A stretch of 64,000 bases of DNA from Bacteroidota bacterium (GTDB taxonomy: Bacteria; Bacteroidota; Bacteroidia; Chitinophagales; Chitinophagaceae). The notes under the pieces are model-generated. The model made no database searches, was not told the origin of the DNA, and saw only the letters and a list, made by a program, of their open reading frames with translations. A program made the position numbers and the translations under genes. This document shows positions 1 to 64,000 of the stretch, piece after piece (positions within the stretch are counted from its first letter, which is position 1; each line of letters begins with the position of its first letter). The DNA lies in assembly GCA_018267955.1 (NCBI GenBank), contig JAFDXL010000009.1, positions 1 through 64,000 on the forward strand, in the 5' to 3' direction.

Positions 1-2923
1 ACATCTTAGCGCCGTTTACCAGCAACTGTACGCTGTGCCCATATTTCACCACCGTATCAGGGGTAAGGATATGCACCTGTGGCAGCGGGCGTACTTCTAT
101 ATACGCATCTATCGTATCATAGCAGAACACTTCATCACCTACCATGATCTTATAGTGGGTGCTCTTCAGTGGTTTCGCTACAGGGTTGGCGCAATAATCG
201 CAACTCAGTGATTTGAAGGATGGCTTGTACTGTCCTTCTTCATACTCAAACCACTGGTAGTCGTTACCGTTGCGCACTTCCAGCGGTACGGTCTGGCCAT
301 AGCATATAGACGTATCTGCAGGCCATACTGAGAAGTTGTGTACAGGAATGTACACCTGCATCGTATCTGCTATCTTACAACCGTTTTTGCCGTAGGCAGA
401 TACCTGGTAAGTTGTTGTGCGCGGCACATAAGTAAGCGGCTGGCGAATGGTAGAATCAGACAGCAAGGTACCGGGGTACCAGGTAAAATCAAACGGATTA
501 CCCGGTGCGTCGCAGAAGGTCATACCAAATACAGGGCGGGTTTGCAATTCCTTAATATTCCCTATAGTATTCGCACCACAAACATCCGGTGTTGTTTGGT
601 CAGGTGCCGGTAGGTATATTGTAGCAGGATATGTGGTAGGCATATATTTTAGCAGGCCCGGAAATCCATTGCCACCGGGGCCGCAAGGGGTAAGTAAAGC
701 TGGATTATTGGCATAACATATACCAATCACCAGGTTTTTAGTTGTATCCCAATTGTAAGAGTGATCCAGCACAAAATTATGTATACCGTCTTCCAGCGTA
801 ATGCTATTTGTTGCATACACTTGAACCAAGCCGCTGATAAATCCTTTCGTTTTATCCAGTTTTGTTACGGTAGATGGATCGACACAACCCATAAATATCT
901 TAAAGTCTCCGTATTGGAAAAGAGGAGTCGTTTTATTTTTCGTTACCTCAAAAGACAGGCTCTTAATACTACCGGCTCGTAGTCCGGCTTCTCTAAGCTC
1001 ATCTTTTCTTATCAGGAATTGAAAACGATAACTGAGAACATCACCGTTAAATATTGGGGCTGAGGTGCCGAGTGTGTCATAAGAAATACCCGTTCCAAAT
1101 ACGGTAGAACCATACAGAGTGATGGAATCAGGTACATCGCATGTAAACTTAGGGAGTGTATCGCACTTGGCATTGTTTACAGGGCCCCCGCCTTTGGTTA
1201 CAACATCCAGTTGCAGATAACCGGGGCGGCACATCACAAATTTATCTGTTTGCGGAAAGATGTCTATTGAATTACTCGTATCATTGATTAAACCTACAGT
1301 ATCCCGTACTTTACATTGTCCCGTTAGCTCTGGGGAATACACAACATACTGAGTGCCTCCCGGTGCCTGAACAGTAGGTGTAGGTATAGTATCATTGTCA
1401 ATGCCAATTGCCGGGCCGCCGCCTACATCTGTCCATTTTACCTTCAGGTCAAGGTTGCCGTAGCCCTTCACGAACAGTCTGCGGCGAGGTGGATTCAGGT
1501 TACAGGTTGGCAGATCTTTGCCTGCGTCAAGGCCGGCAATGATTTTAAGATATACAGACGTATAGCTGTACAGCACGATTGGCTGGCCTGCTTTGCACGT
1601 AGAGTCAGCCGAGGTAATAACCAGGTTTCGTTCTCCGACATCAGCTAAAGTTGGTGTCCAGGAGAAGGTACCAACGATGCTGTCAGACCCCGCGTTACTT
1701 ACTGTGAAAGTAGAGCCTGTAAGTACGTCATTATTAGCATACATGTACAGGTTATGGCCTTTAGTGCCTTTCGATGTCAGCGAGAACGTCATATTATTAC
1801 CGGGGCAGGTAACAATCGCATTACCGGATCTGAGGCCCTGGTCATCAAGCACAGGTACAACAGCGCCGTCTACAACACTCAGCGATGGCTTCAATGAATC
1901 TATATTAGGTGCCGGTGAGTTACATCCAAGTACGGCAACCTGCACATCGCGGAATGTTTTACTTAACAATACGCCCGACCCACGTTCATAGTCCTCTGCC
2001 CTGAATGCAAGTATATAAGCTCCTATATTACCTACAGGAGTGAATGTAGCTGCACCGGTATTAGGGTTCAGTGTATAAGGATTAGATGTGGAGGAATACA
2101 TTGGGTCCGAAAGTGTCGCTGGCTGAGTTGCTGGCAGTGTAGGCGGATTGCCTGGGAAGGTACATTGACTTGTACCGTAAGGAGCAGTACCTGATATATT
2201 GTTATACGGAGCCTGTTGATAAACTTGCATAGAATCACCATCCGGATCAAATGGATTATTCAGGTAAGTAGTAGGCTGGTTTTGACAGATATATGGTAAT
2301 GGGGCACTGGTAAAACGTGGAGAGCTGTTATTATATCTTGTTACATTGTTTAACATAACTTCTATCCAGAGGCTACCTCCGCAAAATCCTCCGGGAAGAT
2401 TTGTATAAACACTACGTCCAGCACCTGTGATCGTATACGCAAAAGTCCAGTCATACTGTGGGGTAGGTAGTGTTACTGTACCTTTTAACGTTCTTCGTCG
2501 GTAAGCAGGATAGTTATTTGCATAAAACGCAAGATTTGGATCATTTATATGCCTGCAACTATTGGAGTCTAACGCGAATGGGCATAAGCTGGATATTGTA
2601 TCTGGTTCAGCTCCCGGGCCGTTTACATCCGTTACCTGAATAGTTTGTTGAGAACTTGTACCTAAGGTAGGTGAAAAAATATACACGTTGTCTGTGGTGC
2701 CAATGTCCAGACCGCACGTCTGGCAGCCCATGTACACATTTACCGTAATCTCATAGTCATAAGATGTAGTACCTGTACAGCCGTCAATGCCCGGGCCTAC
2801 ATATGTGACCCACATATCGGCAGCCGCCGCATGGCATGCTTTGGCCTCGTGATTAGATAAAATACTAAACACAAGAAACAGCGCGGTAACTATAAAACGA
2901 TACGATAGTAATTTTGAGCGCAT
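1..2923 (-). CDS. Large secreted surface/adhesin protein, gliding-motility-associated type (3' end outside window)
   Basis: The frame opens at ATG 2923 and stays open to the window edge, giving 974 residues and no stop. Residues 1 to about 29 form a signal peptide (MRSKLLSYRF start, hydrophobic core, AKA end). The rest is Thr/Pro/Asn-rich beta-structure with scattered Cys. A DPDGDSM element about 240 residues in, and a later SNPYTLNPNTGAATFTP stretch, match equivalent elements in the 571-residue protein at 40501-42216 (VDADGDSLVY, then a TNGQLNFTP stretch), so the two are paralogues. Ig-like repeats follow, such as the VWPADTSICYGQTVPL segment near the edge, of the kind that usually precede a CHU_C/T9SS C-terminus in these proteins. 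That terminus is not visible here. Role: probably exported by T9SS to the cell surface; ligand unknown. Confidence 0.85.
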   Translation of the reverse strand, partial: MRSKLLSYRFIVTALFLVFSILSNHEAKACHAAAADMWVTYVGPGIDGCTGTTSYDYEITVNVYMGCQTCGLDIGTTDNVYIFSPTLGTSSQQTIQVTDVNGPGAEPDTISSLCPFALDSNSCRHINDPNLAFYANNYPAYRRRTLKGTVTLPTPQYDWTFAYTITGAGRSVYTNLPGGFCGGSLWIEVMLNNVTRYNNSSPRFTSAPLPYICQNQPTTYLNNPFDPDGDSMQVYQQAPYNNISGTAPYGTSQCTFPGNPPTLPATQPATLSDPMYSSTSNPYTLNPNTGAATFTPVGNIGAYILAFRAEDYERGSGVLLSKTFRDVQVAVLGCNSPAPNIDSLKPSLSVVDGAVVPVLDDQGLRSGNAIVTCPGNNMTFSLTSKGTKGHNLYMYANNDVLTGSTFTVSNAGSDSIVGTFSWTPTLADVGERNLVITSADSTCKAGQPIVLYSYTSVYLKIIAGLDAGKDLPTCNLNPPRRRLFVKGYGNLDLKVKWTDVGGGPAIGIDNDTIPTPTVQAPGGTQYVVYSPELTGQCKVRDTVGLINDTSNSIDIFPQTDKFVMCRPGYLQLDVVTKGGGPVNNAKCDTLPKFTCDVPDSITLYGSTVFGTGISYDTLGTSAPIFNGDVLSYRFQFLIRKDELREAGLRAGSIKSLSFEVTKNKTTPLFQYGDFKIFMGCVDPSTVTKLDKTKGFISGLVQVYATNSITLEDGIHNFVLDHSYNWDTTKNLVIGICYANNPALLTPCGPGGNGFPGLLKYMPTTYPATIYLPAPDQTTPDVCGANTIGNIKELQTRPVFGMTFCDAPGNPFDFTWYPGTLLSDSTIRQPLTYVPRTTTYQVSAYGKNGCKIADTMQVYIPVHNFSVWPADTSICYGQTVPLEVRNGNDYQWFEYEEGQYKPSFKSLSCDYCANPVAKPLKSTHYKIMVGDEVFCYDTIDAYIEVRPLPQVHILTPDTVVKYGHSVQLLVNGAKM

Positions 2924-3175
2924 AAACGATATTTATTATAAATAATTAGACTATAAATTTATTCCAAAAATATTTTAATACCAAGAACTTAGGTATATTA
3001 AAAAATACATATTGTGTAATAGTCAATAGACAGGATTTTAGCCGGAAAGGTTGGTATTATACATGTTAAATAAATATGATTTAAATCACTTTTTTTAATA
3101 CGAGATTACCAAAATCAAGCACTGTTTTGCTCAAGTAATTCGTTTAATACTTAGTTTTCCATAAAATCGATCGTT

Positions 3176-3823
3176 ATGCAAAAAATAGGAATAATAGGTT
3201 CCGGGGCCGTAGCCCGTGCTTTAGGCATTGGTTTTATTGAGAAAGGATATAAGGTTATGTTGAGCAGCCGCGATGTGCAGAAGTTAGCCGATTGGCAGGA
3301 ACAGGCCGGCGATCATGCACACACAGGTAGCTTCGAAGAAGCAGCAAGATTCGGCGATTTGATTGTGCTTGCAGTTTCGGGAAGGGGAGCTGCTGAAGCA
3401 ATTGAATTGGCAGGGCCGCAAAATTTCAAGGGTAAAACGGTTATAGATACTACAAACCCTATTGCAGAAACCCCTCCACAGGATGGCGTGCTCAGGTTTT
3501 TTACAACACTCGAAGAGTCGCTTATAGAGATTTTGCAGGAGCGCTTTCCCGAAATTCATTTTGTGAAGGCATTCAATAGTGTCGGCAACGCACTGATGGT
3601 AGATCCTCAGTTCAAAGATGGCAAGCCTACCATGTTCATTTGTGGTAATAACCAGGAGGCTAAAAAAGAAGTTTCCGCTGTATTAGACAGTTTTGGCTGG
3701 GAAGTTGAAGACATGGGAAAAGCCACTGCTGGTCGCGCTATTGAGCCTCTATGCATATTATGGTGCATCCCGGGGTTCCTGCAAAATCAATGGTCCCACG
3801 CATTTAAATTGCTAAAACATTGA
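3176..3823 (+). CDS. NADP oxidoreductase, coenzyme F420-dependent reductase family
   Basis: A 215-residue protein with an N-terminal Rossmann fold: GSGAVA at residues 8-13 and SSRD near 30 at the NADP-binding strand ends. It resembles the NADPH-dependent F420 reductase/NpdG family (Pfam F420_oxidored). The C-terminal EPLCILWCIPGF segment is typical of the bacterial subgroup that has no F420 partner, so the real electron acceptor is unknown. ATG at 3176 is the only sensible start. It stands alone between a divergent surface-protein gene and an ABC operon, and is closed by the terminator at 3856-3886. Bacteroidota generally lack F420, so the family name should not be read as cofactor use. Confidence 0.8.
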   Translation: MQKIGIIGSGAVARALGIGFIEKGYKVMLSSRDVQKLADWQEQAGDHAHTGSFEEAARFGDLIVLAVSGRGAAEAIELAGPQNFKGKTVIDTTNPIAETPPQDGVLRFFTTLEESLIEILQERFPEIHFVKAFNSVGNALMVDPQFKDGKPTMFICGNNQEAKKEVSAVLDSFGWEVEDMGKATAGRAIEPLCILWCIPGFLQNQWSHAFKLLKH

Positions 3824-3855
3824 TTGCCATTTAATTAATCTTTCTTTTTTATCGT

Positions 3856-3886
3856 CCTGCCTTAAACAGGCAGGATTATTATTTTT
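3856..3886 (+). terminator. Intrinsic terminator after the oxidoreductase gene
   Basis: Perfect 7-bp stem CCTGCCT/AGGCAGG (3856-3862 with 3868-3874), loop TAAAC, then ATTATTATTTTT. It ends only 5 bases before the ABC ATPase start codon at 3892, so it also separates the two transcripts. Confidence 0.8.
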
Positions 3887-3891
3887 ACACA

Positions 3892-4671
3892 ATGCAACCG
3901 ATTATTACGATCACCAATCTCTTTAAATCTTACGGAGAAAAACAGGTACTGAATAATATCAACCTAACAGCCTATCCCGGGCAGATCATAGGCTACATCG
4001 GGCCCAACGGCGCGGGTAAATCTACAACGGTAAAAATACTTACGGGTATTATCCAGGACTATACCGGGGAGGTAGTAGTAGCGGGTATGAACCTGCGCGA
4101 TCACCTGCTCGAGATTAAAAGTAAAATAGGGTATGTTCCAGAACTGGCAGAAATATACGACCTGCTTACCCCTCGTGAGTACCTGCGTTTTATAGGTACC
4201 TTATATCATATGTCGCCCGAGCTGATAGAGGAGCGCACTACAAGGATGCTGGATTCATTCCAGTTACTGGAAAACATAGATCAGCGTATGGATAGCTTTT
4301 CAAAAGGGATGCGCCAAAAAGTATTGCTTGCTTCCGGCTTGCTGCATAATCCCTCAATAGTAATATTGGATGAGCCATTGTCAGGCCTCGATGCAAATGC
4401 GGTGATACTTGTTAAACAGCTTTTGCAAAGATTGAAACAAGAAGGCAAGACTATATTTTACTGTTCGCACATGATGGACGTGGTGGAGAAGGTATCTGAC
4501 CTGATAGTGTTGATAGATAAAGGGGCCATCGTAGCCAATGGCACAATAGAACAATTGAGAGGAGATTCAGGGCAATCGCTGGAGCAAATATTTTCTAAAC
4601 TTACATCCGGCGAAGACCTTGGATTACGTGCCGATAATATCGCAGCAGCGATGAATAATAACAACCAATAA
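3892..4671 (+). CDS. ABC transporter ATP-binding protein
   Basis: A 259-residue ATPase subunit. Walker A GPNGAGKST lies at residues 37-45, the ABC signature is a diverged FSKGMRQKV at 136-144, Walker B IVILDEP is at 156-162 and the H-loop His is at about 193. This pattern (signature SKGMRQ, no fused membrane domain) belongs to the ABC-2/Nod-type exporter ATPases. The permease gene starts 12 bp downstream and an M1 aminopeptidase follows, so the three genes probably form one operon. The substrate cannot be inferred. Confidence 0.92.
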   Translation: MQPIITITNLFKSYGEKQVLNNINLTAYPGQIIGYIGPNGAGKSTTVKILTGIIQDYTGEVVVAGMNLRDHLLEIKSKIGYVPELAEIYDLLTPREYLRFIGTLYHMSPELIEERTTRMLDSFQLLENIDQRMDSFSKGMRQKVLLASGLLHNPSIVILDEPLSGLDANAVILVKQLLQRLKQEGKTIFYCSHMMDVVEKVSDLIVLIDKGAIVANGTIEQLRGDSGQSLEQIFSKLTSGEDLGLRADNIAAAMNNNNQ

Positions 4672-4683
4672 TCTCATCCTGCT

Positions 4684-6378
4684 ATGAATAAAATACTTAG
4701 ATTTTTGGTGATGTTACCCAAAGGGCTGTGGCGTGCGTTGGGTGCAGATGTAGACCAGTTAAATGCAATACTTACCGTTAAACTGAAGATGGATGATCGT
4801 AAACCGCTCTCTTTCGGCAGGCAGCAGCGTAGTCAGAAACCATCGAAATATACATCTACCATTAGCTTCATATTTACGCTGGCTATTGGCCTGGTGTATA
4901 TGCTGCCATTCATCATATTTGATAACGTAGTGCTTGCATCCACTATGTTTCTTACCATGATGATGGTGTTCCTGACTTTTGGATTGATAATTGATTTCTC
5001 AAATGTATTGGTAGATACGCGCGATAAGCTGATCATCTTTCCCAAGCCTGTTAACGACCGTACTATTTTCTTATCGCGTTTATTGCATATTGGTATTTAC
5101 TTTTTCAGGATTGTGCTTCCTATGTCGCTTGCATCCTGGATAGCTGTTGGTTTTACCCATGGCTGGAAGGCTGTTTTATGGTTTCCTGTCCCCTTGCTGC
5201 TCATGTCTTTCTTTTGCCTCTTTTTTGTGATGGGATGTTACTTATTGTTATTACGCCTTTCTTCTCCCCAGCGGTTTAAGGAAACAATAAGTTATTTCCA
5301 GGTCGCATTTTCCATACTCATATTTGGTTCTTACTTCCTGCCGCGTGCCATACAAAGCAGTGCCGTTATGGGTATGACTATTAATACTGTTCCCTGGTTC
5401 AAATACTTTCCTTCGTATTGGATAGCTACTTGCTGGTCATGGGTAGATGGCAAAGCCGAATTAATGCCGCATACGCAATGGCTCAGTTTTCTTGCACTGG
5501 TACTTCCATTTTTGTTATTGTGGTTCACCGTACGTTTCCTTGCGCCACAGTTTATAGCTCGTTTAAGTGGTATTGATAGTATAGATGTACCTAAGGCCAA
5601 CACGAAGAAAGTGAAGACGGCCGGTGGAGGTAAATTCTACATTAGGTTGGCCAACCTGCTCAATCGGAGCGATGAAGCACGAGCCGGTTTTATGATCACC
5701 TGGCTGCAAAGCAACCGCAGCCGCACTTTTCGTATGCGGGTATATCCTATGTTCGCATTTGTGCCTATTTATTTTGTTTACCTGCTTACTATGAACAAGG
5801 AAACCTCGTTTGCAGAAACATGGGAACACTTACCGCAAACCAAAACATACCTTCTTTTGCTGTATATGACAGGTACGGTTATAATGAATGCGATCAATTA
5901 TATAACAATGAGTGAGCAGTACAAGGCTGCCTGGCCTTATTATTCCTCACCGGTAACGGTACCCGGTAATATCCTGGCCGGTTCTTTCAAGGCTATATGG
6001 CTTAAATATTTCTTTCCTTTTATTGCAGTTATAGGTGTTTTTGTTATGTATGTATGGGGCTTGCACACCATAATAGATGTATTGCTGGCGATGGCGAATG
6101 TTACGCTCTATGTGGTTTGTGTAATGAGGGTGGGGCATCGCAGCTTGCCTTTTTCCATGCCGGAGCAAATAAAAAATAGCGGCGGGAAGGTGATAGTGAG
6201 GATGTTTTTTGTATTTATACTTATGGGTATACTCGGGTTTGGCCATTGGATAGCATCTATGTTCTGGTGGCTCGAAATATTGTTCCTGGTACTGACGTTA
6301 ATATTTACATGGCTGGTATGGGATGGCTATAACAACACAGATTGGAAGGGTATTAAGGCGGCAGAAGACGCTTATTAG
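4684..6378 (+). CDS. ABC transporter permease (large multi-span membrane protein)
   Basis: A 564-residue hydrophobic protein with around a dozen likely membrane spans, in two blocks (roughly residues 58-300 and 345-545) separated by a charged stretch around 300-320 (VPKANTKKVKTAGGGK). It starts 12 bp after the ATPase gene, so it is best read as its membrane partner. The N-terminal 55 residues are cytosolic and basic. I recognise no specific substrate motif. The partner gene, length and topology fit an ABC-2-like permease fused as a double-length subunit. Confidence 0.75.
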   Translation: MNKILRFLVMLPKGLWRALGADVDQLNAILTVKLKMDDRKPLSFGRQQRSQKPSKYTSTISFIFTLAIGLVYMLPFIIFDNVVLASTMFLTMMMVFLTFGLIIDFSNVLVDTRDKLIIFPKPVNDRTIFLSRLLHIGIYFFRIVLPMSLASWIAVGFTHGWKAVLWFPVPLLLMSFFCLFFVMGCYLLLLRLSSPQRFKETISYFQVAFSILIFGSYFLPRAIQSSAVMGMTINTVPWFKYFPSYWIATCWSWVDGKAELMPHTQWLSFLALVLPFLLLWFTVRFLAPQFIARLSGIDSIDVPKANTKKVKTAGGGKFYIRLANLLNRSDEARAGFMITWLQSNRSRTFRMRVYPMFAFVPIYFVYLLTMNKETSFAETWEHLPQTKTYLLLLYMTGTVIMNAINYITMSEQYKAAWPYYSSPVTVPGNILAGSFKAIWLKYFFPFIAVIGVFVMYVWGLHTIIDVLLAMANVTLYVVCVMRVGHRSLPFSMPEQIKNSGGKVIVRMFFVFILMGILGFGHWIASMFWWLEILFLVLTLIFTWLVWDGYNNTDWKGIKAAEDAY

Positions 6379-6408
6379 ACTTTTAAAAACGATTACTACT
6401 ATATAATA

Positions 6409-8286
6409 ATGAAGAAAATTATGGTAATGGCCCTGGGGGCATTGTCTCTCTCAGCTTGCAATGAACATGCTAAAACAGCTGCTGACAATGCTCCTGCGTC
6501 AGACACGGTTGCGACAGCAAAAGATGAGCATACACAAAGCAATGCAGATGAGGTTACCCTGAAGCATTTGAACCTGGATATTGCTGTCGATTTCGACAGA
6601 AAACAAATTGCAGGTTGCGCAACATGGGCTATCAATAATCACAAAAAGGTAAGCACACTAAAGCTGGACACTTATGATCTTACTATTGATAGTGTATATG
6701 TAGATGGCCGTAATAGTTCTTTTTTAATGAAGGGCACCGTACTTCATCTGGGTGAGGAATTGGATATCCCCATCGAACCGGCTACCGGCACGGTGTCTAT
6801 ATATTACAAGACCGGTAAAAATGCGCGGGCGCTGCAATGGCTTGATCCTGCGCAAACAAACGGTAAAAAGTTTCCGTTTTTGTACACTCAATCAGAATCT
6901 ATCTATGCCCGTTCCTGGATACCATGTGCCGATGGCCCGGGCATTCGTTACACTTATGATGCCCGTGTAAAAGTGCCTAAAGGGTTATTAGCCCTGATGA
7001 GTGCCGATAATCCGCAACAGGCCAATGACAGTGGTATCTATCATTTTAAAATGGATATACCGATACCTGCGTACCTGATGGCATTGGCAGTAGGGGATAT
7101 TAAATTCCGTCCTATAGATGCGCGTACGGGCGTATATGCAGAGTCTTCTATGATAGACAAAGCGCGTTACGAGTTTGAAGATGTAGGTAAAATGGTTACT
7201 ACTGCAGAACAGTTATATGGTCCGTACAGATGGGGTAGGTATGATGCTATTGTATTGCCGCCGGGCTTCCCAATTGGTGGCATGGAAAATCCTAAGCTTA
7301 CTTTTTGTACGCCCACTATTATTGCAGGCGATCGTTCGCTGATGAACCTGATAGCGCATGAACTGGCTCATAATTGGAGTGGCAACCTGGTAACCAATGC
7401 TACATGGAACGATTTCTGGCTGAACGAAGGTTTTACCGTTTATTTCGAACGCCGCATCACCGAGGCTATGACGGATAAAAGTTATGCAGATATGCTTTGG
7501 GAACTGGGCTACCAGGATTTCGAAAAAGCGGTTGAGGATCTTGGCAAGGATAGTAAAGACACCTGGCTGAAACTAGATCTCAAAGGTCGCGATCCGGACG
7601 ATGGGCTTACTGATATACCGTATGAAAAAGGTGCAGCATTCCTGAAACTTATAGAAAATACGGTCGGCAGGCCGCGCATGGATAGCTTCCTGAAGCAGTA
7701 TTTTGATGAACATGCTTTCAAGACAATTACTACAGAACAGTTTCTCGCTTATCTCAATGAGCACTTGATAAAAGGTGATAGCGGTATTGCCCGTAAGCTG
7801 GATATCAATGCATGGGTGTATGGGCCCGGTATCCCGGCAAATTGTCCACGTGTACAACCCGAGCGCTTCAAGAAAGTGGATGAGGCGCGAACTGCATTTT
7901 TGAATGGTACATCTCCTGAAACCTTACAAACAAAAGAATGGAGCACGAATGAATGGCTGCATTTCCTTCGCAAAATGCCATCCCCGTTGAGCCAGGCACA
8001 AATGCAAGCTCTGGATAAAGCATTCCACTTTACCAATAGCGGTAATAGTGAAATAGCTGATCTATGGTACACAATGGCCATTCCGGCAGATTATAAACCT
8101 GCGTTCCCCGCTATGGATAAATTCCTGAGCAGGGTAGGCCGTCGCAAATTCCTGGAGCCACTATATGAGGGCATGATGAAAAATAGCAAGCAGGATATGG
8201 CGAAAGCTATCTACGCCAAATACAAACAAAATTACCACCCACTCGCCCAGGAAGATGTAGATGCTATACTGGCCGGCAAAAACTAG
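6409..8286 (+). CDS. M1 family metallopeptidase, lipoprotein
   Basis: A 625-residue zinc aminopeptidase. The N-terminus MKKIMVMALGALSLSAC carries a lipobox with Cys17, so the protein is probably lipid-anchored in the envelope. The exopeptidase signature GGMEN is at 290-294. The zinc site HELAH is at 317-321 with the third ligand Glu340 in NEGF, matching the HEXXH-X18-E rule. The layout resembles the LTA4-hydrolase/cold-active aminopeptidase branch. It lies 30 bp after the ABC permease gene, so co-transcription is likely; export of peptides and their trimming is a possible joint role, but that is inference. The bidirectional terminator at 8299-8340 follows. Confidence 0.93.
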   Translation: MKKIMVMALGALSLSACNEHAKTAADNAPASDTVATAKDEHTQSNADEVTLKHLNLDIAVDFDRKQIAGCATWAINNHKKVSTLKLDTYDLTIDSVYVDGRNSSFLMKGTVLHLGEELDIPIEPATGTVSIYYKTGKNARALQWLDPAQTNGKKFPFLYTQSESIYARSWIPCADGPGIRYTYDARVKVPKGLLALMSADNPQQANDSGIYHFKMDIPIPAYLMALAVGDIKFRPIDARTGVYAESSMIDKARYEFEDVGKMVTTAEQLYGPYRWGRYDAIVLPPGFPIGGMENPKLTFCTPTIIAGDRSLMNLIAHELAHNWSGNLVTNATWNDFWLNEGFTVYFERRITEAMTDKSYADMLWELGYQDFEKAVEDLGKDSKDTWLKLDLKGRDPDDGLTDIPYEKGAAFLKLIENTVGRPRMDSFLKQYFDEHAFKTITTEQFLAYLNEHLIKGDSGIARKLDINAWVYGPGIPANCPRVQPERFKKVDEARTAFLNGTSPETLQTKEWSTNEWLHFLRKMPSPLSQAQMQALDKAFHFTNSGNSEIADLWYTMAIPADYKPAFPAMDKFLSRVGRRKFLEPLYEGMMKNSKQDMAKAIYAKYKQNYHPLAQEDVDAILAGKN

Positions 8287-8298
8287 ATGATAATATAC

Positions 8299-8340
8299 TA
8301 TAATAATAAATGCCACCAATCGGTGGCATTTATTATTATA
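8299..8340. terminator. Bidirectional terminator between convergent genes
   Basis: Perfect 19-bp inverted repeat (8299-8317 with 8322-8340), loop AATC, GC core GCCACC/GGTGGC, flanked by A/T runs on both sides. It lies between the convergent aminopeptidase and E1 genes and can serve both. Confidence 0.85.
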
Positions 8341-8355
8341 TCTGAATCTTAGTTT

Positions 8356-10410
8356 TTAGTATCTCAGCAATTCACCTATCCTCGCGGCCACTTTATCTGC
8401 ACTAGGCAACATGGCTGCCTCCAGTATCATATTCATAGGTACAGCCGGCAGGTCCAGCGCGCCAATCGTTTGCACTGGTGCGTCCAGGCTTTGGAAGCAA
8501 TTCTGCGCTATTCGGCCGGCTAATGCTTCACAGAACGAGTTGCGCAACTGTTCTTCGGTCAGCACAATACACTTGCCGTGTTTTTTAACCGTTGTATAGA
8601 TCAGTTCTTCGTCGAGCGGATAGATAGTGCGGATATCTATTACTTCCACCTGGCCAGGATACTGTTTTGCGGCGTTCTTAGCCCAGTGCACTCCCATGCC
8701 ATAAGTAATAATACAAATGCTTTCGCCATTATCTACTGCCTCCTGCGAGGCTTCCAGCGCTACGGTGCCTTTACCAAGAGGTAATATATAGTCTTTGTCG
8801 GGTTCTACGGTCTTGGCATCTTCGGTACCCGGTACTTTGCTCCAGTACAGTCCTTTATGCTCAAGCATCACTACCGGGTTAGGGTCGTAAAAAGCTGCTT
8901 TCATTAAGCCCTTAATATCCGCTGCATTACTTGGGTAGGCAATTTTAATTCCTTTAATAGTTGCCAGCGTACTTTCTACACTGCCACTATGGTAAGGGCC
9001 ACCACCGCCATAGGCACCGATAGGTACCCTGATGATATTACTAACAGGGTATTTACCACAGCTCAGGTAGCAAGATTTACTTATCTCCGTTACCAGTTGG
9101 TTGATGCCCGGATATATATAATCGGCAAACTGTACCTCTACTATTGGTTTCAGTCCCAGGGCGCTCATACCCACGGTAGAACCTATGATATATGCTTCCT
9201 GTATAGCGGTATTAAATACCCTGGTATCTCCAAATTTATCAGCCAGTGTGGCAGCTTCACGAAATACACCTCCCAGCCTGCGGCCTACATCCTGTCCGTA
9301 GAACAAAGCTTCTGGATGTGCCTGCAATATTTCTTCTACCGCGTGCAGCGCTGCATCTACCATTACTACTTTGTCTCTGCCGGCAGGTGTCCGGTTTCCT
9401 TTTTCCTCGGTTATTTTAGTAGGCGCGAATACATGGTCTTCAACAGTTGCAGGATCCGGTTCCGGTGCGGCAACTGCTGCTTCAAATTCTTTTTGTACAT
9501 AGGCCAGCTCTTCTGCTGCTATCTGGTCAAGATATTCTTCTGTAATGCCTTTTTGTTGCAATAGCGCTTTCCGCAGCTTCGGGCCCGGATCATCCAGCGA
9601 GTGTTTAAAGAGATCTTCTTCTGTGCGATACCATTCTTTACGCACGCCGGAGGTATGGTGCCCCAGCAATGGTACTTTTGCATGCACCAGTATGGGGCGT
9701 CTTTCTTTACGTACCCAATCTATGGTGTATTCCATTGTTTTGTAGGCATCCACAAAATCGCTTCCATTTACACGCACTCTTTCCATGCCTTTAAAACCTG
9801 CAGCATATTCATAAGCATCCATGGTGCGTGCCTCATCACTGCTTACAGATATACCCCAGTCATTATCCTGTATTAAATATATGATCGGCAGCTGATGCAG
9901 GCACGCAAATGAAAAGGCTTCACTCACTTCGCCTTCGGTTACACTGCCATCGCCAAGCGAACATACAACCACCGGTGGTACCGGGTAATCTATCAGTTTT
10001 TGCTCTTCTATATATTGTATGCCCTGCGCTACACCTGTTGTGGGTATTACCTGCATACCTGTTGCGCTGCTCTGATGTATGATCTTCGGAAAATGATCGC
10101 GCCTGATATTTGGATGGTTATAATATTCCCTGCCGCCTGTAAAGGGATCATCACCTTTTGCCAGCAATTGCAGCATGAGCTCATATGGGCGGTAACCCAT
10201 CCCCAGCATCAGGCTTTCATCCCGGTAATATGGGCTCACGAAGTCACATGGTTTTAAAAGAAAACCTGTTGCCAGTTGTATGGCCTCATGCCCGCGCGAT
10301 GTACTGTGAACGTATTTACATATTTGCCTGTTGGCATCATAAGTGTCTGCCATAGCCTTTGCCGTCATCATCAGGCGGTAGGCCTTAAGCATTTGATCTT
10401 TTGATAACAT
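8356..10410 (-). CDS. 2-oxoacid dehydrogenase E1, alpha and beta subunits fused (branched-chain/BCKDH type)
   Basis: A 684-residue single chain. The alpha half (about 1-330) carries the thiamine-diphosphate motif GDGSVTEG at 153-160 ending with Asn183. The beta half (about 340-684) begins GRDKVVMVDAALHAV and contains GQDVGRRLGGVF and GAYGGGGPYHSGS. It decarboxylates a 2-oxoacid and passes the acyl group to lipoyl-E2; the sequence looks most like the 2-oxoisovalerate/branched-chain type. No E2 or E3 gene is nearby. ATG 10410 is preceded by a TACATTTG -7 box at 10446-10453. Alpha-beta fusion is common for this enzyme in Bacteroidota, so it is not a frameshift product. Confidence 0.92.
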   Translation of the reverse strand: MLSKDQMLKAYRLMMTAKAMADTYDANRQICKYVHSTSRGHEAIQLATGFLLKPCDFVSPYYRDESLMLGMGYRPYELMLQLLAKGDDPFTGGREYYNHPNIRRDHFPKIIHQSSATGMQVIPTTGVAQGIQYIEEQKLIDYPVPPVVVCSLGDGSVTEGEVSEAFSFACLHQLPIIYLIQDNDWGISVSSDEARTMDAYEYAAGFKGMERVRVNGSDFVDAYKTMEYTIDWVRKERRPILVHAKVPLLGHHTSGVRKEWYRTEEDLFKHSLDDPGPKLRKALLQQKGITEEYLDQIAAEELAYVQKEFEAAVAAPEPDPATVEDHVFAPTKITEEKGNRTPAGRDKVVMVDAALHAVEEILQAHPEALFYGQDVGRRLGGVFREAATLADKFGDTRVFNTAIQEAYIIGSTVGMSALGLKPIVEVQFADYIYPGINQLVTEISKSCYLSCGKYPVSNIIRVPIGAYGGGGPYHSGSVESTLATIKGIKIAYPSNAADIKGLMKAAFYDPNPVVMLEHKGLYWSKVPGTEDAKTVEPDKDYILPLGKGTVALEASQEAVDNGESICIITYGMGVHWAKNAAKQYPGQVEVIDIRTIYPLDEELIYTTVKKHGKCIVLTEEQLRNSFCEALAGRIAQNCFQSLDAPVQTIGALDLPAVPMNMILEAAMLPSADKVAARIGELLRY

Positions 10411-10445
10411 GTCTTACGAAATGCCATGTTGAAAAATGGCAGGCG

Positions 10446-10453
10446 CAAATGTA
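10446..10453 (-). promoter_or_regulatory. Candidate -7 box for the E1 gene
   Basis: TACATTTG on the minus strand fits the Bacteroidota TAnnTTTG box, about 36 bases before ATG 10410. I see no -33 element at the right distance, so support is partial. Confidence 0.4.
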
Positions 10454-10545
10454 CCCCTAAATAGTAGATTTTTGAACACATGCCCCAAACCTGTTATGTC
10501 TCAGTTAATAATATATTTCTTTATGTGATTTTTTAACAATAACCA

Positions 10546-10576
10546 TTTCCATAAGTGAATAGAAGCCCTATTTTTG
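10546..10576 (+). promoter_or_regulatory. Candidate Bacteroidota promoter for yfhO
   Basis: -7 box TATTTTTG at 10569-10576 and a -33-like TTTC at 10546-10549, spaced 19 bp. A start site near 10581 would leave a leader of about 16 bases before ATG 10597. Confidence 0.5.
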
Positions 10577-10596
10577 TTTGATAAACAAAGCACTGA

Positions 10597-13050
10597 ATGC
10601 AATTCGATCGCAAAAAGTTCATGCCGCAGTTATTGATCATACTCGGCCTTGCTGCTATAGCCATTTTTTACAGTTACCCAGAACTGCAAGGTAAGGCCTT
10701 ATACCAGGGCGATACCGTTCAATGGCAGGGGATGGCCAAGGAAGGTATCGACTATCACGAAAAGACCGGTGATAATGTTTTTTGGAGCAACAGCCAGTTT
10801 GGTGGTATGCCTACTTTTACTTTCTATGTTCCGGAAAGTAATAATTACATCGCCAGTATACATACTGCCATATTAGGGATCTTCGGCTTGCCTGCTGCGT
10901 TCTTTTTTATAGGTATGGTTTGCTTCTATATGATGATGCGCGCGTTTAAGATCAACCAGTGGTTGGCTATAGCCGGTGCCATTGCTTATGCTTTCACATC
11001 ATTTAATATAGATTCTATTGTTGCTGGGCATAATACAAAGGTTTTCGCTATTTGTTATTTCCCGGGGGTGATAGCAGGGTTAGTGTATTTGTATCGTAGC
11101 GAATGGTGGAAGGGCATCCCGATAATGGGCATCACATTGGCTTTGATGATATCTACGGCGCATTACCAGATCATGTACTATGCGTTGATAGCAATTGTTT
11201 TCCTGGTGATCACGATGTTGGTTATAGCTGCTCGCTCGGGCAGAGTAAAAGAGTTCTTCGTTTCATCAGCGGTGGCAGGTGGCATTGCAATATTGTGTGC
11301 CGGTTTATGTCTGCAGTCGATTATGTCGGTGTCAGAGTATAACAAGGTTACCATGCGCGGTGGGCAAAGCGAACTGACGATCGTTAATCATGATACGGAT
11401 AAGAAAGGTGGCGGGCTTGATAAAGAATATGCCTTCCGCTGGAGTAACAGCATCGGCGAAACTTTTTGCCTGATGATCCCTTATCTGTATGGTGGTGGTA
11501 GTAACGTATCTGCAGAGGATGCTCCAAAATTTTCTGAAGTTACAGGCGGCCAGGCTACGGATGCACCATTATATTGGGGCGATCAGCCATTCCTGGGTGC
11601 GTCTACCTATTTCGGGGCTATTATCTGTTTCCTTTTTGTTTTCGGGGTTATGGTGGTGCGCAGTCCGTATAAGTGGTGGATCGTTGCAGCCAGCGCCCTT
11701 TCGATAATGATGTCCTGGGGCCGCCATTTTGCGGGTCTCAATTATTTCTTGTTTGATACACTGCCAATGCTCAATAAATTCCGTACACCATCTATGGCGA
11801 TCGCAATTGCGCAATTGTTATTTCCATTGATGGCAGCATGGGGGCTTAACGAGGTGATAACCGGTAGGGTGTCTAAGGAGGATGCACTGAAAAAATTAAA
11901 GATAGCATTAGGCATTACGGCAGGTATCTGTGTAGTGATCGCATTTGCAGGCACTGCCTTTTTTGATTTTACCGGGGCTGGTGATAAACAGTTCCCGGAG
12001 CAATACAGGCAACAGCTTATTGCAGCATTGCGGGAAGACAGGCAGGCGCTTGCTATGAAGAGTGCATTAACAAGCGCGGTTTATATTCTTTTGGCAGGCG
12101 GGCTAATTTGGGCATTCCTGAAGGATAAGATCAAAAATGTTAACCTTGTAGTAGGTGGTATTGCTGCCCTTATTGCGATAGACATATTTTCTGTAGCACA
12201 TAAATACCTGAATGATGAGAATTATGTTGAAAAAGATCAGGTAGCAACCATTCAGCCGCGCGATGTCGATACACAGATCATGCAGGACAAGGATCCATAT
12301 TATCGTGTGCTCGATATATCTAAAAATGTGTACAATGATGCTACGCAATCATACTTCCATAAGTGCATTGGTGGCTATAGTCCTACTAAAATGGAACAAT
12401 ACCAGGACTTGATAGATGTACACATGAGCGGCTCCTTTAATTCACAGGTGCTGAACATGCTCAATACAAAGTATATTATCTACAATGCAGGCCAAGATCA
12501 TCCGGTTGTGTCGGCTAACCCTGATGCTTGCGGCAATGCCTGGTTTGTAAATGATGTGAAATGGGCAAAATCTGCTGATGACGAGATATTATCACTGAAT
12601 GCATCGAAGCTGGGAGACACAACAAAAGTTGCGGATGAGTTCAAGCCTTTGCAAACTGCTGTAATGCGTAATGCATTCGAAAAGGATATGCAGGGCTATA
12701 CGTTTGGTAAAGACAGCACAGCTAAGATCAAATTATCCAAATACGGTTTGAATGATCTCAGCTTTACGTCCTCTAATAGTCAAAACGGACTGGCAGTCTT
12801 CTCCGATATCTATTATCCTTATGGATGGCATGCTTATGTAGATGGAAAGGAAACACCGATAATGAAGGCCGACTACGTATTGCGTGCAATCAAGATACCG
12901 GCAGGTAATCATACTATAGATTTCAAATTCCATCCTGATAGCTTCTATAAAGGCGATAGGATTGCATTGATATGCTGCATCTTGCTGATCGCGCTGTTTG
13001 GATGGTCATTTGTTCAATTGTTCAGACAAAACAGTCCGAAAACAGCCTGA
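10597..13050 (+). CDS. YfhO family integral membrane protein
   Basis: An 817-residue multi-span protein of the bacterial YfhO (GT-C fold) family. Family signs are the YQGDTVQWQGMAKEG and FGGMPTF segments after the first span, about a dozen further spans, and a soluble C-terminal region (about 560-790) ending in a YPYGWHAYVDG stretch and one last span. Family members are linked to glycosyl transfer onto cell-envelope polymers, e.g. lipoteichoic acid in Firmicutes; in Bacteroidota the acceptor is not known. Its stop is 6 bp before an acyltransferase gene, followed by a flippase, which supports a surface-glycan role. Confidence 0.88.
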   Translation: MQFDRKKFMPQLLIILGLAAIAIFYSYPELQGKALYQGDTVQWQGMAKEGIDYHEKTGDNVFWSNSQFGGMPTFTFYVPESNNYIASIHTAILGIFGLPAAFFFIGMVCFYMMMRAFKINQWLAIAGAIAYAFTSFNIDSIVAGHNTKVFAICYFPGVIAGLVYLYRSEWWKGIPIMGITLALMISTAHYQIMYYALIAIVFLVITMLVIAARSGRVKEFFVSSAVAGGIAILCAGLCLQSIMSVSEYNKVTMRGGQSELTIVNHDTDKKGGGLDKEYAFRWSNSIGETFCLMIPYLYGGGSNVSAEDAPKFSEVTGGQATDAPLYWGDQPFLGASTYFGAIICFLFVFGVMVVRSPYKWWIVAASALSIMMSWGRHFAGLNYFLFDTLPMLNKFRTPSMAIAIAQLLFPLMAAWGLNEVITGRVSKEDALKKLKIALGITAGICVVIAFAGTAFFDFTGAGDKQFPEQYRQQLIAALREDRQALAMKSALTSAVYILLAGGLIWAFLKDKIKNVNLVVGGIAALIAIDIFSVAHKYLNDENYVEKDQVATIQPRDVDTQIMQDKDPYYRVLDISKNVYNDATQSYFHKCIGGYSPTKMEQYQDLIDVHMSGSFNSQVLNMLNTKYIIYNAGQDHPVVSANPDACGNAWFVNDVKWAKSADDEILSLNASKLGDTTKVADEFKPLQTAVMRNAFEKDMQGYTFGKDSTAKIKLSKYGLNDLSFTSSNSQNGLAVFSDIYYPYGWHAYVDGKETPIMKADYVLRAIKIPAGNHTIDFKFHPDSFYKGDRIALICCILLIALFGWSFVQLFRQNSPKTA

Positions 13051-13056
13051 TAATGC

Positions 13057-13593
13057 ATGGGTAAAAGCGCATCCGGTGGTTACAGAAAATTGCTTGGGCT
13101 AAGGCCCGAAATGAGCATGGGCTTTTACCTCACTGATTTTCTGTTTAGAAAAATATTGAGGCAAAATTCAGGCGTATCCTGGGCAATACATCATACCAGT
13201 ACCATACATTGTCCCGAAAGGATAAAGTGTGGTAAAGATGTCTATCCGGGAGATTCGCCGGGTGTTTATATAGATGCCAATAATGGGGTAGAGATCGGCG
13301 ACTATACCAATCTTGGCCCCCATGTAGGGTTGATCTCCTCTAATCACGATTTTGTGAACAACGACGTCTATACCAGTCATCCGCCAATAGTTATAGGTAA
13401 GCATTGCTGGTTTGGTAAGGGCGCTACAGTACTGCCAGGTGTCAGGTTAGGAGATTTTACTATTGTAGGTGCAGGTGCTATTGTCACTAAAAGTTTTGAA
13501 CAGGGATATTGTGTTATTGCAGGTAATCCTGCCGTTATAATAAAGCAACTAAACAAAGCCGAGTGTGAAGCTTTTGCCCAAAGCAAATCATAA
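13057..13593 (+). CDS. Left-handed beta-helix acyltransferase (WbbJ/hexapeptide type)
   Basis: A 178-residue protein. After about 45 residues it runs as hexapeptide repeats (YIDANNGVEIGDYTNLGPHVGL, then IVIGKHCWFGKGATVLPGV), with the active-site-type His97 in SSNHDF. This matches sugar or serine O-acetyltransferases; the surroundings favour acetylation of a polysaccharide sugar. The gene starts 6 bp after yfhO, and its last 29 bases overlap the next gene. Confidence 0.88.
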   Translation: MGKSASGGYRKLLGLRPEMSMGFYLTDFLFRKILRQNSGVSWAIHHTSTIHCPERIKCGKDVYPGDSPGVYIDANNGVEIGDYTNLGPHVGLISSNHDFVNNDVYTSHPPIVIGKHCWFGKGATVLPGVRLGDFTIVGAGAIVTKSFEQGYCVIAGNPAVIIKQLNKAECEAFAQSKS

Positions 13594-15004
13594 TTCCTTT
13601 GTGGGCAATTCAGCCCTCATCTTTCTTTCCAGGTTTTTCCCAACCCTGGCAAGTGCGGGCGTAGCTATTTATTTTTCTCATAGGCTTGATACCTCGGTTT
13701 ACGGAACTTATGTGAACTTTTGGACCAGGCTGTTCCTTGTAAGCACTTTTGCAGGTTTAGGGCTGCAGGGCTTCCTGATCACGTATACTCCGTCAACGAT
13801 TGCCGGATTGTTAAAAACGCTTCGGTCAAAGCATTATGCGATGCTGCTGGCATGGCTGCTGGCAACATCAGCAGTATTTGCTTTTATGGAAAATGATGTG
13901 CTGGGATCGCTGCTCTCGGCAATGTTTTTAGCTGTTTACGTAAGTTCTATAGTGATAGATGCGTTGCTGATGGCCTTCAGGAGCTTACGAGTGTTGATAG
14001 TGCTCAACCTGTTGTACGCGGTATTATTCGCTTACGTACATGTTTTGTTCGTAAATGGTACGCTTGATTTTGCACAGTTATTTTATAGCCTGTTGATTGT
14101 CTCCGTACTCAAGTTAATAGTGTCTCTGTTCGTATTGCTAAAGGATATGAAACAACAGGTTGTTGATATCGATTCTATGCCGCCCGGTGCAGATATCCGT
14201 TCCTTATGGATGCACATGGGCATTTATGATGTATCACAGGTTGTATTTAAATGGATAGACAAATTTATTATCGGTTGGCTGTTTACTGAATCTGTTTCGG
14301 CTATCTACTTCAATGGTTCTAACGACGTCCCTTTTTTGCCTTTGTTGATGGGTGCGGTAGGCAGTGCTGCTCTGATGCAATTGTCGGCAGACAAATCAGA
14401 AGAAGCACCGATAGTAGTAATGAATAAATCCGGCAGGATACTCTCCTCGGTGGTGTTCCCTTTATTTTTCTTCCTTGTATTCTTCCGGTACGAGTTATTC
14501 CATATTGTGTTCTCTAAACAGTACGATCAGTCTGTTCCTATATTCCTTGCCTCCATTATGGTATTGCCACTTCGTGCATATAATTTCACAGTAGTGCTTC
14601 AGAACAGGCATAAAGGCCGCATTATCAATATCGGTGCCGTGATCGACCTCGCTATTGCATGCATCCTGATGTATCCATTATATTTATTGATGGGATTACC
14701 CGGCGTGGCTTTCAGTTTCGTAGTAAGTACCTATCTGCAGGCAGGGTATTACTTGTACCAAACTTCCAGGATACTGAATGTTTCCTGGGGTAAATTATTG
14801 CCAATGGTTAACTGGGCAATAAAGCTGATTGTTTTTTGCTTCCTCTTTATAGTTATTCATTATTTGCTGGCAGCGTATTATACACCACAGATTGTTTTAA
14901 TTTGTGGTATGATATTGGCAGCCTTAATTTCCGGTATCTCATTTATATTTGAATTAAGAGCTACAAAAGCAAAATATGGCGCAGTCAGGGAAACGAAAGT
15001 TTGA
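13565..15004 (+). CDS. Polysaccharide flippase-like membrane protein (Wzx/MATE-fold)
   Basis: A 479-residue protein with about 12-14 predicted membrane spans and few charged loops, opening with NSALIFLSRFFPTLASAG, typical of the oligosaccharide flippase/polysaccharide-synthesis clade. Expected role: moving lipid-linked sugar across the inner membrane. The start is GTG at 13565, inside the acyltransferase frame; no ATG lies near the conserved N-terminus, and a 29-base overlap suggests translational coupling. The next gene overlaps this one by 29 bases too. Confidence 0.8.
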   Translation: MKLLPKANHNSFVGNSALIFLSRFFPTLASAGVAIYFSHRLDTSVYGTYVNFWTRLFLVSTFAGLGLQGFLITYTPSTIAGLLKTLRSKHYAMLLAWLLATSAVFAFMENDVLGSLLSAMFLAVYVSSIVIDALLMAFRSLRVLIVLNLLYAVLFAYVHVLFVNGTLDFAQLFYSLLIVSVLKLIVSLFVLLKDMKQQVVDIDSMPPGADIRSLWMHMGIYDVSQVVFKWIDKFIIGWLFTESVSAIYFNGSNDVPFLPLLMGAVGSAALMQLSADKSEEAPIVVMNKSGRILSSVVFPLFFFLVFFRYELFHIVFSKQYDQSVPIFLASIMVLPLRAYNFTVVLQNRHKGRIINIGAVIDLAIACILMYPLYLLMGLPGVAFSFVVSTYLQAGYYLYQTSRILNVSWGKLLPMVNWAIKLIVFCFLFIVIHYLLAAYYTPQIVLICGMILAALISGISFIFELRATKAKYGAVRETKV

Positions 15005-15962
15005 AGCGATAGGTAATACTGGTTTCAGCACCAGTAACAATACAGAAGGGGGGCGGCTTACCAGGAAGGATGGAAGCATTAACCTTTCCAAGACAGGGTT
15101 GCCTTTTTGGGAGCGTATTAGCCTGTATCATTCCCTATTGAGGATGTCCCGGGGCAAGTTCCTTATTACGGTGCTGGCTTTTTATACAGTGGTAAATGTT
15201 TTATTCGCCGTATTGTATTTGGCAGCAGGTGTTAATAATCTTAAAGGCATCATACCCGCCAACGATACACTGAGCAATTTTGAGCAGGCTTTTTTCTTTA
15301 GTTCACAGACATTAACTACTGTTGGTTATGGCCATATCAGTCCTTCCGGGCTGATCACAAATATGATTGCTTCGGCAGAGTCTTTTGTGGGTATTCTTGC
15401 TTTCGCTTTGGTTACCGGCTTGTTATACGGCCGCTTTACCCGCCCAAGGGCCTATTTATTATTTAGTGATAATTTATTGTATGCGCCGTATAAAGACGGT
15501 AGTGCATTGATGTGCAGGGTAGTTACATACAAAAATAATCATCTGACGGATGTAGAAGCACAGGTAAACATTGCAATGCATATCACTGATGATAATGGCA
15601 ATAAAGTAAGGAGATTCTATCCTTTACCGCTGGAGATCAAAAAAGTGAACTCGCTCGCTTTATCCTGGACCATCGTACATCCGCTTAACGAAGAAAGCCC
15701 CCTGTATGGTATGACCATGGAAGAGATCAGGGATGCTGATGTGGAAATATTATTTTTTCTTAAAGGATTTGACGATCATTTCTCCAATATTGTACAGCAA
15801 CGTTTTTCTTATATCTACTCCGAAATGGTATTTGGCGCTAAATTCCTGCCTATGTTCCATCGGTCGGCTGATAATACCACTACCATACTGGAACTGGATA
15901 AGATCAATGCCTACGAACCTGCGTATGTGCCTGAGCTAAGCAAATCGGTGGTAATTGTGTAA
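14976..15962 (+). CDS. Inward-rectifier type potassium channel (KirBac family)
   Basis: A 328-residue channel. Selectivity filter TVGYG is at 115-119, between a first span (about 65-90) and a second span (about 128-155) ending in LLYGRFTRPRA. The C-terminal half is the Kir beta-sandwich domain (LYAPYKDG, FYPLPLEI, RFSYIY segments). It conducts K+ across the inner membrane. ATG 14976 overlaps the flippase gene by 29 bases, an odd place for a channel, and rocD starts 9 bp after its stop. The first 45 residues are polar and cytosolic. Confidence 0.93.
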   Translation: MAQSGKRKFEAIGNTGFSTSNNTEGGRLTRKDGSINLSKTGLPFWERISLYHSLLRMSRGKFLITVLAFYTVVNVLFAVLYLAAGVNNLKGIIPANDTLSNFEQAFFFSSQTLTTVGYGHISPSGLITNMIASAESFVGILAFALVTGLLYGRFTRPRAYLLFSDNLLYAPYKDGSALMCRVVTYKNNHLTDVEAQVNIAMHITDDNGNKVRRFYPLPLEIKKVNSLALSWTIVHPLNEESPLYGMTMEEIRDADVEILFFLKGFDDHFSNIVQQRFSYIYSEMVFGAKFLPMFHRSADNTTTILELDKINAYEPAYVPELSKSVVIV

Positions 15963-15967
15963 ATTTG
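15960..15967 (+). promoter_or_regulatory. -7 box overlapping the channel stop, just before rocD
   Basis: TAAATTTG matches TAnnTTTG exactly and includes the channel gene's TAA. Only 4 bases separate it from the rocD ATG at 15972, so any transcript from it would be nearly leaderless. No clear -33 element. Confidence 0.4.
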
Positions 15968-15971
15968 CCAT

Positions 15972-17207
15972 ATGCTGGCAACAACTAACAATTCCCCGCT
16001 TACACAACAATTGCTCGATCGCGAAGATCTCTACAGTGCTCATAATTACAAGCCACTGCCTGTAATGCTCACTCGCGGAGAAGGTGTGTATGTGTGGGAT
16101 GTTGATGGCAAGCGCTATTATGATTTTCTTTCCGGTTATTCCGCAGTTAACCAGGGGCATTGCCATCCGCGTATTATCAATGCATTGATAGAGCAGGCTC
16201 AGAAGCTAACGCTTACTTCCCGCGCATTTCATAGCGACTTACTGGGTGAATATTCAGAACTGATAACGCGCTATTTTGGCTATGATAAGGTGCTCCCTAT
16301 GAATACAGGCGTAGAGGCGGTAGAAACAGCGTTGAAGCTGGCGCGTAAATGGGCGTACCAGGTGAAAGGCGTTGAAGAAAATAAAGCTAAGATCTTAGTT
16401 TGCGAAAACAATTTCCACGGCCGTACGTTAAATGTAATTTCATTTAGTACCGATCCTTCGGCCCGTAAGGATTTTGGGCCTTTTATGCCGGGTTATGAAA
16501 TCATACTGTACAACGATATTCCCGCTCTGGAACGTGCATTGAATGATAAAAATGTAGCCGGTTTCCTGGTAGAACCTATACAGGGCGAGGCTGGTGTTAT
16601 GGTGCCGGATGATGGTTATTTATCCAAAGCGTACGAATTGTGTAAGCAGGCAAATGCTCTTTTCATTGCTGATGAAATACAAACCGGCCTTGCAAGGACA
16701 GGCAAAATGCTTGCCTGCGATCACGAAAACGTACGCCCCGATATACTGATCTTAGGGAAGGCCTTGTCTGGGGGCACATTGCCAGTTTCTGCGGTATTGG
16801 CTGATGATGAGATCATGCTCACTATCAAGCCGGGAGAGCATGGCTCTACTTATGGCGGCAATCCACTCGCATGTAAGGTGGCCATTACTGCTCTCGAAGT
16901 ACTTACCGATGAGCATATGGCACAAAATGCAGCGGAACAGGGCGAATATCTAAGGCAACAACTCCGGGCTTTAAACAGCCCCCATATCCAACTGGTAAGA
17001 GGCAAAGGCTTATTAAATGCCATCGTTATTAAACATGCAGATAAGAATGCCGCGTGGGATCTTTGTGTAGAGATGATGAAGCTCGGCTTGCTGGCTAAGC
17101 CTACTCATGGCGACAAAATACGTTTTGCCCCGCCGCTGCTCATTACCCGCGCGCAACTGGATGATTGTATCAATATTATCGGCAATAGCCTTAGAATATT
17201 GGATTAA
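15972..17207 (+). CDS. rocD: Ornithine-oxo-acid transaminase
   Basis: A 411-residue class-III PLP aminotransferase. The PLP lysine is Lys263 in LGKALSGG, the pyridine-nitrogen Asp is Asp234 in DEIQTG, and NNFHGRT and GSTYGGNP are conserved. Full-length similarity to RocD/OAT (TSRAFHSD and [18 protein letters not shown] segments) supports ornithine delta-transamination to glutamate semialdehyde. It follows the channel gene by 9 bp and converges on truA with only 25 bp between them and no evident terminator. Confidence 0.93.
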
Positions 17208-17232
17208 TAGCAGATCATCACGATCATGAAGG

Positions 17233-18006
17233 TTATTTGGTGGGTAGTTTGTCTGTTATTTCTGTAAGCGCTCCTTCCGGATAATTTATTTTTTCCAGGT
17301 ACAGGCCATTTCCTGTAACATTAAAATAAGCTTTGGTGCAATCTTTAGCTTCCAGGATTGCTCTAAGGTCATTGCCATCTTTATGGGCGCCAGATAAATG
17401 TAATTGTGTGGCCACCAATCCACGCACCATACCGCGCAAAAAACGGTTGGCTTCTACTACATAATGCAATTCTTCACCATGCTCCTCCCAGTGCGACTGC
17501 ATAATATTGCATTTGAAAGTATGCGTTTGGGTATTTCGTTTCGAAAAGCTTTCAAAATCATGATACTCCTTCAGTACCGCTGCCATCTCATGCAGTAGTC
17601 CATGGTTTACTTTATATGGGTAATATAAAGCTCGTTTATGCAGAAACGGATTTTTTTTGTTGTAGATGCGATAGCGGTATTGCCTGCTGGTAGCATCAAA
17701 CCTGGCGTTCAGTTCAGGATTATTAGCTTTATACAACGCCTTTGCGGTCAGCGCATCAGGCAGTATGGCATTTAGTTTATATAAGAGGTTGGGGTAGGGT
17801 TCCAATTCTGTATCGAAGTGATAGAAAGAGCACAGTGCATGTACGCCTTCATCTGTTCTGCTGGCTCCAAATGTTTCTATTTCCGTGCGGAAGAGTATAG
17901 AGAGTCCTTTGTTTACTGCAAGTTGTACTGTAGGTAGCGATCCCTGCAGCTGAGAGCCGTGAAACGCTGTGCCGTCATACATTACTTCCAGGAAATATCT
18001 TGCCAT
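17233..18006 (-). CDS. truA: tRNA pseudouridine(38-40) synthase TruA
   Basis: Catalytic Asp52 sits in GASRTDEGVHA. The N-terminus MARYFLEVMYDGTAFHG is typical of TruA. I place the start at ATG 18006 (257 residues); the frame continues upstream to a TTG at 18027, but those seven residues are not family-like and an AAGAAGAG purine run precedes the ATG. The enzyme isomerises uridines in the tRNA anticodon arm. It is divergent from asnB. Confidence 0.93.
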   Translation of the reverse strand: MARYFLEVMYDGTAFHGSQLQGSLPTVQLAVNKGLSILFRTEIETFGASRTDEGVHALCSFYHFDTELEPYPNLLYKLNAILPDALTAKALYKANNPELNARFDATSRQYRYRIYNKKNPFLHKRALYYPYKVNHGLLHEMAAVLKEYHDFESFSKRNTQTHTFKCNIMQSHWEEHGEELHYVVEANRFLRGMVRGLVATQLHLSGAHKDGNDLRAILEAKDCTKAYFNVTGNGLYLEKINYPEGALTEITDKLPTK

Positions 18007-18087
18007 CTCTTCTTTTTCAGAACGCAATATTAGCTTTTTTGAAGCAATAGTTTTTTGGCTACGCTTTTATGCCTAAATTTCCGCTCC

Positions 18088-19998
18088 ATGTGCGGTATCT
18101 GCGGTATTATCAGGTTCGATGAAAAGATAGCTCCTGTTGCTATTCAGCGTATGACTGCAGCTATACGCCATCGTGGTCCCGATGATGAAGGGTATATCAG
18201 TATTGGAGACGAAGGTAATATCAAGTCTTTTGCCGGTGATGATACGGTAGCTTCATTGAAAAATAGCATGTTCTCTGTTGCGGGCGGGTCCTTCAGCAAT
18301 GTTTGGCTTGGTTTTCGCAGGCTTTCAATTATAGATCTTTCTACACATGGCCATCAGCCAATGGTGACAAGTGATCGGGAACTAGCGCTCATTTTTAATG
18401 GTGAAATATATAATTACAAAGAATTAAGGCAACAGCTTCAATCGCTGGGGCAGGTATTTCAAAGTAATACAGATACGGAAGTCATACTTTTGGGCTACCG
18501 CCAATGGGGCAGGGGAGTGCTGGATAGGTTGAACGGAATGTTTGCCTTTGCTATTTTCGATAAAGTTGCCGGAGAAGTATTCTTTGCCAGGGACCGCCTT
18601 GGTATTAAGCCATTATTTTATAGCCTTTCAGAACAAGGCATTGTCTGGGCTTCTGAGATCAAGGCTGTGTTACAGTCTGGGCTTATCAGATCGCAGGTCA
18701 ACTGGCAGGGGCTCTTTGCTAATTATCAACTGCAGACAACGCCATCACCCTTTACTTGTTTCGAGAATATTCATTCGCTGGAGCCGGCCAGCTTTATGGT
18801 AATAAATGTATATAACAAGAAGGTTATAAAAGAGTACTATTGGCATATTCCGATCAATAAGCCTTCTATAACTATTACTGCTGAAGATGCGGTTGCAGAA
18901 CTCGACTATCGATTGCAAAATATTGTTGCAAGGCAGCTACGCTCAGATGTTCCTGTTACTTCCTTAATGAGTGGCGGCATTGATTCTACAACGCTAACTG
19001 CTATTTGCACCCAACAATATAAAGGCTTCGATTGCTATTCTCTTGGTTTCGATGGTTCGGGTCTTGGTGCGGATGAATTGCCGCAGGCCATAGCTATGGC
19101 TAAAATGTTAGATATTAAACAGCATGTGCATGAAATAAAACCGGGTGATGTCATCGATACTTTAGATGCCGATCTGCGCCATTTTGAGGAGCCTTATGTA
19201 AACCTCGAACCAGCTATTGCATCCTCTGCGTATTTGCATCGCGAAGGGTATAAGGTGGTGATGAATGGATTAGGAGCAGATGAGGTGTTTGGTGGCTATG
19301 CACATTATCTTGACTATCGTAATTGGCAGGATCGTCGGAAATTGGCTTTCCTCAAAGGATTTATTCCCCCCATAAATGATTTTGCACGAAAAGTGCGCAG
19401 CTATCTGTCTATAGACAATAGTTTCAAATATTTCATCAATAGCCGCATGGGCATTCGCCCTTTCGAGATCAGGCAATTAACGGATAAGTCATTTCTTCCT
19501 GTCAATTTGTTTCTAAGGGATAATGTAGATGCACGCACAATACCTGAAGAACTCTCCTATTACGATCTTAAATATTATATCGGCTCGCACCATGTTTACA
19601 GGGACGATCTGAGCTCTATGCGTTACAGCCTCGAGGTACGCTATCCTTACCTCGATCATGAACTAATAGACTGGGTGGCGACTCTTCCGCTTTCCATCCG
19701 CTATGATGGTGCTACTACTAAGCCATTGATGCGCAAAGTAGCAGAGCGATATATTACGGCCGAGAATATGTCGATGCCCAAAAAAGGATTCAATCTTCCT
19801 TTAGATCATTGGATGAAAACGTCAACTGCTATACAGGACTATGCGCGTCAGCATCTCGATGCATTGGAGCAGCGTGATGTTTTTGACAAAAAAACTATCG
19901 AAAAATGGTGGCGCAGAAGAGATCAGGGTGTTTATTTTTCCAAGATCTGGCAACTGGTTACCACCGAAGTTTGGATGGATGAATATATCGATGCCTAA
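18088..19998 (+). CDS. asnB: Asparagine synthase (glutamine-hydrolysing)
   Basis: A 636-residue amidotransferase. Start at ATG 18088 puts the catalytic Cys2 (MCGICGI) at the mature N-terminus, as the family requires; a TTG at 18055 in frame would bury it and is rejected. The glutaminase domain spans about 2-215 (RHRGPDDEG, NGEIYN, SNTDTEV). The synthetase domain starts with the pyrophosphatase loop SGGIDS at 295-300. Spacing and length fit AsnB; some family members act in glycan or peptide amidation instead. Its stop overlaps the convergent DUF2157 gene by 4 bases. Confidence 0.92.
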   Translation: MCGICGIIRFDEKIAPVAIQRMTAAIRHRGPDDEGYISIGDEGNIKSFAGDDTVASLKNSMFSVAGGSFSNVWLGFRRLSIIDLSTHGHQPMVTSDRELALIFNGEIYNYKELRQQLQSLGQVFQSNTDTEVILLGYRQWGRGVLDRLNGMFAFAIFDKVAGEVFFARDRLGIKPLFYSLSEQGIVWASEIKAVLQSGLIRSQVNWQGLFANYQLQTTPSPFTCFENIHSLEPASFMVINVYNKKVIKEYYWHIPINKPSITITAEDAVAELDYRLQNIVARQLRSDVPVTSLMSGGIDSTTLTAICTQQYKGFDCYSLGFDGSGLGADELPQAIAMAKMLDIKQHVHEIKPGDVIDTLDADLRHFEEPYVNLEPAIASSAYLHREGYKVVMNGLGADEVFGGYAHYLDYRNWQDRRKLAFLKGFIPPINDFARKVRSYLSIDNSFKYFINSRMGIRPFEIRQLTDKSFLPVNLFLRDNVDARTIPEELSYYDLKYYIGSHHVYRDDLSSMRYSLEVRYPYLDHELIDWVATLPLSIRYDGATTKPLMRKVAERYITAENMSMPKKGFNLPLDHWMKTSTAIQDYARQHLDALEQRDVFDKKTIEKWWRRRDQGVYFSKIWQLVTTEVWMDEYIDA

Positions 19999-21023
19999 GC
20001 ACTTAAATGCTTATTCACACGTTTGCTTTTTTGCACCCTGTTGCCAATATACCAAAACGATACTCCCAGTATCAGGAAGAACAATCCTTTATTGGTATTA
20101 TCCCAGAAATATTCAAAATAGCGGGTGTACAGATTGATGAGTAAAGCAAATAATCCTATATCACGTACTGCTTCATCGCGCTTTTTAATGCCATATAAAA
20201 ATATAAGCGCACCGGCAATTGCAAAAATGAGGGCATACCATATCACTAGCACCTGTCTTACTTTAGACCATTCTTCCAGGCTATTGTAATTCCCGAAAAT
20301 AGACACGCCCCACAATCCGGTAAGCAATATGATTAGCCCGGCAATGTAGGTAAATCTTTGGGTGTCTTGTAATTGTTTCACCTGGGTCTGCATATACGCA
20401 AAAGCTAACACCACGATGCCGAATGCAGCAAACCGCATGGGATAGTTCATCCCCAGGAATAGATCATTGCTGCTTTGCCATGCAGAAAAGGCGCCATACC
20501 ATCCCATCAATGCCAGTATGCCCTCTATCCACAATGCTTTACTACGCAGCCATGCAGATAATGCAAATAATAAAACGGTAGCTATTGCCAGGAAGCCGGA
20601 ATACTTTGGCCCGCTGCCAATGTCTTTGCAATAATAGATAAGTGCTGTAAGCGCTAATAGAGAGGTAATAACGCTATATGCTTCAAATAGGGTATTGCTA
20701 TAACCGGCTTTCTTCCTTTTAATGAACAGGAAAGCTGCTGCCGATAATATGGTAAATAAAACCGCGATCGCGATATTGCTCAAAGAGAAATAAACTTTGA
20801 ATTTCTCCAGCATTTTATCATCAATAAAAATGGCTCCAAATGCCAATATCACACACGATAGTGCGATGAAAAAAAAGTAACGGGCTATTTGTTGTGCAGG
20901 CTCATCTTTTACGGTGATCGTATCTTTCAACTCTTCTGCCTGCTCCGGGGATAGCTTGCCTTCTTGCAACCATTCTTCTATTGCGGAGGTAAGCAATTCT
21001 TTTTCTTTTTTATCGGCTTGCAT
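19995..21023 (-). CDS. DUF2157 domain membrane protein
   Basis: A 342-residue protein from ATG 21023 (the frame runs to a TTG at 21047, but MQADKKEKE is the better start). The first 45 residues are an acidic helical domain (AIEEWLQEGKLSPEQAEELK), followed by about 9-10 hydrophobic spans ending in basic residues. This fits DUF2157 inner-membrane proteins of unknown function. It is convergent with asnB, overlapping it by 4 bases. A hairpin with a T-rich 3' side (21059-21076) lies only 36 bases upstream of the ATG. Confidence 0.75.
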   Translation of the reverse strand: MQADKKEKELLTSAIEEWLQEGKLSPEQAEELKDTITVKDEPAQQIARYFFFIALSCVILAFGAIFIDDKMLEKFKVYFSLSNIAIAVLFTILSAAAFLFIKRKKAGYSNTLFEAYSVITSLLALTALIYYCKDIGSGPKYSGFLAIATVLLFALSAWLRSKALWIEGILALMGWYGAFSAWQSSNDLFLGMNYPMRFAAFGIVVLAFAYMQTQVKQLQDTQRFTYIAGLIILLTGLWGVSIFGNYNSLEEWSKVRQVLVIWYALIFAIAGALIFLYGIKKRDEAVRDIGLFALLINLYTRYFEYFWDNTNKGLFFLILGVSFWYIGNRVQKSKRVNKHLSA

Positions 21024-21411
21024 AGTTGGGCTGTTAAAGTTAGCCAATAAAACAACAAGTCCCGTATAAACGGGACTTCTGTTACATATAGAGGATAAGA
21101 GAGAACGAATTCATATACACCACCGTCCTAAGTGGTATATTTCAATGCTGTAAATATAATAATTTTTTTATACAGCAAAAATCATGATTGAAACAGAATC
21201 ATTATCAGCGAAGGTTTTTGCTTTTCACATCCTTTACTTTTTAATGTTTTTTGTTTCCATCATACATATTTTTATACTACGTTTCGTATTGCAAGTTATT
21301 TCCCTTGGTTGTTAAATACCCAAATCGTTGCTAACTAACCGGTTAGATAAAAAAAGGGCATTTACCGGTAAAATGGTAAATGCCCTTGTTAAGATATTTT
21401 TATCTGCAGGT
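21024..21411. other. 388-bp intergenic region with hairpins, no gene seen
   Basis: It contains a stem-loop GTCCCGT/ACGGGAC (21059-21076) that on the minus strand is followed by TTGTTGTTTT; an imperfect ATATAC...GTATAT repeat around 21112-21140; a palindrome CTAACCGGTTAG (21335-21346); and the terminator at 21354-21387. The minus-strand promoter for the DUF2157 gene must lie here. I see no convincing ORF. Confidence 0.6.
21354..21387 (-). terminator. Terminator of the TonB receptor gene
   Basis: Perfect 13-bp stem AAGGGCATTTACC/GGTAAATGCCCTT with an 8-base loop. On the minus strand it is followed by a T run, 25 bases after the receptor stop codon. Confidence 0.85.
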
Positions 21412-23778
21412 TTAGAACTTGAAATTATAAGTGATACTAGGCAATACCGGGAATATCGACACCTGCATTACTTTGGCCTGCACACCCTGGCTCACACTGC
21501 CTTTTGTGTCTACATACAGGAAGTAAGGGTTTTGCCTGTTATACACGTTGTATATGGAAAACGCCCAGCTGCTCTTCCATCTGTGCTGCTTCTTTGGTTT
21601 CGGATTATATATAGCGGATAAGTCCAGCCTGTGATATGCAAACAAACGATAAGCATTCAGATTGCTGTACTGCGGTACTATGTTATTATCAATGATGTAA
21701 TAAGCTGTTGGCAGGGTAATGGCATTGCCCGATCCGTAAACGAATACAGTGGACAGTGTCCATTTTTTGGATAGCTCGTAGGTACCCACAACAGATATAT
21801 CATGCCTGCGGTCATACTTCGCAGGGAAGGGGTCTCCATTATTCAGGTCTTTAAACTGCCTGTACGTCCACGATAGGGTATAGCCTATCCAGCCGGTGAA
21901 CTTACCTTTTGTTTTGTTTACAAAAAACTCAGCGCCATAAGCCCAGCCTTTACCAAACACAAAATCCAGCTCAGGGTCCTGCAGGGTAGATGGTATATAA
22001 CCCTGGCGGTACTCTATCTGGTTTTTCATGTCTTTATAGTAAAGCTCTACCGATGTTTCTATTTTGTTTTCCAGCAGGTTTTTGAAGTAGCCTACAGAAT
22101 ATTGCCATGATTGCTGCGGTTGCACATAATAGGTGCTTGGCACCCAAAGATCAGTCGGTAGTGTGCTGCCATTGTTAGATACCAGGTGTATGTACTGATA
22201 AGCTTTAGTTACACTGGCTTTAATGGAGGAGCTGCTGTTCAGCTCAAAACGTGCGTTGAAACGTGGTTCCAGGCCACCGTAGCTTTTTACAAGCTGGCCC
22301 TTACCATATACGGTACTATCTATTCTTTTGTTATTAAAATCAGTTTGGTAGCGGGTGTATGCGCCAACCTGGCCAAACATCGAGTAACGCAAACCAGCAT
22401 TGATACGCAGCCATTTGGTGGGCTCAAAGTCATCCATCACATATACAGCTCCTTCATGGGCATATTTTATCAAAGCATTATTCGGTTTTAGTTCCGTTGA
22501 TTCTGTCTGCCCCGATAATTGGTTAGGTATAAAGGTGTGATAGGTATAAGCAAAGCCGGTCTTTATTTTATGGTTGAATGCGGTGTAATAATCAAGATCT
22601 ACTTTGCCGTTATAGTCTTTCACACCCGAGGATAATTTGATGTTAAAACCATTTTGCCCTGCGCCAAATGAAAAGTTATAATCATTATATACAGCGGTTG
22701 TATTCAGGAATAGCTTATTAGAGAACAGGTGGTTCCAGCGCAGGGTGGCGGTGCTGTTACCCCATGGTATGGTAGCGTTAAAGCTGCCGCTCGAATTTTT
22801 AAATGTGAATTTGTCGCGCCCGAAATAGCCACTGGCATACAAGCGGTCTTTTTCTGATATTTTATAATTCGCTTTAATGTTTGCATCATAGAAGTAATAT
22901 CCTGATCCTGCAAAGGAACCTGATGCAAACGGCTTGATCAAGGCGTCTATGTAAGTGCGCCTGCCAGAGATGACAAAGGAACCTTTATCTTTTTTAATAG
23001 GGCCTTCCAGTAATAACCTTGATGCGATCAGCCCAATACCACCTTCGGCATGGTATTCTTTCATATTACCCTCTTTCATAGATACATCTACTACAGAAGA
23101 TAAGCGACCACCATAGTTAGCAGGCATACCGCCTTTTATAAGGGTTACATTTTTAATGGCGTCTGTGTTGAAAACAGAGAAGAAACCAAACAGGTGCCCT
23201 GTATTATATACTACAGCGTCATCCAGCAATATCAGGTTCTGGTCGGGGCCACCGCCACGCACATAAAAGCCCGAATTGCCTTCCCCCGCAGATTGCACGC
23301 CGGGCATCAGTTGTAATGCTTTTAATATATCTGTTTCCCCGAATATAACAGGCAATGTTTTTACTTTCTCTGCGGACAGCGAGATGGTACCCATTTCTGT
23401 ACTCTTTACATGCTCATCCTGCCTGATGCTGGTCACTTCCACTTCCTTCATGGTAGTGGTGTTTTGCATATCGGCGTTAAAACTTACGTTATCAACCATA
23501 TTAATGGTTTCTGTACGGGTGCCAAAACCTACATAGGAGAATATAACAGTATAATTACCGGCCGGGGCAGATAAGGAATAGAAACCATAGGTATTAGTTT
23601 GCGTACCCAGCGCCAGTTCTTTAATAAATACGGTGGCTCCGATAATTGCTTCACCACTGCCTCCATCACGCACATAACCGCTCAGGGTTACTTTCTTTTG
23701 CGCAAAAAGCTGTGCCGGCAATACCATCAGCAAAGCCATTACAGAGACTATAAAGTATAAATGTCGCGTTGTGCGCAT
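21412..23778 (-). CDS. TonB-dependent outer-membrane receptor
   Basis: A 788-residue receptor. Signal peptide about 1-26 (ending LFA), then a CarboxypepD_reg-like domain (about 30-115, YVRDGGSGEAIIGATVFI), a plug domain (about 125-235, GGPDQNLILLDDAVVYN and PANYGGRLSSVVDV), and a 22-strand-type barrel ending in the aromatic YNFKF. It imports or exports a ligand through the outer membrane using TonB energy. It lies 18 bp after a DUF3347 lipoprotein gene, so the two are likely co-transcribed; DUF3347 domains are associated with copper, which hints at metal or metal-chelate handling. Confidence 0.92.
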   Translation of the reverse strand: MRTTRHLYFIVSVMALLMVLPAQLFAQKKVTLSGYVRDGGSGEAIIGATVFIKELALGTQTNTYGFYSLSAPAGNYTVIFSYVGFGTRTETINMVDNVSFNADMQNTTTMKEVEVTSIRQDEHVKSTEMGTISLSAEKVKTLPVIFGETDILKALQLMPGVQSAGEGNSGFYVRGGGPDQNLILLDDAVVYNTGHLFGFFSVFNTDAIKNVTLIKGGMPANYGGRLSSVVDVSMKEGNMKEYHAEGGIGLIASRLLLEGPIKKDKGSFVISGRRTYIDALIKPFASGSFAGSGYYFYDANIKANYKISEKDRLYASGYFGRDKFTFKNSSGSFNATIPWGNSTATLRWNHLFSNKLFLNTTAVYNDYNFSFGAGQNGFNIKLSSGVKDYNGKVDLDYYTAFNHKIKTGFAYTYHTFIPNQLSGQTESTELKPNNALIKYAHEGAVYVMDDFEPTKWLRINAGLRYSMFGQVGAYTRYQTDFNNKRIDSTVYGKGQLVKSYGGLEPRFNARFELNSSSSIKASVTKAYQYIHLVSNNGSTLPTDLWVPSTYYVQPQQSWQYSVGYFKNLLENKIETSVELYYKDMKNQIEYRQGYIPSTLQDPELDFVFGKGWAYGAEFFVNKTKGKFTGWIGYTLSWTYRQFKDLNNGDPFPAKYDRRHDISVVGTYELSKKWTLSTVFVYGSGNAITLPTAYYIIDNNIVPQYSNLNAYRLFAYHRLDLSAIYNPKPKKQHRWKSSWAFSIYNVYNRQNPYFLYVDTKGSVSQGVQAKVMQVSIFPVLPSITYNFKF

Positions 23779-23796
23779 AGAGTTTTGGTTAAATGT

Positions 23797-24390
23797 TTAT
23801 TTTAATGAATCGGTCACTTCTCCGCATTCCAGCATCTTTTTGCCGAAATAAGGATTTTTTATTTCAGGATCGTTGCTAAGCCAGTAAGCGCCTTTGTCGT
23901 TAAATGCCATTGGGCAATATTCCCTGTATATATTGGCATTTTTCAGGTCAGCAGCCTTCGCAATCCCATACACTCCGTTCGATACTTTTTCAAAATGTAC
24001 ACGCTTCACTTCGCAGGTTTCGTCCTTTACTGCCTGTATTTGCTTACTGCTATTAACAATCGTATCAAAATAAGGTTGCATGGATGCATACACTGCTGTA
24101 TCATTTTTTACAGCGCCCATCAGTTCTGTTGCTGATGCCTGTAACTTCTGCGCTGCAGAATCGGCCATAGCTGCATTGGTGGCTACCATTGCATCCTTTA
24201 ACGCATAGTAATCATTTACCATGGCTAACAGCTTTTGGGTATTGGCTTCACCTAATTTACTGGCTGGCGGCATAGAAGGAGCGGCTGGTGCTGTTGCTTC
24301 TGTTGTGGTTGTCTCTTCTTTTTTCTCTCCGTTGTTGCAGGCGGTAAAGATCAGCACAGCTGCAAATGCTGTGTAATAAAGCTTGCGCAT
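23797..24390 (-). CDS. DUF3347-type lipoprotein
   Basis: A 197-residue protein with a lipobox (LIFTAC, Cys18). A Glu/Thr/Ala/Pro linker (residues 24-45) is followed by an alpha-helical domain and a conserved C-terminus REYCPMAFNDKGAYWLS...NPYFGKKMLECG. The CPMA and Met/Cys pattern is typical of DUF3347, found fused to copper/silver efflux adaptors and thought to bind metal. It is probably outer-membrane anchored. A TATTTTTG -7 box at 24409-24416 precedes it; the TonB receptor gene follows at 18 bp. Confidence 0.8.
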   Translation of the reverse strand: MRKLYYTAFAAVLIFTACNNGEKKEETTTTEATAPAAPSMPPASKLGEANTQKLLAMVNDYYALKDAMVATNAAMADSAAQKLQASATELMGAVKNDTAVYASMQPYFDTIVNSSKQIQAVKDETCEVKRVHFEKVSNGVYGIAKAADLKNANIYREYCPMAFNDKGAYWLSNDPEIKNPYFGKKMLECGEVTDSLK

Positions 24391-24408
24391 AGTTTAAAAA
24401 TTTCCATG

Positions 24409-24416
24409 CAAAAATA
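24409..24416 (-). promoter_or_regulatory. -7 box for the DUF3347/TonB operon
   Basis: TATTTTTG on the minus strand, 18 bases before ATG 24390. It matches TAnnTTTG; no -33 element is evident 20 bp upstream. Confidence 0.4.
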
Positions 24417-24447
24417 AAGCTTGCACCGATGCTAAACGTATGTGTTG

Positions 24448-24455
24448 TAAATTTG
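24448..24455 (+). promoter_or_regulatory. -7 box close to the ABC-F start
   Basis: TAAATTTG, 7 bases before ATG 24463. A TTG lies at 24421-24423, 24 bp upstream, which is longer than usual. A transcript from here would be almost leaderless. Confidence 0.4.
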
Positions 24456-24462
24456 TTGCCTT

Positions 24463-26406
24463 ATGTTACTTGCATTACAAAATATTTCATTTCACTTCGG
24501 CTCGAGGACCATTTTAGAAGATGCCAGCTGGCAGATCAATACAGGAGAGCGTATTGGCCTGGTTGGTAGCAATGGTGTGGGCAAATCTACCTTGCTCAGG
24601 CTTATTATGCGTGAATACACGCCCGATGCAGGGGTGATCAATAAACCCAAAGATGTAACCCTTGGCTTCTTTAACCAGGATTTGTTGAGTTTTTCTACCA
24701 GTAATTCCATTCTGAGCGTGGCCATGACGGCTTTCGAAAGGGCGCACGAGGTGGAAAAAGTGATGGATCGCCTGATAAAGGAATTGGAAACAAAGCCCGA
24801 TGATGCACAATTGCTCGATGAATATAGTCATGCCCTGCACGATTTTGAGGTAGCAGGTGGCTATGAAATGGAACACCGCTCTGCGGAGGTCTTGGAAGGC
24901 CTGGGTTTCTCCACAGCAGATCTGCAACGCCCTTATGACCAGTTTAGCGGGGGATGGCGTATGCGCGTGCTGCTGGCTAAAATGATGCTGCAGGCGCCGG
25001 ATGTATTGTTGCTCGATGAACCTACCAACCACCTCGATCTTCCATCTATCGAGTGGCTGGAGCGTTATCTGATCGGTTATCCGGGTAGCGTGGTAATTGT
25101 GTCGCACGATCGTTATTTCCTGGATCGTATGGTGAATAAGATAGTAGAGGTATGGCAATACGACCTGCATCAGTACTCAGGCAACTATACTTTCTACCAG
25201 AAAGAAAAGGCGGAGCGTATGGAGTTGCAACAACGGGCTTTTGAGAATCAGCAGGAGTATATTCGCCAACAGGAGCGCTTTATAGAGCGTTTCCGTGCAA
25301 AGGCTACCAAGGCTGCCCAGGCGCAGAGTGCATTGAAAAGGTTGGATAAACTGGACCGTATAGAAGCCCCGGATGGTACTATGCCGGTAATGAATATCAA
25401 CTTCGATGTGGCAGTACAGCCGGGCAAAATCATTAATACGCTTAAGAATATTACCAAGCGTTTCGGCGATCTTACGATTGTTGAAAATGCGAGTGCAGAG
25501 ATATATCGCGGCGATAAAATAGCACTTATCGGTGCCAACGGTAAGGGTAAGTCTACCTTGTTGCGTATCATAGCAGGTAAAGAAACCTTTGACGGAGAGC
25601 GTAAGGAAGGTCACAACGTAGAGGAAAGTTTCTACGCACAGCACCAACTGGAAGCACTGACAGTAGAAAATGAAATATTAGAAGAGCTGAAACGTGCCGG
25701 TACAGGTAAAACTGAGCTGGAGCTGCGCCAGCTCTTAGGCTGCTTCCTGTTTAGCGGCGATGATGTGTTCAAGAAGATCAAGGTGCTCTCTGGTGGTGAA
25801 AAGGCGAGGGTAGCATTGGCGAAGACGATTGCCATGAAAGGCAATTTCCTGATGCTCGATGAACCTACCAACCACTTGGACATGCAGTCTGTTGAGATGC
25901 TGATCGATGCGCTGAACAAATATGAGGGCACTTTGATACTGGTATCGCACGATCGTTACTTCATTAGCCAGATAGCAAATAAGATATGGTGGATAGAAGA
26001 CCGCCAGATCAAAGAATTCATCGGTTCTTATGATGAATGGAATGTGTTTTTAGCAGAACGTGAAAAAAGGTTGAAACAATCTGCACCTGTGCCTGAAAAG
26101 AAAGAAGAAAAGCCAAAGCCGCAGGAAAAAGCGCCCGTGAACGTGAATGAACAGCGGGAATGGCAGCGCGAACTGCAAAAGCAGCAGAAACAATTCCAGA
26201 AGCTGGAAGAGCAGATCAATAAACTGAAGGAAGAGAAAACACAGCACGAGCTGCAATTAGCGGATCCTGCTTTTTATTCTGATAAGGTCAAATTTCAGAA
26301 GCTCGACGAAGCTTATAAGGCGCTGACAGCCAAGCTTGATTCATTAACGGGCGATGCCGATAAGGTATTCGAGCAGATGATGGAACTGGAAGAAAAGCTG
26401 GCATAA
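24463..26406 (+). CDS. ABC-F family ATPase (Uup/YdiF type)
   Basis: A 647-residue soluble protein with two ABC cassettes and no membrane spans. Walker A motifs are GSNGVGKST at 35-43 and GANGKGKST at 357-365; both cassettes end Walker B with LLDEPTNHLD-type motifs. A charged helical linker (about 245-305, rich in Gln/Glu/Arg) joins them. The C-terminal 100 residues are a Lys/Glu/Gln coiled coil, as in Uup. ABC-F proteins act on ribosomes or on DNA-associated processes; without an antibiotic-resistance context this is most likely a housekeeping member. Confidence 0.92.
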   Translation: MLLALQNISFHFGSRTILEDASWQINTGERIGLVGSNGVGKSTLLRLIMREYTPDAGVINKPKDVTLGFFNQDLLSFSTSNSILSVAMTAFERAHEVEKVMDRLIKELETKPDDAQLLDEYSHALHDFEVAGGYEMEHRSAEVLEGLGFSTADLQRPYDQFSGGWRMRVLLAKMMLQAPDVLLLDEPTNHLDLPSIEWLERYLIGYPGSVVIVSHDRYFLDRMVNKIVEVWQYDLHQYSGNYTFYQKEKAERMELQQRAFENQQEYIRQQERFIERFRAKATKAAQAQSALKRLDKLDRIEAPDGTMPVMNINFDVAVQPGKIINTLKNITKRFGDLTIVENASAEIYRGDKIALIGANGKGKSTLLRIIAGKETFDGERKEGHNVEESFYAQHQLEALTVENEILEELKRAGTGKTELELRQLLGCFLFSGDDVFKKIKVLSGGEKARVALAKTIAMKGNFLMLDEPTNHLDMQSVEMLIDALNKYEGTLILVSHDRYFISQIANKIWWIEDRQIKEFIGSYDEWNVFLAEREKRLKQSAPVPEKKEEKPKPQEKAPVNVNEQREWQRELQKQQKQFQKLEEQINKLKEEKTQHELQLADPAFYSDKVKFQKLDEAYKALTAKLDSLTGDADKVFEQMMELEEKLA

Positions 26407-26416
26407 TATTAACCGC

Positions 26417-26447
26417 TTGCTTTCTGTGAGATCAGATTTTATCTTTG
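26417..26447 (+). promoter_or_regulatory. Promoter for yajQ-like gene
   Basis: -33 TTG at 26417-26419, exactly 20 bp, then -7 TATCTTTG at 26440-26447. The spacing fits Bacteroidota promoters; the leader to ATG 26471 would be about 18-20 bases. Confidence 0.6.
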
Positions 26448-26470
26448 AATTAATTTAAACTTATATACGA

Positions 26471-26962
26471 ATGCCGTCATTTGATATTGCCAGCAAAGTA
26501 GATCTGCAAACTTTAGATAATGCAGTGAACATTGCAAAAAAAGAAGTTGAAAACCGTTACGATTTTAAGGGTGCTCATGTTTCCATCGAGCTGAATAAAA
26601 AAGACATGGTCATCAACCTGGAGGTGGACAGCGAAATGCAGCTTAGACAATTGGAAGATATCCTGGTTACCAAATCTATGCGCCAGGGCCTGGAAGCGAA
26701 TGCTTTTGATCTTACCAAACAATTTGCTGCTTCAGGTAAATATATTCGCAAGGCCGTACCTGTTAAGAACGGTATTGACAAGGATATGTCTAAAAAGATA
26801 GTAAAGCTCATCAAAGACAGCGGGCTTAAAGTACAGGCTGCTATTATGGATGATATCATCCGTGTTACAGGAAAAAAGATAGATGACCTGCAGGATGTGA
26901 TACAGCTTTGCCGCAGCTCTAATCTCGATCTTCCACTGCAATTCGTTAATATGAAATCATAA
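26471..26962 (+). CDS. YajQ family nucleotide-binding protein
   Basis: A 163-residue protein that starts MPSFDIASKVDLQTLDNAVN and contains YDFKGAHVSIEL, both hallmarks of the UPF0234/YajQ family. Family members bind cyclic di-GMP or nucleotides in some species. It has its own promoter and a shared bidirectional terminator, so it is probably monocistronic. Confidence 0.92.
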   Translation: MPSFDIASKVDLQTLDNAVNIAKKEVENRYDFKGAHVSIELNKKDMVINLEVDSEMQLRQLEDILVTKSMRQGLEANAFDLTKQFAASGKYIRKAVPVKNGIDKDMSKKIVKLIKDSGLKVQAAIMDDIIRVTGKKIDDLQDVIQLCRSSNLDLPLQFVNMKS

Positions 26963-26981
26963 GGCATCTAATGCCTATAAC

Positions 26982-27011
26982 AAAAGAGCAGCTCTATCGG
27001 GCTGCTCTTTT
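26982..27011. terminator. Bidirectional terminator after yajQ
   Basis: An 11-bp stem AAAAGAGCAGC/GCTGCTCTTTT with an 8-base loop. It runs into the stop codon (27011-27013) of the convergent gene. Confidence 0.85.
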
Positions 27012-27955
27012 TATTGGAATGTTATTTCTCTTTTACGGGTTTTGATCTTCACTTTGCTAAAGTCAATAATAGATGATACCATGATAGATGCATAATCCCA
27101 GTCGCGCAGTCCGTATTGATACAATACTTTAAAGTTTATGATGGTTTTCATCTTGCTGGTAACGGATAGCTTGTTAACGATGGGTTGATCCCCTGTTTTA
27201 AAATACCCTGTATAGCCCGATATATTATCATCCAGGATCAAATGCTTGCCCGATAGCTCCAGGCCGGCACCATAAAGTGGCGCATCGTCCTGCCTGTAAT
27301 CTTCGCGATAGGTTTGCCAGGAGTAGAATCCGGCAAGCGCATAGAATCGCACATTCTTAAAATAAAGATGAGGAAATTGCACCGTTTTACCGGTGGATAA
27401 CGAAAAATAATAGCCCGGTGCATCCATATAGCGTGCTGCTTCCAGGTTATCGCCCGATGCTGTTTTGGTGCCTGCACAAAGCATTAAACTGGGACGATGC
27501 TTTTTCTCTTTTAAGATCTCGAAGTAGGCATTCACATATACATCACCCACCGCATGACCCTTACCATCAAAATCTCTTGTATTCCTCACATATCGCGATG
27601 TAATGGTATCCATCTCATAATGCTCCCACGGTACGAAGTACATATTGATAGCCGCCCGGTTACCTACTTTGATGGTTCCATTCATGAAGGCGTTTTGGGT
27701 ATGATCGCCGGTACTGTAATGAGATGCATACCCAGCTTCGAAGAAAGAGTATTGCGGGATCATTCCCTTATTCATCTCCGGCACCGGTGCTCCATTGGGG
27801 CCCATATATTTAGCTGTTAGCTGCATATATTCTGCCCATGGGGTATAGCCATTCCAGTTATGTAGCACTTCCCACCATTTATCTTTGCTCACTGCCTGCG
27901 AATGTCCCTGGAATGCGCAGATGAGTAAAGCTGCTAACAGCAAACGTTTATGCAT
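27011..27955 (-). CDS. Secreted or outer-membrane protein, unknown function
   Basis: A 314-residue protein with a signal peptide (MHKRLLLAALLICAFQGHSQA). The mature part has alternating aromatic strands (ALAGFYSW, MYFVPWEHYEM, INFKVLYQYGL) consistent with a beta-barrel or beta-rich surface protein. I do not recognise a family. It lies 51 bp after the PagL-like gene on the same strand, so the pair may be one outer-membrane transcription unit. Confidence 0.65.
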   Translation of the reverse strand: MHKRLLLAALLICAFQGHSQAVSKDKWWEVLHNWNGYTPWAEYMQLTAKYMGPNGAPVPEMNKGMIPQYSFFEAGYASHYSTGDHTQNAFMNGTIKVGNRAAINMYFVPWEHYEMDTITSRYVRNTRDFDGKGHAVGDVYVNAYFEILKEKKHRPSLMLCAGTKTASGDNLEAARYMDAPGYYFSLSTGKTVQFPHLYFKNVRFYALAGFYSWQTYREDYRQDDAPLYGAGLELSGKHLILDDNISGYTGYFKTGDQPIVNKLSVTSKMKTIINFKVLYQYGLRDWDYASIMVSSIIDFSKVKIKTRKREITFQ

Positions 27956-28006
27956 GAAATGAGTTTCCTCTAATTTAGTTTGTTTTCAATACAGTTTCTT
28001 GTCCTG

Positions 28007-29206
28007 TTAAAATGCATAGCCAAGGTTAAAGCACATAGGTATTAATATACCCGGGTTATCATAAAAGATGTTGCCGTTAGAATAGTGCGCTATCCTGAAT
28101 TCGAAATTCAGGTTGCGCTTCTCTCCCATAAGAAAGCCCATACCAAGATAATCGTAGAATGTAAAATGTTCCCCCGTTATCCTGTTATCCAGCATTTTTT
28201 CGGAGAAATAGGTTGGCCCCGCCACGGCTGCATTAAAGTATAGGTCAAACGGTTTGGTGCGTAATGGCCAAAAACGCATGGCCGGATAGAGTGATACAGT
28301 AAAGAAGTCCTGCTTGTTCAGCTCTGTTTGGAAATAAGATACATTCGCACCCCAGTCTATCTGGAAGAATCTGCGCCCATGGAAGCTGTTGCGTTGGTAT
28401 TGTAGCGTGATACCGTGCGTAGCGCGTATATTACCATCCCAGAAAACAGGTATAGGTGCTTTAGAGAACCAGTAATTGATACCGTAACCAATAGCATTGG
28501 TAGAATATCCGATCTGTATCACATTATGCGGAAATGCATAGTGCCCGGACGAGTTTTTCGCAACTGCTTCTTTTGATAGTGGGCGCATGTAATAGTTTAC
28601 CCCAAGGCCGTAAAACATAGTGCGCGGTTGTTTCTCGTTAGTATTACCCGCTGCGTATGTCACGCTACCGACCAGGTCGGCACGCTTATTCATTTTATAA
28701 TGCAGTCCTGCACCCAATTCATAGGTAAGGTAGTTTGTACTGCCTGCTATCTGTACATTATTGGTATTAAATCCGGCCCTTGTTACAATAGCGCCACCGG
28801 CTTCAGCATATGCAGTTAGCTTCTTACTCAAAGGCAACATACCCTTGCCGGTCACACCAAAAACATTCATAAATATGGCATGTTCGCCATTGTCGCCATT
28901 TACATTTCGATACTCCACCCATAATACGGGGCGCAGGTAGCTTATCTGGGCCGAAAAGTATTTATTGAATTCATGCCCCAGGATCACTTTCACGGCAGGG
29001 AAGGGCTTAACTATCTTCTCTGCTGTATAACCGGGTGCTAATAATGCATTCGTAAATGGATAATCAATATAACCTGCATGTACCCCGATATAGCTATTGG
29101 CTAACATGTTAGGAAACTGCGCGCGGGTACTATCCTGTGCAAAAGTTTTGCTGCCGGCAAATATTAAAGACAAGCCCAGGCAGGCGGCTAAGTAAAATTT
29201 AGTCAT
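28007..29206 (-). CDS. Two-barrel outer-membrane protein with C-terminal PagL-like acyloxyacyl hydrolase domain
   Basis: A 399-residue protein with signal peptide (about 1-23). Residues about 35-205 read as a small beta-barrel or OmpA-like region; residues 215-399 match the lipid A 3-O-deacylase (PagL) family, ending with the HxSN motif HYSN at 374-377 (His374, Ser376). PagL proteins are around 150-200 residues, so this is a tandem of two domains. The catalytic Glu that follows Ser by about 12 residues in PagL is not seen (Leu388), so deacylase activity is uncertain. Likely role: lipid A or outer-membrane lipid remodelling. Confidence 0.7.
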   Translation of the reverse strand: MTKFYLAACLGLSLIFAGSKTFAQDSTRAQFPNMLANSYIGVHAGYIDYPFTNALLAPGYTAEKIVKPFPAVKVILGHEFNKYFSAQISYLRPVLWVEYRNVNGDNGEHAIFMNVFGVTGKGMLPLSKKLTAYAEAGGAIVTRAGFNTNNVQIAGSTNYLTYELGAGLHYKMNKRADLVGSVTYAAGNTNEKQPRTMFYGLGVNYYMRPLSKEAVAKNSSGHYAFPHNVIQIGYSTNAIGYGINYWFSKAPIPVFWDGNIRATHGITLQYQRNSFHGRRFFQIDWGANVSYFQTELNKQDFFTVSLYPAMRFWPLRTKPFDLYFNAAVAGPTYFSEKMLDNRITGEHFTFYDYLGMGFLMGEKRNLNFEFRIAHYSNGNIFYDNPGILIPMCFNLGYAF

Positions 29207-29340
29207 TTATTAAAGGAGACGTGTATAGGGCTGCGAAATTACAATATACAAGGCATAATTGCCTTATATGAAGCATATATTAATGACGGATGTTAAGTAT
29301 CATAATGACTGCCGTCATATGAGCAGCCTTTATGCCAGTA

Positions 29341-29348
29341 TAGTTTTG
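29341..29348 (+). promoter_or_regulatory. -7 box for the outer-membrane barrel gene
   Basis: TAGTTTTG matches TAnnTTTG, 41 bases before ATG 29390. There is no obvious -33 element. Confidence 0.35.
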
Positions 29349-29389
29349 CTTCGAAAGCATTAGAACATATCATCCATAAAAAGACATTT

Positions 29390-30160
29390 ATGAAAAAAAC
29401 AACACAAACCCTGCTCGTCGTCGCACTATTGTTTGCGGGCGTGCAGGCAGACGCTCAAAGCTTTACAATTGGCGTTAAAGGCGGTCTTAGTATTCCAAAT
29501 CTTACAGCCGGCAGCACAGATAAAACGCCTATGAATACAGGCTATAAATCCAGGCTCGGCCCCGAAGCAGCTTTATTTGCAGAGTATAAGGTTTCAAAAC
29601 TTTTTTCGGTCGAGGGTGTAGTGCAATATTCTTCACAGGGGGGTAAAAAAGATGGTATGCAGGCTCTTAAAACGCCGGCAGAAATAAAGTCAATGTACTC
29701 CAATGGCGACGCACCACAATATTTGTATGCCAATTATAAAAGCGAGGCAAAGCTAAACTACGTGATGGTGGCTGCGTTAGCTAAGGTAGGTTGGGATCTT
29801 GGTAAATCCCCGCTCAGGCTATACATAGGCGTGGGCCCATTCGTTGGATTCCTCGTGAGCGCAAAGCAGGAAACATCCGGGCGCAGTGCCATTTACCTGG
29901 ACGAAGCAGGTCAGCAGGCACTTCCGGGGGGAACCCTGTCTTTTGATCATACAGAAGATATTAAAAGCGATCTTCATGCCGTCAATTTTGGCGTAGAAGG
30001 TAGCCTGGGACTTAGCTACAGGATCGGAAGAAATAACATATTTGTAGAAGGTGGTGGTAATTATGGCTTTCTTAATATTCAGAAATATTCAGAAAATGGC
30101 AATAATACCATTGGTGCAGGTACGGCTGTAATAGGTTACAGTTATCGGTTAGGTAAATAA
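29390..30160 (+). CDS. Outer-membrane beta-barrel protein (PorT-like)
   Basis: A 256-residue protein with signal peptide (ending ADAQS). It has the FTIGVKGGLSIPNL opening and repeated amphipathic strands common in PorT-family/OMP_b-brl_2 proteins, ending in VIGYSYRLGK. Length and layout fit an 8-10-strand barrel. Its role is not predictable; it is monocistronic with a weak hairpin (30180-30208) after it. Confidence 0.75.
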   Translation: MKKTTQTLLVVALLFAGVQADAQSFTIGVKGGLSIPNLTAGSTDKTPMNTGYKSRLGPEAALFAEYKVSKLFSVEGVVQYSSQGGKKDGMQALKTPAEIKSMYSNGDAPQYLYANYKSEAKLNYVMVAALAKVGWDLGKSPLRLYIGVGPFVGFLVSAKQETSGRSAIYLDEAGQQALPGGTLSFDHTEDIKSDLHAVNFGVEGSLGLSYRIGRNNIFVEGGGNYGFLNIQKYSENGNNTIGAGTAVIGYSYRLGK

Positions 30161-30179
30161 CAGGCGCATATTTGAGAGT

Positions 30180-30208
30180 ACCGTGCCCCTGCTGAACAAG
30201 AGCACGGT
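30180..30208 (+). terminator. Weak stem-loop after the barrel gene
   Basis: ACCGTGC/GCACGGT 7-bp stem with a 15-base loop and no T run, so intrinsic termination is doubtful. Confidence 0.3.
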
Positions 30209-30223
30209 CAATTCAGGAAAAGT

Positions 30224-30231
30224 TATCTTTG
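30224..30231 (+). promoter_or_regulatory. -7 box for the WYL regulator
   Basis: TATCTTTG, 24 bases before ATG 30256. It is the same box as in the yajQ promoter; no -33 element is clear. Confidence 0.45.
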
Positions 30232-30255
30232 ACCTCAATTTAATGCTACAGTGTT

Positions 30256-30933
30256 ATGAACCGCGTTGACAGATTAGTTGCTATATTGACCACCATACAG
30301 TCGAAGAGGTTCGTAACATTAGAATATATAGCTGATAAGTATCAAATCAGCGAACGTACAGTTTACAGGGATATAAAAGCATTAGGAGAGATCGGCGTTC
30401 CAGTCAGTTTTGAAAATAATAAAGGCTATTCCATCCCTAAAGAATATTTTCTGCCTCCTGTTACGCTTACAAGCGAAGAAGCAAACGCATTAATATTAGT
30501 AGCAAAACTGTCGGAAAGATATACTGATAGAACCATTCAAAAAAATGTTGCCAACGCATTGGATAAGATCAAATCGGTACTGCGTACGGTTGAAAAAGAA
30601 AAAGCACATCAGCTAGAGGATCGGATTGGTGTATTCACGGCTGCTAATGCTGAGACCAAGGATTATCTGACCGAAATACAGAATTCAATACTTAACAGGC
30701 AGATACTGGATATTGAATATGTAAACAACAATGAAGAAAAAAGTAGCAGGCTGGTGGAGCCTATCGGCTTGAAATTCTACTCAAACCAGTGGCATCTGAT
30801 TGCCTGGTGCTGGTTACGAAACGAGTACCGCGACTTCAAAGTATTGCGGGTACAGAGTTTGAAAAATACTATGAAGCCTTTTAAGAAAAAAGAACATGTC
30901 AGCCTCGAAGAATATGTTCAGTCACTGGTATGA
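30256..30933 (+). CDS. YafY/DeoR-type HTH regulator with WYL domain
   Basis: A 225-residue regulator. An N-terminal winged HTH (about 1-55, ISERTVYRDIKALGEIG recognition region) is followed by a WYL-type domain (about 135-205, EPIGLKFYSNQWHLIAW, with WHL in place of WYL). The C-terminal WCX part is short. WYL proteins sense nucleic-acid or other ligands and often control adjacent genes. A zinc-ribbon gene and a HEAT-repeat gene follow at 67 bp and 1 bp, and are the likely targets. Confidence 0.82.
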   Translation: MNRVDRLVAILTTIQSKRFVTLEYIADKYQISERTVYRDIKALGEIGVPVSFENNKGYSIPKEYFLPPVTLTSEEANALILVAKLSERYTDRTIQKNVANALDKIKSVLRTVEKEKAHQLEDRIGVFTAANAETKDYLTEIQNSILNRQILDIEYVNNNEEKSSRLVEPIGLKFYSNQWHLIAWCWLRNEYRDFKVLRVQSLKNTMKPFKKKEHVSLEEYVQSLV

Positions 30934-31000
30934 CAAATATTTTTAAATGCACTGACATAGGGTTGACAGTGCCTGGGTTTACTTTTACAAAAAACACAAA

Positions 31001-31270
31001 ATGAGCAAGACTTATAAGAATTGTCAAAGCTGCGGTATGCCATTGGCAAAATCTCCAAATGGTGGCGGCACAAATGAAGATGGATCAATAAGTACCATGT
31101 ATTGTGCTTACTGCTATGAAAATGGAAAGTTCAAACAACCTGATATTAACGCGGCAGAAATGCAGGTGTTTGTAAAAGGAAAAATGAAAGAAATGGGTTT
31201 CCCGGGTTTTCTGGCAAGCCTGTATGCCAAGGGTATTCCTAAATTAGAGCGTTGGAAAAATAAAGCATAG
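31001..31270 (+). CDS. Small zinc-ribbon domain protein
   Basis: An 89-residue protein. CQSC (Cys8, Cys11) and CAYC (Cys35, Cys38) form one four-Cys zinc site with SGMPL/GGTNEDGS between, matching the putative zinc-ribbon family (Pfam Zn_ribbon_2). The C-terminal half is helical (EMQVFVKGKMKEMGFPGF), as in family members. Its stop is 1 bp before the next gene, so they are co-translated. Function unknown. Confidence 0.82.
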   Translation: MSKTYKNCQSCGMPLAKSPNGGGTNEDGSISTMYCAYCYENGKFKQPDINAAEMQVFVKGKMKEMGFPGFLASLYAKGIPKLERWKNKA

Positions 31271-31271
31271 T

Positions 31272-31790
31272 ATGAATATAGAAGAATTGCTAAAAGACAA
31301 GGCCATCAAGCCAAAGGAGAAAACAGAAATGATAAGCCAGGCTTTGCTCGATAAAACATTGAGTACGGATTCACTCATTGATTTTGCATCAAAAGCAAAG
31401 GATCCCGCTAAAGCTACCTGCATAGAAGCGGTAGAATTTGCAACGAAACAACAACCTTCTATTGCGAATGAAAAGATGTTGGAATTTGTTACGCAATCGC
31501 TTACCGCGAAGGCCCCGCGTGTCAAATGGGAATCTGCGAAGGTGATTGGTAATATAGCTCAGTTATTTCCTGCGAAGCTCGATGATGCAATTGCTCATCT
31601 TCTTGCCAATACGGAACACGAGGGTACAGTAGTCCGCTGGAGTGCCGCTTTTGCGCTGGGCGAAATACTAAAGCTGAAGACAAAACACAATGCGGATCTA
31701 TTGCCTGCTGCAGAAGCTGTTTGTGAACGCGAAGAGAAGAACAGCATAAAGAAGATATACACCGCTGCCTTTAAAGCATTGAAGAAATAA
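31272..31790 (+). CDS. HEAT-like repeat protein
   Basis: A 172-residue all-helical protein with several HEAT-like repeats (WESAKVIGNIAQLFP, VRWSAAFALGEIL). It starts directly after the zinc-ribbon gene. No enzyme motif is visible; a scaffold or binding role is likely. The strong terminator 31796-31839 follows. Confidence 0.72.
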   Translation: MNIEELLKDKAIKPKEKTEMISQALLDKTLSTDSLIDFASKAKDPAKATCIEAVEFATKQQPSIANEKMLEFVTQSLTAKAPRVKWESAKVIGNIAQLFPAKLDDAIAHLLANTEHEGTVVRWSAAFALGEILKLKTKHNADLLPAAEAVCEREEKNSIKKIYTAAFKALKK

Positions 31791-31795
31791 ACTAT

Positions 31796-31839
31796 ATCGA
31801 TAAACAAGGGCCGCTTTTGAGCGGCCCTTGTTTATCGAT
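31796..31839. terminator. Perfect bidirectional terminator
   Basis: A 20-bp perfect stem (31796-31815 with 31820-31839), TTTT loop and GC core AAGGGCCGCT/AGCGGCCCTT. The stop codon of the convergent AraC gene begins at its last base. Confidence 0.88.
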
Positions 31840-32756
31840 TAATTAAATGACTGCCGAAAGGCTAGGGGAGATAACAATGTTTTTGCCTTAAATAACTTGC
31901 TGAACGATTGCGGATGCTCAAAGCCCAGTTCATACGCTATTTCGCTTACCGATAGGGTAGTTGTCGATAATTTTTCCTTGGCCTTTTCTATCAGCTTATC
32001 ATGTATATGTTGTTGCGTACTTTGCCCGGTCAGTACCTTTAGCAGGTTGCTTAGGTATCCCGGCGACATGTTTAAGGACGCAGCCACATATTGTACACTC
32101 GGAATTCCATTCTGCATCAAATGCTCATCATCAAAATACCTGTTTAAGATATCCTCCATCTGTTCCAGTACCTGGTGGTTACTTATCTTCCGGGTAATGA
32201 ACTGCCTGTTGTAGAATCGCTCCGCATAGGTTAGCAACAATTCTATCTGTGCTATAATGATGCCCTGGCTGTATTTATCAATATTAGAATGATATTCCTG
32301 TTGTATATTCTGTATGATCTCTGTCAGTACATTTTCTTCTTTCTCTGAGAGGAACAATGCCTCGTTTACTGCATAATCAAAGTATTCATATTTACGGATG
32401 CTTCTCGCAAGGCCGGTATGCCACAGAAAATCAGGATGGATCAGTAATATCCATCCTGAATGTTCTACTTGTTTGGAATGATCTATTTCTACGCCAAATA
32501 CCTGCCCCGGCGCCATAAAGAACATCACGCCTTCATCAAAATCATATTGTTGCTGCCCATACCTGATCTTGGCCGCGGAGTTTCGTTTCAGCGAGATAGA
32601 ATAAAAATTGAGCATTACAGTTCGGGGGTCATTTGCCGAATGGTCGATGGTGCTATAATCTACCACGCTTATCAGCGGATGTTCCGGTTTCGGTAAGCCC
32701 CTTAGCTGGTGAAACTCACTGATGGTTTTTATCCGGTATGGTTGTTGATTGGCCAC
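31839..32756 (-). CDS. AraC family transcriptional regulator
   Basis: A 305-residue regulator. The N-terminal 190 residues form a cupin-like sensing domain (QYDFDEGVMFFMAPGQVFGVE). The C-terminal 100 residues form the double HTH (VAASLNMSPGYLSNLLK, then LSVSEIAYELGFEHPQSFSKLFK). It starts 13 bp after an NmrA-like reductase gene on the same strand, so reductase and regulator are likely one operon. Confidence 0.9.
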   Translation of the reverse strand: MANQQPYRIKTISEFHQLRGLPKPEHPLISVVDYSTIDHSANDPRTVMLNFYSISLKRNSAAKIRYGQQQYDFDEGVMFFMAPGQVFGVEIDHSKQVEHSGWILLIHPDFLWHTGLARSIRKYEYFDYAVNEALFLSEKEENVLTEIIQNIQQEYHSNIDKYSQGIIIAQIELLLTYAERFYNRQFITRKISNHQVLEQMEDILNRYFDDEHLMQNGIPSVQYVAASLNMSPGYLSNLLKVLTGQSTQQHIHDKLIEKAKEKLSTTTLSVSEIAYELGFEHPQSFSKLFKAKTLLSPLAFRQSFN

Positions 32757-32769
32757 GTTGCAATGCTAC

Positions 32770-33672
32770 TTAATTTTGATGAAATGCTTTCTCAAATTCT
32801 CTTGCATAGTCTGTCAGTTTCACATTCCCCAATACAGGTCTATTACGATAATAGTCTTCATACAATACACCGCCACGCCGGCTGGCATTCATTGCTACAT
32901 AGCCTTTTGCAGTGTCAGGGTTCATACCTGCTTCAAGTAGCCCATTCAGCAATTGTTCATCGGGAATAACTGTCCATTTCAGGTCTGGCTTGCCGATCGC
33001 ATTGCCCAGTATTTGCGCTACTTCATTAGGTGATGCTTCATCACTGGCTATGTACCTCACATTCCTCCCTGTAAAAGGTTTTACAAGTTCTTCTGCTGCT
33101 ACTGCTGCTATGTCCAGTGGTGACACCCACGGTTCTTTATCATCACCGCCATAGTTGGCAATAATAGTTCCCTGCGTTTTGATGGTTGGTATGAACGCAA
33201 GCATATTGTAATAAAATCCTACTGGCCTTAATGTAGCCAGCGATACATCTGCTGGCAATGCGTTCAGTATTTGTTCTACTTCGTAATGAAATTTTAGAAG
33301 GCCATTTCCTTCACTCATATGTGCTCCAATACTGCTCAGGTGCACTACGCGTTTTACGCCTGATTGTTCAATGGCTTGTTTGTAAGCATTTCCTATTTCG
33401 GTTATGGCATCCATTACGTTTACATTATGGTCAAAGAAAGCGTTTTGTCCTAATGCTTCCATAATATATATGGCATCCGCACCTTTAAATGTTCTTGACA
33501 GGAAGGCTGGGTCTGTCATCGTGCCGATGGCAGCGGTGCCACCTAGTGCTTCTATCTCTTTTTGCCTTTCAGGTTTACTGCTTACTATAATTACCTCATG
33601 GCCTTTTTGTACCAGTTCTGTTGCGAGCGGCCTGCTTATATTTCCCAGCGAGCCTGTTATTACTATTTTCAT
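32770..33672 (-). CDS. NmrA-like NAD(P)-binding reductase
   Basis: A 300-residue protein from ATG 33672, where MKIVITGSLGNISRPLA gives the Rossmann glycine motif (G7-S-L-G10-N-I). The frame extends upstream to 33960, but that 96-residue part crosses the arsR start and operators on the opposite strand and has no family signature, so I reject it. Features such as VKRVVHLSSIGAH fit NmrA/SDR a5-type quinone or NAD(P)-binding proteins. The AraC gene follows at 13 bp. It is divergent from the arsR/SRPBCC operon. Confidence 0.85.
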   Translation of the reverse strand: MKIVITGSLGNISRPLATELVQKGHEVIIVSSKPERQKEIEALGGTAAIGTMTDPAFLSRTFKGADAIYIMEALGQNAFFDHNVNVMDAITEIGNAYKQAIEQSGVKRVVHLSSIGAHMSEGNGLLKFHYEVEQILNALPADVSLATLRPVGFYYNMLAFIPTIKTQGTIIANYGGDDKEPWVSPLDIAAVAAEELVKPFTGRNVRYIASDEASPNEVAQILGNAIGKPDLKWTVIPDEQLLNGLLEAGMNPDTAKGYVAMNASRRGGVLYEDYYRNRPVLGNVKLTDYAREFEKAFHQN

Positions 33673-33767
33673 TGTATTGATTTTATAATGCAAAGCTCCT
33701 TCTGATTGCAAAAACGGGTGTAGCCTTTTCTGCTGTTGTTGTATCCAAATTCCATTATAAAATAAAA

Positions 33768-33819
33768 TTTGCGCAAGTAAATACTTGCATATATATTTGC
33801 AAGCAAATACTTGCGTATT
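33768..33819 (+). promoter_or_regulatory. arsR promoter with two operators (GCAAG half-site type)
   Basis: -33 TTTG (33768-33771), 20 bp, -7 TATATTTG (33792-33799). Two 16-bp palindromes lie at 33773-33788 (GCAAGTAAATACTTGC, perfect arms with AA centre) and 33799-33814 (GCAAGCAAATACTTGC, one arm mismatch), 26 bp apart start to start. One sits between the two promoter elements and the other from the end of the -7 box to 5 bp before ATG 33820. Binding by the ArsR protein should block the promoter. Confidence 0.75.
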
Positions 33820-34170
33820 ATGGAAATGAGAAGGGATGTATTCCAGGCAATAGCAGACCCAACGCGCAGGCAGATCATTGGCCTGCTGGCAGCAGAACCG
33901 CTGAATGTAAACACCGTCGCTGAAAAATTTGATATGACCAGGCAGGCTGTGTCGCTGCATGTAAAGATATTGGAAGAGTGTGGACTTATCATGGTGAAAA
34001 AGCAGGGTAGGGAACGCTATTGCGAAGCGAAACTGGATGGATTAAGTGAAGTCTCTAAATGGGTAGAGCAGTACAAGAAGTATTGGGAAAGTCATCTCGA
34101 TTCGTTGGAAGATTACCTGGCAAAAATTCAGAACACAAAAACTAAGAAATATGCAAAACGAAAAAGCTAA
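33820..34170 (+). CDS. ArsR family winged-helix regulator
   Basis: A 116-residue regulator with the winged HTH around residues 28-75 (recognition helix TRQAVSLHVKIL) and the N-terminal [18 protein letters not shown] signature. I start at ATG 33820; a TTG at 33811 would place the start inside the operator. No Cys-rich metal site is visible, in line with ArsR members that control SRPBCC/AHSA1 genes. Overlaps the SRPBCC gene by 20 bases, so translation is coupled. Likely autoregulated by the operators at 33773-33814. Confidence 0.88.
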   Translation: MEMRRDVFQAIADPTRRQIIGLLAAEPLNVNTVAEKFDMTRQAVSLHVKILEECGLIMVKKQGRERYCEAKLDGLSEVSKWVEQYKKYWESHLDSLEDYLAKIQNTKTKKYAKRKS

Positions 34171-34618
34171 TGTAACAGACAGGGAGATCAGTATGGTTCG
34201 CTTACTGGATGCGCCTGTTAAATTGGTATGGAAGGTGTGGACGAATCCCGATCATATCAAAAACTGGTGGGGACCAAACGGTTTTACAAATACGATTGCC
34301 AAAATGGATGTGAATAAAGATGGTGAATGGAATTTTGTAATGCATGGCCCCGATGGTACGGATTATGAGAATAAGGTTGTATTCAGGGATATAATAAAAT
34401 ATAAGAAGATCGTTTATGAACACGTCAATTTTCCAAGGTTCACAGCTACCGTAGAATTCGAAGAACGGGGAAATAAAACGATGCTGAATTGGAAAATGAT
34501 TTTTGAGAACAAAGACGAATTTATGACAGTGGTTAAGAAATATGGCGCTGTAGAAGGTATGGAACAAAATATCGTAAAGCTCGATCATTATCTTTTACAG
34601 GTTGCTGCTGCTGAATAA
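34151..34618 (+). CDS. SRPBCC (AHSA1-type) domain protein
   Basis: A 155-residue START-like fold protein: VWKVWTNPDHIKNWWGPNG and FEERGNKTMLNWKMIF segments are typical of the AHSA1/SRPBCC family. It overlaps arsR by 20 bases. Such genes are often paired with ArsR regulators in Bacteroidota; the ligand is unknown. A second, unlinked pair is at 39596-40390. Confidence 0.88.
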   Translation: MQNEKANVTDREISMVRLLDAPVKLVWKVWTNPDHIKNWWGPNGFTNTIAKMDVNKDGEWNFVMHGPDGTDYENKVVFRDIIKYKKIVYEHVNFPRFTATVEFEERGNKTMLNWKMIFENKDEFMTVVKKYGAVEGMEQNIVKLDHYLLQVAAAE

Positions 34619-34650
34619 TTAACTTTATCAAACCTTTTTTAATAAACATT

Positions 34651-35526
34651 ATGCATAAAATAACACTTGCCTTATTGGCAGCATTTCTTTTAATTAGCAA
34701 TACCACAGAAGCAAAGGCCTCCGACGGCACGAAGCGCTCACCTGTAAACACACCACATAACAGCGCTTATGCAACGGTTAACGGACTGAAAATGTATTAC
34801 GAAGTATATGGTGCCGGTGAACCGCTTATATTGATACATGGCGGAGGGTCTACCATCCAGACTTCATTCGAAAAGATCATTCCCCGCCTGGCCCGGCATC
34901 ACGAAGTGATTGCTATGGAGCTGCAGGCACACGGTCGTACAGCAGATAGGAAGGCAGACTTATCATTTAAACAAGACGCGGAAGATGTTGTAGCGCTGAT
35001 GAAAATACTGAATATCAAAAAAGCCGATATACTTGGCTTCAGCAATGGCGGACAAACCGCTATAGAAATTGCCATCAATTATCCCCAGGTTGTAAATAAG
35101 CTGGTGCTTGCATCTACATTTTATGAAAGGAGTGCAGCTTCGGATCAGTTCTGGAAGGGATTTGATAATGCTAAGTTCAGCGATATGCCACAGAGCCTGA
35201 AAGATGGTTTCCTGGCAGTGAATAACAGCCCCGCAGCATTGACTAATATGTTCAACAAAGATGTAAAACGCATGAAGAATTTTATAGGGTGGACGGATGA
35301 ACAGATGAAATCAATAAAAGCGCCTACACTGGTAATTAATAGTACCATGGATGTAGGCACGCCGGAAAGCGCCTTGAAAATGTACAGGACCATCCCTGAT
35401 TGCCAGCTGGTGATCCTGCCGGGTGGGCACGGTGAGTACCTGGGTGAAAAAGCAGCAACACAAAAAGACGGATGGCACCAGGCTTATATTACAGACATCC
35501 TCGAAAATTTCTTAATAACACAATAA
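34651..35526 (+). CDS. Exported alpha/beta hydrolase
   Basis: A 291-residue protein. A signal-like hydrophobic N-terminus (1-23, ending TTEAKA) precedes an alpha/beta-hydrolase fold: oxyanion HGGG at 63-66, nucleophile Ser131 in GFSNGG, an Asp near STMDVGTPES and a His in GGHGEYLGE close to the end. Substrate unknown; esterase or similar. It starts 32 bp after the SRPBCC gene, so it probably belongs to the arsR operon. Confidence 0.85.
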   Translation: MHKITLALLAAFLLISNTTEAKASDGTKRSPVNTPHNSAYATVNGLKMYYEVYGAGEPLILIHGGGSTIQTSFEKIIPRLARHHEVIAMELQAHGRTADRKADLSFKQDAEDVVALMKILNIKKADILGFSNGGQTAIEIAINYPQVVNKLVLASTFYERSAASDQFWKGFDNAKFSDMPQSLKDGFLAVNNSPAALTNMFNKDVKRMKNFIGWTDEQMKSIKAPTLVINSTMDVGTPESALKMYRTIPDCQLVILPGGHGEYLGEKAATQKDGWHQAYITDILENFLITQ

Positions 35527-35528
35527 AG

Positions 35529-35554
35529 AACAGAACCGTACAAACGGTGCTGTT
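35529..35554. terminator. Terminator between convergent hydrolase and cytochrome genes
   Basis: AACAG/CTGTT and ACCGT/ACGGT stem with one A-G mismatch and an ACAA loop, then TTTTACTATTAC on the plus strand. It follows the hydrolase stop within 3 bases. Confidence 0.6.
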
Positions 35555-35565
35555 TTACTATTACT

Positions 35566-36228
35566 TTAATTATTAGGCATACCTGCGTCTACCCATTTCT
35601 CAATTTGCCTCACTTCGCAGTTAGATAAATGTAGACCTTGTGGCATGCCATTATATCCCGGTGTGTAGTTGATGCACTGAATAAGGCTTTTGTTTAGCAC
35701 AGCATCTTTAACTGCATTGTAGCTGGTAAGCGTAACACTTCCCTGAGGTGCAGAACCGCTATGGCAACCGGTGCAATATTTTTCTACCAACGGTTTCACC
35801 CCGCTGTTGTAGGCAAAATTGTTAGAATCGCATATGCCGGCACAGTTGCTGTCTTTTACCGCTCCGGCGTCTATCCACTCTTTTATAAGGGCTATCTTAT
35901 CTGAGCTTAATGCAGCGGCATCTCTGGGCATTTTTTCTTCAGCCGTTCCCGTGATAGACTGGTATATTTTACTGGCTGCAGCATTACCCACAACAATGCC
36001 TTTTCTTACTATATGCTCATAACTATCCAGCATATAGCCTTCTTCATGGCGTTGTGCATCGTGGCAACCTGACTTTGCACATTCTGAAACGAAGATGGGT
36101 AATATATCCCGCTCAAAGCACAGGCTGGCATCGCCGGTCGGGTTAGGGTTTACATATGGTTTGTGTGTGCATGCTGCAAATATGCCTGCTATAAGAATAG
36201 AGCAGGCAAGGAAAAACCTTTTTGTCAT
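35566..36228 (-). CDS. c-type cytochrome-like lipoprotein with two heme motifs
   Basis: A 220-residue protein. Lipobox IFAAC puts Cys20 as the acylated residue. The first motif CAKSGCH (Cys50, Cys55-His56) is a CX4CH variant; the second CTGCH (Cys152, Cys155-His156) is canonical CXXCH. Met100 in EKMPRD may be an axial ligand. Such double cytochrome domains carry electrons in the periplasm or at the outer membrane. Whether the CX4CH site binds heme is open. It follows a T9SS-cargo gene on the same strand. Confidence 0.75.
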   Translation of the reverse strand: MTKRFFLACSILIAGIFAACTHKPYVNPNPTGDASLCFERDILPIFVSECAKSGCHDAQRHEEGYMLDSYEHIVRKGIVVGNAAASKIYQSITGTAEEKMPRDAAALSSDKIALIKEWIDAGAVKDSNCAGICDSNNFAYNSGVKPLVEKYCTGCHSGSAPQGSVTLTSYNAVKDAVLNKSLIQCINYTPGYNGMPQGLHLSNCEVRQIEKWVDAGMPNN

Positions 36229-36273
36229 TTGTTTGAATCGATCTAAACGATATTAGACCAATAACGCTGCCTG

Positions 36274-36295
36274 TTTTATGACTATTGTCATAAAA
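36274..36295 (-). terminator. Stem-loop after the T9SS cargo gene
   Basis: TTTTATGAC/GTCATAAAA 9-bp stem with a TATT loop, directly beyond the stop at 36297. There is no long T tail on the minus strand, so it is weak. Confidence 0.4.
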
Positions 36296-36296
36296 A

Positions 36297-37028
36297 CTAT
36301 TCTTTGCTAAATTTTAACAACCTTGTCTTTCCATCATTTATGAGCTGAACAAAATACAGTCCCGGTGTTAATGACCCCGTATCAAATGACCATTGCCCAA
36401 TCTTTACTTCTTTTGGTTGTCCTACCCGTGCTCCATAAACATCCAGTATCGAAATCCTTGAAGGGTTTGTACTGGTTTCAATATTCAGCCTATCTGTTAC
36501 CGGGTTGGGGTAGATGTTTACCATTGGTTCTTGCATGTTTATGCCGGTTACAGATGTAGGTATCATATTAATGTTAATACAGGCAGCATTGTTATTTACC
36601 GCAGTATCCATATTAGTGTTCCAAAGGTTGATGCTATCAATGCAGGGGTATGCATCTATACATATTTTCCCGTTCAAGAAATCTTGCATAGGCAGCGTTG
36701 CAGTTGTTATCAGTGTATCAATGTGCATCGTATCTCCGGTAAACAATGTCTTTGCTTTAAACCCCATATGGTCGGTATAGGAGCTGCCGTTTTTCAGCGT
36801 CATGGCCTGTCCGGCGTTGTCTATAAAACGGACAGCGATCGAATCATTGATCGACAACGTGTCTTGCCCGACATTTTTGATGATGAGGCTTATCGGCACA
36901 TTGCCACCTTGTACATAAGCGAAATTATTGGTTGGCGATGCGATAGTTACCTGGATATCTACATAGCGCTTAGCTTTTGCAGATGTAAGAAAAGACAGCA
37001 TAACGATTACTGTGAAAATGTATTTCAT
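36297..37028 (-). CDS. T9SS type A sorting-domain secreted protein
   Basis: A 243-residue protein from ATG 37028 (the frame runs to a GTG at 37061). Signal peptide MKYIFTVIVMLSFLTSAKA. The middle is an Ig-like beta domain with VTGINMQEP near its end. The C-terminal 75 residues are the T9SS sorting domain: VNIYPNPVTDRLNIE, ISILDVYGA, SLTPGLYFVQL. It is thus exported and anchored or released at the cell surface. Function beyond that is unknown. Confidence 0.85.
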   Translation of the reverse strand: MKYIFTVIVMLSFLTSAKAKRYVDIQVTIASPTNNFAYVQGGNVPISLIIKNVGQDTLSINDSIAVRFIDNAGQAMTLKNGSSYTDHMGFKAKTLFTGDTMHIDTLITTATLPMQDFLNGKICIDAYPCIDSINLWNTNMDTAVNNNAACININMIPTSVTGINMQEPMVNIYPNPVTDRLNIETSTNPSRISILDVYGARVGQPKEVKIGQWSFDTGSLTPGLYFVQLINDGKTRLLKFSKE

Positions 37029-37171
37029 GTTAATAGTTTTAGTAAACGGTGAATAATGCACTAAGCTAATCTCCTTAAATATTTATAATGCCATATATAT
37101 GTAAAATGTATAAAATATAAACTTTCAATTAAACATTACTTTTATGACGTAAATGCAAATCTCTTCACCTC

Positions 37172-37192
37172 TGGTATGATATTGTTATACCA
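37172..37192. promoter_or_regulatory. Inverted repeat before the M48 protease gene
   Basis: TGGTAT/ATACCA separated by 9 bases, ending 21 bases before ATG 37214. It may be an operator; there is no other support. Confidence 0.25.
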
Positions 37193-37213
37193 TGTGTACT
37201 AAAGCAACAGGTT

Positions 37214-38026
37214 ATGAAAAAGTATTATTCTCTCTTGATGGTATTGTGTGTACTCATTATCTCTACCGCGTTTTATTCCTGCAAAAAAAATGCGGAAGGA
37301 CGTACGGTATTGAATCTTGTAGATGACGGTACAATGCTAAGTTTATCACAGCAGGAGTACAACGATTTTATTTCCCAGAATCCGCCGGTAACCGGCACTC
37401 CGGAAGCAGAGATGGTACAGCGCGTAGGTTCCCGTGTTACAGCCGGTGTTAGTAAATATCTTTCGGATATTGGCAGGTCAGACCTGATCTCGAACTACAG
37501 TTGGGAATTTAATCTGGTGAATAGTGCAGAGGTAAATGCCTGGTGCCTGCCCGGTGGTAAGATCGTTGTGTACACTGGTATATTATCTTTGGCAAATTCA
37601 GACGATCAACTGGCCGTGGTATTGGGGCACGAAATAGCGCACGCGGTATTAAAACATGGTAACGAACGCATGAGTGAGCAATTACTGGCACAATATGGCG
37701 GTGTTGCACTTTCTGCTCTCTTATCTTCAAAACCCCAGGAAACACGAAATCTTTTTAATACTGTATATGGTATCGGCAGTACGTTGGGTACACTTGCATT
37801 CTCGCGCAAGCAGGAATCAGAAGCTGATGAGGCCGGCTTGTACTATATGGCTTATGCAAAATATGATCCCAACGTGGCGGTTAGCTTCTGGCAAAAAATG
37901 CAGCAGTACGGTGGGGGCTCTAATGGCCCAGTGTTCCTAAGCACACACCCAAGCGATCAACAGCGTATTGATGATATCAAAAGCCACCTGCCTAAAGCGA
38001 TGGACTATTATAACAAACAGCAGTAA
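37214..38026 (+). CDS. M48 family metalloprotease, lipoprotein (Oma1/LoiP-like)
   Basis: A 270-residue protein. Lipobox FYSC (Cys23) anchors it to a membrane. The zinc motif HEIAH is at 139-143 and the third ligand Glu201 begins the ESEAD (201-205) motif, as in peptidase M48. Family members degrade misfolded envelope proteins. Length and missing spans fit the soluble LoiP/YcaL type. The DUF4256 gene converges on it with 9 bp between and no clear terminator. Confidence 0.9.
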   Translation: MKKYYSLLMVLCVLIISTAFYSCKKNAEGRTVLNLVDDGTMLSLSQQEYNDFISQNPPVTGTPEAEMVQRVGSRVTAGVSKYLSDIGRSDLISNYSWEFNLVNSAEVNAWCLPGGKIVVYTGILSLANSDDQLAVVLGHEIAHAVLKHGNERMSEQLLAQYGGVALSALLSSKPQETRNLFNTVYGIGSTLGTLAFSRKQESEADEAGLYYMAYAKYDPNVAVSFWQKMQQYGGGSNGPVFLSTHPSDQQRIDDIKSHLPKAMDYYNKQQ

Positions 38027-38035
38027 TCGGTACAG

Positions 38036-38596
38036 TTAAACTCTTAATGAGCCTCGGAAACCTCTCGCGGCGTAATAAGATTCTGCGCCATTATGGTAAA
38101 GGAATACCGTATTATATCTGCGGTCACAAAACACTGCGCCGCCATGTTTCCTGATCTCGGCAGGGGTAGCTACCCAGCTCGATGTTTTGGTGTCAAATGC
38201 GCCAAGTTCCTGCAGCGCGCGATATTCTTGTTCTGTTAGTAATTCTATGCCCATTTCAGCAGCCATATTTACGGCGCTGTCTTTGGGCTTATTTTCTTTG
38301 CGTGCTTCCAGGGCTTCATGGTCATAGCAAAGGCTTCGGCGCCCCTTTGGGCTTTCGGCTGCGCAGTCGTAGAAAACATACTCTCCGGTTTTATTATCAT
38401 AGCCAATAACATCGGGTTCGCCGCCGGTCATTTCCATTTCGTTGAGCGACCACAATTTAGAAGGATGTTCTTCAAGTTTTTCAGCTACTTTATCCCAGTC
38501 TATGCCTTTATGGCGCTTGGTGTTTTTATCAAAGCGTGCTTTTAGTGTAGCAAGCAGTTCTGTTGCCTCCGTGGTGGATAGTTTCTTTTTACTCAT
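38036..38596 (-). CDS. DUF4256 domain protein
   Basis: A 186-residue soluble protein of the DUF4256 type: WDKVAEKLEEHPSKLWSL, FYDCAAESPKGRRSLCYD and the C-terminal YHNGAESYYAARGFRG are characteristic. Its function is unknown. It is the last gene of the arsR2 operon, 12 bp after the YdeI-like gene. Confidence 0.85.
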   Translation of the reverse strand: MSKKKLSTTEATELLATLKARFDKNTKRHKGIDWDKVAEKLEEHPSKLWSLNEMEMTGGEPDVIGYDNKTGEYVFYDCAAESPKGRRSLCYDHEALEARKENKPKDSAVNMAAEMGIELLTEQEYRALQELGAFDTKTSSWVATPAEIRKHGGAVFCDRRYNTVFLYHNGAESYYAARGFRGSLRV

Positions 38597-38608
38597 GAAT
38601 TTAGTTGT

Positions 38609-39196
38609 TTAGTCATTCAGGCCTTTCCCGTCCATTATCTGTGGTATTGCTTTCTCTATTCTTGCCTCACGGGTTTTCGATTGTTTGGGTGTTGAAAAAT
38701 GCAGCAGGTAAGCTCTTTGTCTTCCGGGTGTTAATGCTTCAAACGCTTTTTTCAGAGCAGGCGTCTTTTTTAGCTTTTGCGCAAATTCCTCTGCCATGGC
38801 AAACTCTGCCGGCTGCTTCATTTTTACCTTCAGGCCGGCCCTTTCTACTTCTATAGCCTGGTATATATAGGATTTTATAGCAGGCGCCAGTTTCACTATT
38901 TCTTTCACACCGGTAAAGCGTATTTGCCTTGCCGACTGTACATTTTCTGTTTGCTGTATCAAGATGCCATTAGGATCCACCAGCAAAGCACCTTTCATAA
39001 ACAGCAATGCGCAGTATTCTTTAAACCCATGTATCAGCACTACATTTTTACCTTCAAATGTATAGCAGGGCTGTCCCCATTTCAGTTCTTCATTCAGCCC
39101 GCAGTCCAGCACTATCTTTCTTAGCTTTTCATATTCTTTTTGCCAGGCCGATTCTTTTTCAAAAAAGAAATCCACCTTCGGATTCATTCTGTTCAT
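38609..39196 (-). CDS. DUF1801/YdeI-OmpD-associated protein
   Basis: A 195-residue protein. The N-terminal part (about 10-105) is a DUF1801-like fold (LKWGQPCYTFEGKNVVLIHGFKEY). The C-terminal part (about 140-195) is the YdeI-OmpD-associated domain (ALTPGRQRAYLLHFSTPKQSKT). Its ATG overlaps the DoxX stop (ATGA), so they are translationally coupled within the arsR2 operon. Function unknown; related proteins are linked to cationic-peptide stress. Confidence 0.85.
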   Translation of the reverse strand: MNRMNPKVDFFFEKESAWQKEYEKLRKIVLDCGLNEELKWGQPCYTFEGKNVVLIHGFKEYCALLFMKGALLVDPNGILIQQTENVQSARQIRFTGVKEIVKLAPAIKSYIYQAIEVERAGLKVKMKQPAEFAMAEEFAQKLKKTPALKKAFEALTPGRQRAYLLHFSTPKQSKTREARIEKAIPQIMDGKGLND

Positions 39197-39591
39197 TTAC
39201 TAAAGTTAGCTAAAACAGGCTTTCTATTCTCCGGCCTCATATACCAGGACAACATGGTTAATGCCAGTAACAGTAAGGCAGGTAGGGTAGCAGTAAACGA
39301 TTGCCCCACTGCAAGGTGCGAGAACATAGCGCCTGTAGTTACAAAGAAGAATCCTGCATAGGCCCATTCCTTCAGTATAGGAAATCTCGGTATGAGTATT
39401 GCTGCCACTCCCAGTAATTTCCATACACCTAATATCGTCATCAGGTAATCAGGATAGCCAAGGTGTGCCATATCATCAGCCGCACCAGTACCTTCTTTTG
39501 CTTTCATTACTTGTACAATACCTGTTGCTGTCATGCCCAGTCCCAGCCAAAGTGTGGCCACCCAGTAAATGATCTTTTTCCCTTTGTTCAT
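39193..39591 (-). CDS. DoxX family membrane protein
   Basis: A 132-residue protein with four hydrophobic spans; the MAHLGYPDYLMTILGVWKLLG segment with conserved Gly/Lys is typical of DoxX-like proteins. Inner membrane; role possibly redox or quinone related. It begins 4 bp after the SRPBCC gene ends and ends overlapping the YdeI-like gene. Confidence 0.85.
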   Translation of the reverse strand: MNKGKKIIYWVATLWLGLGMTATGIVQVMKAKEGTGAADDMAHLGYPDYLMTILGVWKLLGVAAILIPRFPILKEWAYAGFFFVTTGAMFSHLAVGQSFTATLPALLLLALTMLSWYMRPENRKPVLANFSK

Positions 39592-39595
39592 AATA

Positions 39596-40060
39596 CTATT
39601 TCATTTTGGTTAATACTTCTTCAAGGCGCTTATGTGCCATATTGATACCTTGTTTAAATGGTAATTGCATCACCTGGTCGCGTTGCGCTATAGACTCATA
39701 AATAACATGCATGGTAAGCTTACTTGTATCTTCGGTCAGGGGTTCAAAGTAGTAGAACTCCAGTTGTACACCCATCGGGGTGCCTTCCATCTCAAAAGTC
39801 CTTACGATCTTCTGTTCCGGCACCAGTTCATGTATAGCACCCGCAAAGCCGTATTTATTGCCCTTGGGGTCTGTGGTTTCAAACCGGTAACTGCCATGTT
39901 TCTGAGCGTCTAGTTTCAGTACTTTAGTTCCCATCCATTGTTCTACAAGCTCGGGCTCTACATAAGCTCTAAAAAGTAGATCTACGGGCAGGTCAAACTC
40001 GCGGGTGATCTTTAATTCCTGTTGGCCGTCTTCGGCGTGGATTTGTGTCTTCATTTCCAT
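39596..40060 (-). CDS. SRPBCC domain protein (second copy)
   Basis: A 154-residue AHSA1-type protein (LLFRAYVEPELVEQWMGTK, AIHELVPEQKIVRTFEMEG). It lies 6 bp after the arsR2 stop and before DoxX, paralogous in context with 34151-34618. Ligand unknown. Confidence 0.87.
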   Translation of the reverse strand: MEMKTQIHAEDGQQELKITREFDLPVDLLFRAYVEPELVEQWMGTKVLKLDAQKHGSYRFETTDPKGNKYGFAGAIHELVPEQKIVRTFEMEGTPMGVQLEFYYFEPLTEDTSKLTMHVIYESIAQRDQVMQLPFKQGINMAHKRLEEVLTKMK

Positions 40061-40066
40061 GTTGTG

Positions 40067-40390
40067 CTATTTTTTTGATTTGTATTGTTTCATTACACTT
40101 TCCAGTTTGTTAAACCTGTCGTCCCACATTTTGCGGAATGGCTCTATAAAGTCTGCTACTTCTTTCATTTTTTTCGGATTTAAATGATAATATATTTCCC
40201 TGCCGTTTTGTTCCTGTTTCAGCAGTTCGCATTCTGTAAGTATGGCTAAGTGTTTAGATACTGTCGGCCTTGCGGTATCAAAGTTTGCAGCGATTGCGCC
40301 TGCGGTCATTGCCTGGCTGGCTACCAGCATCAGTATCGCACGCCTGGTTGGGTCTGCTATCGCCTGGAACACATCTCTTCTTAGGTTCAT
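40067..40390 (-). CDS. ArsR family winged-helix regulator (second copy)
   Basis: A 107-residue regulator, starting [20 protein letters not shown], very like the protein at 33820. Its recognition helix reads [12 protein letters not shown] where the other has TRQAVSLHVKIL. No metal-binding Cys pair is evident. It leads a five-gene operon (arsR, SRPBCC, DoxX, YdeI-like, DUF4256) and probably represses it through the operators at 40394-40435. Confidence 0.9.
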
Positions 40391-40440
40391 TGTGTAGCTA
40401 TTTGACTACAAATATATGTGTAGTTATTTGGCTACGCAAA
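40391..40440 (-). promoter_or_regulatory. arsR2 promoter with two operators (GTAG half-site type)
   Basis: On the minus strand: -33 TTTG (40440-40437), 20 bp, -7 TATATTTG (40416-40409). Two 16-bp imperfect palindromes, GTAGCCAAATAACTAC (40435-40420) and GTAGTCAAATAGCTAC (40409-40394), are 26 bp apart and end 3 bp before ATG 40390. The layout equals the arsR1 promoter, but the half-site is GTAG, not GCAAG. Confidence 0.75.
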
Positions 40441-40453
40441 TTTTTATTAAAAA

Positions 40454-40475
40454 ATCCGAAAATTATTTTTCGGAT
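40454..40475 (-). terminator. Terminator of the gliding-associated protein gene
   Basis: ATCCGAAAA/TTTTCGGAT 9-bp stem, loop of 4, followed on the minus strand by TTTTTTAAT. It lies 25 bases beyond the stop at 40501 and just upstream of the arsR2 promoter. Confidence 0.75.
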
Positions 40476-40500
40476 CAGTTGTATCTAAGTCTTTAGCCTG

Positions 40501-42216
40501 CTATCTCAGCAGCGTTACATTCCCTTTCTTATCTATCGTTTCACCATTTTCAAACACTACAGATAGCAGGTAAGCGTATGCTTCCACAGGAGCTGTGTTT
40601 CCTGCAAATTTGCCATCCCATCCTGTTTTTAGATCATTGCTTTCAAAAACGATCTGCCCCCAGCGGTTGTATATCCTTAGGTGTATATCGCGTATACCTT
40701 TGCCCATTACATACAATACATCATTATTGCCATCGCCGTTGGGACTAAAGGCATTAGGCAGGTCGGCTATATTGCAGTTAGTCGTTACAAAAGCATCTCC
40801 TTCTGCAATACATCCAAGGCTATTAGTGGCTGTTACTTTGTATTTGCCGGGCACCAGGCTATCTCCCGTTGTGTTGTTTTTTATATTATCTACGCTATAT
40901 ACTTCTTCCGTCATGTTGCTATACAATTTATAGCTCCATGGTTGCCAGCCTTCTGGTGTGCTCACCTGCAGGTAGCCTTGATTAAGGCAACCTGCAGGTA
41001 TTGCTTCAAGATACAGATCTGTTGGTATTACGCTTATAGTATAGGCCTGTGTCTGTCTGCTGGCTATCGGGCAGCCATTATCGGTATAGGTCACAAAGAA
41101 TGTATAGTCGCCCGCCGGTATACTATGCATATCCCAGGAGAAGCGGCTTTTGGGCGCGGTAGTATTATTGGCGGTGATCTCTAATCTGGAATCTTTTGGC
41201 AGCCCGTTAGCAACCATAGTAATGGTATTACCACTATCCGCATCCTTAGGGTTGATATCAAAAGATACATTATGATCACTGGCGCAGGTTCTTACAGTTA
41301 CACTATCAGCAATCACGGAGCCCGATGCGTTAGTGATATACCCAGCCGGCGCGTTATTGTCGCAATTCATTACTACCACGGTCATTTCACGCATACTGCT
41401 GCCTATCAATGCTCCTTTACGATATTCAGATACTTTATATACCACCAGCGATCGCTGTATGGTAGCAGGGGTAAAGTTGAGCTGGCCATTGGTGCTATTA
41501 AAGATAAATTTACCTGGTATTACGTCTAATGGATTTTTACCGCTAAAGCCTGTGGCATATATCAATTGTTGTTGGGCATCCAGGCCCGGTACCAGTTCAT
41601 ATACAAGGCTATCTCCATCTGCATCCACAGCGCCGGGGTTAAAGTTGGTCGCCCTGTTTACACAGTAAAAGGGCGTTGCTATTGTAGTATATACGGGCGA
41701 TGAATTATTATACTTTGTATTGTCAAGGCTGGCCACCAGTTCTATGATACCTGCTGATGTTACATTGGTAAGGGCAATGCTGCGACCTGCAATAATAGGT
41801 CCGTCCGTTTCTCCGAGAAATACAAACTTCCATTTGTCGGATGTTCCAGTTAACGTGAAATTTTTGGAGTACACAAATTTCTTTACGCCGGGTACAGTAC
41901 CCGTAGGGTTTACACAAGTAGTATTGTTTAGCTCAGCGGGACAAACAGGGGTTACTTCCGTGCCATTTTGCGGTGGCTCCCAGTCAAGGTAACCGGAGGT
42001 GATTTCTAAGCTATCTTTTTTTATATGTATGCGTGGCCTGGAATTCGAAAAAGAAGGGAACTGCGCACCACTGCAGTCACCATAGGCTACCATGGTTACC
42101 TTATAGGTATCGCCCGAAACATAGGTATAAAACAGGTCCACACCATAAAAGTGCGTAGCAAATAAATTGCCGGTGGCGCCCAATAACAGTAACATTATTA
42201 AGAATGCATTACGCAT
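40501..42216 (-). CDS. Secreted protein with gliding-motility-associated (CHU_C) C-terminus
   Basis: A 571-residue protein. Signal peptide (about 1-20, ending LFAT). N-terminal region: GVDLFYTYVSGDTYKVT and a VDADGDSLVYELVP segment shared with the truncated protein at 1-2923. The C-terminal 85 residues are the CHU_C domain: LPNAFSPNGDGNNDVLYV, LRIYNRWGQIVFES, GWDGKFAGN. This domain directs T9SS export to the surface. Function unknown; adhesion is a guess from family context. Confidence 0.87.
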   Translation of the reverse strand: MRNAFLIMLLLLGATGNLFATHFYGVDLFYTYVSGDTYKVTMVAYGDCSGAQFPSFSNSRPRIHIKKDSLEITSGYLDWEPPQNGTEVTPVCPAELNNTTCVNPTGTVPGVKKFVYSKNFTLTGTSDKWKFVFLGETDGPIIAGRSIALTNVTSAGIIELVASLDNTKYNNSSPVYTTIATPFYCVNRATNFNPGAVDADGDSLVYELVPGLDAQQQLIYATGFSGKNPLDVIPGKFIFNSTNGQLNFTPATIQRSLVVYKVSEYRKGALIGSSMREMTVVVMNCDNNAPAGYITNASGSVIADSVTVRTCASDHNVSFDINPKDADSGNTITMVANGLPKDSRLEITANNTTAPKSRFSWDMHSIPAGDYTFFVTYTDNGCPIASRQTQAYTISVIPTDLYLEAIPAGCLNQGYLQVSTPEGWQPWSYKLYSNMTEEVYSVDNIKNNTTGDSLVPGKYKVTATNSLGCIAEGDAFVTTNCNIADLPNAFSPNGDGNNDVLYVMGKGIRDIHLRIYNRWGQIVFESNDLKTGWDGKFAGNTAPVEAYAYLLSVVFENGETIDKKGNVTLLR

Positions 42217-42545
42217 GGCAGGGTTTCATATAAATAGATGAGGCAATGTGTTTCACCTAATCAATTTAGTAAAAAATATAAATTATGCAAAATTAATTAG
42301 GCCTGTTGCATACTATAAAAGTTGCGTGAAAATTTGGCGTAGTGTCTCTGATAGATATAGTGCTATTTCCTTTTAATGGCAAAAAACGCCCACTTATTAT
42401 TCTTTCCTTACCGGATATAAGATGATGTTTTTCATACGCTTGTTTATGAATGATATTAGCATAGAATGCTGGTTTTAAAGCTTGTATTACGGAGTATGCT
42501 GAAAATCCGGCAAAGAGTAGGCGCAAATAAAAAAATATCATCAAT
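42217..42545. other. 329-bp divergent intergenic region
   Basis: Separates the CHU_C gene (-) from the S74/T9SS gene (+). It is AT-rich, has no strong hairpin and no TAnnTTTG box I trust, and no credible ORF of its own. Confidence 0.5.
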
Positions 42546-44909
42546 ATGGGAACATTTAAAAGCAAACTCACTCTTGCACTTAGTGCCTGCCTTGCAACCA
42601 TATCCGTAAATGCACAAATATTATATACTCCCGGCGGCCTTATAGGCAGTGGTGGGCCTGGTGTGGGCATTGGCACCTCCTCACCAAGCGCGCTATTTCA
42701 CGTTTTTAATGGGTGTGTATTATTTAGCGGAGCAACTGGAACCAATACCGTATCTGGGGCTGGTACACGTATGATGTGGATCCCTGATAAAGCTGCTTTT
42801 AGAAGTGGTATGGTCACAAGTTCGCAATGGGATAATGCAAATATTGGGATGTACTCTGCTGCGATAGGAAATAGCACAACTGCATCTGGCGACGGTTCAT
42901 TTGCGGCGAATGTAAGTACAATAGCCTCAGCATCTGGTGCTTTTGCCGCTAATTATCTCACACATGCTAGCAACTCAAATGCAACAGCTTTTGGTGAGTC
43001 CACTAATGCGAGTGGTGTAGCAGCTTTTGCAACAGGTAATACCACTACAGCATCTGGTACATATTCTATAGCCGGAGGAATAAATTCTGTGGCGTCAGGC
43101 GATGCATCGGCAGCGTTTAACAATGGTGCACAGGCTACACAGTATGGTGCTTTTGCCGTAAACAATGCTACAGCTTCAGGTGATAATTCTTTTGCTGCAG
43201 GTCAAGGTATAGCATCCGGGTCCAAGTCTTTAGCGGCTGGTGAACATGCAGAAGCGAGCGGTATAGATGCCGCCGCTTTCGGATATTATTCTCTGGCCTC
43301 CGGACATTCTTCGTTCGCAGCCCTATCAGGTCAGGCAACAGGTAACAATTCTGTTGCAATAGGCGAAGATTGTAGCACTAATGGATTTGATGGATCTATA
43401 GTTTTTTCTGATTTTCAGACTTCCCCTACAGTTAAAAATCTGGCAGCAAATGAATTTAGAGCAAGGGCGGCTGGTGGTTTTGTATTTCACAACGATCAGT
43501 ATATGACAGATCCATATACTATGACCTTCACAAATGGGAATCTTGGTGTAGGAACGATCACACCCGCAGAAAAAGTAGATATTAGTGGTAAATTAAAAAT
43601 TCAAAATATTCCTAATGATAATAGTCTGACAAAAGTATTAGTAAGTAACAATGGTGTCGTCAATTATAGAGATGTGTCATCAATTATGGGTCAGGACTGG
43701 CTGACTTTATCTAACACCACCCCTACATCTATCAATGATGATATCTATAAAAATGGCAAAGTAGGTATTGGCACCAATAGCCCCAATGCACTCTTACATA
43801 TTAAAGATGCTACTTGTAGCGGCGTTGCTAATCTGCGTCTTACACCTAATTCTTCATGCGGAACTCCCGGCGACTTATTGGTGGCAGAAAATCAATCAGG
43901 CGTTACTAAAGTCGTGATCAAGCCAACCGGTAATGTAGGTATCGGAGGCACAACAAATCCTTTAATGCTATTAGATCTTTACCAGGGCGATGCCATTTTT
44001 ACAGGTAGTCCAACCAATTCTTTCCGCTTTCACTATCAATACTGGATACCTAATGGCCAAATGTATTTAGCACCTGCTGATGCTGCCGGTAATCTTACTG
44101 CTACGGGTATTGCAATAGGAACAGATGGCCACGTGGGTATCGGTACCAATAGCGATGCTACTACGGGAAACCTGTTGCAGGTTGCCGGCAATGTTGTGCC
44201 TGATGGCAGTTGTACCCGCGATCTTGGTACAAGTGTTAAAAGGTGGAATAATATATTTCTGTGTAATGCTCCGACTATCATATCTGATGCAAGGCTGAAA
44301 AGTAATGTACGTGATCTGGAATACGGTTTAGATGCAATCAGGCATTTGAGGCCTGTAAGTTATAATTTGAACGATAATCCTGTTTCACAACGTAGCCTTG
44401 GTTTGATCGCACAGGAAACTAAGGAAGTGATTAAGGAGATTGTATATGTTGGCGATGATTCTATGCATACGCATGGTATTCAGTATACAGAATTGATACC
44501 CGTAATTATTAAAGCAATGCAAGAACAAGACAAGTTGATCGCACAAAAAGATGCTAAGATCGCTGAGTTGGAAGACCGTATTGCTCGCCTCGAAGCATTG
44601 ATGACTAAAAATGCAGGTGTTGAAAACATAAGTAGTAGTACTTCTGTTTCAGATGATATGCTGTTTCAGAATACACCTAATCCGTTCAACGGCAGTACGG
44701 AAATTCGTTATCATCTTACCCACACTTTTACCACCGCCGATATCATGATCTTTGATATGAATGGTAGGAAACTAATGAGTGTGCCGGTAAAGAACCAGGA
44801 AGGACAGGTAACTGTATCGGGTTCAGAACTGGCTCCGGGTATGTATATCTACAGCCTGCTTATCGACGGGCAGGAGGCTGCTTCAAAACGCATGATTGTT
44901 GCTAAATAA
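42546..44909 (+). CDS. Trimeric-autotransporter-like head, S74 chaperone and T9SS sorting domain in one protein
   Basis: A 787-residue protein. Signal peptide (about 1-23, ending VNAQI). Residues about 95-290 are YadA-head-like repeats of about 14 residues (GNSTTASGDGSFAA pattern). Residues about 320-575 hold GVGTITPAEKVDISG-type and VGIGTNS stalk motifs. Residues 580-680 are a phage-tail-fibre S74 intramolecular chaperone: the Ser580-Lys585 pair in SDARLK matches the autoproteolysis dyad. A coiled coil (about 655-690) follows. The last 75 residues are a T9SS sorting domain (FQNTPNPFNGSTEIRY, ELAPGMYIYSL). No phage genes surround it, so it is a cell-surface fibre, not a prophage remnant. Confidence 0.85.
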   Translation: MGTFKSKLTLALSACLATISVNAQILYTPGGLIGSGGPGVGIGTSSPSALFHVFNGCVLFSGATGTNTVSGAGTRMMWIPDKAAFRSGMVTSSQWDNANIGMYSAAIGNSTTASGDGSFAANVSTIASASGAFAANYLTHASNSNATAFGESTNASGVAAFATGNTTTASGTYSIAGGINSVASGDASAAFNNGAQATQYGAFAVNNATASGDNSFAAGQGIASGSKSLAAGEHAEASGIDAAAFGYYSLASGHSSFAALSGQATGNNSVAIGEDCSTNGFDGSIVFSDFQTSPTVKNLAANEFRARAAGGFVFHNDQYMTDPYTMTFTNGNLGVGTITPAEKVDISGKLKIQNIPNDNSLTKVLVSNNGVVNYRDVSSIMGQDWLTLSNTTPTSINDDIYKNGKVGIGTNSPNALLHIKDATCSGVANLRLTPNSSCGTPGDLLVAENQSGVTKVVIKPTGNVGIGGTTNPLMLLDLYQGDAIFTGSPTNSFRFHYQYWIPNGQMYLAPADAAGNLTATGIAIGTDGHVGIGTNSDATTGNLLQVAGNVVPDGSCTRDLGTSVKRWNNIFLCNAPTIISDARLKSNVRDLEYGLDAIRHLRPVSYNLNDNPVSQRSLGLIAQETKEVIKEIVYVGDDSMHTHGIQYTELIPVIIKAMQEQDKLIAQKDAKIAELEDRIARLEALMTKNAGVENISSSTSVSDDMLFQNTPNPFNGSTEIRYHLTHTFTTADIMIFDMNGRKLMSVPVKNQEGQVTVSGSELAPGMYIYSLLIDGQEAASKRMIVAK

Positions 44910-44925
44910 TGTGTGATATTAGGTG

Positions 44926-44965
44926 ATAAAGCAAAGGCACAACAACTGTTGTGCCTTTGCTTTAT
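44926..44965 (+). terminator. Strong terminator after the fibre gene
   Basis: A 19-bp perfect stem (44926-44944 with 44947-44965) with a core of GCAAAGGCACAACA and complement; only AC remains unpaired, so one inner pair must open to make the loop. A T run follows at 44971. Confidence 0.8.
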
Positions 44966-44970
44966 AAAGC

Positions 44971-45014
44971 TTTTTTTGTTCCCGGATTATAATTATAATC
45001 CGGGAACAAAAAAA
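44971..45014. repeat. 44-bp perfect palindrome
   Basis: T7 then GTTCCCGGATTATAA (44971-44992) and its exact complement (44993-45014, ending in A7). There is no loop. It reads as a bidirectional terminator, but comes just after another terminator, and the next gene (45116) has its own start, so a second role is possible. Confidence 0.7.
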
Positions 45015-45115
45015 CTGATACCACCGAGCGCTACCGTCGCTATTTGCCCGCAAATTGTCGCATCATACATCCATTGGCATGAAATCTTACATCGATCTTT
45101 GTAAAAAAATATTTT

Positions 45116-45565
45116 ATGGCAAACAATAGCGTTTCTCTTCATAGAGTTATCAAAGCATCCCCCGAAAAAGTATATCGTGCATTTACAGAGCCTCTGGCCA
45201 TCGCATCCTGGCTGCCGCCTTATGGCTTCCTCTGCACTGTACACGAAATGAACCCGCAGGTAGGTGGCACTTTCCGCATGTCATTTCACAATTTTTCTAC
45301 AGGCAATGGCCATTCCTTCGGCGGAAAATACATCGACCTCAGGCCAAATGAATTTTTACAGTACACAGATACATTTGAGGATCCAAACATGCTCGGCGAA
45401 ATGCGTACTACCATATGGCTGGAGAAAACTTCTGTAGGTACGGAAATGAAAGTGTTGCAGGAAGGTATACCATCCGTTATACCGGTGGAGATGTGCTATC
45501 TAGGCTGGCAGGAATCACTGGAAAAGCTCATCAAACTGGTAGAACCTAATATACCGGATGCTTAA
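45116..45565 (+). CDS. SRPBCC domain protein (third copy)
   Basis: A 149-residue AHSA1-type protein (SLHRVIKASPEKVYRAFTEP, WLPPYGFLCTVHEMN, FHNFSTGNGHSFGG). It has no adjacent ArsR gene, unlike the two other copies in this window. It is convergent with the Lon-type gene; a bidirectional terminator lies at 45584-45627. Confidence 0.87.
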   Translation: MANNSVSLHRVIKASPEKVYRAFTEPLAIASWLPPYGFLCTVHEMNPQVGGTFRMSFHNFSTGNGHSFGGKYIDLRPNEFLQYTDTFEDPNMLGEMRTTIWLEKTSVGTEMKVLQEGIPSVIPVEMCYLGWQESLEKLIKLVEPNIPDA

Positions 45566-45583
45566 TATTTTTTGCGACTCTTT

Positions 45584-45627
45584 AATCAATAATCGGGCAG
45601 CTGTACATAGCAGCCCGATTATTGATT
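45584..45627. terminator. Bidirectional terminator
   Basis: A 15-bp perfect stem (45584-45598 with 45613-45627), GGGC/GCCC at the loop side and A/T outward, between convergent genes. Confidence 0.8.
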
Positions 45628-45644
45628 TTCTTTTCAAAACAGCC

Positions 45645-48068
45645 TTAAGCACTCAATCCATTTTCCAATAAGCCTTCACTGGCAGCAAAGGCCTTCATTT
45701 TTTCTGCGTATAGGCTCAATGCGTTGTTTACATACCAGAATACAGTACCGTCTTCCCAAATGCTGCCTGCTTTTACACCCGTCAATATTTCTATTCCGTC
45801 CTCAATTTTATCTACCGCCCATATTTTGAATTGGTTGTTTTTGATCGCATCGGCAATTTCTTCCTTCAGCATCAGGTTTCTTACGTTTGCTGCCGGTATC
45901 ATCACGCCTTGTTCGCCATTCAATCCTATATGCTTGCAGATCTCAAAATAACCTTCTATTTTTTCATTAACACCACCTATAGGTTGTATCATGCCTTTTT
46001 GGTTTACAGAGCCGGTTACTGCTATGCCTTGTTTTATAGGCAGGCTGGCAAGCGATGATAATATGGCATACAACTCTGTGCTCGATGCGCTGTCTCCCTC
46101 TACTTCCGAATAGCTTTGTTCAAATACTAGCCTTGCTGCCAGGCTTATAGGTTTATCCTGCAAAAATTTCGATGTCAGGTAACCTGTTAGTATCAGCACA
46201 CCCTTGGTATGTATTGGGCCGCTTAGTTCTGCCTCTCGTTCTATGGTGATCACACCTTCTTTACCCATGCCTGTAGTGCAGGTAATGCGGGTGGGGATGC
46301 CAAAAGAAATATCACCGATACCAAGAACCGACAGTCCGTTTATCTGCCCGATAATTTCACCGCTGGTATCAATGAATATTTCATGCGTGGTGATCATCTC
46401 ATTTATTTTCTCCTGTATCAGGCTCGATCTGTATATCTTTTCTTCTATCGCATTGGCAATGTGTTGGGCAGTAAGCTTTGCTGATTGTTCCTGCGCCGCA
46501 TAAAAGCTGGCTTCCCTTATAATATCAGCTATGGCGCCAAAGCAGGTGCTCAGTTTATTTTGCTCATCGGCCAGCCTCGATCCGTATTCTACGATTTTGG
46601 CTACAGCAGTGTTATCTGCCGGTGGGAGGCTTTCTTTATTGCATAATGACTGAATGAACTCGTTATAATCCTTTATGGTATCAACCGTGCGAGGCATCTG
46701 GCTGTCAAAATCTGCCTTTACTTTAAATAGCTCGCGAAAATCATTATCATATTGATAGAGCAATTGGTAAAACATAGCATTGCCTATTAATATTACCTTC
46801 AGGTTTAATGGTATAGGCTCCGGCTTTAAAGATCTTGTAGTAAGATAGCCGAGCTGGTCTGTAGCTTCTTCTATGGCAATCTCCCTGTTTTTCAGTGCGC
46901 GTTTCAGGCAGTCCCAGGCAAAGTAGTTATTTAGTAGCTCTTCTATCCTGATGATGAGGTAACCTCCGTTTGCAGTATGCAACGCGCCGTTTCTTATCAT
47001 CGTGAAGTCAGAGATAAGTGTACCCATGTAAGATTCCTTTTCAACTCTTCCCAACAGGTTATTGTAGGTTGAATTTCGTTCTATGATAACCGGTGCGCCG
47101 TTCGTGTCGGTATTATCTACCAGCACGGTTACTTCATATCTTTTTAATAGCTGGTTATCATTGTTCAGACTTGGTTTTATTTCCTGCTTAATGAATTCTG
47201 GCAGGTTGTTCATAATGTCTTCCTTCAGCAACTGCAGGTATTTGATCACAGAAGCTATCTGCTTGTATTTCTCCGTTAGCTCGCCTATCAGGTTGCCAAT
47301 AGCATATTCTGCTACTTCCCGTGCAAGGTTATCAAGGCGCTCGGCCATCGCTTTTTCCAGCTTTCGTACTTCCCTCAGGCTCGCGCTTATGAGCTCCTGC
47401 AGCCAGTCTTGTTTTTTATTCAGCTCATCTATCTCCGCTTCCGTCATGCTGTTGATCTCTTCGTCTGTCAGGGGCTTGTTATCTTTTGCAGGTATGGTAA
47501 TGATGGTTGTCGGCGTTTGCTTTACCAGGAACGAGTTTTTTGTCGCTTCTTCATTTATTTTCCCCAGTATTTCGGTTTGCTGCTCATCTAAAGAGCCTAC
47601 CAGTTGTTGCCTTTTATTGGCATATTCTTCGCTCTCAAATGCTTTTATCAGGGCATGATACATATCCTGTATCAGGCTTTTCATTTCCTTTTTAAACTGC
47701 AGTGCCGTACCTGCAGGAAGGCTCAATGTCTGCGGTCTGTAGGGGTCTTTGAAGTTATTTACATAGCACCAGTCAGCAGGTATGGATTCCTTAGCGGCTT
47801 GTTTTTCTACAAAGTTTTTAACGGCAGTCAGTTTGCCCGTTCCCTCGGGCCCGGATACATATATGTTAAACCCTTGCGACTTAATGCTTAAACCAAGGGT
47901 CAGTGCTTTGATAGCTCTTTTTTGTCCTATCAATACTTTTTCTGATAAAACCTCTGTGATATTATCAATGTCAACTGTTTGGGGGTCACACACATTCCTT
48001 ACATTCTCTGCTGTCAATAGCTGTTGCATATAGTCGTTTACGGATTTCGTTGTAAAGAAATCATCCAT
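45645..48068 (-). CDS. Lon-like ATP-dependent protease (LonC/YcbZ type)
   Basis: An 807-residue protein starting at ATG 48068 (the frame runs to a TTG at 48077). P-loop GPEGTGKLT is at 73-81. A long helical insertion (about 115-310) sits inside the ATPase region, as in AAA_32 proteins. The C-terminal Lon protease domain has Ser660 (GDSAS) and Lys703 (GGVNEK), 43 residues apart as in Lon. The N-terminal Lon substrate domain is absent. It degrades proteins; substrates unknown. It is divergent from a GNAT gene. Confidence 0.9.
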   Translation of the reverse strand: MDDFFTTKSVNDYMQQLLTAENVRNVCDPQTVDIDNITEVLSEKVLIGQKRAIKALTLGLSIKSQGFNIYVSGPEGTGKLTAVKNFVEKQAAKESIPADWCYVNNFKDPYRPQTLSLPAGTALQFKKEMKSLIQDMYHALIKAFESEEYANKRQQLVGSLDEQQTEILGKINEEATKNSFLVKQTPTTIITIPAKDNKPLTDEEINSMTEAEIDELNKKQDWLQELISASLREVRKLEKAMAERLDNLAREVAEYAIGNLIGELTEKYKQIASVIKYLQLLKEDIMNNLPEFIKQEIKPSLNNDNQLLKRYEVTVLVDNTDTNGAPVIIERNSTYNNLLGRVEKESYMGTLISDFTMIRNGALHTANGGYLIIRIEELLNNYFAWDCLKRALKNREIAIEEATDQLGYLTTRSLKPEPIPLNLKVILIGNAMFYQLLYQYDNDFRELFKVKADFDSQMPRTVDTIKDYNEFIQSLCNKESLPPADNTAVAKIVEYGSRLADEQNKLSTCFGAIADIIREASFYAAQEQSAKLTAQHIANAIEEKIYRSSLIQEKINEMITTHEIFIDTSGEIIGQINGLSVLGIGDISFGIPTRITCTTGMGKEGVITIEREAELSGPIHTKGVLILTGYLTSKFLQDKPISLAARLVFEQSYSEVEGDSASSTELYAILSSLASLPIKQGIAVTGSVNQKGMIQPIGGVNEKIEGYFEICKHIGLNGEQGVMIPAANVRNLMLKEEIADAIKNNQFKIWAVDKIEDGIEILTGVKAGSIWEDGTVFWYVNNALSLYAEKMKAFAASEGLLENGLSA

Positions 48069-48201
48069 TCTGCTCAAATATGCTGACCGCTATTATACCA
48101 AAAGCTGATATCTGTCAATTGTAGAAGGATTGGATCGAAACTTGATCAATTGTATACCACGCGACAATCATCTGGCTATGGTTTGTTGATATTTGCCTTA
48201 T

Positions 48202-48714
48202 ATGCTCAGTACCTGGGTAGGGACAATAGAAGATTTGCAGGCGCTTCAGCAGCTTGCCATAACAACCTATACAGATACGTTTGGTGAATATTATACCCCT
48301 GGTGAGCTAAAAGAATATCTTGATGATACCTACGGATCAGCAAAGCTACAGGGGGAATTTGCCGAACCCTTCTCCAAACCATTGCTCGCATTCGATGATA
48401 ATAAACTGGCAGGCTTCCTGCGGTTACGTAAAAATCAAATTGTAGAGAAACACGTAGGTGCTGACAACCTCGAGATACATCAGTTATACGTTCATCGAAA
48501 TTATCATGGCGCAGGCGTTTCTATGCTGCTTATGGAAGAAGCCGTAAAATATGCAGTCGAGCAGGGATACAGCATGATATGGCTCAGTGTATGGGAGCAT
48601 AACACCCGTGCACAGCGATTCTATTCCAAATGTGACTTTGAAGTTTTCGACAAGTATAATTATATGGCCGGCAATGAACCACAGGTAGATTTGCTGATGA
48701 AAAGGAAGTTGTAA
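48202..48714 (+). CDS. GNAT family N-acetyltransferase
   Basis: A 170-residue enzyme from ATG 48202 (a TTG at 48193 is in frame). The acetyl-CoA-binding region is LEIHQLYVHRNYHGAGVSMLLMEEA, with the fold ending MIWLSVWEHNTRAQRFYSKCDFE; this is the RimI/YkkB-like subgroup. Substrate unknown. A DUF2200 gene follows closely. Confidence 0.87.
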   Translation: MLSTWVGTIEDLQALQQLAITTYTDTFGEYYTPGELKEYLDDTYGSAKLQGEFAEPFSKPLLAFDDNKLAGFLRLRKNQIVEKHVGADNLEIHQLYVHRNYHGAGVSMLLMEEAVKYAVEQGYSMIWLSVWEHNTRAQRFYSKCDFEVFDKYNYMAGNEPQVDLLMKRKL

Positions 48715-48742
48715 ATTCATGCAACGAAAACTACAGCCCCAC

Positions 48743-49093
48743 ATGGACAATACAAGAGTGTACCGGATGACCTTTGCTAGCGTCTATCCATTATTGGTGA
48801 AAAAAGCAGAAAAAAAGGGTCGCACAAAAGAAGAGGTAGACACTGTTATCTGTTGGCTTACCGGCTACAATCAGCAGTCTTTGCAACAGCAGCTCGATGA
48901 TAAAGTAGATTATAAAACCTTTTTTGATAATGCACCTCAGCTTCATCCTAATGCTGTGAAGATCACAGGCGTCATCTGCGGACACCGGATAGAGGAGATC
49001 GAAGACCCTTTGATGCAAAAGATACGTTACCTGGATAAACTGGTGGACGAGTTGGCCAAAGGGAGGGCAATAGAAAAGATATTGCGGAAATAA
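48743..49093 (+). CDS. DUF2200 domain protein
   Basis: A 116-residue protein from ATG 48743; the frame also contains ATG 48719, but MDNTRVYRMTFASVYPLLV is the family N-terminus. KAEKKGRTKEEVDTVICWLTGY is the characteristic central motif. Function unknown. It lies 28 bp after the GNAT stop. Confidence 0.87.
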   Translation: MDNTRVYRMTFASVYPLLVKKAEKKGRTKEEVDTVICWLTGYNQQSLQQQLDDKVDYKTFFDNAPQLHPNAVKITGVICGHRIEEIEDPLMQKIRYLDKLVDELAKGRAIEKILRK

Positions 49094-49165
49094 AAAATCT
49101 TACCCCTTACCTCAATCTGCGAATGTACGTTAGGGGCATTGTTTTTGCGCTGGTATCGTCGTCTT

Positions 49166-51622
49166 ATGGAAAAAACAAGGATAAACCTCGACATATTACT
49201 ACCCGAAGTGCCGGATGAGCGCGATGCCTGCGTAGCCCGCATCATTCATTCACTGCAACGTAAAAAGGGGATAGATACAGTGCATATCGTTCCCGCGAAT
49301 GCGGATAAACAGGCGCAGTTATGTTTTCATTACGATCCTGGTGTTATTTCGGTAACAGAGGTAGAAGCGCTCGCGAGGGAGGCAGGTGCGAAGCTTACGG
49401 AGCATTACGGGCATCTTCTTTTTGATGTTTCCGGCATCCGCCACGTAAGGCACGCACGTATTATCGAAAACGCGTTAAAACACCTACCGGGAATTATATC
49501 TGCTTCCGTATCGGCAAGTGGTTTTATCAGTATAGAATACGAAAAGGAAAAGCTATCACCGGGGCAGGTACGGCAAAGCATAAAAAAATCCGGACTAAAA
49601 ATAAATGAAACAGCCGGTGTTCAGCAAAATGAAGAAGCAGGCCACGCAGAACATGATCACGAGGGACATGATCACGACCACTCACACGGTGGCATATTCG
49701 GCGAAAAAACAGAGCTCATCTTCGCTATCATTTCCGGCGCGTTCCTTGGGGTTGGCTTTGGGCTCTCATTTGTTACCGGTATCGCTGCCTGGGTTCCCAT
49801 TGCATTCTATTTAGGTGCCTATTTCTTTGGTGGTTTTTTTACCACTAAAGAGGCTATTGCTGCCATAAGTAAGGGCGATTTTGAAATAGATTTCCTGATG
49901 CTGGTGGCTGCCGTCGGCGCTGCAGTTCTTGGACAGTGGGCCGAAGGTGCACTGCTTTTATTCCTGTTCAGCATTGGGCATTCACTGGAGCACTATGCTA
50001 TGGAGAAGGCAAAGAAATCAATTGCAGCTTTAACAGACCTGGCGCCAAAAACTGCTTTGCTCAAACAGGATGGATCTTTAAAGGAAGTAAATATCTCGGA
50101 CCTGAAGGCTGGCGATGTTATTGTAGTAAAACCCAATTCTAAAATTGCTGCAGATGGTATCATCATCAAAGGTAATAGCAGTGTCAACCAGGCACCTATT
50201 ACCGGCGAAAGTGTGCCTGTTGATAAAAACGCTGTCGATGATCCCGGTATCGATGTTTCGCGGGCAGATACTTTAGATCCAGCTTACAAAGTGTTTGCAG
50301 GCTCTATTAACGGGGCAGAAGCATTGGAGATAAAAGTCAGTAAGGTAGCTGCCAATTCCACCATCGCACGGCTCATTAAATTGGTCAACGAAGCGCAGAC
50401 CCAAAAATCTCCTACTCAGAATTTCACAGACAGGTTAGAAAAATATTATGTGCCATCCGTGCTTGTACTGGTGGGCTTGCTGCTGTTTGCCTTCGTGGTC
50501 ATTGATGAGCCATTCAGCGCCAGCTTTTACAGGGCAATGGCGGTATTGGTAGCTGCCAGCCCCTGTGCATTGGCAATTGCTACACCCAGCGCTGTGCTCA
50601 GTGGTGTAGCAAGAGCGGCACGGGGTGGGGTGCTGGTAAAGGGAGGTAAGCCATTGGAAGAATTAGGTACGCTTACAGCTATCGCGTTTGATAAAACAGG
50701 TACGCTTACAGAAGGTAAGCCAAAGCTTACTGGTGCATATCCTTTAAATGGCTTGTCCGAAGCCCAATTGCTGGAAATTGCCATCGCGGTAGAAAAGTTA
50801 AGCGATCACCCTCTTGCTGCTGCCATTGTAAAAGGAGGATTAACAAAGATCAATAAAGATGTGCCGCTGGCTAACAAGGCACAGGCTATCAACGGCCGGG
50901 GAATAAAGGCTGATTACAACAGCACTGAAGTACTGATAGGCAACAAAGAACTGTTTGAAGATGGCGGGAACCCATTGCCCGGCGATATCAAAAAGCAGGT
51001 GGAGGATTTGGAACGGGAGGGAAATACCACGATGCTGGTGCAGCAGGATAATATCCTCATTGGGATCCTTACCCTTATGGATATACCGCGCGATGATGCA
51101 CGTGATACGCTATCACAATTGCAGCAACTCGGCGTGCGGAAAATGATCATGCTTACGGGAGATAATCAGAAGGTTGCCGAAGCAATTGCAAAGGAGATCG
51201 GTATTACACAGGCAATGGGCAGCTTAATGCCGGAGCAGAAGGTAGATGCTATTGATACTTTGAAACAAAAAGAGAAGAAAGTAGCAATGGTGGGCGATGG
51301 CGTAAATGATGCGCCGGCTATGGCGCGTAGTACTGTGGGCATTGCTATGGGGGCTGCCGGTAGTGATGTGGCGTTGGAAACTGCCGATATTGCTTTGATG
51401 GCCGATAAGCTAAGCAATTTGCCGTTTGCCATCGGGCTCAGCAAAAAGGCAAGTCGCATTATAAGGCAAAACCTAGTTATCAGCCTGGGTATGGTGATAA
51501 TATTAATACCGCTTACTATTGCCGGTATAGCACACATTGGCCCCGCGGTAATCGGGCACGAGGGCTCCACGCTGGTGGTGGTTTTCAATGCATTACGGCT
51601 CCTTGGTTATAAAAAGAAATAA
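49166..51622 (+). CDS. P1B-type metal-transporting ATPase (P1B-4 signature)
   Basis: An 818-residue pump from ATG 49166; the frame begins at a TTG at 49139. The N-terminal 150 residues hold two HMA-like folds without any CxxC, followed by a His-rich linker at 160-174 with 7 His. Membrane metal motif SPC is at 465-467 (CPx position), the phosphorylated Asp509 is in DKTGT, and the last span has HEGST at 798-802. SPC plus HEGxT is the P1B-4 (Co/Ni/Fe/Zn efflux) signature. It exports metal to the periplasm. No metalloregulator is adjacent. Confidence 0.92.
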   Translation: MEKTRINLDILLPEVPDERDACVARIIHSLQRKKGIDTVHIVPANADKQAQLCFHYDPGVISVTEVEALAREAGAKLTEHYGHLLFDVSGIRHVRHARIIENALKHLPGIISASVSASGFISIEYEKEKLSPGQVRQSIKKSGLKINETAGVQQNEEAGHAEHDHEGHDHDHSHGGIFGEKTELIFAIISGAFLGVGFGLSFVTGIAAWVPIAFYLGAYFFGGFFTTKEAIAAISKGDFEIDFLMLVAAVGAAVLGQWAEGALLLFLFSIGHSLEHYAMEKAKKSIAALTDLAPKTALLKQDGSLKEVNISDLKAGDVIVVKPNSKIAADGIIIKGNSSVNQAPITGESVPVDKNAVDDPGIDVSRADTLDPAYKVFAGSINGAEALEIKVSKVAANSTIARLIKLVNEAQTQKSPTQNFTDRLEKYYVPSVLVLVGLLLFAFVVIDEPFSASFYRAMAVLVAASPCALAIATPSAVLSGVARAARGGVLVKGGKPLEELGTLTAIAFDKTGTLTEGKPKLTGAYPLNGLSEAQLLEIAIAVEKLSDHPLAAAIVKGGLTKINKDVPLANKAQAINGRGIKADYNSTEVLIGNKELFEDGGNPLPGDIKKQVEDLEREGNTTMLVQQDNILIGILTLMDIPRDDARDTLSQLQQLGVRKMIMLTGDNQKVAEAIAKEIGITQAMGSLMPEQKVDAIDTLKQKEKKVAMVGDGVNDAPAMARSTVGIAMGAAGSDVALETADIALMADKLSNLPFAIGLSKKASRIIRQNLVISLGMVIILIPLTIAGIAHIGPAVIGHEGSTLVVVFNALRLLGYKKK

Positions 51623-51718
51623 GTTCTTATTTCATCCTTTGCAGCATGTGCTTCATTTCTTCTGTTTTAAACAGTTATTTCAGCGATATTTATAGTCACA
51701 TACCAATGTATAATAGCC

Positions 51719-52144
51719 ATGACCACTCCACACAACCTCGATCGCTTCCTAAACGCACAGCAAGGCATATATGATACTGCCCTTGCGGAGATAAAGAATG
51801 GCAGGAAAGCCAGCCATTGGATGTGGTTTATCTTCCCGCAGATAAAAGGCCTCGGTCATAGCGATACCGCAAAATTTTACGCTATTAAAGGCAAAGAAGA
51901 AGCACAGGAATATTTAATCCATCCGATACTTGGGCAGCGGCTCATTGATATCAGCGAAGAACTGTTGCAACTACATAGCACTGACGCTGTACAAATATTC
52001 GGAAATATCGATGCTATAAAGTTGAAATCCTCCATGACCTTATTCTCCTTATTGCCCAATACCAACCCCGTCTTTCAAAAAGTATTGGATAAGTTCTTCC
52101 ACGGAGAAAAAGACGACAGGACAATAGGGATCGTAACAGCTTGA
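51719..52144 (+). CDS. DUF1810 domain protein
   Basis: A 141-residue soluble protein: LDRFLNAQQGIYDTALAEIKNGRKASHWMWFIFPQ is the DUF1810 signature region (abridged here), with PNTNPVFQKVLDKFF near the end. Function unknown; recent work links members to ADP-ribose chemistry, which I have not verified here. It stands alone with its own start ATG 51719. Confidence 0.85.
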   Translation: MTTPHNLDRFLNAQQGIYDTALAEIKNGRKASHWMWFIFPQIKGLGHSDTAKFYAIKGKEEAQEYLIHPILGQRLIDISEELLQLHSTDAVQIFGNIDAIKLKSSMTLFSLLPNTNPVFQKVLDKFFHGEKDDRTIGIVTA

Positions 52145-52201
52145 GCTTTTCAAGAAAATTGGCGAGATTTGAAGGACTGCTAAACAGCCTTATATATTTC
52201 T

Positions 52202-52627
52202 ATGAACGTACAGGAACAGATCCGAAACTATATAGCCAGCCAACCCGAATCAAAAAATACAGAGCTGCAGGACCTCCACAAGCGTACACTCCGCATATCC
52301 CCGAAAGCCAAACTGTGGTTCTTCGATGGCACGGACGATCAGGGCAAAACGGTTACTAATCCCACTATAGGCTATGGCAACTATACCATTAAATATGCCA
52401 ATGGCACCACCAAAGATTCCTTCCGTATTGGTATCAGCGCCAACAAAACAGGCATCTCTGTATATATCCTCGGTATCAAAGACAAAGCGTACTTAGCCCA
52501 AACCTTCGGTAAAGACCTTGGCAAGGCAAGCGTTACCGGCTATTGCATCAAATTCAAAAGCCTAAAAGATATAAACCTCGATATCCTCGAAGCAGCCATA
52601 CTGTTTGGTTTGGAGATGAAGGATTAA
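52202..52627 (+). CDS. DUF1801 (YdhG-like) domain protein
   Basis: A 141-residue protein with LRISPKAKLWFFDGTD and FRIGISANKTGISVYI segments that fit DUF1801. No catalytic motif is known. It starts 57 bases after the DUF1810 stop and may share its transcript. Confidence 0.7.
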   Translation: MNVQEQIRNYIASQPESKNTELQDLHKRTLRISPKAKLWFFDGTDDQGKTVTNPTIGYGNYTIKYANGTTKDSFRIGISANKTGISVYILGIKDKAYLAQTFGKDLGKASVTGYCIKFKSLKDINLDILEAAILFGLEMKD

Positions 52628-52697
52628 AGTATATCTTGGTATACACAAGCTCTTCACACGCATTTTAAAGCAACCTTTATTCTCATTAATTATAAAA

Positions 52698-54137
52698 ATG
52701 AAAACTATTACATTGTTTTTTATTGCAATACTGGGTATTGCTATCCAAAGTCACGCGCAATGCCTCCTACTAAAAGTATATACGGGCGATTGTCCGTTAC
52801 ATGTTACCCGCATTTCTATGTTTGATCCCATGAAAACAGGATTACCCGTTTTCGCTGTTTATCCCGTATCAAGCAGAGAAGATAGTGCCGATATCGAGTA
52901 CGCGGGTAAATTTTCTGTACGCGGTATAAAACTGCTGTTTAATGATAACTGGAATGAAAAACTAAATTGCAACAGCGGCCTATCCTGCATTTTTGGACTA
53001 GATAAAGATGGTAAAGTAGTGTACACATCGTCACTAAACTCAATAGATTCTACACAGTTTAGCGCCTTTTTGCTAAAGAACACTTCACAAAAGAGTGACC
53101 TTGTTAGGCAGAGAGATTCTTTTTTATATGTCAAAAATGAATTTGGAACCATTAAGATATTGAATGCCGCAGACAACCGGCTAATAAGAACCTTACGCGC
53201 AGCCGATTTCGATCTTCAATTAGTAGCCAACAAAATGCCTGCGGCAGAAAAGCTAAGGTTTGAAAAATATGGTAACATCATTAATAAAAGAACAAGCGCT
53301 TTTCTGGCGAAATTTCAAAATTTCAGGATCACAGATAAGGGAGATCTGTTTGTAATGTTGCTATTTCATAACACGCAAGACAGCTTAACAACAAACATTA
53401 CAGATGAGCACGCCATTGTGCATTATGATGCAAAGGGTAATTACAAAGATGTATATCTGTTAGAGCTGCCTAAAACTGTATATTTTTTCGATATTGATTT
53501 TTTACTGGCTAATGAGGATACATTGTATGCAGTGACACGGAACGGCAAACGGGATATAGATCCTCAAATGCCGGAAAGTAACATTAAATTTATCGGCCAA
53601 TATGTGAAGAAGGACGGGAACTACCGGTTCTTCGGTTTTATACCCTATAAAATGCCCTATATATATCAATTGAAATTTGGCTATGGTTACCTCGGCTCCG
53701 GTACTTCTACCTACCCATTCTTTGTTCCTAAATTATCTAATACTGTTTATAATATAAAAACAAACAGATCAGTATTTATTATAGATAGCGCAAAATACAT
53801 AGCAGGTATAGATACTACACCCTTCAATGCTGAGAAGTCTATTGAAACACATGAAAAGCTGGATGTACGCGGCATAAAGCCTGTGTTTGGTCAGTCTGAT
53901 TTATATGTTATGCCTTATTTATATGATGGTAAATTGTACATTAATTATTACACAACGGACCTGGTAAAGAAATATGGCTATTGTTGGGGGCAAGCTACAG
54001 TGGCAGGCAAGCCTATAGTTTCCGCATCGGCAAGAGATGGACAGGATGTATTTTCTGTCATCTATGCTGATAAAGATAAAACATGGAAATCGATAGCGCT
54101 GCCCCTGAGTCTTTTCTTTCCGGCGAAAGGAGATTAG
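52698..54137 (+). CDS. Secreted protein, unknown function (beta-propeller-like)
   Basis: A 479-residue protein with signal peptide (MKTITLFFIAILGIAIQSHA). I do not recognise a family. It contains repeated strand pairs such as FLYVKNEFGTIKIL, FRITDKGDLFVMLLF and IVHYDAKGNYKDVYLLELP, spaced about 45-50 residues, like a six-bladed propeller. Only the N-terminal third has Cys (four: residues 22, 32, 90 and 96). A REP-like element and a terminator follow. Confidence 0.6.
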   Translation: MKTITLFFIAILGIAIQSHAQCLLLKVYTGDCPLHVTRISMFDPMKTGLPVFAVYPVSSREDSADIEYAGKFSVRGIKLLFNDNWNEKLNCNSGLSCIFGLDKDGKVVYTSSLNSIDSTQFSAFLLKNTSQKSDLVRQRDSFLYVKNEFGTIKILNAADNRLIRTLRAADFDLQLVANKMPAAEKLRFEKYGNIINKRTSAFLAKFQNFRITDKGDLFVMLLFHNTQDSLTTNITDEHAIVHYDAKGNYKDVYLLELPKTVYFFDIDFLLANEDTLYAVTRNGKRDIDPQMPESNIKFIGQYVKKDGNYRFFGFIPYKMPYIYQLKFGYGYLGSGTSTYPFFVPKLSNTVYNIKTNRSVFIIDSAKYIAGIDTTPFNAEKSIETHEKLDVRGIKPVFGQSDLYVMPYLYDGKLYINYYTTDLVKKYGYCWGQATVAGKPIVSASARDGQDVFSVIYADKDKTWKSIALPLSLFFPAKGD

Positions 54138-54152
54138 TATGGAGTTCATTCA

Positions 54153-54220
54153 AGCCGGGCGTCTCATATCCTCGTCCTCGTTTGCAACGAGGATACCCCG
54201 GCAAGCGTTTTCAACGCACA
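54153..54220. repeat. REP-like palindromic element
   Basis: Tandem short palindromes: two overlapping CCTCGT copies pair with ACGAGGA (54167-54175 or 54175-54182 against 54186-54195), then GCGTT/AACGC (54205-54217). It resembles REP-type remnants that Bacteroidota genomes carry between genes, recalled from memory and not confirmed by search. In one plus frame it is translated as YPRPRLQRGYPGKRFQR, a false ORF. Confidence 0.5.
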
Positions 54221-54223
54221 ATA

Positions 54224-54255
54224 AAAGAGCCGTTACCATCGGTAACGACTCTTTT
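54224..54255 (+). terminator. Terminator, copy 1 of a duplicated pair
   Basis: AAAGAG + CGTTACC / GGTAACG + CTCTTT stem (one C/A mismatch), ATC loop, then TTTT. Identical over 32 bases to 55081-55112. Confidence 0.8.
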
Positions 54256-54314
54256 CTCAAAACGGATGTTTTTGATAAAAAACTGAATTAAATTGGTCCA
54301 TATATTAATGCTGT

Positions 54315-55043
54315 ATGAAACTTGGCCTGCTATTTTCTCTGGTACTTTTACTTTCCTGCACCACAAGGCACACCAACAGAGAACACGTAAATACTTCTGT
54401 AAAGAGTACCATTCCCAAACAGGCTATTTTGTCTGATAGCATAAGTTCAAACACAGAAATTATCGAAATATTTATTGATAGTTTGAATATTGGTAAAAAG
54501 GGCCAGTCTAAGATCGAGTTGATAAAGCATAGGGTACTTGATGACATGTATGTAATTGTAAAATTCTATACTAAAGGGCCCCGTTATTGGTATCTTCAGA
54601 ATACTTATTTGTACGAGTGTAATGTATCAATGGATTTAGAACCTATCATTTCAGACTTTAATAACGATAAGTTTAATGACATCACTTTCGTTTCAGCCCA
54701 AGCTGCGCGATTGTCAAATGACGTTAGAAGACTATTCATTTATGATGATAGAGAAAAGCAACTGATCTCAATTGTCAACTCCGAAGACTACCCAAATATG
54801 CTTTACAATAAAGAGCTCAATTGTATTGATGCATTTTTAATTTATGGTGGCAGCTCTACTGTTTTTGCAAGGATCGAAGGTGATAGTTTGAAAACGTTTG
54901 CTAGTGTGAACAATGATATCTATCGCACCGTTTATGAAATTGACAACTCAGGGAAGGAAACGCTTTTGAGAAAGGACTCGATTGATCCTGAAGACAATTA
55001 TATTCGGTACATCAATTACAAACCCCTGAAAAAGTATAAATAA
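54315..55043 (+). CDS. Lipoprotein with an FG-GAP-like segment, unknown function
   Basis: A 242-residue protein with a lipobox (LLLSC, Cys15). The central segment PIISDFNNDKFNDITFVSAQ is like an FG-GAP or calcium-binding beta-propeller blade, followed by LFIYDDREKQLISIV and NKELNCIDAFLIYGG. This recalls uncharacterised XAC2610-type secreted proteins. The surface location is probable; function is not. Terminator copy 2 follows at 38 bp. Confidence 0.6.
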   Translation: MKLGLLFSLVLLLSCTTRHTNREHVNTSVKSTIPKQAILSDSISSNTEIIEIFIDSLNIGKKGQSKIELIKHRVLDDMYVIVKFYTKGPRYWYLQNTYLYECNVSMDLEPIISDFNNDKFNDITFVSAQAARLSNDVRRLFIYDDREKQLISIVNSEDYPNMLYNKELNCIDAFLIYGGSSTVFARIEGDSLKTFASVNNDIYRTVYEIDNSGKETLLRKDSIDPEDNYIRYINYKPLKKYK

Positions 55044-55080
55044 TGCTAGGCAAGGCGAGTGCTAAATGAAGGATTAAAAT

Positions 55081-55113
55081 AAAGAGCCGTTACCATCGGT
55101 AACGACTCTTTTT
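55081..55113 (+). terminator. Terminator, copy 2 of a duplicated pair
   Basis: Same 32 bases as 54224-54255, then one more T. It lies between the FG-GAP-like gene and the convergent SDR gene. Confidence 0.8.
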
Positions 55114-55125
55114 GAGTAAAAGGAA

Positions 55126-55722
55126 TTAATATGGCTTGATCACATGTCCGGTACCTGCTCCGAACACACTTTTTCTAAACCCAAATTCCAGTTGATGCAT
55201 TGTTACAGGAATATCACCCGGGAAGAATGGAAAATACTGGGGTGAATTCTCTATCACCGTCGGACTTACCGCATTGATACGAATGCCGTTTTCCAGTTCA
55301 ATGGCTGCTGCTCTTACAAAACCTTCTACTGCTGCGTTCGCTGCAGAGGCATTGGCAAAATTGCGCTGCGGATCGTGCGTTAATGCACCGGTGATCAGCG
55401 TAAATGATCCTTTAGGGTTAATGTAGTGCTGGCCAATGAGCACCAGGTTGATCTGTCCCATCATCTTGCCCTCTACACCATTGCGAAACTGCGCATCTGT
55501 CAGCGTTTTCCACGGACCTACATAAGTGGGTCCTGCTGTACATATCAGCGCATCAAATGCACCGATCTTTTTGTACATGTTTTCGATCGATTCGGTAGAG
55601 GTAATATCTACCTGTACATCAACTCCCTTTCTGTCTGCCCTGATGACTTCGTGCTCTTTTTCAAATGCCTGTGACAAATAAGTGCCCATCGTGCCCGAGG
55701 CACCTACAATTACAATTCTCAT
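55126..55722 (-). CDS. Short-chain dehydrogenase/reductase
   Basis: A 198-residue SDR with Rossmann motif GASGTMG at 7-13 and a conserved ICTAGP. The usual YxxxK is replaced: the expected site reads ANASAANAAVEGF, with no Tyr-x3-Lys, so classical SDR catalysis is doubtful, as in the related 'short chain dehydrogenase' subgroup of about 200 residues. It follows the outer-membrane barrel gene on the same strand at 70 bp. Confidence 0.82.
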   Translation of the reverse strand: MRIVIVGASGTMGTYLSQAFEKEHEVIRADRKGVDVQVDITSTESIENMYKKIGAFDALICTAGPTYVGPWKTLTDAQFRNGVEGKMMGQINLVLIGQHYINPKGSFTLITGALTHDPQRNFANASAANAAVEGFVRAAAIELENGIRINAVSPTVIENSPQYFPFFPGDIPVTMHQLEFGFRKSVFGAGTGHVIKPY

Positions 55723-55792
55723 GCTTGTTATTATTTATTTTTAAATGAAGAAAAATTCTTCGCTGCAGATCGCTCCCATAAGGAGCAGTCTT

Positions 55793-56473
55793 TTATCCTT
55801 TTTTTTCAGCTTGTTTTTTTACACTGATCCTCGATAGCACCAGGCTGATGTTCAGCATCCTGTTATAGCGCTCTACATTGTTAGATATATTTACCAGGCC
55901 ATAACCATAGCGTGCATCTAATGTCAGGCTGGTCTTTTTCATGTTAAACGTATAGCCAGCACCTGCCTGTAGGCCTGCATCCCAGCGCTTCAGGCTGCCC
56001 ATATCGCTGCCAAATGTTACTTTAGTTTTGGTCTCCGCTACATTCTGCGACGCTTCTGTTTTTAAACGGCCCGATAGTATATAGCCAACATAAGGACCGG
56101 CATTGATGTAGAAGTTGTTAAAGTGCACACGCGCTAAAACCGGTAACTCCAGCGAACCCATACGTAGTGTAGATTTGCCGCCGGTCAAGGGGTTGTTTTC
56201 TTTTAGTGTGCCGCCTTTCATAGCAAAGTATAATTCCGGCACCACGGAGAACATAGGTGTGATGCCTGCCTGGTAAGAGAAGCCAGCCTGCAAGCCCTTA
56301 TAGTTTTGCTTATAAGATTGCAGCATGCTGTTAGATGCGCCGTAATTGAAGTTGGTGGTCAGCGAATTAAGGGAGATCCCGAATTTGCTTGTTTGCGAAA
56401 AAGAACTGAACGATAAAGTTGCCAGTGCCAGTGTTACTACTGCAAGTTTTGCAGATTTAATTGTTTGGTACAT
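55793..56473 (-). CDS. Outer-membrane beta-barrel protein (PorT-like)
   Basis: A 226-residue protein with signal peptide (about 1-27, ending SFSQT). Repeated amphipathic strands (FGISLNSLTTNFNYG, YINAGPYVGYILSGR, DARYGYGLVN) fit an 8-strand barrel of the outer membrane. It ends with a basic tail VKKQAEKKG. Related in type to 29390-30160. Role unknown. Confidence 0.75.
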   Translation of the reverse strand: MYQTIKSAKLAVVTLALATLSFSSFSQTSKFGISLNSLTTNFNYGASNSMLQSYKQNYKGLQAGFSYQAGITPMFSVVPELYFAMKGGTLKENNPLTGGKSTLRMGSLELPVLARVHFNNFYINAGPYVGYILSGRLKTEASQNVAETKTKVTFGSDMGSLKRWDAGLQAGAGYTFNMKKTSLTLDARYGYGLVNISNNVERYNRMLNISLVLSRISVKKQAEKKG

Positions 56474-56550
56474 TTTGATTTAATTTTTAGTGGTTATTAA
56501 TTATTGTTGTTATTATCATTGTTGGTTGATTCAAGGCAATAAGTTCCCAT

Positions 56551-56573
56551 CTCCCTTTTGGGGAGTTTTTTTT
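56551..56573 (+). terminator. Plus-strand terminator with no plus-strand gene
   Basis: CTCCC/GGGAG stem with a TTTTG loop, then T8. On the minus strand no T run follows, although both flanking genes are minus. It sits 78 bases beyond the start codon of the barrel gene on the divergent side. Confidence 0.6.
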
Positions 56574-56727
56574 AATTACATCTTGCAGAGTAGGGGAAGT
56601 TTACGTCAGTATGCTATATCTCCGAATCATGCTACAAAATTAGCTTCTGTATTACCCTTGCCGGTAGGACGATCTTGTAGTTATATAGCACTTATGCGAA
56701 GTTGTTTTGTATTGCCTGCGCTATTAT

Positions 56728-57690
56728 TTAACGTAGCCAGCGTATGGCTATCTTGCCTTTGGTACGCATCGTTTCCATATAGCTAAGTGCTTCCGGTATA
56801 TCATGCTGAGAGTAGGTTTGTGTAATATGCACCCGCAGTTTATTCTTATGAATAAGTGAGCCCAGCATCTCCAGGTCCATAGCATCTGCCTCCGCTGTAA
56901 ATTGTGCTAAGGGAAACCTGCTGAAAGCTTTTCTTAATAGTACGGACATCATATGCGGCATGGTAGTAAACCCTACAATCACACCTCGTTTACCCATGCG
57001 TTTATAGTCTGCATGAGATAGGTTCCCGTTCGTATCCACTACCAGGTCATATTGCCCGTCGTGCTGATGGATATCTTCCTTGTCGTATGCTATTACTTTG
57101 TCTGCTCCGAGCCCGGTAACAAAATCTGCATTTTTAGAAGAGCACACTGCGGTAACTTTTGCCCCGCATGCTTTTGCTATTTGTATGGCAAAGTGTCCAA
57201 CGCCGCCTGAAGCTCCATTGATAAGCACCGTTTCATTTCTCCGCAACTGTCCGTGTATCACCAAAGCCTGGTATGCTGTGGATCCTGCCAGCGGCACGCA
57301 TGCCATTTCTGTATAGTTAGTACCGGCGGGCATTACAGCACAGCTGTTGGCGGGCACAGATACATACTCTGCAAAAGCGCCTCCTTTCAAATGGTGGCCA
57401 AACACCCGGTCTCCGGCTTTCAAATGGGTAACGTTATTTCCCGTTTCAACTACCACACCCGCAAAATCAGTTCCCGGTATCTTATATTTTGGCTTAAATA
57501 ATCCATACGATAATCTTGCAAACAATGGCTTGCCGCGTAGTATATGCCAATCTGCAGGATTCACGGAATTCGCTATTACCTCAACGAGTACGTCATCTGC
57601 TTTTACGGATGGTTTCGCTGCTTCCTCAAACCGGAGTATCTCAGGGCCTCCATACCGTGTTTTGATAAATGCTTTCATACTTTCCTGCAT
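56728..57690 (-). CDS. NAD(P)-dependent zinc-free alcohol dehydrogenase (quinone oxidoreductase type)
   Basis: A 320-residue MDR-superfamily enzyme. GroES-like N-domain (SVNPADWHILRGKP, GTDFAGVVVETG), Rossmann motif INGASGGVGHFAIQIA. Catalytic zinc ligands are absent, as in quinone oxidoreductases and enoyl reductases. ATG 57690 overlaps the upstream stop by one base (TAATG), so translation is coupled to the flavoprotein gene. Confidence 0.87.
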   Translation of the reverse strand: MQESMKAFIKTRYGGPEILRFEEAAKPSVKADDVLVEVIANSVNPADWHILRGKPLFARLSYGLFKPKYKIPGTDFAGVVVETGNNVTHLKAGDRVFGHHLKGGAFAEYVSVPANSCAVMPAGTNYTEMACVPLAGSTAYQALVIHGQLRRNETVLINGASGGVGHFAIQIAKACGAKVTAVCSSKNADFVTGLGADKVIAYDKEDIHQHDGQYDLVVDTNGNLSHADYKRMGKRGVIVGFTTMPHMMSVLLRKAFSRFPLAQFTAEADAMDLEMLGSLIHKNKLRVHITQTYSQHDIPEALSYMETMRTKGKIAIRWLR

Positions 57691-58694
57691 TAAAAGTTTT
57701 CTTCGATCAGTTCTTTGTTTACCATAATGCCTGTTGTAGTGCCCATAGATACGGCATTGGCTACAGTGCGCAGCCTGGTGGTATTATCTCCGCAGGCATA
57801 CAAACCATATGTAGTGGTTTTATGGGCCATATCTATTTTTATATAGCCTTCGGGGGTCAGCTCGCAACCCAGCAATTGCGGAATGGCGGAGTGCTGTATA
57901 AAAGGTAGCCGCGAATACAAGGTCTTTACCGGTACACTCATGCCGTTTTTAAATGCTATACGCTCCACATATCCTTTTGTATGTTCCAGGCGTGTTATCT
58001 CTGTCTCTACTATATCTATGCGATGCTTCTCCAGCTTTATCCGGTGTTGCTCATCAATGGTGGATGGCCCGTTTGTATATATGGTTAGGTCGGTGGTCCA
58101 GTTGCTGATCAGCGATGCCATTTCAAAAGCCAGGTCGCCATTAGCAAAGATGCCCGTCTTTTGTTGCCGTACTTCATAGCCATGGCAGTACGGACAGTGC
58201 AATACACTAATACCCCAGCAGTCGGCAAAGCCCGGTATGCCCGGCATCTGGTCTTTAATGCCTGTTGCCAATACTAACTTGCCGGCTGAGAATGTTTCAC
58301 CCGTATGGAGTTGCACGGTAAATACATTGTCCGATTTTGAAGCGGTCACTGCCCAACCGTTTAAGAATTCAATAGTGCTATACCTGCTTAGCTCCTGCCT
58401 CGCAAACGCTGCTATCTCGCCGGGTGCTTTGCCATCATTGGTCAGGAAGTTATGAGAGTGGGGCGTCTGCTTATTACATGGGTCGCCGCTGTCAATGATC
58501 AGTACATGGCGCAATGCCCTTCCTAGCGCCATACCAGCGGCAAGGCCACTGTAGCTGCCGCCTATTATTATTACATCGTATTGATTTTCCTTTTTCATTT
58601 TACTGTTGATTGATTTTCCTTTCACCCATTTAGGTATTAACATCCCTGCTGTCAGTGCCCCGGCCAATTTTATAAATCCGCGTCGCGACTCCAT
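57690..58694 (-). CDS. Tat-signal thioredoxin-reductase-like flavoprotein
   Basis: A 334-residue protein from ATG 58694; the frame extends to 58772, but that part overlaps the small membrane gene. MESRRGFIKLAGALTAG is a twin-arginine signal (Arg4-Arg5). FAD motif GGSYSG is at 45-50. The redox-active pair is Cys167-Pro-Tyr-Cys170 in HCPYCHGYE. The fold ends TYGLYACGDNTTRL. Expected to be exported folded with FAD; periplasmic substrate unknown. A one-base overlap couples it to the MDR dehydrogenase gene. Confidence 0.85.
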   Translation of the reverse strand: MESRRGFIKLAGALTAGMLIPKWVKGKSINSKMKKENQYDVIIIGGSYSGLAAGMALGRALRHVLIIDSGDPCNKQTPHSHNFLTNDGKAPGEIAAFARQELSRYSTIEFLNGWAVTASKSDNVFTVQLHTGETFSAGKLVLATGIKDQMPGIPGFADCWGISVLHCPYCHGYEVRQQKTGIFANGDLAFEMASLISNWTTDLTIYTNGPSTIDEQHRIKLEKHRIDIVETEITRLEHTKGYVERIAFKNGMSVPVKTLYSRLPFIQHSAIPQLLGCELTPEGYIKIDMAHKTTTYGLYACGDNTTRLRTVANAVSMGTTTGIMVNKELIEENF

Positions 58695-58696
58695 GC

Positions 58697-58921
58697 CTAT
58701 TTCATTGTTCTCTTTGCAGACACCTTTCGGATAATGGCATCCAACAGCGGTACACCGGCAAACATCATCCATGGCACCAGTGAGATGGTAAGGATAAATG
58801 TTCTCAGGTACAATGGCAGGTCAGCCAGCGCTTGCCCAAAGAAGAACAAGAAAGCGGTAATGGATGGGTAAATAACTGCCCAGATCTTTAAAGACATCAA
58901 TAACCTTGTTTTTGCGTTCAT
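58697..58921 (-). CDS. Small membrane protein, two spans
   Basis: A 74-residue protein with two predicted membrane spans (about 10-35 and 38-60) and basic ends (MNAKTRLLMSLKIW, IIRKVSAKRTMK). It resembles short DUF2798-like proteins. Its stop lies 2 bp before the flavoprotein ATG, so it belongs to the same operon. Function unknown. Confidence 0.65.
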   Translation of the reverse strand: MNAKTRLLMSLKIWAVIYPSITAFLFFFGQALADLPLYLRTFILTISLVPWMMFAGVPLLDAIIRKVSAKRTMK

Positions 58922-59012
58922 TTCGTTTAGTTTTTGTGATGATTAATTTCTTTCACAAAAGTAGAACGGTCAACCAGGGCTATGATAGGACGCTTTTCAA
59001 GTTGAATGGTAC

Positions 59013-59876
59013 TTATTTAAAGTTATTGCGAAATGCCTCCGGCGAATAGCCGGTATGCTTTTTAAAGAACCGGATGAAGTAAGATACATCTTCGTATCCC
59101 AGGTGATCGGCCACTTCTTTTACCTGGCTGGTGGTGGCCAGCAGGTATCTTCTTGCTTCCAGTATCACTTGTTCGCTTATCAGGTCCGATGCGGTTTTGC
59201 CTACAGAAGCCTTGGTTATCGCGTTCAGCTGGTAGGCCGACATGCTCATCAGGTCTGCATACTGGGCTACATTCTTCATGCTGCCTATATTGTTTTCCAG
59301 CAGTCTTAAGAGCTCTTCAAAGCGGTCTTGTGTATAGGCTTTTTCATTGGAGGCAATACTTTTCGGGTTTTGGCTTTGGCGTATATATTCTATGAAGAAG
59401 AGATCCAGGTGCGCCTTGATTGCTTCTGCAAATCCTTCCTGCTTCGTGGTGTACTCGTTAAATATCTGGGCAAGTATGGTATGCAGCCGCATAAAACGCG
59501 CCGCTTCTACTTCGCAATAATTCTTGCTCGATGCCTTGCGCCACCTGTGCTCGGTAATGGTATTCTTTGGTTGATAAAATGCCAGGTCGAATTCCATTAG
59601 AAATCCTTCGCTGCCTGCACCTAGTTCCAACCTGTGTACCTGCCCCGGCCTTAGTATGAAAACGGAATGGTCATGTACCTCGTACTGCACAAAATCTATC
59701 TCGTGGATGCCGCTTCCTTTTTGTATGGCAAGCACAAAGTAAAAATCATGCTTGTGAAGATCATGCACAAGATCGCGCCCGTCTAATAACTGTGCAATAT
59801 CCCGGATGCTGAACCGCCCGGCATTACGCTGCTCTTCAGTCTTACTGGCAAGATGTCTGACGGGTATCGCTTTCAT
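59013..59876 (-). CDS. AraC family transcriptional regulator
   Basis: A 287-residue protein from ATG 59876 (the frame runs to a TTG at 59882). The N-terminal cupin domain has GIHEIDFVQYEVHDHSVFIL. The C-terminal double HTH (ADLMSMSAYQLNAITKAS, then VKEVADHLGYEDVSYFIRFFK) ends YSPEAFRNNF. It precedes the small membrane protein, flavoprotein and dehydrogenase genes and may control them. Confidence 0.9.
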   Translation of the reverse strand: MKAIPVRHLASKTEEQRNAGRFSIRDIAQLLDGRDLVHDLHKHDFYFVLAIQKGSGIHEIDFVQYEVHDHSVFILRPGQVHRLELGAGSEGFLMEFDLAFYQPKNTITEHRWRKASSKNYCEVEAARFMRLHTILAQIFNEYTTKQEGFAEAIKAHLDLFFIEYIRQSQNPKSIASNEKAYTQDRFEELLRLLENNIGSMKNVAQYADLMSMSAYQLNAITKASVGKTASDLISEQVILEARRYLLATTSQVKEVADHLGYEDVSYFIRFFKKHTGYSPEAFRNNFK

Positions 59877-59951
59877 TTTCAACTGGTTATCCGGTGGTAA
59901 TATTAATTATTTTTATTGAGTTTAGATAATTGTCACTATTACTAAAAATGA

Positions 59952-59986
59952 GTAGAACAAATGCGCTGTCCGCACATTTGTTCTAC
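59952..59986 (-). terminator. Terminator of the barrel receptor gene
   Basis: A 12-bp stem GTAGAACAAATG/CATTTGTTCTAC with an 11-base loop that can pair further. On the minus strand CTCATTTTTAG follows. It lies 22 bases beyond the receptor stop. Confidence 0.7.
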
Positions 59987-60008
59987 GTTATTCAGATCAA
60001 TTGCAGCA

Positions 60009-62450
60009 TTAGTTTCCAAGTCCGCTTGTCTGTACACGTTTGCTTTCTTCCTCAGCTCCGCTTTGAATTTGTTTCGGCCCTTTTGCCTGGTGGTTACCAA
60101 AACGATAGGTGAAAGAAAGTTTTACCTGGCGTGTTTCTTGTTTACCCGAAGCCCAAACTTTCTGACCGGAGAAGTCACTGTTGGCGCTCCACTTCAGCGA
60201 GTTAAACAAGTCGCTTACTGATACCTTAACGGTTGTCCTGCCTTGCATGATCTTTTTCTGAACACCTGCATCTGCGCTCCATATGGATGCTGACTTCATG
60301 CTTCCCTGCCAGATCGATGGTGTTGTGTAAAAGCCGCTCAGTTCTGCACTCCAGTCTTTGCCAAAGCTATAGCTGTTTTGCATGAAAAAGTTGGCTGCCC
60401 ATGTATCAATATTTATATCTCTTCCGGCGCCGTAAGATGCCTGGTATTTCGAATAGTATCCGTTAGCACTGGCAAAAAAGCTATAGGCTTTGTATTGGAA
60501 CGCATAGCTCAGGTTCAGGTTGGTAATATCCTGGGTAGCTAAGTTGCGGTTAGAGAGAAAGCTCTTCAAGCCGGCTGCTGTATCCACTACTTGTCCAAAT
60601 ACATCATCTACATGGCTATAGCTAAGGCTGCTGTTCAGGCGGAATTTGTAGGTATAGGTCAGGCTTACTGTATTGCTGTATTGCGGCCTGAGGTCTGTAC
60701 TGCCCTTATGAAAGCCATATTCATTGATACGATACTCAAATGGATTCAGGTCTTTATAAACAGGCCTGTCAATACGTCGGCTGTAAGCCAGCACAAACTG
60801 GTTAGCTGTTTTGGGGGCAATTGTTACAGAAACACTTGGAAAGAAGTCAAGGTAGTTTTTGGTGAAATTTTGGTTGACAGCTACCCAATGATTAGGGGTG
60901 TTTTCCCATTTTCTCAAATCTCCTTTTATAGAGGTAAGCTCCGCGCGCAATCCTCCCTGTACAGCAAAACCTTTGAATTCGCCTGCGTACTTAGCATATG
61001 CTGCGTTCACATTTTCTGCATATTGAAAGAAATTGCTTGCTGTTCTGTCCAATGCCAGTGCGCCGCTATGCTCATTATACTGGTCGAAGGTGTTATCCGT
61101 TTTTACATAGCCAAACTTTCCACCGAAACCTATATGACCTATAGCGGTGTTCTGCTCATAGTCTGCCTTCACCGAATAGATGTCAATACGTGTAGGGCTT
61201 TCTATCTGGTAATTCCTGGTGTTGACGATATTTTTACCATCGGCATCTAAAAAGGTATTGGGTTGCCATTGGCTTTGGTTCAGTGAATAATAGCCATAAT
61301 CCCCTGTAAAGTTTAGGCTCCTGCCCTTACCATCTGCGTACGAATAATAGACGTTTGTGTTTACGTTATCATTCTTCATCTTATTGATGTTGGCCGCATC
61401 CAGCGTGCGGGCTGTTTTGCCAGTTGTTTCATCCAGGATATAAGTATAGTTTGTGTTTTCCAGTGTAGGTGTCGCGAAGCTGCCATTCACCATAACGCCC
61501 AGTGAATTTTTTGCGTTCAGCGTATAGTCAACGCCCGCTTTAAAGTTATGGCTGTTGTTTTTAAACAATAACTTATTCTTCTGATCCAGGGATGTATCAT
61601 TCAAATTTCTGTAAAGGTTAAAATCCATGCCTGTATTGCCATAGGCGCCATTGTAAGACCCGTAAAGGTTCATCTTTTCATTACGGTAATTAATGGAAAG
61701 GCCGTCATCAACTCTTGTATGGCAGCTTACACTAACGCCTGTGCTGACGTTGCCATTGAATCCCGCTGATTTGTTCTTTTTCAATCGTATGTTGATCACT
61801 CCTGCGGTACCTGCCGCTTCATATTGCGATGAAGGATTGGTGATGATTTCTATGGCTTCGATCTGCGATGACGATAAAGATTTCAGGTAGTTCGATAGGT
61901 CTTGCGATGAAAGGGGAGAAGGGCGTCCGTCAATGTATATCTTTACACCATTCTTGCCGTTTACGCTTAGCTGGTCATCTTTGTCTATCATCACCCCCGG
62001 CGATTTGCGCAATAGCTCCAGCGCATCGGTGCCCGTTGCGTTGATGGTACCTTCTACATTTAGTACTATTTTATCCGGTTTGGTCTCCACCATTGGTTTG
62101 CGTACAGAGACTACAACATCCTTTAATTGTACATCCGTCTTGCGCAATATCATAGCGGGCAATACAACCGGCTCGTTGCCCGAATAGAATTTGGATGAAT
62201 AGGCAGTCTGATAGCCCACATTATTAATGCGCACTAAAAGGCTGTCCGCTCCTGTAGCATTAAGATTGTATTTACCATCTACCAAAATGTTTTGGTCGAT
62301 CACTGCGCTGTCTTTTGCACGCAGCAAAGATGCCACTGCACCGGTCAGTTCGTTGTTTGTGTCGTCTTTAACAATGCCGCTAATCTGTTGTGCATGTGCT
62401 GCCGTTGTTACAAAAACAGGCATTAAATAAAGGAATAATCGTTTTTTCAT
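60009..62450 (-). CDS. TonB-dependent receptor family outer-membrane protein
   Basis: An 813-residue protein. Signal peptide (about 1-20, ending AHAQQ). A CarboxypepD_reg-like domain (about 22-100) leads into a plug-like region (KIYIDGRPSPLSSQDLSNYL, NPSSQYEAAGTAGVINI). The C-terminal part is an OMP_b-brl_3-type barrel ending SFTYRFG plus a polar tail. This fits the 'outer membrane beta-barrel family' of TonB-type receptors that lack a canonical lumen signature. It lies 93 bp after the GNAT gene, same strand. Confidence 0.88.
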   Translation of the reverse strand: MKKRLFLYLMPVFVTTAAHAQQISGIVKDDTNNELTGAVASLLRAKDSAVIDQNILVDGKYNLNATGADSLLVRINNVGYQTAYSSKFYSGNEPVVLPAMILRKTDVQLKDVVVSVRKPMVETKPDKIVLNVEGTINATGTDALELLRKSPGVMIDKDDQLSVNGKNGVKIYIDGRPSPLSSQDLSNYLKSLSSSQIEAIEIITNPSSQYEAAGTAGVINIRLKKNKSAGFNGNVSTGVSVSCHTRVDDGLSINYRNEKMNLYGSYNGAYGNTGMDFNLYRNLNDTSLDQKNKLLFKNNSHNFKAGVDYTLNAKNSLGVMVNGSFATPTLENTNYTYILDETTGKTARTLDAANINKMKNDNVNTNVYYSYADGKGRSLNFTGDYGYYSLNQSQWQPNTFLDADGKNIVNTRNYQIESPTRIDIYSVKADYEQNTAIGHIGFGGKFGYVKTDNTFDQYNEHSGALALDRTASNFFQYAENVNAAYAKYAGEFKGFAVQGGLRAELTSIKGDLRKWENTPNHWVAVNQNFTKNYLDFFPSVSVTIAPKTANQFVLAYSRRIDRPVYKDLNPFEYRINEYGFHKGSTDLRPQYSNTVSLTYTYKFRLNSSLSYSHVDDVFGQVVDTAAGLKSFLSNRNLATQDITNLNLSYAFQYKAYSFFASANGYYSKYQASYGAGRDINIDTWAANFFMQNSYSFGKDWSAELSGFYTTPSIWQGSMKSASIWSADAGVQKKIMQGRTTVKVSVSDLFNSLKWSANSDFSGQKVWASGKQETRQVKLSFTYRFGNHQAKGPKQIQSGAEEESKRVQTSGLGN

Positions 62451-62498
62451 AACTATATATTTTATTGTTTGATTTTATTTTTGAAATAGGTATCCCAT

Positions 62499-62515
62499 CG
62501 GCTTGTTACAAGCCG
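62499..62515. other. Stem-loop between GNAT and receptor genes
   Basis: CGGCTTG/CAAGCCG 7-bp stem with a TTA loop. On the minus strand the T run lies before it, not after, so it is not an obvious intrinsic terminator. Confidence 0.4.
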
Positions 62516-62543
62516 TTAAAAACCATAATGTCTTTTTTGTCGA

Positions 62544-63212
62544 TCAGGAAATTGTTTCCGGCTGGCGATGGCCAACACAGGCACTGCCTGCTTCAGCGCA
62601 ACAGCAGCTTGCTGTTTTGTTCTTAACAAAAGGGCTGCTGCAATTCCAGCAGCTAGCTGCCGGTTGCTCAGATAGCTCGAAGCCCATTTGTTCTATAATA
62701 TTTTTTTCAGTGACAGAAACCAAGTTGGGTTGAAAGCTAGGCTGCAATGCATCATTAAGATAGAGTATCCCTGTATTGCGAAAACCTGCCTTTACTATAC
62801 CTCGTAGCGACGCCTTGTTTTCCGGTGCGTGTATGATCCAGAACTGGTCTGCTTCTATTTGCTCGTACTTAATAATATGCTGCAGCAGCGCCGGGTAAAT
62901 GCCAAGCCCCCTGTATGCGTTTGCTGTTCGGAAGTTCCACAGGTAGCGGTTACTTGCAGGTAATATAATATCGTGATTCAATTCCCCGATGCCTGCTTTT
63001 TTTCTTGCCATCCAGCCAAAAGCCGCCGGTTTCCCGTTTATAAATGCTACAAATGCCACGTGGTCGTTTGTCAGCCTATCGTTTATCTTTTCAACAGGGG
63101 CATCGCTCATTTGCGATAGTAACGCTACGTCTGTACTTCTTTCGATATGCAGGCCTTTGATGGGCGGCAGTTCCGGCAGTTTATCGTTGGTTGAAAATGT
63201 ATAAAGCGACAT
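62544..63212 (-). CDS. GNAT acetyltransferase with a cysteine-rich C-terminal tail
   Basis: A 222-residue protein. The GNAT core (about 20-165) has the acetyl-CoA loop YRGLGIYPALL and a NKASLRGIVKAGF final segment. The last 36 residues (187-222) form a separate tail with 6 Cys (188, 191, 203, 204, 205, 212), and the core has none. Such a tail is unusual for GNATs. The gene lies 75 bp after a Cys-rich peptide gene with a stem-loop between, suggesting joint function, perhaps metal binding or modification of the peptide. The pairing is inference; no family is known to me. Confidence 0.8.
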   Translation of the reverse strand: MSLYTFSTNDKLPELPPIKGLHIERSTDVALLSQMSDAPVEKINDRLTNDHVAFVAFINGKPAAFGWMARKKAGIGELNHDIILPASNRYLWNFRTANAYRGLGIYPALLQHIIKYEQIEADQFWIIHAPENKASLRGIVKAGFRNTGILYLNDALQPSFQPNLVSVTEKNIIEQMGFELSEQPAASCWNCSSPFVKNKTASCCCAEAGSACVGHRQPETIS

Positions 63213-63251
63213 TGAAGAATTGATTTATTGTTTGTGTAATGATTTTAAATA

Positions 63252-63279
63252 GCGGAGAGAAACCTGGGTTTCTCCCCGC
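63252..63279 (-). terminator. Stem-loop between the peptide and GNAT genes
   Basis: GCGG and GAGAAACC pair with GGTTTCTC and CCGC (one mismatch), 13-bp helix, about 8 bases after the peptide stop. On the minus strand TATTTAAAATC follows, so it may stop part of the transcription and raise the peptide:GNAT ratio. Confidence 0.5.
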
Positions 63280-63287
63280 ATGTTTGT

Positions 63288-63419
63288 TTAAGCGCAGCAA
63301 GTGCAGCCGCATGTGCAACCAATGCCCGGGCAGTTATCGCCGCAGGTACAAATACCTGTTGATGCGTTGATTGCTTGTTCAGAAGCGGTGCTGCAGTTGC
63401 ATTTTTTTGACTTTTCCAT
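63288..63419 (-). CDS. Cysteine-rich 43-residue peptide (metallothionein-like)
   Basis: A 132-bp ORF (ATG 63419, TAA 63288-63290), too short for common ORF lists. The peptide has 10 Cys in 43 residues: 7, 9, 24, 26, 30, 35, 37, 39, 41, 42. The N-terminal MEKSKKCNCS is charged and the C-terminal half reads CTCGDNC then GCTCGCTCC. It has no signal peptide, so it is likely cytosolic. Cys-x-Cys pairs recall metallothioneins; a precursor of a modified peptide is the alternative. TACTTTTG -7 box lies at 63459-63466. Co-directional with the Cys-tailed GNAT gene. Not confirmed by homology. Confidence 0.65.
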   Translation of the reverse strand: MEKSKKCNCSTASEQAINASTGICTCGDNCPGIGCTCGCTCCA

Positions 63420-63458
63420 TTTTGCTTATTTTTTTTGGTTTAAAAATTATTGATAATG

Positions 63459-63466
63459 CAAAAGTA
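63459..63466 (-). promoter_or_regulatory. -7 box for the Cys-rich peptide gene
   Basis: TACTTTTG on the minus strand fits TAnnTTTG, 40 bases before ATG 63419. No -33 element is clear at 20 bp. Confidence 0.4.
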
Positions 63467-63612
63467 GTTTGGCGCAGAGGGGGCATTGTTACACCATGGA
63501 GTGTTCGTTGTATATAATTCCCTTTTTGCAAAAAATAAGCATTCACATCTCCGTAAAGCAGTTCCCTATATGTCCGCAATTATGGTATTTTTATGTACAG
63601 AACTTTTGCCAC

Positions 63613-64000
63613 ATGCCCCAGCCCAAAGCATTTATGTATATCAGCCCGACGCGTATGATGCTGGTTTCGCCGCATTTGGTGGCCGAGGTGCATCAGCATG
63701 CAGTGATCCAGTTCACCTGTTCGCTTGACGGAACGCCTTTTTCTGTTTGGACGGAAGGGGATGATTGGCAAAAAACAGAGGCTGTGCTTATCAACTCGGG
63801 CGTTGCACATAGCGTTAAGGACTTTAGCGGCTGGCAGGCTACTATCTGCATTATACCGGATGCAAGATTAGGCAGCCTGGTACAGGAGCGTGTTTTAGAG
63901 GGTAAAGAGGTAAAGTATTTCCATGCAGGGGATATTGCTCCTATATTAGAATTGATACAGCATACCCGCCACCAGCCCATTGCAGATAGCCATAGTTTTC
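63613..64000 (+). CDS. AraC-type regulator, N-terminal sensing domain (3' end outside window)
   Basis: The frame is open from ATG 63613 to the edge, 129 residues. It may start at ATG 63634 (MYISPTRMM) instead. Cupin-like segments HLVAEVHQHAVIQFTCSLDG and VLINSGVAHSVKDFSGWQATICII are typical of the N-terminal domain of AraC regulators; the HTH would lie beyond the window. It is divergent from the Cys-rich peptide gene, 193 bp away, and a likely regulator of it. Confidence 0.65.
   Translation, partial: MPQPKAFMYISPTRMMLVSPHLVAEVHQHAVIQFTCSLDGTPFSVWTEGDDWQKTEAVLINSGVAHSVKDFSGWQATICIIPDARLGSLVQERVLEGKEVKYFHAGDIAPILELIQHTRHQPIADSHSF

Follow-up and report, generated by a model that had tools for sequence, protein, structure and literature searches.

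A candidate copper-regulon gene pair in Chitinophagaceae: a metallothionein-like peptide and a Cys-tailed acetyltransferase

Small copper metallothioneins are known from bacteria, but they are few, and to our knowledge no bacterial metallothionein has been reported with a modifying enzyme of its own. We know of no acetyltransferase partner of MymT, and both SmtA and PmtA are mainly zinc-related. Known copper regulators of bacteria include the CueR, CsoR and CopY types. As described in one source (PMC7558416), MymT is a mycobacterial copper metallothionein, small and rich in Cys, encoded by a previously unannotated ORF and required for copper resistance. The same source and a second one (PMC11237414) present SmtA and PmtA, respectively, as small Cys-rich bacterial metallothioneins.

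The window analysed here – the whole stretch of 64,000 nucleotides of DNA from a member of the Chitinophagaceae – encodes near its end a peptide that is like MymT in its small size and high Cys content. It differs in having no Pfam or NCBIfam match, and is set beside MymT by description, not by sequence. Compared with SmtA and PmtA, again by description, it differs in lying behind a copper-gene promoter and in belonging to a family in which 10 of 12 members have no His. The gene pair of which it is part has the same promoter element as the bacterial copper genes for CopA, CopZ and multicopper oxidase, and an AraC-type neighbour with an HMA-like motif (HMA-AraC); the regulator thus appears to differ from the CueR, CsoR and CopY types. 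The enzyme partner and the AraC/HMA-linked promoter are what is new here, while small bacterial copper metallothioneins themselves were already known. A search of open-licence PMC papers returned nothing recognised as describing a metallothionein-GNAT pair. The reading that we favour on balance, from sequence comparison, is that copper induces a metallothionein-like peptide which buffers Cu(I) and outnumbers the Cys-tailed acetyltransferase made with it. The features of the locus are:

60009–62450, minus strand: TonB-receptor-like outer-membrane barrel (OMP_b-brl_3 + Plug) downstream of the GNAT gene, an accessory member
62544–63212, minus strand: GNAT-fold acetyltransferase, 222 aa, PF00583 at 22.0 bits against a cut-off of 20.7
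62547–62654, minus strand: Cys tail of the GNAT, CWxCxSP ... CCC ... C, six Cys invariant in 13/13
63252–63279, minus strand: terminator- or attenuator-like hairpin between peptide and GNAT, from folding of the spacer
63288–63419, minus strand: 43-aa Cys-rich, metallothionein-like peptide with 10 Cys and 5 CxC, kept core CxCGxxCx4CxCGC
63450–63534, minus strand: conserved promoter/operator region of the peptide gene, about 85 nt, consensus TATATAAATC ... TGTAACA, then the -7 box
63459–63466, minus strand: Bacteroidota-type -7 box TACTTTTG (TAnnTTTG), 40–47 nt 5' of the peptide ATG
63613–64000, plus strand: AraC-family regulator, divergent, incomplete at the edge of the window and read in the contig to its end at 64410
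64746–65321 of the contig, beyond the window: second AraC-type regulator (HMA-AraC), N-terminus VKNMVCQRC

Several of these features had been noted in the sequence-only reading, and they stood. It had given 10 Cys in 43 residues for the peptide ORF, and re-reading the ORF gave the same count. It had placed six Cys of the GNAT entirely within the last 36 residues, where the translation has them (residues 188, 191, 203, 204, 205 and 212). The partial AraC-like regulator that it saw diverging from the pair runs in the contig from 63613(+) to 64410, and the TonB-type barrel that it saw after the GNAT on the same strand proved to be the OMP_b-brl_3/Plug protein listed above.

The peptide has the sequence MEKSKKCNCSTASEQAINASTGICTCGDNCPGIGCTCGCTCCA. 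Among the 614 ORFs of 25–80 aa in the window, its ORF has the highest fraction of Cys and is alone in having at least 10 Cys in at most 50 aa. None of 2589 control ORFs of the same length range (20 stretches, 280 kb, from the genomes of relatives) reached 20% Cys. A second ORF in the window exceeds 20% (9 of 44 residues; 62292–62426(+)), but it is within the barrel gene, on the opposite strand. What decides that the peptide ORF is real is its conservation in relatives. A codon comparison of close pairs gave thin data – two pairs differ at 1 and 3 bases, and a third differs at 18 bases, with more replacement codons (10) than silent ones (3).

The family comprises 12 peptides, two of them from the named genomes of Ilyomonas limi (whose locus matches that of G101) and Flavihumibacter solisilvae, both of which we take to be Chitinophagaceae. 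The peptides are 25–43 aa long with 7–12 Cys, and all 12 have 3–6 CxC motifs, the core CxCGxxCx4CxCGC, and a Lys 1–4 residues before the first Cys, which in five is the sole Lys. Ten have no aromatic residues and the other two have one each; His is absent from ten. The peptides thus have the features of the metallothionein class: small size, high Cys content, many CxC motifs, and few or no aromatics. Pfam and NCBIfam gave no match for any of the 12 at E≤10, so the peptide is said to work like a metallothionein and is not assigned to a named family. A profile search of solved structures with the peptide gave one match, at E 0.3, which is without meaning. No signal peptide was found by eye; the N-terminus consists of a few polar residues, then Cys. 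The peptide is likely to be a Cu(I)-binding protein of the metallothionein-like kind.

The enzyme belongs by profile to the same fold family as the GNAT N-acetyltransferases (PF00583, which matched 11 of the 13 GNAT members at E≤1), and scores above the curated cut-off. It differs from them in its Cys-rich C-terminal tail of about 36 residues, and a profile search of solved structures found no relative at E≤0.01. An alignment of 13 full-length GNATs shows no variation at the six tail Cys, nor at the Trp and the subsequent SP of CWxCxSP. The acetyl-CoA motif of GNAT enzymes is Q/R-x-x-G-x-G/A; at this place all 13 have RG(L/K/Q)GIY, with Tyr in the final G/A position. An AlphaFold2 model made from three sequences was poor (pLDDT 46). 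The tail was also considered as a possible copy of the peptide, which was rejected because their motifs differ by eye.

To find relatives, 394 genomes of the same family were searched with a four-sequence GNAT profile and a 12-sequence peptide profile. The GNAT profile matched 20 genomes, of which 11 have an intact gene, at 12 loci, and three have remains only – truncated in G134, and decayed or tail-only in G066 and G395. The rest were set aside: G100 has a weak tail-like match with stops, and G005, G070, G177, G185 and G214 match part of the GNAT core only, with no Cys tail in the proteins of G005, G177, G185 and G214. Peptide matches were considered strong at E<1e-8, and those with E>0.01 (14 rows) were not counted. 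Strong matches were found in 10 genomes at 11 loci, each of them directly upstream of a GNAT; G257 has two copies, both paired. The hypergeometric probability of this co-occurrence is 5e-19, with relatedness of the genomes ignored. The conserved pairing for which the sequence-only reading had proposed looking was therefore found at 11 of 11 strong loci, and in Flavihumibacter solisilvae as well; the outcome that it had named as refuting, a lack of homologues with conserved Cys beside such GNATs, did not arise. In the three genomes with GNAT remains, the peptide profile gave no strong match. The GNAT of G140 is intact, but this peptide is missing from that genome, and some 1 kb upstream there is a Cys-rich peptide of another kind.

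Beyond the family sample, full-length GNATs were found in a phylum sample of 395 genomes only in G000 (the window genome) and G022, with partial ones in G066 and G493. In an order sample of 298 genomes they were found in G000, G022, G101, G140 and G212, all of the same family, with partial ones in G134 and G066. Both samples overlap the family sample. With full-length matches confined to one family, the unit is patchy and family-restricted in these samples. A plasmid collection contained one distant GNAT, on plasmid 2 of Gemmatirosa kalamazoonensis (L045, from 4001), which is of another phylum; this protein has its own Cys tail, beginning CWRC. No clear peptide match was found on that plasmid (best E 0.113), the peptide search of the plasmid collection found none, and a phage search gave no GNAT match.

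The peptide gene is upstream of the GNAT gene and separated from it by a spacer of 75 nt; the window spacer forms a predicted hairpin of 12 bp, with a folding energy of -21.4 kcal/mol and z -7.0. A hairpin is present in all 12 spacers, with z from -3.3 to -7.0 and divergent stem sequences, and several are followed by U runs; in the L017 spacer, 2 of 200 shuffles fold as well as the native hairpin. The earlier suggestion of a stem-loop here that could raise the ratio of peptide to enzyme is supported. On the other side of the peptide gene, TAnnTTTG, which we take to be the -7 box consensus of Bacteroidota, lies within 50 nt of the peptide start at 10 of the 12 loci, 39–47 nt before the ATG, and the remaining two carry TAATTTTAC. 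The peptide promoters share a further conserved element about 20–50 nt further 5' of this box. When the 12 peptide promoters were made into an nhmmer profile and run on the locus stretches, it also found three oxidase promoters, that of an HMA chaperone, that of a different Cys-rich peptide (L033), and, at the single control locus that carries HMA-AraC and copA, that of a copZ-like gene.

A promoter model was built from the peptide promoters alone and used to search 12 genomes at E≤0.05, with up to 150 first-look candidates scored per genome. Among the candidates scored there were 53 matches, 11 from the training set and 42 others. 23 of the 42 precede recognised copper/HMA genes: 5 multicopper oxidases (MCO), 6 CopA, 7 CopZ, 4 other HMA proteins (one as second gene) and 1 HMA-AraC. 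Another 5 precede a second small Cys-rich peptide. Four are doubtful – two CusB/HlyD-type fusion proteins, one Met/His-rich protein and one DUF4396 protein. The last 10 have no recognised copper gene (one of these was not read), and some of them score well, such as G173:C316 at E 5e-6. In L134 and L136 (G173:C316 and G088:C20:63105), from two genomes of one genus, the match lies before the gene for a large protein with no evident copper link. Targets were assigned by reading, and ten proteins – nine from these neighbourhoods and the CopA of the window genome – were run against Pfam, which named two ATPases, an oxidase, three HMA proteins, the DUF4396 protein and the HlyD protein; the Met/His-rich protein and one other stayed unnamed.

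Ten family genomes without a GNAT match had 17 promoter matches at E≤0.01. Of these, 12 precede genes for copper-type ATPases, HMA proteins or HMA-AraC, one a second-type Cys-rich peptide and one a reductase as in the copA cluster, with three unassigned. The promoter argues for copper because copper genes are few per genome, and since it is common to recognised copper/HMA genes, both in genomes with the pair and in genomes that lack it, the pair very likely belongs to a copper regulon. The metal-handling unit proposed earlier is supported by this shared promoter, and the metal can now be named more sharply as most probably copper. In the window genome the one strong promoter match is at the pair; in the copA-copZ cluster there is no more than a very weak one, before copZ, and this speaks against one operator being common to both in this genome.

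Peptides of the second small, Cys-rich type (CxNxNCTCExC..., grouped by eye into one family) differ from the first and have the same copper promoter. They were seen in four genomes, two of which have two copies, at these positions:

L132 593–706; L135 579–692 (minus strand); L131 669–782; L124 480–593; L033 5859–5981; L180

The neighbours of the pair were compared between 14 GNAT loci (13 intact, 1 truncated) and 20 control stretches taken at round positions on the same contigs. HMA-AraC genes are present at 9 of the 14 GNAT loci and in 1 of the 20 controls (Fisher p 3e-4, for loci that are related and stretches of which some are shorter), and the one control stretch also holds copA and a copZ-like gene. 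At the other 5 loci HMA-AraC is absent from the stretch examined, which in three cases covers less than 14 kb. The first AraC regulator has relatives at 7 of the 14 loci, and multicopper oxidase genes were found at 3, each against none of the 20 controls. Close orthologs of the barrel were found at 6 of the 14, with one distant match among the controls.

The N-terminus of the HMA-AraC protein looks like a heavy-metal-associated domain. Five AraC proteins with a CxxC motif were scanned with Pfam; two relatives, L030 and L034, gave a weak HMA match that does not reach the cut-off (E about 0.04), and the protein of the window genome itself gave none, so the label HMA-like comes from a reading of the CxxC motif. 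The window genome has two regulators that match along this part, one beside the pair and one directly upstream of copA. The one beside the pair probably runs the copper regulon. The copA cluster of this genome (G000:C3, ca. 98040–104893; L166, also L151 and L159) contains HMA-AraC, copA, a reductase-like gene, a copZ-like gene and a multicopper-oxidase-like gene. The window also has an ORF like a P-type metal ATPase (49139–51622(+)); it lacks the CPC motif, and is therefore probably not a copper exporter.

In the proposed mechanism, excess cytoplasmic Cu(I) would be sensed by the AraC-type activator through its N-terminal HMA-like CxxC motif, and the activator would bind the conserved operator just 5' of the -7 box, as its linkage to the pair and the conservation of the promoter suggest. 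The promoter would then drive a short, abundant message for the 25–43-aa peptide, which may wrap Cu(I) in a thiolate cluster. The hairpin after the peptide gene would end most transcripts, so that less GNAT is made, presumably by attenuation. The GNAT tail, CWxC...CCC...C, probably binds the same Cu(I), and might either dock on the loaded peptide or switch the enzyme. The favoured site of acetylation would be the N-terminal amine of the peptide or the conserved Lys shortly before its first Cys.

The strict pairing, together with three broken GNATs in genomes without the peptide, suggests that the GNAT serves the peptide. Caution is called for by G140, where the Cys-rich peptide is of another kind, and by Gemmatirosa, whose plasmid has no clear peptide match. 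The peptide is the favoured guess at the substrate, and a tentative one. The fuller version is somewhat unlikely as it stands: a dedicated, copper-gated metallothionein acetyltransferase, whose tail would read or receive Cu(I) from the loaded peptide and which would acetylate the N-terminus or the conserved Lys, locking the copper-loaded form or tuning its stability. It is quite possible instead that the GNAT leaves the peptide alone and acetylates another protein or a small molecule during copper stress, its tail being its own Cu(I)/Zn site or a thiol switch and the two genes sharing no more than a promoter. The GNAT core is ordinary for its fold, and both G140 and Gemmatirosa fit such independence; but a GNAT comes after the peptide at every one of the 11 strong loci, whereas the barrel, oxidase and AraC genes nearby differ from locus to locus, and the GNATs that are broken are in genomes where the peptide is absent.

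Other explanations concern the peptide itself. A zinc or cadmium metallothionein with incidental proximity to copper genes has a precedent in cyanobacterial SmtA, which PMC7558416 describes as binding either Cu or Zn, with a structure determined in the Zn form; it is nevertheless improbable here, as in many genomes the promoter also precedes genes for CopA, CopZ and multicopper oxidase, and 10 of the 12 peptides have no His. The secreted, re-imported metallophore that the sequence-only reading had offered as its bolder option would be a chalkophore-like copper scavenger, modified by the GNAT and taken up through the TonB-type barrel. Close barrel orthologs do accompany 6 of the 14 GNAT loci, but at the other 8 no barrel was found in the stretch examined, no signal sequence was seen by eye, reading of the neighbouring ORFs found no exporter, and the common promoter precedes genes of copper export and detoxification; this idea is unsupported and very unlikely. 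That the ORF is untranslated and the conserved feature is an RNA leader would suit the conserved hairpin 3' of the ORF, but the protein core is kept across peptides of 25–43 aa with differing sequences, and this is the least credible of the explanations.

Genes as short as that of the peptide are easily missed. Under the favoured reading of a copper-buffering peptide with a Cys-tailed enzyme partner, the peptide appears to be one of a family whose promoter is defined, whose regulator is probably known and whose enzyme partner is always the same. The promoter model finds further small Cys-rich peptides, and the second type described here emerged from it. With the pair it can also be tested directly whether an enzyme modifies a bacterial metallothionein.
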